A stretch of DNA of 33,618 bases, from NCBI GenBank assembly GCA_017475035.1, contig JAFVGK010000001.1, positions 1-33,618 on the forward strand. Direction: 5' to 3'. The stretch's first letter is position 1; each line of letters starts with the position of its first letter. Source of the stretch: Blautia sp. (lineage in GTDB: Bacteria > Bacillota > Clostridia > Lachnospirales > Lachnospiraceae). Below are positions 1 to 33,618 of the stretch, piece by piece. The notes beneath the pieces were generated by a model, which was given only the letters and a program-made list of their open reading frames with translations, was not told the DNA's origin and did no database searches. Position numbers and translations under genes: made by a program.

Positions 1-61
1 AAACCAGATTTTAATTTCTTACAATTTCCATCTTTGCGGAGTAGAATTGATAAGAAGCAAG

Positions 62-1000
62 TCATGGAACAGAATGGCACTTTCGCGCTTTGCTGTGCAA
101 AAGCGTTATTTTCTTGATTTTAAATTTTTCAGCAGACACTACATAATAGTTATCAGGACCTTCCACAACTGTCTTAGGATTATATTGGTCAAAAGTAATC
201 CCGGATGTCTTTCCCTTGACTATGATCCTGCAGGACAAAAATTCATCTGCTTCCGCAGCGGCTATGCTGCCGGGGATTGTAGCGGAAGTTATTAAGGGAG
301 TGGTGGCTTTACCAAAATCCGTATAAGACGTGGTTACAGTGTTGGAATTTCCGGTCACGGTTCCTGATATGGCTGCCGATACCTTTCCCTTAATTTTCTT
401 CGAATTAACGGTACGATACGCTTTCACCTTGTAGATGTATTTTTTATTCATTTTAATAGAATAGTCCGTATAAGTCGTGTTAGTATTTCCAGATTGAGTT
501 TTTATCGCCGTAAAGCTGGTTCCATTATTAGTGCTTTTCAAGATTATATAGCCGGATGCCCCTGCAACCTTTTTCCAGGTCAGTTTTATTGACGAGCTGG
601 TAATACTGGCTTTCAGGGATGTCGGTTTCGCGGGAACCGGTTTTCCTTTTATTCCTGTTTTATTATAAGCTCCTGTAGTGGTACGGCCGTCTTGTGTCTT
701 ATACGCGGCTACGGAATAGGTATATATGGTGCCGCATTTCAGGCTTTTATCGGTATACGTCGTTGTGGTGTTTTTCGTTACTTTAGCGATTTTCTTATAG
801 GAACCCGATCCGGTTTTCCTGTAGATTACATAGCCGTTTGCCCCTTTCACCTTCTCCCAAGTCACCTTTAAGGAATTATAGCTGGCAGAAGTAACCTTGC
901 CTAATTTTGGCTTTGCAAGAGTTGCGGCATAAGCCGAATTGTGAAAAATAACCAGGCAAAAAAGGATCGCGAAAATAGAATAACAAATCTTTTTGTTCAT
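62..1000 (-). CDS. Secreted fibronectin type III repeat protein
   Basis: This 312-residue protein begins with a classic Sec signal peptide: a Lys-rich start (MNKKICYS), a hydrophobic core and an AYAA cleavage site near residue 26. Two Fn3-like modules follow, roughly residues 28-120 and 122-215. Each carries the W-K-V-G-A-x-G-Y-I/V-I core and a Y-T-D/Y-x-Y-x-V-x-A-Y strand pattern. The last 95 residues are Ser/Thr-rich and then unrecognised. The start is supported by AAAGGAG eight bases upstream. No sortase motif, transmembrane anchor or enzyme domain is visible, so it is probably a released or wall-associated binding module. The gene faces the left edge of the window, and no terminator can be seen in the 61 bases after it. 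Specific function unknown. Confidence 0.8.
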   Translation of the reverse strand: MNKKICYSIFAILFCLVIFHNSAYAATLAKPKLGKVTSASYNSLKVTWEKVKGANGYVIYRKTGSGSYKKIAKVTKNTTTTYTDKSLKCGTIYTYSVAAYKTQDGRTTTGAYNKTGIKGKPVPAKPTSLKASITSSSIKLTWKKVAGASGYIILKSTNNGTSFTAIKTQSGNTNTTYTDYSIKMNKKYIYKVKAYRTVNSKKIKGKVSAAISGTVTGNSNTVTTSYTDFGKATTPLITSATIPGSIAAAEADEFLSCRIIVKGKTSGITFDQYNPKTVVEGPDNYYVVSAEKFKIKKITLLHSKARKCHSVP

Positions 1001-1140
1001 TTGGATTCTTCTCCTTTCTATTTCATTTTCTCTTTGGATCGGACTGGTATTGCTTTAAGCCATGACCAATTCCTGTCTGAGGCTTTATAGTGCAAAAATG
1101 TGGGAAACTATTAATTCAGGACATCTGCTGTTCAGAGTCC

Positions 1141-3120
1141 TCATTTGATTCGCCAATTGAGTCTCAGAAGATAGTTTTCCTCTCCTGTGGTGAGTTTTAA
1201 CTGGAGACTCTCTCCCGGAATCATCTGCAAGGCCGAAATTTGGTCTTCCTCCGCAATATAAAGAATACTCTTGCCGTCAGCGCAGGGAAAATACTGGGTC
1301 TTGCCGAACGTACAGGATTTCAGATATGTTTTATCAGGGGCATCCAGACTAAAACCACCTGTCGTCAAATGTAATGTCCACACAAAATCTTTTTGACCGC
1401 CATTCCAGACAGAGTTTGTGTAACGGCGATACCAGTTTTCTTCAAAATTTACAAGTGCGTCACTTACCGTTTTCCTGCTCATCAGAAGATATTGGCTGTA
1501 ATCCCGGGTATTCAGGCATGTCATATCGTATTTTAAAATATTCCGTCTCTCAACAGTATATTCATTCCCCCGCATCCACTCCAGAAGCTCTGGCATAGTC
1601 TGCGGTCTTTGCTCGGAAACAGCTTCTGCCAAAATTGATTTCAACAGGTTTTGCTCTTCCTTAGAAAGGCTGACCGACATAGACAAGATCATCTGGTTTG
1701 CCTCATGATCAATCAAAGCATTCTCGTTGACAAAACGCCAGATCATCTCAACTGACAAGTCTTCATTGTCGAAATAGAGGACAGATCCTTTTGTTTCCGC
1801 GTACTCTGCCTTTAAATGTGAGATGATCCTTTTGCATTCTTCCTGGCTTCTGTCAGGCCAGGTTTCAAAAACAGCTTCCTGCAGGCGCTCGTTGTACCAT
1901 TCGACAAAATCCTTAGCTTTCAGACACAACAGATCAGAGATTCCGGGCTCCTCCTGGGAATTGAGATTTTCCATTTGATCGTCAGGCTCACCCGTCACGG
2001 AAGATAAATCATTTTCAGGATCCGGCCACAACGGATGGTGCGTCGTTTTTTTTCTGATCACCTGAACCATGTGGCAAACCTGCTCTCCATCTATGAAAAA
2101 GGTAATATCGTAGGTTCCTGGGTTTTCAAAGTTTCTTTCCTCACAATAGAAGAACCAATTGCACCCAGGCGGCACAGTGGTTTCCTCCCAGGTGAAGTCT
2201 TCTCCATTGATCACACAGCTGACATTTACCGTCACATCACTGATGGAAGAGTTTCTGAGCCGCATCGTTGGAATGTAAATTTCTCCTTCCTGTAAATCCT
2301 CAGAATAACAATCCCGATCCAAATAATCTCCATCCGAATCGTAGTCGCCGGTCTTTCTCCAAAAACCCACTTTGTAAATGTCCAAAAGAGCAAGGGTTTC
2401 CGATAAAACCATTCTGCCGTTCACATAGAAAGTCATATCGAACTTTTCTGTCAATACAAGATCGTCATCGATATAGAGAATATGGTAATCATCGGCCTCG
2501 ACCGTTATCCAGTCCCATTCCGTATGGTGCCCATTCACTGTAGCTGCCACCAAGATGTTCACATCTTCATCTGTGGTATTTTCCACTTTTATGGCAGGCA
2601 GAAAAATCTCTCTTCCGGTCAAATCTGAGACCGTACAATCTCCCTCGTTAAATTCATAGGTTTCTCCGGTTTCAGCATCTGCCCGCAAAAATCCCGGTAA
2701 ATAAGTCATCTGTTCGATGATATCCACAGTTAACTCATCGTTCGTCTCTCCTTCACCTGTTACCTTCAGGTGCTCTGATCCGGCCAGATATCCGCTTCCA
2801 AGGATAATAGGCAAGTCAGAGTGAATCTGAATACCTTCAAACGTTTTTCCTCCGCAGCGAAATGATAACCGGATATCTTCCAGAGTTTTTCCTGAATACT
2901 CCAGATACTCATCCAGATACAACACCAATGCTTTTAAATTAGCATAATCGGATGAATAATTGGTAAGGTAAATACAATTATTGGTCAGAAAGTTTAAGGA
3001 TCCTGAACTTGTTACAAAAGGATTAAATGTGCTCATAAGTGACAGCACACTACAATTTATCGGACAAAAAAGTAAATTGTCATACAATAGATTATTTTGG
3101 GGCATACCAAAAAAGAACAT
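1141..3120 (-). CDS. CARDB-like repeat protein, N-terminus uncertain (possibly truncated by the IS)
   Basis: The 659-residue reading frame has two tandem beta-sandwich modules of about 100 residues, at roughly 170-255 and 275-355. Both share the pattern (I-x-x-P-x-[IM]-x-[VL]-x-N ... V-N-[IV] ... [VI]-N-G ... W ... [FY]-x-[VI]-[ND]-G) expected of CARDB/invasin-type extracellular adhesion domains. The C-terminal 280 residues are an acidic, Trp-rich region that I do not recognise. Such proteins are normally exported, but there is no signal peptide here. The first ATG (3120) has no Shine-Dalgarno, and a later ATG at 3036 also lacks one. An IS4-family element starts only about 20 bases upstream. 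The gene may therefore have lost its promoter, signal sequence and original 5' end to the insertion; alternatively the true start is simply not recognisable. Confidence 0.55.
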   Translation of the reverse strand: MFFFGMPQNNLLYDNLLFCPINCSVLSLMSTFNPFVTSSGSLNFLTNNCIYLTNYSSDYANLKALVLYLDEYLEYSGKTLEDIRLSFRCGGKTFEGIQIHSDLPIILGSGYLAGSEHLKVTGEGETNDELTVDIIEQMTYLPGFLRADAETGETYEFNEGDCTVSDLTGREIFLPAIKVENTTDEDVNILVAATVNGHHTEWDWITVEADDYHILYIDDDLVLTEKFDMTFYVNGRMVLSETLALLDIYKVGFWRKTGDYDSDGDYLDRDCYSEDLQEGEIYIPTMRLRNSSISDVTVNVSCVINGEDFTWEETTVPPGCNWFFYCEERNFENPGTYDITFFIDGEQVCHMVQVIRKKTTHHPLWPDPENDLSSVTGEPDDQMENLNSQEEPGISDLLCLKAKDFVEWYNERLQEAVFETWPDRSQEECKRIISHLKAEYAETKGSVLYFDNEDLSVEMIWRFVNENALIDHEANQMILSMSVSLSKEEQNLLKSILAEAVSEQRPQTMPELLEWMRGNEYTVERRNILKYDMTCLNTRDYSQYLLMSRKTVSDALVNFEENWYRRYTNSVWNGGQKDFVWTLHLTTGGFSLDAPDKTYLKSCTFGKTQYFPCADGKSILYIAEEDQISALQMIPGESLQLKLTTGEENYLLRLNWRIK

Positions 3121-3162
3121 TGCAAATGTCCGAAAAATAATGTATTTTATTGTATGAGTCGT

Positions 3163-4590
3163 TTAACTTGGTCTGTGATTAAACGGCTTCCATGATTGGG
3201 GCTTCACATTTCGAGCAAAGGTTCTGTTTAACTTGATCTTGTAGATGTGGGCCCTGATTGTTTTAATCACATCTTCAAGTTTCTGAAGCCAGTCCTTTTT
3301 TAAAAGACGTCTGCATGTTGTCATAGCCTGAGAGAAGGAAAGATCTACACGATATACTTTCTCTTCATCATTGTCTATTTCAATGCGATCATCCTGTATT
3401 TCGTCTTGTGAAGAACTGTAGAAATCTCCATACAGTTCCTCTTGTTCCTGACGTACTGCGTCCATCACAAATGAAATAAAATTGAACAAGGTTAGTTTTA
3501 CAAAAAGTTCCTGTTCAATATATTTCATTTTGCGGCTGTGAAAATTCACCAAACCTAATGTATATTTTAATTTTGCAAAGGCGGTTTCGCAATTCCAGCG
3601 CTCATTATACAGTTCCTTGATTGTATCAGCATCGTACTGTACTCTATCAAGATTTGTTGCTACTGTCTCATATTCGCCGTTAGGTAACTTGAAACGGACA
3701 ATGCGAAAGCATATCGGGTATTCTCCATTTTCATCAAAGAAATCAAATGTAGTATTTGGTGATATTACGGTATATATATCTTTGGTCCTGTCAGTTTTTA
3801 AAGATCGTTTTCTGGTAAGGATTGTTGAGATATATAAATCAAACTCACCGTCAGGTAGATTGTGCACATGAGAAGATAGAATACCATTGCTGTATAAATC
3901 CTTAAGGCGAATAATGAAATGCTTGTTGTGTTCTATGCATGTGGCGAAAACATTATAACCTTCATATCCCCTGTCAGCGATGATAAGTGCTATTTTGTCA
4001 GGATCCATCCTGGATATCATCATAACAAGGGCCTGACGCTCTTCTTTTTTATGGATACCCTGAACAAGAGAATCAACAAATGCATGTGATCTGAAATCAT
4101 ATAGAGCATTTAAATGGAATTGGTTATACCCCTTCTTACCTTTTTGAGAAACAAAAGTAGAAGGATCTTTTTCGTTCCTGGCAATGTTAACACCAGAACC
4201 ATCAGCTAAAAAAACATCGCCAGGGTAACCATATGGAGTTTCTGTCTTGATCAAGCCGCTATTTAAGACGTTATCAGTGAAAGAATGAAACAGATATTGA
4301 AAAGCGCCATTTTTGATTTTAGCCCGTTGCATAAGGAGAGCTGCATTTATGTTTCCAACATGATATGAAGAGTCAAAAATGTTAATCAATTCAGATTCTG
4401 TATTTCTTGATTCAAATTGAAAAAGCGTACTTATAATAGTTTGAGGGGTAAAAACACGATTCCGAGTAAAATCCGTATCAGGTTTATTGCAGTAAACCTC
4501 TCTATGGTTTAAAACGAAATCGGTAATAGTATCATCAAGAATTTCGCGGATTTTTTTAACTACCTGCCAGCCGAAACCACCAAGACACAT
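3163..4590 (-). CDS. IS4-family DDE transposase
   Basis: A 475-residue transposase. The catalytic signature of the IS4 family is complete: the first Asp in LADGSGVNIAR, the second in ADRGYEGYN, and the Y-x2-R-W-x3-E-x6-K box (YNERWNCETAFAKLK) with its conserved Glu. I chose the ATG at 4590 (MCLGGFGWQ) because AAGGAGG sits at the right distance. The frame stays open to 4656, but that upstream part overlaps an inverted repeat that includes this ribosome-binding site. The gene looks intact: no internal stops and the usual length. It points toward the CARDB-like gene and away from copA. Cut-and-paste transposition within the cell is the expected activity. Confidence 0.9.
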   Translation of the reverse strand: MCLGGFGWQVVKKIREILDDTITDFVLNHREVYCNKPDTDFTRNRVFTPQTIISTLFQFESRNTESELINIFDSSYHVGNINAALLMQRAKIKNGAFQYLFHSFTDNVLNSGLIKTETPYGYPGDVFLADGSGVNIARNEKDPSTFVSQKGKKGYNQFHLNALYDFRSHAFVDSLVQGIHKKEERQALVMMISRMDPDKIALIIADRGYEGYNVFATCIEHNKHFIIRLKDLYSNGILSSHVHNLPDGEFDLYISTILTRKRSLKTDRTKDIYTVISPNTTFDFFDENGEYPICFRIVRFKLPNGEYETVATNLDRVQYDADTIKELYNERWNCETAFAKLKYTLGLVNFHSRKMKYIEQELFVKLTLFNFISFVMDAVRQEQEELYGDFYSSSQDEIQDDRIEIDNDEEKVYRVDLSFSQAMTTCRRLLKKDWLQKLEDVIKTIRAHIYKIKLNRTFARNVKPQSWKPFNHRPS

Positions 4591-4668
4591 AATAAATACC
4601 TCCTTAATTGTCAGTCTATTTTCGACCGGCGCACCATTTTTTGACAATTCTGTCAAGAGGTATTTATT
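4591..4668 (-). promoter_or_regulatory. Inverted repeat that would mask the transposase ribosome-binding site
   Basis: AATAAATACCTC at 4591-4602 is exactly inverted at 4657-4668 (GAGGTATTTATT). In a minus-strand transcript, the downstream arm is the transposase Shine-Dalgarno plus spacer immediately before the ATG at 4590. Any message that starts outside the element would carry both arms and could fold the site away. A message starting between the arms would not. This arrangement is a known way by which IS10 and IS50 limit read-through expression. A second small hairpin (TTGACA/TGTCAA, 4641-4656) lies inside. No convincing promoter between the arms was found. Confidence 0.5.
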
Positions 4669-4732
4669 TCGACTTTGTTATATTTTGGTTACATATATAT
4701 TAATTTTTGCTCGTGAATTGTCTATACATTAT

Positions 4733-4759
4733 AAAAAGCACCCTACTTCAGGGGGCGCT
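4733..4759 (-). terminator. Short hairpin with U-run reading leftward (or copper-type operator)
   Basis: On the minus strand, GCGCCC pairs with GGGTGC (one G-U pair) around a nine-base loop, followed by TTTTTATA, a small Rho-independent terminator in front of the IS. The same 23 bases (4737-4759) form an imperfect palindrome AGCnCCC...GGGnGCT located about 90 bases before the copper ATPase. GC-rich palindromes of that kind are bound by CsoR-type copper repressors, so an operator role is an alternative. No csoR or copY gene is in the window. Confidence 0.35.
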
Positions 4760-4845
4760 ACAGTTATAGGATATATTTGGCTATAGCCTTATTTTAAAAG
4801 CATTGGGTACGATCCTGAAAATAAAACAGAAAGGATTGATTCAAA

Positions 4846-7434
4846 ATGGATCAATATACAGTGACAGGCATGAGCTGCGCGGCATGCCAGGCACGGGTAG
4901 AAAAAGCCGTATCAAAAGTACCGGGAGTGGAAAGCTGCTCGGTGAGCCTTCTGACAAACTCAATGGGAGTTGAAGGCACCGCCTCTCCGGCAGATATCAT
5001 ACGGGCAGTCACGGAAGCCGGTTATGGGGCAAAACAAAAAGGAGAATCCGGAAAAAATGCCGGGGCTGCCGCAAGGATCGCCGAGCAGGAGGAGGCGTTA
5101 AAGGATCATGAGACACCGGTTCTGCGCCGCAGACTCTTTACTTCTCTTGGATTCCTTCTGATTCTGATGTATTTTTCCATGGGACATATGATGCTCGGCC
5201 TGCCCTTGCCGGCCTTCTTTGATGATAATCATGTGGCGGTCGGCCTGGCAGAGCTTATTCTGGCAGCGATCGTCATGGTGATCAATCAGAAATTTTTCAC
5301 CAGTGGATTCCGGAGCCTTTTTCATGCCGCCCCCAATATGGACACATTGATTGCGCTTGGGTCAGCTGCCGCCTTCGTGTATTCGACGATAATGCTGTTT
5401 GCCATGACAAGGGCGCAGGCGGATCATGACATGGCTGCCGTCATGCGGTACATGATGGAATTTTACTTCGAATCCGCTGCGATGATACTGACCCTGATCA
5501 CGGTAGGGAAAATGCTGGAGGCCTATTCCAAAGGAAAGACGACAAATGCCTTAAAAAGCCTTATGAAGCTTGCTCCGAAAACAGCGGCGGTCGAACGGGA
5601 TGGCATGGAAGTAACGGTTTCCATTGATGAGGTTGAAAAAGGAGACATTTTCTTTGTCCGCCCGGGTGAAAATATCCCTGTGGACGGAGTGGTGATCGAG
5701 GGCTGCAGCGCGGTAAACGAAGCCGCCCTGACCGGTGAAAGCATTCCCGTGGACAAAGCGCCCGGTGACGCGGTATCCTCCGCTACCTTAAATCAGTCAG
5801 GCTTTCTGAAATGCGAAGCCACAAGAGTAGGCGAAGACACGACCTTGTCCCAGATTATCGCGATGGTTTCTGACGCGGCTGCGACAAAAGCTCCGGTGGC
5901 AAAGCTGGCGGATCGTATATCCGGAGTCTTTGTTCCGGCAGTCATCCTGATCGCGCTGATTACCACGGTCATCTGGCTTCTGGCAGGCCGACCGGCAGGC
6001 TTTGCCCTTGCCCGCGGGATCTGTGTGCTGGTGGTCAGCTGCCCATGTGCCCTCGGCCTTGCCACGCCGGTGGCAATTATGGTAGGAAACGGAGTCGGAG
6101 CCAGAAACGGAATTCTGTTTAAAAATGCGGAAGCCTTGCAGGAAGCGGGAAATGTACAGATCATCGCGCTGGATAAGACGGGTACGATCACAAAAGGAGA
6201 GCCGGAGGTAACGGAACTGATTCCTGCCGAAACAAGCAGTGAAGAAGAGCTTCTCACAGTTGCCTTTGCCTTGGAGAAAAAAAGCGAGCATCCCCTGGCG
6301 AAATCCGTTCTTCGCTATGCCGGGGAAAGAGGGCAGTCCGGACCTGAGGCAGACGAGTTTATGGCTCTGGTCGGAAACGGGTTACAGGCAAAACTGGACG
6401 GACAGAGCGTATACGGGGGAAGCGAAGCGTTTCTTTCAGGCATAATCAGAATTCCCCAAAAGGAGAAAGCGGTAATCGCGCGGCTTTCCGAGGAAGGAAA
6501 GACGCCTCTGCTTTTTGCAAAGGAAGAAAGATTCCTTGGCGTCATCGCTGTGGCGGATCAGATCAAGGAGGATTCCGCCCAGGCGATCAGCGAATTGCGG
6601 CAGATGGGGATTTATGTCGTGATGCTGACCGGCGACAATGCCCGTACTGCCGGAGCGATCGGTAAAACCGCAGGAGTGGATGAGGTAGTGGCTGGCGTTC
6701 TGCCGGACGGAAAAGAAAATGTGATCCGGCGCCTGGCTGAGTATGGCAAGGTCGCCATGGTAGGAGACGGCATTAACGACGCGCCGGCGCTGACCAGGGC
6801 GGATATCGGGATAGCCATCGGAGCAGGCACAGACGTTGCGATTGACGCCGCCGATGTGGTCTTGATGAAAAGCACATTGGCTGATGTGCCGGCTGCCATA
6901 CGTCTGAGCCGGCGTACATACAAAAATATACTGGAAAATCTGTTCTGGGCCTTGATTTATAATACCCTGCTAATTCCTGCCGCGGCCGGCGCTTATGTAA
7001 ATCTTTTCGGCCTTACGATGAATCCCATGCTTGGCGCGGCGGCAATGAGCCTGTCAAGCTTTTGCGTGGTAACCAACGCCCTGAGACTGAATCTTACGGA
7101 TATTTATGATTCATCCGGGGACAGAAAACGGAAAAACGCGCTTGTGCCTGAGGGGGGAAAGAAGCTTCTGGGCGGCGCGGAAGAAAAAACAACGGAAGGA
7201 TTATCAGAAAGGAAAGGAGAAATCATGAACAAGACACTGAAGATTGAAGGTATGATGTGCCCTCACTGCGAAGCAACCGTAAAAAAAGCTCTGGAAGCCA
7301 TTGACCAGGTACAGGAAGCCGTGGTAAGCCATGAAGCCGGTACCGCTGTCGTAACACTCTCGGGAGAAGTAGACGATGCGGTCCTTACGAAAGCAGTGGA
7401 GGACAAGGATTATAAAGTAACCGGTATTGCATGA
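4846..7434 (+). CDS. copA: Cu(I)-exporting P1B-type ATPase with C-terminal CopZ-like domain
   Basis: An 862-residue heavy-metal ATPase of the inner membrane. Order of parts: an N-terminal HMA domain with GMSCAAC (residues 8-14); transmembrane helices from about residue 85; actuator loop TGES (296-299); the copper-binding CPC in the membrane (399-401); phosphorylation site DKTGT (Asp443); SEHP of the nucleotide-binding domain; GDGIND (640-645); a last helix pair with YN and MxxSS motifs that mark Cu(I) specificity; and a second HMA domain with GMMCPHC at the very C-terminus. A C-terminal metal-binding domain is uncommon. The linker before it contains AAAGGAG and an in-frame ATG, so a free CopZ may also be made. 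Start: AAAGGA eight bases upstream. The stop overlaps the region just before thrH, so the three genes to 8739 probably form one operon. Confidence 0.95.
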   Translation: MDQYTVTGMSCAACQARVEKAVSKVPGVESCSVSLLTNSMGVEGTASPADIIRAVTEAGYGAKQKGESGKNAGAAARIAEQEEALKDHETPVLRRRLFTSLGFLLILMYFSMGHMMLGLPLPAFFDDNHVAVGLAELILAAIVMVINQKFFTSGFRSLFHAAPNMDTLIALGSAAAFVYSTIMLFAMTRAQADHDMAAVMRYMMEFYFESAAMILTLITVGKMLEAYSKGKTTNALKSLMKLAPKTAAVERDGMEVTVSIDEVEKGDIFFVRPGENIPVDGVVIEGCSAVNEAALTGESIPVDKAPGDAVSSATLNQSGFLKCEATRVGEDTTLSQIIAMVSDAAATKAPVAKLADRISGVFVPAVILIALITTVIWLLAGRPAGFALARGICVLVVSCPCALGLATPVAIMVGNGVGARNGILFKNAEALQEAGNVQIIALDKTGTITKGEPEVTELIPAETSSEEELLTVAFALEKKSEHPLAKSVLRYAGERGQSGPEADEFMALVGNGLQAKLDGQSVYGGSEAFLSGIIRIPQKEKAVIARLSEEGKTPLLFAKEERFLGVIAVADQIKEDSAQAISELRQMGIYVVMLTGDNARTAGAIGKTAGVDEVVAGVLPDGKENVIRRLAEYGKVAMVGDGINDAPALTRADIGIAIGAGTDVAIDAADVVLMKSTLADVPAAIRLSRRTYKNILENLFWALIYNTLLIPAAAGAYVNLFGLTMNPMLGAAAMSLSSFCVVTNALRLNLTDIYDSSGDRKRKNALVPEGGKKLLGGAEEKTTEGLSERKGEIMNKTLKIEGMMCPHCEATVKKALEAIDQVQEAVVSHEAGTAVVTLSGEVDDAVLTKAVEDKDYKVTGIA
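7225..7434 (+). other. copZ: Internal in-frame start giving a free CopZ-like copper chaperone
   Basis: Inside the copA frame, GGAAAGGAG is followed six bases later by ATG (codon 794 of CopA). Translation from here gives a 69-residue protein starting MNKTLKIEGMMCPHCEATV, which is the length and sequence type of a stand-alone CopZ chaperone with the MxCxxC metal site. The preceding 50 codons are hydrophilic and look like a former intergenic region plus a gene end. It may be a copA-copZ gene fusion that kept the old start site, so both the fused and free forms could be produced. This is inferred from sequence only. Confidence 0.5.
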
Positions 7435-7459
7435 GAGGTCTTCTGGAAAGGGGAAAAGA

Positions 7460-8059
7460 ATGAATATAGTCTGCCTGGACCTGGAAGGGGTCCTTGTTCC
7501 GGAAATCTGGATCGCCTTCTCGAAAGAAAGCGGGATTCCTGAGCTGAAGCGTACAACGAGGGATGAGCCTGACTATGATAAGCTGATGAAATGGCGGCTG
7601 GGAATCTTAAAAGAGCATTCGTTGGGATTGAAAGAGATACAGGAAACCATCGCGAAAATCGACCCTCTCCCGGGAGCGAAGGAATTTCTTGACGAGCTGC
7701 GCAGTATCACGCAGGTACTTATCCTCAGCGATACCTTTACACAATTTGCCGGTCCCTTGATGAAAAAGCTCGGTTATCCGACGCTGTTCTGCAATGAACT
7801 GATCGTTGCCCCGAACGGTGAAATTACCGGCTATAAAATGCGCATCGCCAATTCCAAGCTCAGCACCGTCAAAGCACTGCAGTCCGTAGGCTTTGAAACC
7901 ATCGCGGCCGGCGACAGTTATAATGATCTGGGCATGATCCGTGCCGGAAAAAAGGGATTTTTGTTTAAGAGCACTGATCAGATCAAGGCGGATAATCCGG
8001 ATCTGGAAGCCTACGAGGATTTTCCCGAATTCCTTGCCGCAATTAAAAAGGCTCTGTGA
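7460..8059 (+). CDS. thrH: ThrH-type phosphoserine phosphatase / phosphoserine:homoserine phosphotransferase
   Basis: A 199-residue HAD-superfamily enzyme. The N-terminal motif DLEG (Asp7, Glu9) replaces the usual DxDG and is diagnostic for ThrH. The following VLVPEIWIAF, the ILSDT motif and the GDSYND motif also fit the known Pseudomonas ThrH very well along the whole length. Known family members dephosphorylate phosphoserine and can pass the phosphate to homoserine, linking serine and threonine synthesis. I chose the ATG at 7460, preceded by GGAAAGGGG, over an upstream in-frame codon at 7427 that would overlap copA. It lies 25 bases after copA and its stop overlaps the next gene's start, so the three are probably co-transcribed although the functions are unrelated. 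Confidence 0.88.
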   Translation: MNIVCLDLEGVLVPEIWIAFSKESGIPELKRTTRDEPDYDKLMKWRLGILKEHSLGLKEIQETIAKIDPLPGAKEFLDELRSITQVLILSDTFTQFAGPLMKKLGYPTLFCNELIVAPNGEITGYKMRIANSKLSTVKALQSVGFETIAAGDSYNDLGMIRAGKKGFLFKSTDQIKADNPDLEAYEDFPEFLAAIKKAL

Positions 8060-8739
8060 TGTGTATTCCGAAAGAAACAATCAGGCTGCTTCATCGCGAG
8101 CCGGACATTTACGTCATGGATGTCGGCATTCTGGAAGACCGGACGATCTTTGACAAAGCCCTGGAGCAGGTTTCCGCCTACAGGAGGAAAAAGGTGCTGG
8201 CGTTCAGGTTTTCTTCTTCTAGGATATTAAGCCTGGGAGCAGGTATTCTCATGGAAGAAGCGCTTTCCCGGCGGGGCATGCACGAAAACCAGATGGAATA
8301 CCGCCTGGGGCCCAATGAAAAACCCTACTTTGCCAATGCGCCTTCTCTTTTCTTTAATGCTTCACACTCCGGAAAGATGGCTATGCTAGGAATTTCCGAT
8401 CAGGAGATAGGGTGCGATATCGAAATCATCGGTAAAGATAATATGAACATCGCGGAACATTTTTATCATCCGGATGAACTGCGTTATCTGCAGATGTTTC
8501 AGGACAAGGAAGAGCAGAAAAGAGAATTCTACCGGCTGTGGACTCTTAAGGAAAGCTATGTGAAGGTTACCGGGAAGGGGTTGTCGGAGGAATTCTCAGG
8601 ATTCTGCATAGACTGCAGAGGAGAGCAGATTGTGGTAAGAGATGCAGGAGGGGAGAAGCTTCCTTATAGTTTCGGTATGCTTGAGCTGGAGGGATATGCG
8701 GCCGCCTGGTGCAGATGTAATAACAATTCAGGTGTTTAA
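8059..8739 (+). CDS. Sfp-type 4'-phosphopantetheinyl transferase
   Basis: About 226 residues. Family signatures are the FNASHSGKMAM block, GCDIE (Mg-binding Asp and Glu) and WTLKESYVKVTGKGL, the W-x-x-K-E-[SA]-x-x-K box. The enzyme transfers the 4'-phosphopantetheine arm of CoA to a Ser of carrier proteins. The Sfp class usually serves peptide or polyketide synthases, and no such synthase is in this window, so it may instead or also activate the fatty-acid carrier protein. The start is either GTG 8056 or ATG 8059. I favour ATG because it overlaps the thrH stop as TGATG with AAAAGG seven bases ahead. A copy of the dispersed structured element begins one base after the stop. Confidence 0.88.
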   Translation: MCIPKETIRLLHREPDIYVMDVGILEDRTIFDKALEQVSAYRRKKVLAFRFSSSRILSLGAGILMEEALSRRGMHENQMEYRLGPNEKPYFANAPSLFFNASHSGKMAMLGISDQEIGCDIEIIGKDNMNIAEHFYHPDELRYLQMFQDKEEQKREFYRLWTLKESYVKVTGKGLSEEFSGFCIDCRGEQIVVRDAGGEKLPYSFGMLELEGYAAAWCRCNNNSGV

Positions 8740-8740
8740 T

Positions 8741-8921
8741 CGGTAACTTGACGCTCGGCTTCAGGGTTTGCACAGGCTCCCGGATGGATGTCACATTCGC
8801 TCAACCGAAAAATAACAGCCGAGCCATCTCCCGTGGGAGATTAAAGGTCTGAAATGTCTCCGGAAAAGCACCGGAGCCACCTCAGACCTCAAGTCTCCCA
8901 TCGGTTTCAGTCTCGTCAATT
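8741..8921 (+). repeat. Dispersed structured intergenic element, copy A
   Basis: These 181 bases are repeated, with many scattered differences, at 22086-22264. The fold suggested by eye has an outer stem TTGAC (8748-8752) with GTCAA (8915-8919). Inside is an eight-pair stem GCTCGGCT (8753-8760) with AGCCGAGC (8817-8824). A long three-part hairpin follows: GGGAGA (8835-8840) with TCTCCC (8894-8899), GGTCTGA (8846-8852) with TCAGACC (8882-8888) and CTCCGG (8858-8863) with CCGGAG (8871-8876). No open frame is conserved between copies. It sits directly after a stop codon, with no U-run at its end. I do not recognise it as a named RNA family. Confidence 0.7.
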
Positions 8922-9090
8922 AATTTTCGAATGCATCGCTCATTGTGACATCGATCCGTCCGCCTGATTAAAGATGTGAGCCGAGCTGGCAGTGAGAATA
9001 ATTATTTTAATCTGAAATTCCCTATAGTTATCGCAGAAAAACCGGCCTATAATGTAACGCAAATTAAATGAGAAAAAAGAAAAAAAGTAC
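8922..9090 (+). other. AT-rich intergenic stretch before the ribosomal promoter
   Basis: No gene is seen here. It holds a TATAAT-like word near 9050 without a good -35 partner and a long purine run (9068-9086) just ahead of the promoter at 9091. Confidence 0.4.
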
Positions 9091-9119
9091 TTGCAATCTG
9101 CAGACCAACGTGTTATAGT
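9091..9119 (+). promoter_or_regulatory. Sigma-A type promoter of the alpha ribosomal operon
   Basis: TTGCAA (9091-9096), a 17-base spacer and TATAGT (9114-9119), preceded by an A-rich tract that could act as an UP element. Transcription would start near 9126, leaving a leader of about 115 bases before rpmJ. That leader contains CGGACATA twice (near 9184 and 9221). Confidence 0.7.
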
Positions 9120-9241
9120 AACATTTGGTCTGCATTTTTGGTGTGAAAGTGCGCCCAGCAACCCGCCTGCATTCCTTTTTGCCCGGACATAGGGGCGGAA
9201 AAGATGAGGTACGTTTCACTCGGACATAAGGAGGTACTCTC

Positions 9242-9355
9242 ATGAAGGTTCGATCATCTGTAAAACCGATCTGCGAAAAATGCAAGGTCATCAAGAGAAA
9301 AGGTGCGATCAGGATTATCTGTGAAAATCCGAAGCACAAACAGCGCCAGGGCTGA
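9242..9355 (+). CDS. rpmJ: Ribosomal protein L36 (bL36)
   Basis: Thirty-seven residues, [20 protein letters not shown] at the start, with the zinc ligands C-x2-C, C and H of the Cys-containing form. It is full length for the family. AAGGAGG lies seven bases upstream. It is a late-assembling large-subunit protein. In most Firmicutes infA directly precedes rpmJ; here a promoter and a non-ribosomal operon do. The gap to rpsM is unusually long. Confidence 0.95.
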
Positions 9356-9675
9356 TTTACCTGGAAAAAGCGGCTGAAAGCATGTATTGCCTAATACCGG
9401 AACAATGGAGCGGAAGACCCACTTCATGAGGCAGTGCCGGCCGGAGTCATACGGCCGCTATAGGAGAGACGACGGATCAGCAGTATAGAATCCGCGTCAG
9501 GATCCTGATGTTCCGGAAAGGTCGGAAGAAATTCCGGCTGGGTGTATACCGAGACACCTCAATTAGGAAAAAAGGAAGGCTTCGAAAAAGATGCATCCCA
9601 TTTCACCTTGCGCTGCCGCAAGTGATGTACGTTTCGAAAGCGTTCCGGAGATTATTTAGACGGAGGATACAGTAC
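9356..9675 (+). other. Long hairpin-rich spacer between rpmJ and rpsM
   Basis: Adjacent genes of this operon are normally separated by a few tens of bases, but here 320 bases separate two of them. I see several self-complementary blocks: CGGCCG at 9438-9443 with 9452-9457, the perfect palindrome TCAGGATCCTGA at 9497-9508, GGTGTATACC near 9540, and CTTGCG/CGCAAG around a four-base loop at 9607-9622. The rpsM frame stays open upstream to 9508, but that part is Arg/Lys-rich and lacks family similarity. In other bacteria ribosomal protein S4 represses this operon by binding a pseudoknot in front of rpsM; a similar control site here is an inference. Confidence 0.45.
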
Positions 9676-10044
9676 ATGGCACGTATTGCTGGTATTGACT
9701 TACCAAGAGAGAAGAGAGTCGAGATCGGACTCACCTATATTTTTGGCATTGGCAGATCAAGCTCAAACAAGATCCTTGCGGCTGCAAATGTCGATCCGAA
9801 TACCCGCGTCAGAGATCTTACAGATGAAGAAGTAAAGAGAATCTCAACAGTTATCGAGGAAACAATGGTAGTAGAGGGCGACCTTCGCCGTGAAGTTTCC
9901 ATGAATATCAAGACCCTGATGGAGATCGGCTGCTATCGTGGCATCCGTCACCGTAGAGGTTTGCCTGTCCGCGGACAGAACACAAAGAATAACGCCCGTA
10001 CCCGTAAGGGTCCGAAGAGGACAGTCGCAAATAAGAAGAAATAA
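9676..10044 (+). CDS. rpsM: Ribosomal protein S13 (uS13)
   Basis: It has 122 residues starting [20 protein letters not shown], the family consensus, and ending in the basic tail [16 protein letters not shown] that reaches toward the P-site tRNA. The helix-hairpin region [15 protein letters not shown] and the [17 protein letters not shown] block are typical. The frame is open further upstream to 9508, but the ATG at 9676 is right because GGAGG precedes it and the family begins there. It is the second gene of the alpha operon. Confidence 0.97.
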
Positions 10045-10199
10045 AGACTCGCCGATCTGGCGGCTTAGGATGACCGTGGGAGCTGATCCGTTTATTCATG
10101 CGGCAGTCCCCGGGACAGCAGCGTAAATTCAACGCTGCGGCAAAAGACAGATATATTTCGAGAAACATTTCGATAAGGAAAGTGTAGGTTAGTTTTAAA
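10045..10199 (+). other. Spacer between rpsM and rpsK with hairpins
   Basis: This 155-base spacer is long for the operon. It contains GCCG/CGGC around 10052-10065 and GCAGCGT/ACGCTGC around a seven-base loop near 10118-10138. The Shine-Dalgarno of rpsK is weak (AAGGA about 20 bases away, or TAGG nearer), so structure or coupling may matter for its translation. Confidence 0.35.
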
Positions 10200-10595
10200 A
10201 TGGCAAAGACAACGAGAAGAACAAATACGAAACGTCGTGTCAAGAAAAACGTTGAACACGGACAGGCACATATTCAGTCCTCCTTTAATAATACCATCGT
10301 CACCCTGACGGACAATGAGGGAAATGCCCTCTCTTGGGCAAGTGCCGGCGGTCTTGGATTCAGAGGTTCAAGGAAATCTACCCCTTATGCAGCACAGATG
10401 GCAGCGGAGACAGCAACAAAGGCAGCCCTGATCCATGGGCTCAAAACCGTTGATGTTATGGTAAAGGGACCCGGCAGCGGACGTGAAGCAGCGATCCGCG
10501 CACTGCAGGCCTGCGGCCTGGAGGTCACCTCAATCCGTGACGTGACACCTGTTCCGCACAATGGCTGCCGCCCGCCGAAGCGCAGGAGAGTCTGA
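10200..10595 (+). CDS. rpsK: Ribosomal protein S11 (uS11)
   Basis: It has 131 residues. The N-terminus is basic ([20 protein letters not shown]), followed by the conserved [20 protein letters not shown] and the glycine-rich [16 protein letters not shown]. The end is the invariant [17 protein letters not shown]. This protein forms part of the platform of the small subunit, next to S7 and S18. The length is normal. The start codon is fixed by the family, although the ribosome-binding site in front is poor compared with its neighbours. The next gene follows after 37 bases. Confidence 0.97.
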
Positions 10596-10632
10596 TAAGA
10601 TATCGTTCGATCTAAGGGAGGATGAATGAACT

Positions 10633-11226
10633 ATGGCAGTAAATAGAACACCGGTATTAAAAAGATGCAGGTCTTTAGGCCTGGATCCGCTCTACCTCGG
10701 TATTGATAAAAGCTCCAAGAGACAGCTGAAACGCGCGAACCGTAAGGTATCCGATTACGGTATGCAGCTGAGAGAAAAACAGAAAGCCAAGTTTATCTAT
10801 GGCGTTCTGGAAAAACCTTTCCGCAACTATTACAAAAAAGCAGACAGAATGCCCGGTCAGACAGGTGAGAACCTTATGGTTATGCTTGAAACCAGGCTTG
10901 ACAATGTCATTTTCCGTCTCGGCTTTGCGCGCACGAGGATGGAAGCCCGTCAGATCGTCGATCACAGACAGGTGCTTGTGAACGGCAAATGTGTCAACAT
11001 TCCTTCCGCTCATGTGAAGGCCGGCGACACGATCGAGATCAAAGAAAAAGCGAAGGGCAGCAATCACTTTAAGCTTGTCCTTGACGCGACAGGCGGACGT
11101 ATTGTTCCGGGCTGGCTTGATTCCGATCAGGAAAATCTGAGGGGCCTTGTCAAAGAGCTTCCGACCAGAGAGGAAATTGACGTTCCGGTCAATGAGATGC
11201 TTATCGTCGAGCTCTATTCTAAGTAA
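10633..11226 (+). CDS. rpsD: Ribosomal protein S4 (uS4)
   Basis: It has 197 residues, the usual length for the zinc-free type. The C-terminal half is the S4 RNA-binding domain (MLETRLDNVIFRLGFARTRM ... ARQIVDHRQVLVNGK). S4 initiates 30S assembly on 16S rRNA, and in many bacteria it also represses its own mRNA. The start at 10633 is preceded by GGGAGG. In Bacillus rpsD stands alone elsewhere; here it is inside the alpha operon, as in clostridia and E. coli, so feedback by S4 on this transcript is plausible. Confidence 0.97.
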   Translation: MAVNRTPVLKRCRSLGLDPLYLGIDKSSKRQLKRANRKVSDYGMQLREKQKAKFIYGVLEKPFRNYYKKADRMPGQTGENLMVMLETRLDNVIFRLGFARTRMEARQIVDHRQVLVNGKCVNIPSAHVKAGDTIEIKEKAKGSNHFKLVLDATGGRIVPGWLDSDQENLRGLVKELPTREEIDVPVNEMLIVELYSK

Positions 11227-11319
11227 TCGTCCAAAGTCCCTTTGGCAAGGCACTTTGGCTTGCCGGAGGGGTGATCAAAACCCTCGCAAAAGTCACCCTG
11301 ATAAGGAGGGATTAGTAGA
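11227..11319 (+). other. Spacer between rpsD and rpoA with small inverted repeats
   Basis: GGGTGA (11269-11274) is inverted as TCACCC near 11293-11298, and CCAAAG/CTTTGG pairs are present just before. There is no U-run, so this is not a clear terminator. The rpoA ribosome-binding site AAGGAGGG follows immediately. Confidence 0.3.
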
Positions 11320-12291
11320 GTGTTTGATTTCAACAAGCCGAAGATTGAAATAACCGAGATATCTGAAGATAGAAAGTTTGGACGGTTTGTAGTTGAGCCG
11401 CTGGAAAGAGGATACGGCACGACTCTGGGCAATTCTCTGCGCAGGATTATGCTCTCCTCACTTCCGGGCACAGCAGTAAGTCAGGTAAAAATTGACGGCG
11501 TGCTTCATGAGTTCAGCTCTATTCCCGGAGTAAAGGAAGACGTGACCCAGATTATCATGAATCTGAAGGGACTCGCCATCAAGAACAACAGCTCTGATGA
11601 TGCGCCGAAAACAGTATATATCGATGCGGAAGGAATTGGTACGGTCACGGGTGCCGATATCCATGGCAGCGCTGATTCAGACATCGAGATCATGAATCCG
11701 GAGCAGGTCATCGCTACCTTAAACGGCGGAAATGACTGCAAGCTTTCGATGGAGATCACGATCACAAACGGACGCGGATATGTCAGCGCCGATAAGATAC
11801 GTCAGTTCGAAGAACTGGCCATCGGAGTGATCGCCGTAGACGCGATTTATACACCGGTAGAACGTGTAAATATGATCGTGGAAAATACCCGTGTCGGACA
11901 GGTGACGGATTACGATAAGCTTACGCTTGACGTATATACGAACGGCACTCTGGATCCGGATGAAGCGGTAAGCCTGGCGGCAAAGGTATTAAGTGAGCAC
12001 TTGAGCCTTTTTATAGATCTTTCCGAAAACGCGAAGCAGGCTGAGATCATGATCGAAAAGCATGATAACGAAAAAGAAAAAGTGCTGGAAATGAGCATTG
12101 ATGAACTGGAGTTGTCCGTGCGTTCGTATAATTGCCTGAAACGGGCCGGCATCAATACCGTTGAGGAGCTTTGCAGCAAGACCGAAGACGATATGATGAA
12201 GGTCAGGAATCTGGGCAAAAAGTCCTTAGAGGAAGTTCTGGCCAAGCTGAAAGAGCTGGGTCTTGCCCTCACGCCTTCTGAGGAAAATTAA
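11320..12291 (+). CDS. rpoA: RNA polymerase alpha subunit
   Basis: It has 323 residues and starts at GTG behind AAGGAGGG. The N-terminal dimerisation domain shows the family block [20 protein letters not shown] followed by [13 protein letters not shown] Lys/Glu-rich linker near 245-262 leads to the C-terminal domain, [20 protein letters not shown] ... [18 protein letters not shown], which contacts UP elements and activators. All expected parts are present. It is co-transcribed with the ribosomal genes, the conserved arrangement in bacteria. Confidence 0.98.
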
Positions 12292-12368
12292 TACAGTGGA
12301 TGCCGTAACAGCCTGACAGTAAGACCGAAGCAGCGTGTCAGGCTGTTCCACAGATGGAGGATAAGATT

Positions 12369-12905
12369 ATGGCAAATTACAGAAAATTAGGAAAAACATC
12401 TTCACAGAGAAAAGCACTTTTAAGAAACCAGGTTACACAGCTTCTTTATCATGGAAAGATCGTGACCACCGAAGCGAGAGCGAAGGAAATCCGCAAGATC
12501 GCTGAGGGTCTGATCGCCATGGCTGTCCGTGAAAAGGATAACTTCGAGAAAGTTACCGTAACCGCAAAGGTCGCGCGTAAGGATGCTTCCGGCAAGCGTG
12601 TAAAGGAAGTCGTTGACGGAAAGAAGAAAACAGTTTATGACGAAGTTCAGAAAACCGTTACAAAGGACGCTCCGTCCAGACTGCATGCCCGCCGCCAGAT
12701 GCTGAAGGTATTCTATCCGGTTAAGGAAGTACCTGCAAAGAACGCCGGCAAAAAGAAAAATACCAAAGACGTTGACATGGTCAAAAAGATGTTTGAAGAT
12801 GTCGCTCCGAAGTATGTAAACCGTAACGGCGGTTATACCCGTATCGTAAAGATCGGACCGCGTAAAGGCGACGCCGCTATGGAAGTATTGATTGAACTTG
12901 TATAA
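12369..12905 (+). CDS. rplQ: Ribosomal protein L17 (bL17), long form
   Basis: It has 178 residues from the ATG at 12369, preceded by GGAGG; an in-frame ATG at 12354 overlaps that site and was not used. The N-terminus (MANYRKLGKTSSQRKALLRN) and the end (YTRIVKIGPRKGDAAMEVLI) are standard. Between them is an insert of some 50-60 residues (about 65-125) compared with the 113-130 residues of most bacteria. From memory, this longer L17 is typical of Lachnospiraceae, and it is one reason for that assignment. It is the last gene of the operon. Confidence 0.96.
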   Translation: MANYRKLGKTSSQRKALLRNQVTQLLYHGKIVTTEARAKEIRKIAEGLIAMAVREKDNFEKVTVTAKVARKDASGKRVKEVVDGKKKTVYDEVQKTVTKDAPSRLHARRQMLKVFYPVKEVPAKNAGKKKNTKDVDMVKKMFEDVAPKYVNRNGGYTRIVKIGPRKGDAAMEVLIELV

Positions 12906-12925
12906 TCAATAGATGAAACTTTAAT

Positions 12926-12990
12926 AAAGAATGTCTCTGTTCAGACATGATTTCTCATTGTCGGGACGGAGACATTCTTTTTATTTTTTA
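12926..12990 (+). terminator. Rho-independent terminator of the alpha operon
   Basis: AAAGAATGTCTC (12926-12937) pairs perfectly with GAGACATTCTTT (12969-12980), with GACA/TGTC inside the loop, followed by a T-rich tract. The A-rich start suggests it can work in both directions. Confidence 0.9.
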
Positions 12991-13034
12991 ACTTTTCATA
13001 CTTTTTACAATTTGATTGCACCTACAATTTTGCC

Positions 13035-13063
13035 TTGCAATCACAGAAAGCACACGTTATAAT
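13035..13063 (+). promoter_or_regulatory. Sigma-A type promoter for rubredoxin
   Basis: TTGCAA (13035-13040), a 17-base spacer and a perfect TATAAT (13058-13063). The predicted leader before the rubredoxin ATG is about 170 bases. I see no known riboswitch in it. Confidence 0.7.
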
Positions 13064-13241
13064 AAATCTATCCAAAGAGCATACGAAAATTTTCGCTGCT
13101 TCGGATGCACCGGGAGTACTTTCTTTCCGGCACGGTAAGATCGTATTTCCGCATATGCCACGGTATAAACAAACCGGAATTGTTGTTTTATGTCAGGTGG
13201 TATCTGGTCACATCTTATGAAAGGAAAAGGAGGTTGCTGTT

Positions 13242-13400
13242 ATGCAGAAATATGTATGTGGTCCCTGTGGTTATGAATATGACCCTGAGGTTGGCGATCC
13301 CGATAACGGCATTGCGCCGGGGACAGCGTTCGAAGACCTTCCCGATGATTGGGTCTGTCCGATCTGCGGCGTGGGCAAGGATGAGTTTGAACCGGCTTAA
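13242..13400 (+). CDS. Rubredoxin
   Basis: Fifty-two residues, [20 protein letters not shown] onward, with the two knuckles C-G-P-C-G-Y and C-P-I-C-G-V that hold one iron. The family landmarks [14 protein letters not shown] and D-D-W-V-C are present, so it is complete. AAAGGAGG lies nine bases upstream. Rubredoxins carry single electrons in the cytoplasm of anaerobes, often to flavodiiron proteins or rubrerythrin that remove O2, NO or peroxide. A flavodiiron protein is encoded 9 kb further on. The gene has its own promoter and terminator, so it is monocistronic. Confidence 0.95.
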
Positions 13401-13412
13401 CACGCTCAGGTT

Positions 13413-13454
13413 GAGAGGTGTCGAAGGCAGGTGGCTTTTGACACCTCTCTTTTC
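13413..13454 (+). terminator. Rho-independent terminator after rubredoxin
   Basis: GAGAGGTGTC (13413-13422) pairs with GACACCTCTC (13440-13449) and is followed by TTTT. The hairpin starts 13 bases after the stop codon. Confidence 0.88.
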
Positions 13455-13519
13455 ATCCCGGAATCATTTTTATCCGTTCATCCCTTAGATCGGCTCGATA
13501 TATTCAGTTTGTGGTTTTT

Positions 13520-13690
13520 TTGCGTCATCTGTATAAGAAACGCATCTTTCGCGTCCGTCCTTATGTTTCATATGTGTCTTATGAAGAGAATCCCACCCAT
13601 TCCGCATTGGTTCCGCATAGTCCATATTACGACAAAGAGACTGACGGCTGCATCAGGATATTTTCGGAGGAACAAAGAAAAAGGGTTTAA
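13520..13690 (+). CDS. Possible small ORF or gene remnant upstream of the regulator
   Basis: A 56-codon frame from TTG 13520 to TAA 13690 reads like coding sequence: mixed polarity, with an ending DGCIRIFSEEQRKRV just 18 bases before the next gene. It has no Shine-Dalgarno and no ATG, and the frame stays open further upstream through the terminator region. It may be the 3' end of a decayed gene, or a leader peptide. I do not recognise the sequence. Low confidence. Confidence 0.25.
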   Translation: MRHLYKKRIFRVRPYVSYVSYEENPTHSALVPHSPYYDKETDGCIRIFSEEQRKRV

Positions 13691-13708
13691 CTGAATAAGG
13701 GGCAAAGA

Positions 13709-14401
13709 ATGGCGAAGTCGAACAATCAGAAGGGCAAGGTATTGTATCTCGAACATTTGCTGTGCGATACTGGGGAGGATCGCATCATTTCTATGCAGGA
13801 GATATTGACATATCTTCAGGATAGAGGGATTAGTGCCGAGCGTAAGAGTATCTACGATGATCTGGATGTTCTGCGCTCGTTCGGAATGAATATACAATAT
13901 CGTCGGGGAAAGCCCGGCGGATATTTTTTGGCAGGAGCTTATAAGGATGCTTCTGTGATAGATACTTTTAAGAATGCGGGAGAGATGACAACATCGTCGG
14001 AAGAGGAAACAGACAAGGACAATGCCCCTGGGATCGATACTGTCGAGACAGTCCTTGATACTTCGAATCCGTCAGAGGAAGATACGCCGCCGGCTTGCGC
14101 AGGAACCTGGTCAGATTTATGGACCGGGGGAGATGGTCAGGCCTCCGGTCAGCTTCGTCAGATCAGACTATCCTGCACCGAGGAAGCTTTACCCTTGGTA
14201 AGACAATACTTCGGCGAAAGCGCTGAGTATAAAGATAAGACGGACGGCACATTTCTTGTGACAGGTGAGGTGGCTGAAACGTCTTTCTTTTATGGCTGGC
14301 TGACTGCCATGGGAAAAGCGGTCCGTTTGCTGAAGCCGAAAAAAGTGGCTCAGGCATATCGGGAGTATCTGAAAGAAATTGCCAGAGATTATAAAGTATG
14401 A
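13709..14401 (+). CDS. HTH-WCX transcription regulator lacking the WYL core
   Basis: It has 230 residues. Residues 1-75 form a winged helix-turn-helix like those of the WYL regulators (KVLYLEHLLCDTGEDRIISM ... ISAERKSIYDDLDVLRSFGM, wing RRGKPGGYFL). Residues 88-140 are an acidic, Ser/Thr/Pro-rich spacer without structure signals. Residues 147-230 resemble the WCX extension found after WYL domains (SFFYGWLTAMGKAVRLLKPK). The WYL ligand domain that normally joins the two is missing, so whatever it senses probably does so through WCX or a partner. AAGGGG lies nine bases before the ATG. The lipoprotein gene starts 45 bases after the stop. Confidence 0.65.
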   Translation: MAKSNNQKGKVLYLEHLLCDTGEDRIISMQEILTYLQDRGISAERKSIYDDLDVLRSFGMNIQYRRGKPGGYFLAGAYKDASVIDTFKNAGEMTTSSEEETDKDNAPGIDTVETVLDTSNPSEEDTPPACAGTWSDLWTGGDGQASGQLRQIRLSCTEEALPLVRQYFGESAEYKDKTDGTFLVTGEVAETSFFYGWLTAMGKAVRLLKPKKVAQAYREYLKEIARDYKV

Positions 14402-14446
14402 AAGAGAACTTTTTTATCTGATGATGGTAAGTGGGGATTCGCATTC

Positions 14447-15928
14447 ATGACCATGACAAAACTTATGAGGAGAGCGGCTTTTGTTATTCCTGCATTATTG
14501 CTGAGCCTGACATCCCTGTCCGGCTGTCGGAAAAATGAGGCGACAAAAGCGGCAAAAGAAAGCGATGTGACAGAGCGGGAGGGACAGGGACAGGCAGAAG
14601 AACCGGTACCGGAAGAGGTTGCCAAAGTGAAAGGTACCGTTGGTCTTCTGTTTCCGTCTGACTCCCAGGATGAAAAATACCGTCGGCAGGATGGTGAACT
14701 TCGCCGCATTCTCACGGATGCCGGTTTCAATCTTGTGACAAGATACGCAAAGGGTGATCCTCTTCGTCAGGAGGCGCAGCTGAGTATGTTTTCCCAGGAG
14801 GAAGACGTAGACCTTATTCTTGTTGACGCGGTTGAAAAGGATACGTTCGGGGAAGTGCTGGCAAAAGAACAGTTTTCCTCATTGCCTCCGGTCATTGCTT
14901 ATCAGAAGCTGGTTATGTATACGGACAGATTAAAGTATTTTGTGACATTTGACATGAGGCAGATCGGACATCAGATCGCCTCTGAAATTGTTCTGAGAAA
15001 CGAATTGGATACTGAGATTGAAGAAAATGACATCGAGGCGAAAACCATTGAGTTTTTTATGGAAGGTCCACCGTCGGGCACGGGGCTTTTTTTATTCAAC
15101 GGTATGATGGAAGGACTCTCGCCATATTTCGAAACCGGCCGTCTGATCTGTCCTTCGGGAAAGATTTCATATGAAGAAATCTGTATGGATACCGAGGATT
15201 CCTTTTCAGCAGCCGAATTATTTAAGACGAGGATCGAAGATTTTTACCAGGAAGGTGAAATTCCCGATATCATTTTCACTTCATCGGATGACTATGCTAA
15301 AATCGCAGTGAGTTATTGTGAAAACAGCGGATATTCTTTCAGAATAAAAACTGAGAGAACTCTTTCCGGTGAAACAATGGATGGGTTAAATCCCGAAGAA
15401 GTATTCGAGAACACAACAGGTGATGTTCTTTCATCTGAAACGGAAACGGAGATATCTTCCGAGGAGGAAGGCGCAAAAGAGACTTCGATGTCCCCTGACT
15501 CTCTGAAAGAGCCGTTGGCAGCAGAAAAAGACGGTATGAATCCTCAGGATATCGTGACGGCAGATTTTTCCAGGTCTATTACGGATATCCTTTCTGACGC
15601 CCAGGCAATTGTTACCGGGACAACACAGACAGACTGGCCGGAAATCATTACCCTGGGTGTATCTGTTGATACGATTCAGATGCTGTATGACCAATCGGTG
15701 GCATTTACCGTATTTGAAGATGAAAGAGCTTTGGCACAGGCTTTGGCGAAGCTTGCTGTTTCTTATCTGGCGGATGAAGAAATAGAAGTTAGCGATTATC
15801 AGCAATTTGACAATGGCACAAAGCTGATCAGTACCGTGACATGTCCGGCACAGATCATAGATGCGGATAATTACCAGATTCTGGTAGATAATGGGTATTA
15901 CGAACAATATCAGTTACATTTTTCGTGA
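14447..15928 (+). CDS. Periplasmic-binding-protein-like lipoprotein
   Basis: It has 493 residues. A lipoprotein signal is clear: basic start, hydrophobic core and the lipobox LTSLSGC (Cys about residue 27). A charged linker follows, then a type 1 periplasmic-binding fold from about residue 62 (GTVGLLFPSDSQDEKYRRQD, VDLILVDAVEK), as in sugar-binding proteins of ABC transporters. Near residues 300-370 an acidic Ser/Glu-rich insertion interrupts the second lobe. No transporter genes are nearby, so it may be a sensor or an orphan binding protein. Its neighbour upstream is a regulator whose spacer has the same acidic character. Two ATGs (14447, 14453) are possible; GGGG ten bases before the first supports it. 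Confidence 0.72.
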   Translation: MTMTKLMRRAAFVIPALLLSLTSLSGCRKNEATKAAKESDVTEREGQGQAEEPVPEEVAKVKGTVGLLFPSDSQDEKYRRQDGELRRILTDAGFNLVTRYAKGDPLRQEAQLSMFSQEEDVDLILVDAVEKDTFGEVLAKEQFSSLPPVIAYQKLVMYTDRLKYFVTFDMRQIGHQIASEIVLRNELDTEIEENDIEAKTIEFFMEGPPSGTGLFLFNGMMEGLSPYFETGRLICPSGKISYEEICMDTEDSFSAAELFKTRIEDFYQEGEIPDIIFTSSDDYAKIAVSYCENSGYSFRIKTERTLSGETMDGLNPEEVFENTTGDVLSSETETEISSEEEGAKETSMSPDSLKEPLAAEKDGMNPQDIVTADFSRSITDILSDAQAIVTGTTQTDWPEIITLGVSVDTIQMLYDQSVAFTVFEDERALAQALAKLAVSYLADEEIEVSDYQQFDNGTKLISTVTCPAQIIDADNYQILVDNGYYEQYQLHFS

Positions 15929-15931
15929 CAG

Positions 15932-15960
15932 AAGGATCCGGGATATCAGACCGGATCCTT
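15932..15960 (+). terminator. Perfect hairpin between the lipoprotein gene and mrp
   Basis: AAGGATCCGG (15932-15941) and CCGGATCCTT (15951-15960) pair perfectly around nine bases, starting four bases after the stop codon. The following sequence (TGCAGG) is not T-rich, so termination may be weak or the hairpin may protect the 3' end of the upstream message. Confidence 0.55.
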
Positions 15961-15987
15961 TGCAGGAAATATGAGAAAGAGGAAATT

Positions 15988-16818
15988 ATGGCAAAGGAAT
16001 GCAACGCGTCGGGATGCGACAAATCCAGTTGTGAAGGCTGTCCGTCCAGACAATCCGAAAAAAACAGTTTTTTGGAACCGGTAAATGCGAAGTCTGAAAT
16101 TAACCATGTCATTGCAGTAGCCAGCGGAAAAGGCGGCGTGGGGAAATCCCTTGTTACAGCTTCTCTTGCTAATCTTATGGCAAAAAAAGGATTTCGGGTC
16201 GGTATCCTGGATGCTGATATTACAGGTCCTTCGATTCCGAGAATGTACGGGCTGACAGGAGCTGCCATGGGGGACGGGGAGAATATCCTTCCCCGCGAGA
16301 CGGCAAACGGGATTAAGGTCATTTCCGTTAATCTTCTGCTGCCTACACAGGAGACTCCCGTGATCTGGAGAGGCCCCATTCTCGCCAATATGGTTAAACA
16401 ATTCTGGACGGACGTAATCTGGGGAGAGCTGGATTATCTGTTTATCGATATGCCTCCGGGAACGGGAGATGTTCCGCTTACCGCGTTCCAGTCCTTGCCG
16501 ATTGATGGAATCTTTATCGTGACCTCACCTCAGGATCTGGTGAGGATGATTGTAACGAAAGCCTATAATATGGCTCAGATGATGAATATCCCGGTACTGG
16601 GCATTGTGGAAAACTACAGCTACGTCCGATGCCCGGACTGCGGAAAGCCTATTATGGTATTTGGCGAGAGCCATATCGATGACATCGCGGCAGATCTCTC
16701 CGTTCCCGTCGTAGGAAGGATTCCGATTGATCCGGAAATCGCCCGTATGGTAGAGGACGGAAGCTTTGCGGATGTAAATAATGAGTATCTGGAGCAGGCG
16801 GCAGCGGTGCTTCCGTAA
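15988..16818 (+). CDS. mrp: Mrp/ApbC-family iron-sulfur cluster carrier ATPase
   Basis: It has 276 residues. The deviant Walker A motif GKGGVGKS is at 47-54, followed by DADITGPSIPRMYGL and DMPPGTGD, all standard for Mrp/Nbp35. The CxxC near the C-terminus (RCPDCGKP) that bridges a 4Fe-4S cluster between two subunits is present. An extra N-terminal Cys cluster (CNASGCDKSSCEGCPS) resembles the N-terminal cluster-binding site of Nbp35 and is common in clostridial homologues. The protein assembles and delivers Fe-S clusters in the cytoplasm. The ATG at 15988 has GAGG in front. The longer frame starting with GTG at 15925 would overlap the lipoprotein gene and was rejected. Confidence 0.9.
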   Translation: MAKECNASGCDKSSCEGCPSRQSEKNSFLEPVNAKSEINHVIAVASGKGGVGKSLVTASLANLMAKKGFRVGILDADITGPSIPRMYGLTGAAMGDGENILPRETANGIKVISVNLLLPTQETPVIWRGPILANMVKQFWTDVIWGELDYLFIDMPPGTGDVPLTAFQSLPIDGIFIVTSPQDLVRMIVTKAYNMAQMMNIPVLGIVENYSYVRCPDCGKPIMVFGESHIDDIAADLSVPVVGRIPIDPEIARMVEDGSFADVNNEYLEQAAAVLP

Positions 16819-17008
16819 GGTGAAAAGTAAACCCGTGAACGCAGCAAACCGCCGTTTTGGATGGGAAGCTGAGTTGAGCGCGCTCATTCCTTATACATTC
16901 AGAAGAGCGGCAAGCGTTTCGGTTAATGAGTAAAAAAGGGGAGACTGATTTTGTCTTCGGCAGCTCCACTGCCGGGCAGCAGAATCTTCATCCGGACAGT
17001 ATGTAGGT
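16819..17008 (+). other. Intergenic region before purL
   Basis: No gene is seen. CGGCAG/CTGCCG form a small hairpin around five bases near 16958-16973, without a T-run. No purine riboswitch or Bacillus-type PurBox is recognisable. Confidence 0.35.
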
Positions 17009-17026
17009 TTACAATGATCATTGTAA
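17009..17026 (+). promoter_or_regulatory. Perfect 18-base palindrome just before the purL ribosome-binding site
   Basis: TTACAATGATCATTGTAA is fully symmetric and ends one base before GAGGAGG. The placement would allow either binding of a dimeric repressor or a hairpin close to the ribosome-binding site. It is unlike PurR boxes known in Bacillus. Role inferred only. Confidence 0.45.
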
Positions 17027-17041
17027 GAGGAGGATTGACGA

Positions 17042-20000
17042 GTGGATCGAATAGTGGATCATGTCAGAAGAGTTTATGTAGAGAAGAAGGCCCCATACGC
17101 CGTGAAGGCGAAGGAGCTTCATCACGAGATTGAAAGCTATCTGGGGATGACCTCTGTGAGGCAGGTCCGCGTATTGATTCGCTATGACGTGGAAAATCTG
17201 TCTGACGAGATTTTTGAGATTGCCTGTCATACTGTTTTTTCGGAACCGCCAGTAGATGACCTTTACCTGGAGATTTTTCCCCGCAGTGAAGCCGCCTTTG
17301 TTTTTTCTGTGGAATATCTGCCCGGACAATTTGACCAGAGAGCGGATTCCGCCGTACAGTGCCTGCGCTTTTTGAAGGAAGACGAAGAGCCTATCATACG
17401 CACGGCGACGACCTACGTGATAGAAGGAGAACTGACGGAAGAGGAAAAACAGCAAATCCGGTCATATTGCATGAATCCGGTGGATTCCAGAGTATCAAAA
17501 CCGGAAAAACCGTTGACGCTTGCGCAGCTGTTTGAAAATCCGGCAGACGTTTCGATCGTCACCGGTTTTAAGGAAATGGATGAATCTCAGCTGTCGGAAT
17601 TGTATGCCTCTTTCAATCTGGCGATGACGATGGCGGATTTTCGTCACATTCAGTCCTATTTCAGGACGGAAGAGAAACGGGATCCATCCATGACGGAGAT
17701 CCGTGTGCTGGATACTTACTGGTCTGATCACTGCCGACATACGACCTTCTCTACCGAGATCAAGGACATCACCTTTGGAGAGGGCGATTATCTCGTTCCG
17801 ATCCGTCAGGCCTACGACGAATATCTCAAAGACAGAAAAGAAATTTACGGCAGTCGAAAAGATAAATCTGTCTGTCTGATGGATCTTGCCCTGATGGCTA
17901 TGAAAAAGCTGAAGGCGGAAGGGAAGTTGGCGGATCAGGAAGAATCCGAGGAAATCAATGCCTGCAGCATCGTGGTACCGGTGGATGTAGACGGCGTAAC
18001 GGAAGAATGGCTCGTTAATTTCAAAAATGAAACGCATAATCATCCCACGGAAATAGAGCCGTTCGGCGGTGCGGCAACCTGCCTGGGCGGCGCGATCCGT
18101 GATCCTCTTTCCGGACGGACCTATGTGTATCAGGCCATGCGCGTAACCGGGGCCGCTGATCCCACAGTACCGGTGCAGGACACCAGAAAAGGAAAGCTGC
18201 CGCAGAAGAAGCTGGTGAGGGAGGCGGCCAGAGGCTACAGCTCCTATGGCAATCAGATCGGACTGGCGACAGGATATGTACATGAGATTTATCATCCGGC
18301 TTATGTGGCAAAACGTATGGAAATCGGTGCCGTAATGGGAGCCGCTCCGAGGCGGGCGGTCATAAGGGCGACATCAGATCCGGAGGATGTGATCATCCTG
18401 CTGGGCGGCAGGACCGGACGCGACGGGATCGGCGGAGCCACCGGTTCCTCCAAGGTACATACGACCGCTTCCATAGATGTCTGCGGCGCGGAGGTGCAGA
18501 AGGGAAATGCGCCTACAGAGCGTAAACTCCAGAGAATGTTCCGCCGGGAGGAGGTCAGCCTTCTGATCAAGAAGTGCAACGACTTTGGAGCCGGCGGCGT
18601 GTCCGTGGCAATCGGGGAGCTTGCCCCGGGGCTGTGGATCGATCTGGACAAGGTTCCGAAAAAATACGCCGGCCTGGATGGGACAGAACTGGCGATTTCT
18701 GAGTCTCAGGAGCGCATGGCGGTGGTTGTCGCTCCGGAGAATGTGGAACAGTTTCTGGCCTATGCCGCGGAGGAAAACCTGGAAGCCGTCACGGTAGCAA
18801 AAGTCACAAAAGACCCGAGGCTTGTCATGGTATGGAGAGGGAAAGAAATTGTCAACCTTTCCAGGGCTTTTCTGGACACAAACGGTGCCCATCAGGAAAC
18901 GGAGGTCTATGTGGACATTCCTTCCCGGGAAGGGAATCCTTTGCTGGCACGGGAGGATGTACCCGATGTCAGAGGAAAATGGCTGGCCATGCTCTCAGAT
19001 CTGAATGCCTGCTCACAAAAAGGCCTGGTGGAAATGTTTGACAGCTCCATCGGAGCGGGCAGTGTGCTGATGCCCTATGGCGGCAAGCTGCAGCTGACCC
19101 AGACTCAGGCAATGGTGGCTAAGATCCCTGTTCTCAAGGGAAAAACACATACGGTGTCCATGATGAGCTATGGCTTTGATCCTTACGTGTCCAGCCACAG
19201 CCCCTTCCATGGAGCAGCCTATGCCGTGACGGAATCCGTAGCAAGGATTCTTGCCTGCGGCGGTGATTATCATAAGATCCGTTTTACCTTCCAGGAATAT
19301 TTCGGAAGGATGACGGATGATCCGCATCGCTGGGGCTGGCCGGTATCCGCATTGCTGGGAGCTTATGCGGCTCAGCTTGGATTCGGGCTTCCGTCCATAG
19401 GCGGAAAGGATTCCATGAGCGGTTCCTTTGATGATCTTGATGTTCCGCCCACATTGGTATCCTTTGCCGTGGATATCGCGAAAACAGAAGATGTGATTAC
19501 CCCTGAACTGAAAAACCCGGGGGATAAGCTGATCTGGTTCCGGGCTCCGAAGGATGCCTATGACCTGCCGGATTATCCGGCCTTGAAAGAGCAGTATGAC
19601 AAGCTGATGCAGGATATGAAGGCCGGAAGGATCGCGGCCGCCTATGCTCTTGACCGCCAGGGTCTTGCGAAGGCCGTGACGCTGATGGCTTTTGGAAATG
19701 CTTTGGGCGTTAAGATCGAGCATAATCTTGATCCGAGGGATTTCTTTGCCCCGGGATTCGGCGATCTTGTTCTGGAGGTTTCCGGTGAGAATGTCGGAAG
19801 GCTTGCGATTACCTATACGCTGATCGGAGAAGTCCTGCCGGAGCCGATCCTGAAATACGCGGATGTCAGGATTCCTCTTCTGGACGCGATCGGAATCTGG
19901 AAGCTTCCTCTGGAACGGGTATTCCACACGGTGTCCAAGGAAAAACCTGCCTTCCCGGATGAGCTTACGGATATTGTTCCCCAGGGCGGGACATTGGAAG

Positions 20001-20848
20001 AAGGACTTTTCCATGCGGAAAGCATTTATGTAAACAGGCATAAAGTCATCCGCCCGAAGGTTTTCATTCCTGTTTTTCCGGGAACAAACTGTGAATATGA
20101 CAGTGCGAGGGCTTTTGAGGATGCAGGCGCCGAACCCTGCGTAAAGGTCTTCCGCAATCTTTCCGCGGAGGATATCCGTTCCTCTGTAGATGAATTCACG
20201 AAAGCGATCGAAGAAGCTCAGATGATCATGTTCCCCGGCGGATTCTCTGCCGGCGATGAGCCGGAGGGTTCAGCGAAATTCTTCGCGACTGCCTTCAGAA
20301 ATGAGAAACTGAAGGAAGCGGTCATGCGTCTTACAGAGGAACGTGATGGTCTGGTTCTGGGCATCTGCAATGGTTTTCAGGCGCTGATCAAGCTTGGTCT
20401 GGTTCCCTATGGGAAGATCATCGGCCAGAAGCCTGACAGCCCGACCCTGACGTACAATACGATCGGCAGACATATCTCGAAGATGGTTTACACCAAGGTC
20501 GTTTCAGATAAGTCGCCCTGGTTTTTGAAAGCGGAATTGGGAGGCGTTTACTGTAACCCGGCTTCCCATGGGGAAGGCCGTTTCGTTGCAAGTGAAGACT
20601 GGATCCGGGAGTTGCTGGCAAACGGACAGATCGCAACCCGCTATGTCGCCCCAGGAGGGCAGCTTCTCAGGGATGAGGAGTGGAATGTTAATGGTTCCTA
20701 TTACAATATAGAAGGAATCACTTCTCCTGACGGACGGATCCTGGGTAAGATGGCTCACTGTGAACGACGCGGTGATTCTGTGGCTGTCAATATCTATGGG
20801 GAACAGGATATTAAGATTTTTGCATCCGGCGTAGAGTATTTCCGTTGA
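17042..20848 (+). CDS. purL: Phosphoribosylformylglycinamidine synthase, single-chain
   Basis: It has 1268 residues and catalyses the fourth step of purine synthesis, converting FGAR, glutamine and ATP to FGAM. The long chain joins, in order, a PurS-like N-terminus, two tandem synthetase halves (first half with WSDHCRHTTF and KNETHNHPTEIEPFGGA; second with GGKDSMSGSF) and a class I glutaminase at the C-terminus. The glutaminase has GTNCEYD, FPGGFSAGDE, the nucleophile Cys1109 in GICNGF and SHGEGR. It fits the clostridial type rather than the split PurSQL of Bacillus. Start: GTG with GAGGAGG nine bases upstream. No other pur genes are adjacent, so it may be controlled alone; the palindrome before it is a candidate site. 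Confidence 0.97.
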   Translation: MDRIVDHVRRVYVEKKAPYAVKAKELHHEIESYLGMTSVRQVRVLIRYDVENLSDEIFEIACHTVFSEPPVDDLYLEIFPRSEAAFVFSVEYLPGQFDQRADSAVQCLRFLKEDEEPIIRTATTYVIEGELTEEEKQQIRSYCMNPVDSRVSKPEKPLTLAQLFENPADVSIVTGFKEMDESQLSELYASFNLAMTMADFRHIQSYFRTEEKRDPSMTEIRVLDTYWSDHCRHTTFSTEIKDITFGEGDYLVPIRQAYDEYLKDRKEIYGSRKDKSVCLMDLALMAMKKLKAEGKLADQEESEEINACSIVVPVDVDGVTEEWLVNFKNETHNHPTEIEPFGGAATCLGGAIRDPLSGRTYVYQAMRVTGAADPTVPVQDTRKGKLPQKKLVREAARGYSSYGNQIGLATGYVHEIYHPAYVAKRMEIGAVMGAAPRRAVIRATSDPEDVIILLGGRTGRDGIGGATGSSKVHTTASIDVCGAEVQKGNAPTERKLQRMFRREEVSLLIKKCNDFGAGGVSVAIGELAPGLWIDLDKVPKKYAGLDGTELAISESQERMAVVVAPENVEQFLAYAAEENLEAVTVAKVTKDPRLVMVWRGKEIVNLSRAFLDTNGAHQETEVYVDIPSREGNPLLAREDVPDVRGKWLAMLSDLNACSQKGLVEMFDSSIGAGSVLMPYGGKLQLTQTQAMVAKIPVLKGKTHTVSMMSYGFDPYVSSHSPFHGAAYAVTESVARILACGGDYHKIRFTFQEYFGRMTDDPHRWGWPVSALLGAYAAQLGFGLPSIGGKDSMSGSFDDLDVPPTLVSFAVDIAKTEDVITPELKNPGDKLIWFRAPKDAYDLPDYPALKEQYDKLMQDMKAGRIAAAYALDRQGLAKAVTLMAFGNALGVKIEHNLDPRDFFAPGFGDLVLEVSGENVGRLAITYTLIGEVLPEPILKYADVRIPLLDAIGIWKLPLERVFHTVSKEKPAFPDELTDIVPQGGTLEEGLFHAESIYVNRHKVIRPKVFIPVFPGTNCEYDSARAFEDAGAEPCVKVFRNLSAEDIRSSVDEFTKAIEEAQMIMFPGGFSAGDEPEGSAKFFATAFRNEKLKEAVMRLTEERDGLVLGICNGFQALIKLGLVPYGKIIGQKPDSPTLTYNTIGRHISKMVYTKVVSDKSPWFLKAELGGVYCNPASHGEGRFVASEDWIRELLANGQIATRYVAPGGQLLRDEEWNVNGSYYNIEGITSPDGRILGKMAHCERRGDSVAVNIYGEQDIKIFASGVEYFR

Positions 20849-20863
20849 ATTTGAAATTTTCAT

Positions 20864-21074
20864 CAGTCAGGCTGAAAAGTATCGACCTGTGCGGTGAACA
20901 TACATATGTGATGCGCTGACTGGTTTTATCCGGGCAGAGCATTGCATACGTACCTGTGGCACAGGTCGAAAAATATAAAGTATGCTCACAAATTTACAGC
21001 GGAATCATGCCGCTTGCAGCGGCGTAAATTCGGCTCAGTAAACGAATCAAAATGGAGGCATTTTATTCGTTTAC
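20864..21074 (+). promoter_or_regulatory. Multi-hairpin leader upstream of cysE
   Basis: Four nested or consecutive pairings are visible. CAGTCAG (20864-20870) pairs with CTGACTG (20916-20922). CGACCTGTGC (20883-20892) pairs with GCACAGGTCG (20959-20968), which competes with a local ACCTGTG/CACAGGT hairpin (20952-20966). AATTTAC (20991-20997) pairs with GTAAATT (21024-21030), enclosing GCCGC/GCGGC. The last stem is GTAAACGAAT+AAAATG (21038-21054) with CATTTT+ATTCGTTTAC (21059-21074). I see neither T-box nor SAM-box consensus. The mutually exclusive pairs suggest a switching leader, but none of the hairpins ends in a clear U-run. Confidence 0.5.
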
Positions 21075-21143
21075 TATAATGATCACCGTAAGGTCTTATG
21101 TGTTGGTCATAAGGATATAACATGGCTAAAGGGGGAACCGTAG

Positions 21144-22073
21144 ATGGGGGATAAGAAAGACGTCATCAATCGGACTGTAAAAGCGTTGACGAAGCATTAT
21201 CAGGAAGAGGAGCTTTTCATGGCTAAGAGCGGGCGGAGCCTGCCCAGCAGAGATGAGGTCATAGGAGTCATAAAGGATTTGCGTGCCCTGGTCTTTCCCG
21301 GATATTTTGGGAGTGACGCTTCCGCTGTGATGTTCCCGGAGTATTTTGCGGGCTATCGATTGAATGATCTTTTCGGGCGTCTGGAAAAAGAAATACGGAT
21401 TGCCTTTCTTTATTATTCCCAGGAGCCCGAGCGGGAGGATGAACATGCAAACGATGTGACATGCCGTTTTTTTGAGGCTTTGCCTTCTGTTCAGGAGCTT
21501 CTGCTGAAGGATGTGCAGGCCGGGTTTGACGGGGATCCTGCCGCCAAGAGCAAGGAGGAGATTATCTTTTCCTATCCGGGTCTGTACGCGATCTATGTTT
21601 ACCGCCTTGCGCATCTCCTTTATCTGGACAAAGTGCCCTTTATTCCAAGGATCATGACGGAACACGCTCACAGCCGTACCGGAATTGATATTAATCCCGG
21701 CGCGACGATCGGGGAGTATTTCTTCATTGATCATGGGACAGGCGTTGTTATCGGTGAGACCACGACGATCGGGAAGAACGTGAAGCTGTACCAGGGGGTT
21801 ACTCTTGGCGCGCTTTCTACGAGGATGGGGCAGGCTCTGGCGAATGTGAAGCGGCATCCGACCATCGAGGATAATGTGACGATTTATTCGAATTCTACGG
21901 TTCTTGGCGGGGATACCGTGATCGGGGCAGGCTCGATTATTGCAGGTAATACGTTTATTACCGAATCTGTTGACGCGAATACCAAGGTCAGCACGAAGAA
22001 TCCGGAGCTTGTCAAGAAGACGCCAAGGAAAGAGAAGCAGGAAGGGGAGACGGTGCTGTATTGGGATATCTGA
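21144..22073 (+). CDS. cysE: Serine O-acetyltransferase
   Basis: It has 309 residues. The C-terminal left-handed beta helix is clear from hexapeptide repeats, with the family blocks [27 protein letters not shown] and LYQGVTLGA. The catalytic His and Asp are in FFIDHGTG. The N-terminal 180 residues are helical, as in the longer SAT variant (EpsC-like) of clostridia and plants. The enzyme makes O-acetylserine from serine and acetyl-CoA for cysteine synthesis. The ATG follows GGGGG at a normal distance. The structured leader before it could sense cysteine supply, but that is inference. A copy of the dispersed element starts 12 bases after the stop. Confidence 0.93.
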
Positions 22074-22085
22074 AGCACGACAGTT

Positions 22086-22264
22086 CGATAACCTGACGCT
22101 CGGCTTCGGGTGCTGCACCGGCTGCCGGATCGATGTCACATTCGCTCAGCCGAAAAATAACAGCCGAGCCATCTCCCGTGGGAGACTAAAGGTCCGAGGC
22201 GTCTCCGGAAGAGCCGGAGCTGCCTCAGGGCTTTAATCTCCCATCGGTTTCTGTCTCGTCAATT
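22086..22264 (+). repeat. Dispersed structured intergenic element, copy B
   Basis: This is the second copy of the element at 8741-8921, same orientation, about 179 bases. It keeps TGACG/CGTCA as outer stem, CTCGGCT with AGCCGAG, and the GGGAGA/TCTCCC - CTCCGG/CCGGAG hairpin. Where copy A pairs GGTCTGA with TCAGACC, copy B pairs GAGGC (22196-22200) with GCCTC (22222-22226). The middle of the hairpin thus stays paired with different bases. Both copies lie directly 3' of a gene and upstream of a TTGCAA-type promoter. Confidence 0.7.
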
Positions 22265-22277
22265 TTGAAAAAAACAC

Positions 22278-22305
22278 TTGCAATTTTGATCAAACCTGTT
22301 ATAAT
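22278..22305 (+). promoter_or_regulatory. Promoter of the tRNA-Gly gene
   Basis: TTGCAA (22278-22283), a 16-base spacer and TATAAT (22300-22305). The tRNA begins 11 bases after the -10 box. Confidence 0.75.
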
Positions 22306-22315
22306 AATTTTCGAT

Positions 22316-22386
22316 GCGGATATAGTTCATTGGTAGAATATCAGCTTCCCAAGCTGAGGAGGCGGGTTCGATTCCCGTTATCCGCT
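22316..22386 (+). tRNA. tRNA-Gly(CCC)
   Basis: The full cloverleaf is readable. Acceptor GCGGATA/TATCCGC, D stem GTTC/GAAT (first pair G-U) with ATTGGTA loop, anticodon stem TCAGC/GCTGA with loop TTCCCAA (anticodon CCC at 22348-22350), T stem GCGGG/CCCGT with TTCGATT, and discriminator U. The 3' CCA is not encoded. It has its own promoter and terminator. Confidence 0.96.
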
Positions 22387-22390
22387 TTTA

Positions 22391-22418
22391 AGGCATACGT
22401 TTGTATGTCTTTTTTTTT
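22391..22418 (+). terminator. Terminator after tRNA-Gly
   Basis: AGGCATAC (22391-22398) pairs with GTATGTCT (22403-22410, one G-U) around a four-base loop, followed by a run of eight or more T. Confidence 0.9.
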
Positions 22419-22577
22419 ATGGCAAAGGCGCCGATTGGAATTATGTCATCTGTCGGTGACAGGTATCCTGCCGAGTTCATATCGCCTGGCTCTAACACGA
22501 GAGTAGAAGACGCGGCTTCGTCTCTCTGTTTTATTGACTGGTTTTATACAATTATTATGCTTTTCGGTGAATGACAT

Positions 22578-22630
22578 ACTGCCCAACAGGGCAGAGGTCG
22601 GATTTGCCGTCCTCGATCCTGTTGGGCAGT
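22578..22630. repeat. Long two-part hairpin downstream of the flavodiiron gene
   Basis: ACTGCCCAACAGG (22578-22590) is perfectly inverted at 22618-22630. Inside, GAGG-T-CGG pairs with CCG-T-CCTC around five bases. It lies between the convergent tRNA and flavodiiron genes. There is no T-run on the minus side, so it may be a weak bidirectional terminator, a 3'-end stabiliser or a palindromic insertion. The sequence 22419-22577 contains no gene. Confidence 0.6.
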
Positions 22631-22657
22631 TTGAATATGGCAGTCAGCTTTTTTTTA

Positions 22658-24169
22658 TCATTCTACTTTTTCGAATTCTTCCGGACCGGCTCCACAGATG
22701 GGGCAGGTGTAATCATCGGGGAGTTCGTCCATCTCGACTTCATATCCGCAGAGTTTGCAGCGCCATTTGGTTGTGGCGGCAGCTTCTTCTGTCTGTCCGG
22801 TTTCGGCCGGGGCGGTGTCGAGCAGAGACGCGGTGATTGCGTCGGCCAGGGCGGCCAGGGATTCCTGTATTCCTTTGCCCGGGGAAGAGAGGAAGGAGAC
22901 CTTCTCTCCGGCATAGGAGCTTCCGGTAAGGCGGTCGATGATTTCCATCATGTATTTTCCGCTGATCGGAGACCAGCTTCCGTTTTCGATGATAGAGAAG
23001 GTGCGGTTCTGGAGGTTGTGGGCTTCCAGATCCAGAAGGAAGTTTTTCATCGGGGTAAAAATACCCATGTTGTAGGTGATGGAAGCCAGGACAATGTGGC
23101 TGCAGCGGAAGGCCTCTGCGATCAGCTCGCTGACATGTGTCTTGGATACGTCATATACGGAGACGTTTGCGACGCCGTTCTGGGAGAGGCGGGCGGCGAC
23201 AAGGTTTGCAGCGCTTTCGGTTCCGCCGTAGACAGATCCGTACACGATCATGACTGCGGTTTCCTCGGGTGTGTAGCTGCTCCATCTGTCATATTTTTCA
23301 AGGAGCCAGCCGAGATTTTCTCTCCAGACAGGTCCGTGGAGCGGACAGAGCATTTTGATGTCAATGGTGCCTGCTTTCGCGAGAACATCCTGGACGTTCT
23401 GTCCGTATTTGCCTACGATATTGGTATAATAGCGTCTTGCATCCGGCAGCCATTCTGTTTCAAAGTTTACCTCGTCGGCGAACAGATTTCCGTTCAGTGC
23501 GCCAAAGGTACCGAAAGCATCTGCGGAAAACAGGATTCCTGTGGTGGTGTCAAAGGTCATCATGACTTCCGGCCAGTGTACCATAGGGGCAAAGACAAAG
23601 GTGAGGGTGTGGGATCCCGTTTCGAGGGTGTCGCCTTCTTCTACAATGATGGCGCGGTCTGTGATATCCGTGTCAAAGAAATTGTTCAGAATCTGAGAAG
23701 CGGTTTTGTTTGTGACAACTTTTGCGTTCGGGTAACGAACCAGCACTTCTGTGATCGCGGAACTGTGGTCCGGCTCCAGGTGATCTACGATGAGATAGTC
23801 AAGATCTCTCCCATCAAGAACCGCAATCAGGTTTTCAAAGAACTGTCCTGTAACGGAGCGGTCGACAGTGTCAAACAGAACTGTTTTTTCATCCAGGAGA
23901 ACGTAGGAATTGTAGGAGACTCCCCTGGGAATCGGGTATACGTTTTCAAAAAGCTGGATGCGTTTGTCACTGACTCCGATATAGTAGAGGCCGTCAGAAA
24001 CTTCACGAATGTTTCCGATACCGGCAAATTTCTTCTTACCGACGAATTCCGGTGCAGGAGCAGCTTCCTCCTGGGCAAAAACGCCGCCGGCCATCATGGA
24101 AGATAAAGCAACACCGGCAGTACTTAGGGCTGCTGCTTTTAAAAAATCTTTGCGGGCAATATCCTTCAT
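22658..24169 (-). CDS. Flavodiiron protein with C-terminal rubredoxin-like domain and Tat-like signal peptide
   Basis: It has 503 residues. A metallo-beta-lactamase domain keeps the diiron ligands: HLEPDH (His130, Glu132, Asp134, His135), His198 in VHWPE, Asp217 in SADAFG and His278 in PLHGPV. A flavodoxin domain begins near 305 (VYGSVYGGTES, FMN site). The last 34 residues form a small rubredoxin-like knuckle (C-x2-C-x14-C-x2-C). Such enzymes reduce O2 or NO with electrons from rubredoxin; the attached domain gives a built-in donor. Oddly, the N-terminus is a signal peptide with ARKDFLK, close to the Tat motif, an alanine-rich core and a VFA-Q cleavage site, whereas the family is normally cytoplasmic. 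The ATG at 24169 follows AGGAGG; the preceding GTG is a less likely start. Confidence 0.9.
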   Translation of the reverse strand: MKDIARKDFLKAAALSTAGVALSSMMAGGVFAQEEAAPAPEFVGKKKFAGIGNIREVSDGLYYIGVSDKRIQLFENVYPIPRGVSYNSYVLLDEKTVLFDTVDRSVTGQFFENLIAVLDGRDLDYLIVDHLEPDHSSAITEVLVRYPNAKVVTNKTASQILNNFFDTDITDRAIIVEEGDTLETGSHTLTFVFAPMVHWPEVMMTFDTTTGILFSADAFGTFGALNGNLFADEVNFETEWLPDARRYYTNIVGKYGQNVQDVLAKAGTIDIKMLCPLHGPVWRENLGWLLEKYDRWSSYTPEETAVMIVYGSVYGGTESAANLVAARLSQNGVANVSVYDVSKTHVSELIAEAFRCSHIVLASITYNMGIFTPMKNFLLDLEAHNLQNRTFSIIENGSWSPISGKYMMEIIDRLTGSSYAGEKVSFLSSPGKGIQESLAALADAITASLLDTAPAETGQTEEAAATTKWRCKLCGYEVEMDELPDDYTCPICGAGPEEFEKVE

Positions 24170-24218
24170 CACTGGTTCCTCCTTTTTTCAGATAATAAAT
24201 TGGGATCCATTCAGGATC

Positions 24219-24242
24219 GCGAGAGCGGCACCGCTGCGAAGC
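24219..24242. repeat. Short dispersed repeat, copy 1
   Basis: GCGAGAGCGGCACCGCTGCG plus AAGC differs at two of 24 positions from the last 24 bases of the window (33595-33618). Each copy has a small self-complementary core (AGCGG/CCGCT here, GCAGC/GCTGC there). Copy 1 lies in the upstream region of the flavodiiron gene. Confidence 0.45.
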
Positions 24243-24330
24243 GATACGTAAAAAATCAGACTTTTTTTGGTACAGTCAATATCCTGATATATCACAGGAG
24301 TTTCGTTCAAGAGCATCGTCTCTTAGGAGC

Positions 24331-24473
24331 TGTGCAAAAATACTTATACAGGTGGTGCGGGATAAATTCGTCCAGGCAAGATGCCGGAAAGAGCCGCAGT
24401 GGGCTGCGGCGACTGACGACAACGCAGTCTAGGCGGATTGAGACGCGCCAGATGGAAAGGTTATGTTTGCATA
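24331..24473. repeat. MITE-like imperfect inverted-repeat element
   Basis: The ends are imperfect inverted repeats: TGTGCAAAAATACTT at the left and the complement of a similar word (AACATAAACG-type order, ...TTATGTTTGCATA) at the right. Further in, TGGTGCG (about 24353) pairs with CGCGCCA (about 24444), and AATTCGTC pairs with GGCGGATT using two G-U pairs. The centre holds CCGCAG/CTGCGG. The whole 143 bases could fold as one long arm with a bubble. No protein frame is supported. It could be a non-autonomous transposon remnant or an RNA; no second copy is in the window. Confidence 0.45.
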
Positions 24474-24536
24474 GATCCTTACCGTACAAATATATCATAG
24501 TTTCAAGTGGAAAGAAAGAGATAGAAAGGAATTCTT

Positions 24537-25037
24537 ATGTCTGCGTATCAACCTGTGGTTCACCCGATTCCCCCGTTTTATGACGCATCTTCTCATATCC
24601 TGATCTTAGGAAGCTTTCCGTCTGTAAAATCCAGGGAAATGCAGTTTTTTTACGGACATCCCCAAAATCGTTTTTGGAAGGTGCTTGCGATTCTTTTTGA
24701 CGAACCGTATCCGGAGTCGGTACCGGAACGGGCGGATCTTTTGCGCCGACATCATATCGCGGTGTGGGACGTCATACAATCCTGTGATATTATGGGTTCT
24801 TCTGATGCCAGTATACGGAACGTCGTGGCAAATGACCTTTCCGTCATTCTGGACACGGCTGAGATCAGGGAGATTTATGTCAATGGACGTACGGCTCAGC
24901 GAATGTATCGGAAATATATAAAAGAGCGGATCGGAAAAGACGCCGTCTGCCTTCCCTCCACAAGTCCTGCCAATGCCGCATGCAGTCTTGAACAGCTGAT
25001 CAAAGCATGGTCGGTAATTCTGGAAAAGACGGAATAA
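24537..25037 (+). CDS. DNA-deoxyinosine (hypoxanthine) glycosylase, UDG superfamily
   Basis: It has 166 residues. The first active-site block is LGSFPSVKSREMQFFYGHPQ followed by NRFW, and the second is LPSTSPANA, both typical of family 6 uracil-DNA-glycosylase-like enzymes that remove hypoxanthine (deaminated adenine) from DNA. The length is normal and the whole chain aligns by memory with that family. The ATG at 24537 is preceded by GAAAGGA. The gene is placed between the MITE-like element and a glycosyltransferase gene, with no obvious functional partner, so it is likely a stand-alone base-excision repair gene. Confidence 0.88.
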   Translation: MSAYQPVVHPIPPFYDASSHILILGSFPSVKSREMQFFYGHPQNRFWKVLAILFDEPYPESVPERADLLRRHHIAVWDVIQSCDIMGSSDASIRNVVANDLSVILDTAEIREIYVNGRTAQRMYRKYIKERIGKDAVCLPSTSPANAACSLEQLIKAWSVILEKTE

Positions 25038-25041
25038 CCTC

Positions 25042-25070
25042 TCGCAAAAGGTGATGTGATATGGTACAAT
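25042..25070 (+). promoter_or_regulatory. Possible promoter for the glycosyltransferase fusion gene
   Basis: TCGCAA (25042-25047), a 17-base spacer and TACAAT (25065-25070), five bases after the glycosylase stop. One base from the TTGCAA used elsewhere in the window. The region 25071-25191 holds no gene. Confidence 0.4.
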
Positions 25071-25191
25071 ATCGAATGAAGCCCGAATAAGTATACCATT
25101 TGAGCAGTGCAATCGGACAAGGAAACCGGTAAGATTGCTGCATTTTATATGGAATGAATTCAAAGTCCGTGCACAGATAAGGAGGTATTCT

Positions 25192-27153
25192 TTGGTTAGT
25201 ATCGTTGTACCTGTACATAATGCGGAGCAGTATATCCGCCAGACGGTTGACAGCGTTCTGCACCAGACCTATACCGACTGGGAACTGATTCTGGTGGACG
25301 ATGTGAGTACGGATCATTCCGTTGAAGTGATCCGGAAGATCATTTCCGAAAATCCCGGAAAGCGGATCCTGCTTTTTTGCCAGAGTGAAAATCTGGGTGC
25401 CGCGGCAGCGAGAAACAGGGGAGTGGAAGAGGCCCGGGGCAGATATCTCGCATATCTGGACGCGGATGATCTTTGGCTGGAAGATAAGCTGGAGAAGCAG
25501 CTTCAGTTTATCCAGAAGCATGAAGCGGCTTTTACTTTTACCGCTTATGAATTCGGAAGCGCAAAGGCTGTACCGACCGGAAAGATTACCAGAGTTCCGC
25601 GGACGCTGAATTATAAAGAAGCTTTGTCACGTACCGTGATTTTTACTTCTACGGTCATGATCGATACCCAAAAGCTGGGAAAACCCATGATGCCTGAGGT
25701 TCCTTCCGAGGATACGGCTACCTGGTGGGAGATTCTCAGAAAGGGTACGATTGCTTATGGGCTGAATCAGCCTCTTGCGATCTACCGCCGACCGGCAAAT
25801 TCTCTGTCGAGCGATAAGAAGGTTGCCGTCAGGAGAATCTGGAACCTCTACCGGAATCAGGAAGGCCTTGGAAGGATACAGTCTGCATGGCTGCTGCTTC
25901 TGTGGTCAATCCGGGCTGTTGTCCGGAGGATGATGGACGACGTGGTGCGGACGCATCTGGAAGCGATCCGCCGTTTTACGGTTCTGCAGCTGGGCTTTCT
26001 GGGTCTTGTTCTTCATACAGCGATTTACGCAGTTTTTTGGTTCCGCATCCTGTATCCGGAGCTGGAGCTCGTTCGCTATAACCGGAAGGGCGAAAATCTC
26101 GGAGTCGGTCTGCACCTGTATTTTCGCGGACATTTGCTGATTCTTCTGATCTATTTTTCCATCCTTCTGTTTCTGTCTAATTCCTCCGGCAGCAGCAGGA
26201 TGGGATATCTGAAGCCGTGGAATGCGTTCAGCTCCCAGATTACCTCTCTCGCCGTCGGCAATATCCTGACATATTTTCAGCTCAGTGTAATGAAAAACTG
26301 GCTGCTGCCCGGCTGGCCGTTTTTGGCGATGACAGGGATACAGTTTGTCATTGCAGGTATCTGGGCTTTTTTATCAGATGTGATTTACCGGAATGTTTTT
26401 CCGCCCAGAGAGACGCTTGTGGTAAATCTGGGGGGAGTCGACGCAAAAGAAACCATAGAAAGGTTCCTGACCCGGCAGGATAAATTCCAGGTGACGAAGC
26501 TGATGGAGTCTGAGTCCATGCAGGCAATCGAGAAAGAATGCCTGCGCTGGTACGACTGTGTCGTGATCTGCGGCGGTGAAGCCGGCCAGAGAAGGGAACT
26601 CATCGAGTATTGTTATCAGCGTTTTATTCGGATTTATCTGATCCCTTATATCGGCGATCTGCTGATTCAGGGTACAGAGCAGATGGATCTTTTTGATACC
26701 CCGATCCTGCAGCTGAAGGAGTATACGATTCGCTGGGAAGTTCGTCTGATTAAAAATGTCGGCGAATTCCTTCTCTGCCTTATACCTGCTCTGGTATCTC
26801 TTCTGCTTGTTCCGTTTCACGGCAAAATGAAGCAGGAGCGCTGCCTTGGCCGTAACAGGAAAGAATTTACAAAATACGGACTTGGCTTCTGGAATGTTCT
26901 GAACGGAACGATGGCTCTGGTAGGACCTGAGGCGAAAGAGGTCACAAGAGCCCGGGAAGAGTTGCAGAAAGACAAACGGGCTTCCTACAGATACCGGATC
27001 AAACCGGGGATCATCGGCCTGACCCAGCTATACCGGAGTGCAGATACCAGTGAAGAGGATCAGCTGAAGATGGATATCTACTATATCCTGCACTACAGCC
27101 TCCACACCGATATCAAACTGTTGCTGCAGTCCATGCGCCAGTTGTCAAAATGA
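25192..27153 (+). CDS. GT2 glycosyltransferase fused to a degenerate sugar-phosphate transferase (PHPT)
   Basis: It has 653 residues. Residues 1-220 are a GT2 glycosyltransferase: VSIVVPVHNAE, VDD (36-37) and LDADD (90-93) for nucleotide-sugar and metal. Hydrophobic helices follow at about 255-390. A Rossmann-like middle comes next, then a C-terminal stretch matching the end of WbaP/PglC-type polyprenyl-phosphate sugar transferases (WNVLNGTMALVGPE near 580, KPGIIGLTQLY, DIYYILHYSLHTDIKLLLQS). The piece that should carry the SLDELPQ catalytic Asp-Glu dyad is absent: LGRNRKEFTKYG runs straight into FWNVLNG. The second domain may be inactive or a scaffold. Start: TTG 25192 with AAGGAGG; the frame upstream to 25135 lacks a site. 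Likely acts at the membrane in surface glycan synthesis. Confidence 0.8.
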   Translation: MVSIVVPVHNAEQYIRQTVDSVLHQTYTDWELILVDDVSTDHSVEVIRKIISENPGKRILLFCQSENLGAAAARNRGVEEARGRYLAYLDADDLWLEDKLEKQLQFIQKHEAAFTFTAYEFGSAKAVPTGKITRVPRTLNYKEALSRTVIFTSTVMIDTQKLGKPMMPEVPSEDTATWWEILRKGTIAYGLNQPLAIYRRPANSLSSDKKVAVRRIWNLYRNQEGLGRIQSAWLLLLWSIRAVVRRMMDDVVRTHLEAIRRFTVLQLGFLGLVLHTAIYAVFWFRILYPELELVRYNRKGENLGVGLHLYFRGHLLILLIYFSILLFLSNSSGSSRMGYLKPWNAFSSQITSLAVGNILTYFQLSVMKNWLLPGWPFLAMTGIQFVIAGIWAFLSDVIYRNVFPPRETLVVNLGGVDAKETIERFLTRQDKFQVTKLMESESMQAIEKECLRWYDCVVICGGEAGQRRELIEYCYQRFIRIYLIPYIGDLLIQGTEQMDLFDTPILQLKEYTIRWEVRLIKNVGEFLLCLIPALVSLLLVPFHGKMKQERCLGRNRKEFTKYGLGFWNVLNGTMALVGPEAKEVTRAREELQKDKRASYRYRIKPGIIGLTQLYRSADTSEEDQLKMDIYYILHYSLHTDIKLLLQSMRQLSK

Positions 27154-27214
27154 GAGTCAGGGGGACAGGTTCCTTGACTCATTACTTGAGTCATGGAACC
27201 TGTCCCCCTGACTC
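27154..27214. repeat. 27-base inverted repeat directly after the glycosyltransferase stop
   Basis: Two 27-base arms (27154-27180 and 27188-27214) pair at 26 positions around a seven-base AT loop. Each arm contains GGGGGACAGGTTCC or its complement. The left arm starts right after the TGA. The pattern GGGGACAGGTTC is familiar to me from palindromic intergenic repeats in diverse bacteria. It can act as a strong transcript-end hairpin although no U-run follows. Confidence 0.7.
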
Positions 27215-27245
27215 CAGAACTTCGTTTTGGGAGGAAAATAAGAAT

Positions 27246-28283
27246 ATGATGAAAATCAGACCCGTGCCCGGAAAAGATGGGGACAAGTATGTCCCGTTTG
27301 AAAAACGTACCGGAGAGAGCTCCGTTGTATATTTTACACGGGATCTCTCAGGAGAAGGATTGAAAAAGATTTATGACAGGGTATCCTCTGTCATTACCGG
27401 AAAGGTGGCGGTCAAGCTCCATACAGGCGAGGCGGAAGGACCAAATATCCTGCCCCGGCCATGGGTGAAGGAACTTCTTTCTTCCAGACTGCCGGATGCG
27501 ACGATCATTGAGACCAATACCTACTATGAAGGAAGCCGTTATACCACGGAAGAACACAGAAAGACCCTGGAGATCAACGGCTGGACTTTCTGCCCTGTGG
27601 ATATCACGGATTCCGAAGGCGTGACCACGCTTCCTGTCAGGGACGGCAAATGGTTTACCGAGATGCACGTGGGCAGGACTTTGCCGACCTATGATTCCCT
27701 CCTGGTTCTGACTCATTTTAAAGGTCATACCATGGGCGGCTTCGGCGGTTCCAATAAGAATATAGGGATCGGCTGTGCCGACGGAAGAATCGGAAAAAGA
27801 GATATTCATTCCCGACAGGGCGGCGGGATGTGGAGCATAGCCGAGGAAGAGCTGATGGAGCGGATTTCGGAGAGCACCAAAGCGACCATCGATTACTTTG
27901 CGCCTCATGTGTGCTATATCAATACCATGCGCAATATGTCCGTCTCCTGTGACTGTGAGGGCGTGGAAGCCGAACCGGTGGTTACGCCGGACGTGGGCTT
28001 TGTGGCATCTCTGGATATTCTGGCAGCGGATAACGCCTGTGTGGACCTGCTTTACAATCTGCCGGAGGGCGGTGGAAAAACCCTGATTGAGCGGATTGAG
28101 ACCCGCCACGGTCTGCGCCAGCTCAGCTATATGAGGGAGCTGGGCATGGGAAATGACCGCTACACGCTGATCGATATCGACAACGATGATGCCGAGATCA
28201 CGGCGGCGGAAGCAGTCAAAGATGTGAAGCCGGGCTGGACACCGGATAAGTACAATACCTTCTGGGGACGCAACCCCCATTGA
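27246..28283 (+). CDS. DUF362 domain protein
   Basis: It has 345 residues from ATG 27246, behind GGGAGG. Conserved blocks of DUF362 are visible: VAVKLHTGE, IIETNTYY, LVLTHFKGHTMGGFGGSNKN followed by IGIGCADGRIGK, and CDC near residue 236. Many DUF362 proteins carry a ferredoxin-type 4Fe-4S domain, but I see only scattered Cys residues and no CxxCxxC cluster motif. A larger frame begins in the inverted repeat at 27150 but has no start signal. The biochemical role of the family is not established to my knowledge. The last codons are the first unit of a short tandem repeat. Confidence 0.8.
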   Translation: MMKIRPVPGKDGDKYVPFEKRTGESSVVYFTRDLSGEGLKKIYDRVSSVITGKVAVKLHTGEAEGPNILPRPWVKELLSSRLPDATIIETNTYYEGSRYTTEEHRKTLEINGWTFCPVDITDSEGVTTLPVRDGKWFTEMHVGRTLPTYDSLLVLTHFKGHTMGGFGGSNKNIGIGCADGRIGKRDIHSRQGGGMWSIAEEELMERISESTKATIDYFAPHVCYINTMRNMSVSCDCEGVEAEPVVTPDVGFVASLDILAADNACVDLLYNLPEGGGKTLIERIETRHGLRQLSYMRELGMGNDRYTLIDIDNDDAEITAAEAVKDVKPGWTPDKYNTFWGRNPH

Positions 28284-28355
28284 TCGATGCAATACCTTCC
28301 GGGGACGTAGCCTCATTGATTGATGCAATACCTTCCGGGGACACAAGCCCCACTG
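28253..28355 (+). repeat. Three imperfect 36-37 base tandem units at the DUF362 gene end
   Basis: Units start at 28253, 28290 and 28326, each beginning CAATACCTTC[TC]GGGGAC. The first covers the final codons and stop of the DUF362 gene; the other two lie behind it. This looks like local duplication of the gene's 3' end. Confidence 0.75.
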
Positions 28356-28367
28356 AAAACTGAAAAA

Positions 28368-28397
28368 GAGCCCCGGGAATTGCCCAGGGCTTTTTTG
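28368..28397 (+). terminator. Rho-independent terminator after the DUF362 gene
   Basis: GCCCCGGG pairs with CCCAGGGC (one mismatch) around five bases, followed by TTTTTTGG. Confidence 0.85.
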
Positions 28398-28444
28398 GTT
28401 TATGTTTTTTTCAGGATAGAAAGACATCAGAGGAGATAACCAAG

Positions 28445-29260
28445 GTGGTAAGCAGATTTGATTTGATAGAAACCTTTACAGATACCCGAAAGAAAATAAA
28501 AGAAAATTCAAGACTGTCAGAGCTGACTTTGCAGATGCAGGCAGGGACAATGTTGTACCTGAGGGGATATAAAGCAATAAATCCTTCCGTAAAAAGTACG
28601 ATTCTCGATGTGACGGTGCTGGAGGATACGACCTTTCATGCCTCTTCCTTATATGCAGGGAACGCAGATAAGGTTGCAGTTTTGAATTTTGCAAATGCAT
28701 ATACTCCGGGCGGCAGTGTGTCAGAGGGTGTGATGGCGCAGGAAGAGTGCCTGTGCAGGAGCAGTAACCTTTATGCCTCACTGACCATTCCTTATCTGCT
28801 GAAAAATTATTATAAATGGAATGCGAAGAATACCGGAGAAATGGGTACAGATGCTGTGATCTACTCTCCGCAAGTCACCGTATTCAAGACAGATGATGAA
28901 CGGCCGGAGAGTTTAAAAGAATGGTTTCAGGTGGATGTGATTTCCTGTGCAGCTCCGTATTATAATCAAAACAGGAAAAAACCTGTTTCACCTGAAAAGC
29001 TCAGAGAGGTGTTTTCTGACCGGATTAGGAACATCCTCGAAGTCGCAGCTGCAAATGACGCAGATATCCTTGTTTTGGGAGCTTTTGGATGTGGAGCATT
29101 CAACAATCCACCTGATCTTGTGGCAGAAGTATTTCATCAATTGCTGGAATATCCGGGCTACGGAAAATACTTTAAAAAAATTATCTTTGCCATTAAAGGC
29201 AGGGATGCAGATAACCCGAACCTGTCTGCATTTCAGAATGTTTTCTCAAGAAAAGGTTGA
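28445..29260 (+). CDS. Bacterial poly(ADP-ribose) glycohydrolase-like (macro-fold) protein
   Basis: It has 271 residues. The diagnostic loop PGGSVSEGVMAQEECLCR (Gly89-Gly90, Gln99-Glu100-Glu101) is the GG-x(6-8)-QEE signature of the microbial PARG type, with Glu101 as the expected catalytic acid. VAVLNFANAYTPGG before it and LVLGAFGCGAFNNPP after it are also family blocks. Such enzymes release ADP-ribose from modified macromolecules or bind it. The start is GTG 28445 with GAGGAG ten bases ahead. It has no linked ADP-ribosyltransferase in the window. Bases 28682-28777, including the catalytic loop, are repeated without a difference in a gene fragment 2.2 kb downstream. Confidence 0.85.
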   Translation: MVSRFDLIETFTDTRKKIKENSRLSELTLQMQAGTMLYLRGYKAINPSVKSTILDVTVLEDTTFHASSLYAGNADKVAVLNFANAYTPGGSVSEGVMAQEECLCRSSNLYASLTIPYLLKNYYKWNAKNTGEMGTDAVIYSPQVTVFKTDDERPESLKEWFQVDVISCAAPYYNQNRKKPVSPEKLREVFSDRIRNILEVAAANDADILVLGAFGCGAFNNPPDLVAEVFHQLLEYPGYGKYFKKIIFAIKGRDADNPNLSAFQNVFSRKG

Positions 29261-29381
29261 ATGACTTAAGACATGGGAAAAAGTTACTCTATCGTGGGGG
29301 CGGATGGTTTAATGCTGCGCTTTTTCAAAGCCGAGATTTTCGTCAGTGGAGACTGCGATCAGGAAGATATAATAATGAATA

Positions 29382-29398
29382 TTCAGGGTAACCCTGAA
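29382..29398. repeat. Small perfect hairpin in the leader of the LRR gene
   Basis: TTCAGGGT and ACCCTGAA flank one base. A TATAAT at 29368-29373 is close by, but without a good -35 box. The rest of 29261-29463 holds no gene. Confidence 0.35.
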
Positions 29399-29463
29399 AA
29401 AAGGCAGGCATGAGGTTTTCATCCTGCAACAGGGGGAAATGAAGCCCATGGAAGGAGGAAAGT

Positions 29464-30885
29464 GTGAAAAAAATATTGTTGTTAATAGTTGTAATAGTTC
29501 TTGGATACAGCGTGAGCGTATACCCGTTGCAGTGGGGGGAATTTATTTCCGGAGACTATAAATTCACCCTTCTTGATGACGGGACGGCAGAGATAAAGAA
29601 TTATAATCAATATAATAAAGATGAGGAGAATCTGGAAATCCCTGAGACGATAGACGGTTATGTGGTGACCAGTATCGGCAGGGGGGCATTTTCTTCATGT
29701 TATGGACTGAAGAGCATCACATTGCCGGAGGGAATAACGAACATTGGGGAAGGGGCATTCTGTGATTGTATAAATCTGAAAAACATCACATTACCGGAGG
29801 GAGTAACGAGCATTGGGAAAGAAGCATTTTCCGGATGCGCTAGGTTAAGCAGCATTGTGTTGCCGGATACTGTAAAGGATATAAGTTCCAATCCATTTAT
29901 TGCATGCTTTTCATTGGAACAGGTTACCGTATCCACTGATCATCCTGAGCTGGAGGTAATGGATGGACTGTTATACGATAAGCAGGGAAAAAGGTTGATC
30001 TTCTGCCCACAGTCGAAACAGCAAGTGGAAATACCTGAAGGAGTACAGATAATTGGCGACAGCGCATTTTTCGGATGTGAAAGCCTGAGCAGCATCACAT
30101 TGCCGGAGGGAGTAACCTGTATAGGGGATAAGGCATTCTTCAATTGTAAGAATCTAAGTAATATCACGTTGCCGGATAGTGCAGCAAACATCGATTCCAA
30201 TCCCTTTTTACGCTGCGGCTCACTGGAGCAGGTTGCCGTTTCTTCTGATCATCCCGTGCTGGAGGTAATAGACGGACTTTTATACCATAAATCGGATAAG
30301 AGGCTGATCTTCTGCCCACAGTCGAAACAGCAGGTAGAAATACCTGAAGGAATACAGAAAATAGGGGATTCTGCATTTGACTGTTGCTATCATCTAAGCA
30401 GCATCACATTACCAGATGGCGTGACAAGTATAGGGGATTCTGCGTTTTCATCTTGTATCAGTTTAAGCAGCATCACGCTGCCAGAGGGCGTGACGAGCAT
30501 CGGGGATCGGGCGTTTTCCAGTTGTACGAACCTAAACAGCATCACGCTGCCAGAAGGGTTGACAAGCATCGGGGATTGGGCATTTTTCAATTGTTATGGC
30601 TTAAGCAGCATCGCGCTGAGGGAAGGGTTAACAAGCATCGGGAAAAAGGCTTTTTTCCATAGTGGTTGTCTGAGCATCATGTTGCCCGAAGGCGTAACCT
30701 ATATCGGGGATTCTGCTTTTTCTGAGTGTATAAACCTGACTGGCATTACCATACCGGAAAGCATAATCCATATCGGGGAAGATGCATTCACAGGCAACCC
30801 CAACCTGATCATCACCGTTACCAGGGCCTCTTATGCCGCAAAGTATTGCTCAATGAATGGATTTAATTACATATATGCGGATTGA
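29464..30885 (+). CDS. BspA-like leucine-rich-repeat surface protein
   Basis: It has 473 residues. The N-terminal 20 residues form a hydrophobic signal or anchor. From residue 57 on, about 15 repeats of 22-23 residues of the LRR_5 type follow, each near [IV]-T-L-P-E-G-[VIL]-T-x-I-G-x-x-A-F-x-x-C-x-x-L-x-S. A block of about 103 residues (131-233) recurs at 234-336, including the unusual insert DGLLY-x-K-x2-KRLIFCPQSKQQVEIPEG. It has been duplicated within the gene. No wall anchor is seen. Such proteins bind host or bacterial surfaces in gut and oral species. GTG start with GGAGG seven bases before. It lies between the two copies of the PARG-gene segment. Confidence 0.88.
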   Translation: MKKILLLIVVIVLGYSVSVYPLQWGEFISGDYKFTLLDDGTAEIKNYNQYNKDEENLEIPETIDGYVVTSIGRGAFSSCYGLKSITLPEGITNIGEGAFCDCINLKNITLPEGVTSIGKEAFSGCARLSSIVLPDTVKDISSNPFIACFSLEQVTVSTDHPELEVMDGLLYDKQGKRLIFCPQSKQQVEIPEGVQIIGDSAFFGCESLSSITLPEGVTCIGDKAFFNCKNLSNITLPDSAANIDSNPFLRCGSLEQVAVSSDHPVLEVIDGLLYHKSDKRLIFCPQSKQQVEIPEGIQKIGDSAFDCCYHLSSITLPDGVTSIGDSAFSSCISLSSITLPEGVTSIGDRAFSSCTNLNSITLPEGLTSIGDWAFFNCYGLSSIALREGLTSIGKKAFFHSGCLSIMLPEGVTYIGDSAFSECINLTGITIPESIIHIGEDAFTGNPNLIITVTRASYAAKYCSMNGFNYIYAD

Positions 30886-30929
30886 CCGGATGCGGTGTCT
30901 TTTCTTCAAGCATAAGCAGGGCTGACATG

Positions 30930-31043
30930 GTACTGGCCTTGAATTTTGCAAATGCATATACTCCGGGCGGCAGTGTGTCAGAGGGTGTGATGGCGCAGGA
31001 AGAGTGCCTGTGCAGGAGCAGTAACCTTTATGCCGCACTGACC
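30930..31043 (+). pseudogene. Fragment of a PARG-like gene
   Basis: Bases 30939-31034 are identical to 28682-28777 of the PARG-like gene, and after one mismatch eight more bases agree (to 31043). The translation LNFANAYTPGGSVSEGVMAQ and following EECLCRSSNLYA is the catalytic loop. The sequence on both sides is unrelated and the frame ends within 90 bases, so no functional enzyme can be made. The perfect identity shows a recent duplication or gene conversion. Confidence 0.8.
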
Positions 31044-31088
31044 GTCCGAAAGATACCGCTCACGCAGAAACTGTTTTGTGAAATGCTC

Positions 31089-31117
31089 TTGATTTTTCCC
31101 CTTCAGGCAGTTATAAT
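31089..31117 (+). promoter_or_regulatory. Orphan sigma-A type promoter
   Basis: TTGATT (31089-31094), 17 bases and TATAAT (31112-31117). It would start transcription near 31124, inside the short frame that begins at 31121. It probably belonged to a gene that is now decayed. Confidence 0.5.
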
Positions 31118-31120
31118 GGA

Positions 31121-31252
31121 ATGGGGTTAGATAATACTAACTATATTCGGGAAATAGAACTGATTATACGCAGATACCAGAAAAACAGCGGAATGAAACT
31201 GCTGGAAAAGGCTTTTACATCCGACGAAAAAACGAAATCTGAAGTATTTTGA
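31121..31252 (+). pseudogene. Short gene remnant of unknown family
   Basis: A 43-codon frame, MGLDNTNYIREIELIIRRYQ onward, ends at TGA 31252. It has coding-like composition but no ribosome-binding site, and the promoter overlaps it. It might be the N-terminal part of a broken gene. I do not recognise it. Confidence 0.25.
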
Positions 31253-31306
31253 AAAGTGCTGAAGCTTCTCAGCGCAAAAACGATCTGGAGGAGCTTTGAG
31301 CCTTGA

Positions 31307-31609
31307 AGCAGCTGTGATATTCACGAAGATTGTCGTCACCTCGAATGCAGGTATCCGAAGACTTTGGAAAGAAACCGCAAGTGGGATATTCAGTATATCG
31401 GGAAGCACTTCCCGCAGACGGCTTTCCGTGTTTTCGAGCACATCAGTCATGGCTGGTTTGCAGCACGGAAGCCCGGGCTGCTGGTTTCTGAAATTGAGAG
31501 AGCGATAGGAGAACAGGGATATGAAGTTTGCCGGTATGCCTGCAGGAATGTGGGCGCTATTCAAAAAGTCTTTCAGGGACAAGCTGGTTACTGTCCTTGG
31601 ATTCAGTGA
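31307..31609 (+). pseudogene. Decayed frame, perhaps the C-terminal end of an alpha/beta hydrolase
   Basis: This frame lacks a credible start. Its middle reads RKWDIQYIGKHFPQTAFRVF and then EHISHGWFAARKPGLLVSEI. The order of a strand ending in F-R-V-F-E, then a His-Gly and an amphipathic helix, is like the last part of small alpha/beta hydrolases around the catalytic His. The resemblance is weak and by eye only. It overlaps the start of the next remnant in another frame, as would be expected of a compact former operon. Confidence 0.25.
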
Positions 31610-31733
31610 AAGAGAGGCAGAGGGTATGAGTGAAGCAGGCGGAGCCTGTGATTTTATCCGGGAGAATACACTGGCATCCGGAGGCCCTTATTGCGATTGC
31701 GGGTACAAGAAGAAAGCGAGAACGAATCGATGA
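31521..31733 (+). pseudogene. Internally deleted ATC-hydrolase-family gene
   Basis: Seventy codons without a stop. The first half (MKFAGMPAGMWALFKKSFRD and KLVTVLGFSEREAE) matches, from memory, the N-terminus of clostridial members of the L-2-amino-thiazoline-4-carboxylate hydrolase family. The second half (MSEAGGACDFIRENTLASGG and PYCDCGYKKK) matches their C-terminus. The roughly 150 residues that should lie between, with the fold and active site, are missing, and the join is in frame. The stop overlaps the ATG of the next, related gene (ATGA). A product may still be made but should not be an active enzyme. Confidence 0.55.
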
Positions 31734-32347
31734 TTATAACGACAGCTGCAGAGAAAATCATGAAAAAGAAAACCGTTATCAAGGCGGAAATGGACAAAAC
31801 CCTTCCGAAAGCTCAGAGCGATGCTCTATGGCGGGAGGCGACGGCGAAACTCGACGGATTTCTGACACGGTACAGCTTCCTTCCCAAGGGCGTACATATG
31901 CATACGGACAGCAGGATCCTTCCTTCAGCGGCGATCTATCTGACCGTGAAGGATGTGATCGGACAGGAAGAGGCTTATCGGATCATTGAGGATGCCGCCG
32001 TCCGGATCTGCAGGCCGATAGAAAAGAAGCTCCAGAATCTGATGAAGCTGCCCGGGATGCAGAGTCTGTTTCTCAAAGTCTGGTATCCCATGACGAAGAA
32101 GCTGTTCGGACCCGGAAACGGTTTTCAGAATGTGTTCTATCCAAAGAAGCAAGGTGAATACAGGATGGATGTCACGTCATGTCCGTATTGCCGGTATTTC
32201 ACGGAACTGGGCTGTCCGGAACTTACGAAGATCTTCTGTGAAAACGATGAACGGATTTATGGAAATCTTCCGGGTCTGAAATTCGAGCGGACAGGAACCC
32301 TCGGCAAAGGGGCAGAGCGGTGTGACTTTTGCATCAGAAGAGTTTAA
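31730..32347 (+). CDS. L-2-amino-thiazoline-4-carboxylic acid hydrolase family protein
   Basis: It has 205 residues from ATG 31730; MKKK at 31760 is an alternative start and neither has a strong ribosome-binding site. The C-terminal half has the family pattern: V-T-x-C-P-Y-C-x-Y-F-x-E-L-G-C-P-E-L-T-x-I-F-C-x-x-D, then F-x-R-T-G-T-L-G-K-G-x-x-x-C-D-F. The founding enzyme opens a thiazoline ring on the way to cysteine in Pseudomonas, but most clostridial relatives have no tested role. Overlap with the deleted paralogue suggests a former tandem pair translated together. No terminator is seen after it. Confidence 0.7.
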   Translation: MIITTAAEKIMKKKTVIKAEMDKTLPKAQSDALWREATAKLDGFLTRYSFLPKGVHMHTDSRILPSAAIYLTVKDVIGQEEAYRIIEDAAVRICRPIEKKLQNLMKLPGMQSLFLKVWYPMTKKLFGPGNGFQNVFYPKKQGEYRMDVTSCPYCRYFTELGCPELTKIFCENDERIYGNLPGLKFERTGTLGKGAERCDFCIRRV

Positions 32348-32536
32348 CGAGCTTTAGCTTTATGATCGACGTTCAGTCAGAAGAACTGCAAAAAGAGTTA
32401 CGATTTTATGAATTTTTTTACTCTCAAAAAAAGATAATGGTGATAGAACATCAGCTTATAAACAGTTGAAACATACCTTGGGAAAGCAAAGTCTCAACTC
32501 CATTCTGGTATCATGAACATATTTATTCTATAAGAC
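32348..32536 (+). other. Intergenic region with no recognised gene
   Basis: AT-rich, with several poly-T and poly-A tracts; nothing supported apart from the promoter that begins at 32537. Confidence 0.4.
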
Positions 32537-32576
32537 TTGAAAAGATACACGGCATGATATATACTCATATATCATG
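32537..32576 (+). promoter_or_regulatory. vapBC promoter with operator palindrome over the -10 box
   Basis: TTGAAA (32537-32542), a 17-base spacer and TATACT (32560-32565). A perfect 10-base inverted repeat, CATGATATAT/ATATATCATG (32553-32562 and 32567-32576), spans the -10 box and the start site. VapB-type antitoxins bind such palindromes with VapC to repress their own operon, which fits this placement. Confidence 0.6.
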
Positions 32577-32593
32577 GAGTTTAAGAAAACTGA

Positions 32594-32632
32594 TTTTGCT
32601 GCTTCGGCAGATCAACTGCCGAAGCAGCAAAA
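32594..32632 (+). promoter_or_regulatory. Strong hairpin in the vapBC leader
   Basis: TTTTGCTGCTTCGGCAG (32594-32610) pairs perfectly with its complement at 32616-32632 around ATCAA. It lies between the predicted start site and the vapB ribosome-binding site. No U-run follows, so it is more likely an attenuating or stabilising structure, or a second operator, than a simple terminator. Confidence 0.6.
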
Positions 32633-32692
32633 TTGTCATCCGAGAACATTGAGTCAACCTACAAAAACTCCGTTATGGGAGGTGAAGGAATT

Positions 32693-32923
32693 ATGCGCAC
32701 AACAAAAGTATTTACAAATGGCAGAAGCCAGGCTGTAAGGATCCCCAAGGAATACCGCTTTGATGCTGACGAGGTGTTTATCAACAAAATCGGAGATGCC
32801 ATCGTCTTGACACCGATAGAATCGCTTGCGCATGAGTTTGATTTAGGAGCCCGGATGCTTCCGGACGATTTCCTCATTGATGGACTTCCTGGGGAGATAG
32901 GGAGTATGAGGGAAGAGCTATGA
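32693..32923 (+). CDS. vapB: VapB/VagC-type antitoxin
   Basis: It has 76 residues. The N-terminal AbrB/SpoVT-like strand region RTTKVFTNGRSQAVRIPKEY is typical of VagC/VapB antitoxins and binds operator DNA. The remainder is acidic and would wrap the toxin. ATG 32693 is preceded by GGAGGTGA; a longer frame from 32633 has no such signal. It overlaps the toxin start by four bases (ATGA), ensuring coupled synthesis. Confidence 0.88.
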   Translation: MRTTKVFTNGRSQAVRIPKEYRFDADEVFINKIGDAIVLTPIESLAHEFDLGARMLPDDFLIDGLPGEIGSMREEL

Positions 32924-33324
32924 TGTATATGCTGGATACGAATGCGGTTATAATGACTGTACGTCATCCGGAATGGCCGATTTACCATAAGGTCAGGGAA
33001 CATTTAGGGAAAGACTTGTGCATTTCTGCAGTTACTTACGGAGAACTGGAATACGGGATACACAAAAGCAGCCAGCCCGAAAAGAGCAGAATAGCTGTCA
33101 GCCACATACTCTTTGGGATCAGGATACTGGATTTTGGTCTTTCGGCAGCCGCACATTTTGGGGACATATTTGCAGATCTGGAAAGACGGCATATGAGGAT
33201 AAGCGACAGGGACACGATGATTGCCGCACATGCAAGATCCCTTGGGTATACGGTTGTCACAAATAACACAAGGGAGTTTTCTAGAGTGACCGGGTTAAAG
33301 GTAGAAGACTGGATAGAAGGATAA
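32920..33324 (+). CDS. vapC: VapC-type PIN-domain ribonuclease toxin
   Basis: It has 134 residues. PIN active-site acids are present: Asp6 in MLDTNAV, Glu42 in GELEYGI and Asp96/Asp98 in ISDRDTMIAAHA. The last position reads VTNNTREF, as in VagD-like VapCs, with Asn in place of the fourth Asp. VapC toxins cut tRNA or rRNA and stop growth when free of the antitoxin. The gene is complete and sits in the usual antitoxin-toxin order. Confidence 0.9.
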   Translation: MMYMLDTNAVIMTVRHPEWPIYHKVREHLGKDLCISAVTYGELEYGIHKSSQPEKSRIAVSHILFGIRILDFGLSAAAHFGDIFADLERRHMRISDRDTMIAAHARSLGYTVVTNNTREFSRVTGLKVEDWIEG

Positions 33325-33391
33325 GAGAAATTAATTTTTTCCGGTCTTCTGCTTCATGGGTGGGTGAAGTACTCGGAATATGTATGATTCA

Positions 33392-33449
33392 GGCGACAAA
33401 AGGTCATGCAAAAATGAGCTCGCTCATTTTTGCATGACCTTTTGTCGCC
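33392..33449. repeat. 58-base near-perfect palindrome downstream of vapC
   Basis: Two perfect 28-base arms (33392-33419 and 33422-33449) are separated by two bases. Each arm carries AAAAATGAGC or its complement at the inner end and GGCGAC at the outer end. The T-rich right arm could end transcripts, but the size and lack of a loop are more like a transposon or cruciform-forming repeat. The interval 33325-33391 holds no gene. Confidence 0.7.
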
Positions 33450-33540
33450 CACAGACACGAGGAAGTAGCCATTTTGTACTATTTATACTTGACTTTGCAA
33501 ATCTTTCTGTGCAAAATGAGCGGATTCCGAGTGGCTGTAG

Positions 33541-33573
33541 GTTGCTGCATGCCAGTGGCATGCGTTTAGCAAC
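33541..33573. repeat. Hairpin at the start of a possible repeat cut by the window edge
   Basis: GTTGC-TG-CATGCCA is inverted after one base as TGGCATG-CGTTTA-GCAAC. The flanking GC-rich sequence runs to the end of the window without a gene. Confidence 0.5.
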
Positions 33574-33594
33574 GACCGAGCCGGGAGGCGAGAC

Positions 33595-33618
33595 GCGAGA
33601 GCAGCTCCGCTGCGAAGC
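33595..33618. repeat. Short dispersed repeat, copy 2 (cut by the window end)
   Basis: It matches 24219-24242 at 22 of 24 positions. It may extend beyond the window. Confidence 0.45.

Follow-up and report, generated by a model that had tools for sequence, protein, structure and literature searches.

In the Bacillus cereus group, the bcr repeats are described as dispersed elements of 100 to 400 bp that are restricted to one clade, bear features of mobile elements and, in the case of bcr1, reach tens of copies (PMC6542083); Bcr1 also appears, at 167 bp, among described stem-loop families (PMC2267715). For MITEs, the direct repeats are reported to wane with age (PMC10969869), and CGTC-tagged REPs have been described that lack a dedicated transposase (PMC3733652). 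Template switching between inverted arms has been argued both to create and to maintain hairpins (PMC8794818). Here, we compare with these systems a folded element in the genome of a Blautia sp. (G000; 5.08 Mb in 200 contigs, completeness 93.6%, contamination 5.0%).

The window, a 33,618-nucleotide stretch of contig JAFVGK010000001.1, holds two sequences, at 8741 to 8921 (copy A) and 22086 to 22264 (copy B), that a sequence-only reading had recognized as one family on the plus strand, and they are indeed 86% identical (E = 4.5e-54). That observation is largely right, but it drew the element too short and the copies too few. We propose, at a probability of about 0.7, that A and B are members of a new dispersed, non-autonomous fold-back (MITE/bcr1-like) DNA repeat family of Blautia.

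A DNA search of the G000 genome with the 181-base copy A as the query returned 63 matches, 27 of them nearly full-query (A and B included) rather than just two; part of the remaining partial matches are opposite-strand echoes of palindromic copies. When the 27 copies were aligned with their flanks, conservation ran well beyond the earlier-noted end in 26, copy B being the exception, and the original interval proved to cover only ∼70% of the element. The full unit is ∼245 to 265 nt long and comprises a left arm of 77 nt (L), a center of 88 nt (C), and a right arm of ∼78 nt (R). The center is itself palindromic and R repeats L in inverted orientation, so that one strand can fold as a single giant hairpin; in many clusters, the nhmmer profile of L also matches R on the opposite strand, and that of R matches L. 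The element begins with TGACG and ends with CTGTRTAGTGAAAG. Conservation is sharp from the left-end TGACG (CGTCA on the other strand), 5′ of which lies a weak GATAAC-like stretch, and it fades ∼11 nt past CCGAGCTG on the right, where an extra, weakly conserved tail, TGTRTAGTGAAAG, has no mirror at the left end. The word GCCGAGC recurs as a direct repeat, once at the end of L and once at the end of R.

All modules of copies A and B lie on the plus strand. In copy A, the left arm (TGACGCTCGGCTT ... GGATGGATGTCACA ... AACAGCCGAGCC) occupies 8749 to 8825 (nhmmer profile, E 6.3e-25), the center hairpin occupies 8826 to 8915 (nhmmer, E 1e-27, and covariation), and the right arm, the inverted L copy, occupies 8919 to 8993 (nhmmer, E 1.7e-21); the right arm was refound at 8924 to 8988 when the own genome was searched with the right arm of another copy, and it makes copy A complete as one giant hairpin. 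Copy B has a left arm at 22094 to 22170 (nhmmer, E 1e-23) and a center hairpin at 22171 to 22258 (nhmmer, E 1.2e-25, and sequence). No right-arm match was found by nhmmer or in the sequence 3′ of this center, where a promoter stands instead, directly ahead of a tRNA gene outside the element (22316 to 22386, plus strand; Rfam RF00005, 66.9 bits) that we identify as tRNA-Gly(TCC) from its place in relatives and, by eye, its anticodon loop. Calculated fold energies of −70.2 (copy A) and −76.9 kcal/mol (copy B) indicate stable structures.

The genes 5′ of the two copies also lie outside the element: a 4′-phosphopantetheinyl transferase superfamily gene precedes copy A (8056 to 8739, plus strand; Pfam PF01648, E 3.5e-17), and a hexapeptide transferase gene, which we take to be serine-acetyltransferase-like, precedes copy B (21144 to 22073, plus strand; Pfam PF00132, E 3.2e-11). 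An S4-Clostridia leader (window 9516 to 9567) lies ∼0.5 kb 3′ of copy A, and an S10-Clostridia leader (L037:2359-2443) lies ∼100 nt from the cluster on contig C105, each with a ribosomal-protein operon nearby.

Mapping with nhmmer profiles over 40 stretches, 39 around search matches plus the window, placed at least 42 clusters on 24 contigs, with 27 LCR, 11 LR, 5 LC, 17 solo L, and 3 solo C forms. As the clusters were mapped solely around search matches, and 40 of the 58 candidates in the own-genome DNA search were scored, the genome may contain more copies. The modules of each cluster lie on one strand and in the order L-C-R in all 42 clusters, 18 of which contain more than one L, two LCR-LCR-L arrays included. 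Every R adjoins an L, and no L and R were seen apart around a gene in the mapped stretches. By eye, 5 of the 17 solo L forms run straight into right-end sequence through a GCCGAGC-like junction, ending CAGCC(A/G)GGCTG- or CAGCCGAGCTG-like, which is the junction expected for deletion between the GCCGAGC repeats; such a deletion would explain these forms. Five other solo L forms run, again by eye, into a truncated center. Pairwise identity among 26 of the 27 LCR elements (alignment A3; the C179 copy, with its truncated center, was omitted) ranges from 82 to 98% with a median of 88%, a spread that points to insertions of different ages.

Some copies depart further from the plan. Two decayed copies, on contigs C139 and C152, consist of the center only, while a copy on contig C118 (L036:2062-2307) combines the usual arms with an unrelated yet again palindromic center. 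Tandem units of ∼37 nt (TGACGCCCGGATAGAGTGCAGGGTCT...) that carry TTGACGC, the start word of the left arm, lie directly 5′ of a C118 copy at L043 (before 2187), as judged by eye.

The scatter of the element is intergenic: 3 of the 42 clusters overlap a called open reading frame (ORF) by more than 30 nt, two through short calls inside the cluster and one over a weak solo L. The 26 copies contain no long ORF (longest stop-free stretch, 39 to 80 codons per copy) and no transposase gene, but many of them share a stop-free stretch of 41 to 49 codons in one plus-strand frame, which might encode a short peptide.

The kept fold on which the family was first recognized is real, and the best-supported part of it is a long-range helix between L and R that had been overlooked. 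Across the 26 complete copies, the giant hairpin comprises 68 pairs, and 93.3% of its cells are paired. Both sides have changed in 16 of these pairs, against 4.2 in shuffles, and none of 500 shuffles reached this value. The L-R helix alone has both-side changes in 11 of 21 pairs (0/500 shuffles as high). In a separate alignment of 18 sequences from three genomes (A2), 14 of 32 pairs have both-side changes, all in the center helix (0/500); further pair types, one of five measures on this alignment, did not exceed shuffles (146/500). Alignment A2 combined 10 of the 27 near-full G000 copies, picked for diversity, with 6 sequences from G061, 1 from G038, and the diverged G000 copy on C139, leaving aside the C152 copy and a G061 subfamily, II, found later. 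Because the copies share ancestry and the cells do not represent independent events, these shuffle results should not be read as probabilities. The outer TGAC/GTCA and CTCGGCT/AGCCGAG stems of the original description had no pair changed on both sides in the 26 copies and were rejected as covarying stems. The proposed compensatory switch between GGTCTGA/TCAGACC (copy A) and GAGGC/GCCTC (copy B) compares positions that overlap but are not identical; compensatory changes do appear with more copies.

These results bear on whether the element is a structured noncoding RNA or 3′-end element, transcribed from the element's plus strand and kept for its fold, as had been suggested from copies A and B. 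In favor of such an RNA are the covariation of the center across genomes and of the L-R arms, a hairpin-tip sequence common to G000, G038, and G061 subfamily I, and the position of both A and B after same-strand stop codons (ending at 8739 and 22073). That position is not general, however; the upstream gene lies on the same strand as the element in 20 clusters and on the opposite strand in 22 (p 0.88), with neighboring genes called by a simple hexamer score that misses short genes (e.g., a probable rpmJ at 9242, by eye) and a downstream gene lacking in the sequence examined for 3 of the 42 clusters. Under RNA selection on the plus strand, G.T pairs are expected to be better tolerated than A.C pairs. 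Among pairs with a Watson-Crick consensus, G.T occurred in 12 columns (21 cells) and A.C occurred in 13 (28 cells), and over all 68 pairs A.C (41 cells) outnumbered G.T (21 cells); G.T being no commoner than A.C, no RNA strand is favored. Nor was a terminator-like site seen in window 8700 to 9300, and the TTGCAA-type promoter thought to follow the element turned out not to be linked to it: TTGCAA occurs within 300 nt downstream of 5 and upstream of 4 of the 42 clusters, and a version with a −10-like box, a pattern that misses the TATAGT of copy A, was found downstream of 1 cluster and upstream of none. Rfam offered no family for the element at gathering score. Under permissive limits, a mir-6827 match coincided with the hairpin of the element itself in L011 and L016 but reached 25 to 27 bits, against a gathering score of 80, and was rejected, as was an sR7 match in L011 that lies outside the element. 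Together with the replacement of the tip in G061 subfamily II and of the whole center in one G000 copy, and with carriage by just 3 of 64 genus genomes, these findings leave the RNA interpretation possible but disfavored, and we regard it as unlikely. By its own terms, the sequence-only reading would be refuted by a lack of significant covariation, or by target duplications coupled with a lack of transcription; the copies do covary, and no target duplications turned up, so this test does not decide between the two views.

How the arms change in concert points elsewhere. The arms usually mismatch at three positions, where 10 of the 26 copies have exactly GGCTCCCG in L and CGTCCGCC in R, and most others are a base or two off these words. 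In three copies, adjacent-base changes have made R CGGGAGCC, the exact complement of L at the usual mismatch, and in one further copy L and R agree with each other through a different pair of sequences, GGCTGACG and CGTCAGCC. The three CGGGAGCC copies may share one event. Template switching between inverted arms is expected to leave block changes, and the changes that give exact arm complements suggest such switching in DNA, although selection for pairing could also yield them. Compensatory changes are thus present as an RNA would have them, yet template switching can also produce them. Covariation is usually a strong sign of functional RNA; here, because the arms covary without strand bias and in part change in blocks, a DNA-level explanation may be the better one.

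The element was sought in 64 genus genomes with a core model and was found in three, G000 itself, G038, and G061; a looser pattern identified the same three. A first DNA search of 60 genus genomes had found G000 and G038 only, missing G061. At the family level, G000 alone was matched among 397 genomes by the core model and by the pattern (1/397, compared with 4/397 for a reversed control pattern), and a second model, run on 150 family genomes, added nothing except a 30.5-bit match in G130 that, lacking palindromic arms by eye, was taken as chance. Fifty-nine candidates were scored per genus genome, and 9 and 25 were scored in the family searches under stricter filters, so diverged relatives may have been missed.

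G038 has one copy, ahead of a tRNA, with outer arms unlike those of G000 by eye. G061 has two subfamilies, both built on the G000 plan with largely different sequence: subfamily I shares the G000 tip on different arms, and subfamily II differs in tip and arms alike. By eye, most subfamily II copies nonetheless share G000 landmarks, namely, the ACGCC-GGGC start, CCCGAGCC, GTCTCGT, and the CCCGGCTG end. Within each of seven G061 copies tested, the arms match in inverted orientation at 74 to 98% over 36 to 103 nt; the other G061 copies, some cut by contig ends, fell outside this comparison. Phage and plasmid collections gave no match at E 1e-5 and viral contigs gave no exact match to the tip pattern; a tip-pattern match in Pannonibacter, of only 21 nt and 19 bits, was taken as chance. 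We found no description of the family in the literature searched, which was mainly open access.

Several other repeats occur in the window. An Rfam match to Clostridiales-1 RNA (33385 to 33583, 63.6 bits) contains a perfect 28-bp hairpin that may be another dispersed repeat. A Clostridiales-1-like word, TTTTGCATGACCTTTTGCCGCC, lies 3′ of an element copy close to the beginning of contig C143, a locus (L040) without a Clostridiales-1 match at gathering score. A near-perfect 28-bp palindrome, GAGTCAGGGGGACAGGTTCCTTGACTCA, lies at 27154 to 27214; the same word recurs, by eye, around several G061 element copies, making it a second small palindromic repeat across species. An ORF at 29464 to 30885 contains coding-like repeats (29686 to 30721; mostly 69-nt spacing, with eight copies of a 49-nt unit) that presumably resemble leucine-rich surface-protein repeats, and a 105-nt direct repeat, 99% identical, is found at 28682 to 28786 and, 2.3 kb apart, at 30939 to 31043.

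Evidence of insertion was sought at copy B and in the flanks. The hexapeptide transferase gene of copy B has a DNA match in 55 other genus genomes, and none of the three modules was present in any of the 29 loci built and examined, 16 of which contain the tRNA-Gly(TCC). Orthology was assigned by best match, identity at the gene is 73% in the best-scoring other genome, and contig ends truncate several loci, so these are not clean empty sites. A target-site duplication was not found in 19 clusters: the longest word shared by the two flanks averaged 6.05 nt, no different from the value for swapped flanks, and 255 of 500 shuffles scored at least as high. Such a duplication could have been lost with age.

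The absence of a duplication weighs against a classical MITE derived from a DDE-type insertion sequence, whose terminal inverted repeats would persist while age had worn away its target duplication, even though the inverted ends, the lack of a long ORF, the intergenic positions, the tens of copies, and a size near that of described examples (about 190 and 235 bp; PMC10969869) all agree with one. The tail TGTRTAGTGAAAG, unmirrored at the left, and the lack of any L and R apart around a gene in the 40 mapped stretches speak the same way, and we hold this origin to be very improbable. Consistent with the earlier judgment, no insertion sequence remnant was seen. The inverted pairs of one palindromic module and the tandem arrays also recall a BIME-like composite, with L as a REP and R as its inverted counterpart, mobilized by a tyrosine transposase of the RAYT/IS200 type, and the left end, with its conserved TGACG (read as CGTCA on the opposite strand), has a parallel in CGTC-tagged REPs (PMC3733652). 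However, the module is 77 nt long, compared with 20 to 40 bp for the REPs and 8 to 9 bp for the stems of CGTC REPs described in that source, and none of the 42 clusters departs from the fixed order and strand of the modules. A genome-wide search of G000 limited to Y1_Tnp returned a single contig-edge fragment, presumably IS200-like, followed by sequence unlike the element by eye; a complete gene could have been missed in a genome that is 93.6% complete. G061 has one Y1_Tnp, near a contig start, and G038 has none. No RAYT (Y1_Tnp) gene flanked by the element was found in G000, nor was an autonomous partner with the element's ends seen in the 40 mapped stretches or, for Y1_Tnp, genome-wide. An IS200/RAYT partner was therefore rejected, and a BIME of this kind seems to us about as improbable. 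A further alternative dispenses with a dedicated transposase: a self-maintaining DNA fold-back would become a single-stranded hairpin in replication, have one arm rewritten from the other and its tip rebuilt by snap-back copying, and spread between loci as a hairpin through host replication and repair proteins only. The different palindromic tips of G061 subfamily II and the C118 copy would be products of such rebuilding, and we consider this scheme a long shot, less probable than an RNA element and slightly more probable than either of the two transposon models.

The reading we prefer is that of a dispersed mobile palindrome, which fits the ∼40 sites, the tandem arrays, the deletion derivatives, the patchy distribution, and the absence from the 29 copy-B loci. 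Units would spread as DNA, non-autonomously and probably aided in trans by an enzyme. The matched arms may be kept, at least partly, by template switching in DNA replication, one arm being copied from the other through the hairpin, rather than only by selection on RNA. The copies look like bearers of a fold kept at the DNA level and not like a functional-RNA gene. As a counterpoint, selection on structure can also give covariation, and the tip is common to three genomes. Movement itself was not observed directly, and among the genomes compared there was no near strain to supply a clean empty site. The family shares two features with MITEs, inverted terminal repeats, in its L and R inverted copies, whose pairing is backed by covariation, and the lack of an internal transposase gene; as target duplication, a defining MITE feature, was tested and not found, we file the family as MITE-like, not as a MITE. 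It is a further clade-restricted repeat family, whose modules keep a fixed order while the palindromic tip can be exchanged, and it offers material for studying the persistence and spread of long palindromes in Firmicutes; it also carries a caution that RNA-discovery pipelines could count such repeats as noncoding RNAs.

Like bcr1 and other bcr repeats (PMC6542083), the element is dispersed in tens of copies within one clade and has mobile-element features, but it resides in an unrelated host. For bcr, mobility is tied to a TTTAT motif, and the portion of that source consulted mentions no L-C-R giant-hairpin plan. With QMITE2 of Coxiella, whose described features are a length of ∼190 bp, inverted ends, folding transcripts, and REP-like truncated copies, it shares a general likeness, but QMITE2 has inverted repeats of 23 to 29 bp and direct repeats of 7 to 9 bp, whereas the arms here are ∼77 nt and direct repeats were not found (PMC10969869). 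The Clostridiales-1 RNA (RF01699), also a long hairpin from Clostridiales (PMC2864571) and matched in the same window, differs from the element in sequence and structure, with no match between the two. GTAG- and CGTC-tagged REPs and their dimers offer palindromic modules, an unpaired tag, inverted pairs, and possible large hairpins, much as the element does, but REPs measure 20 to 40 bp and clusters are described as rare for CGTC REPs (PMC3733652), whereas the order and strand of the modules in this family are fixed.
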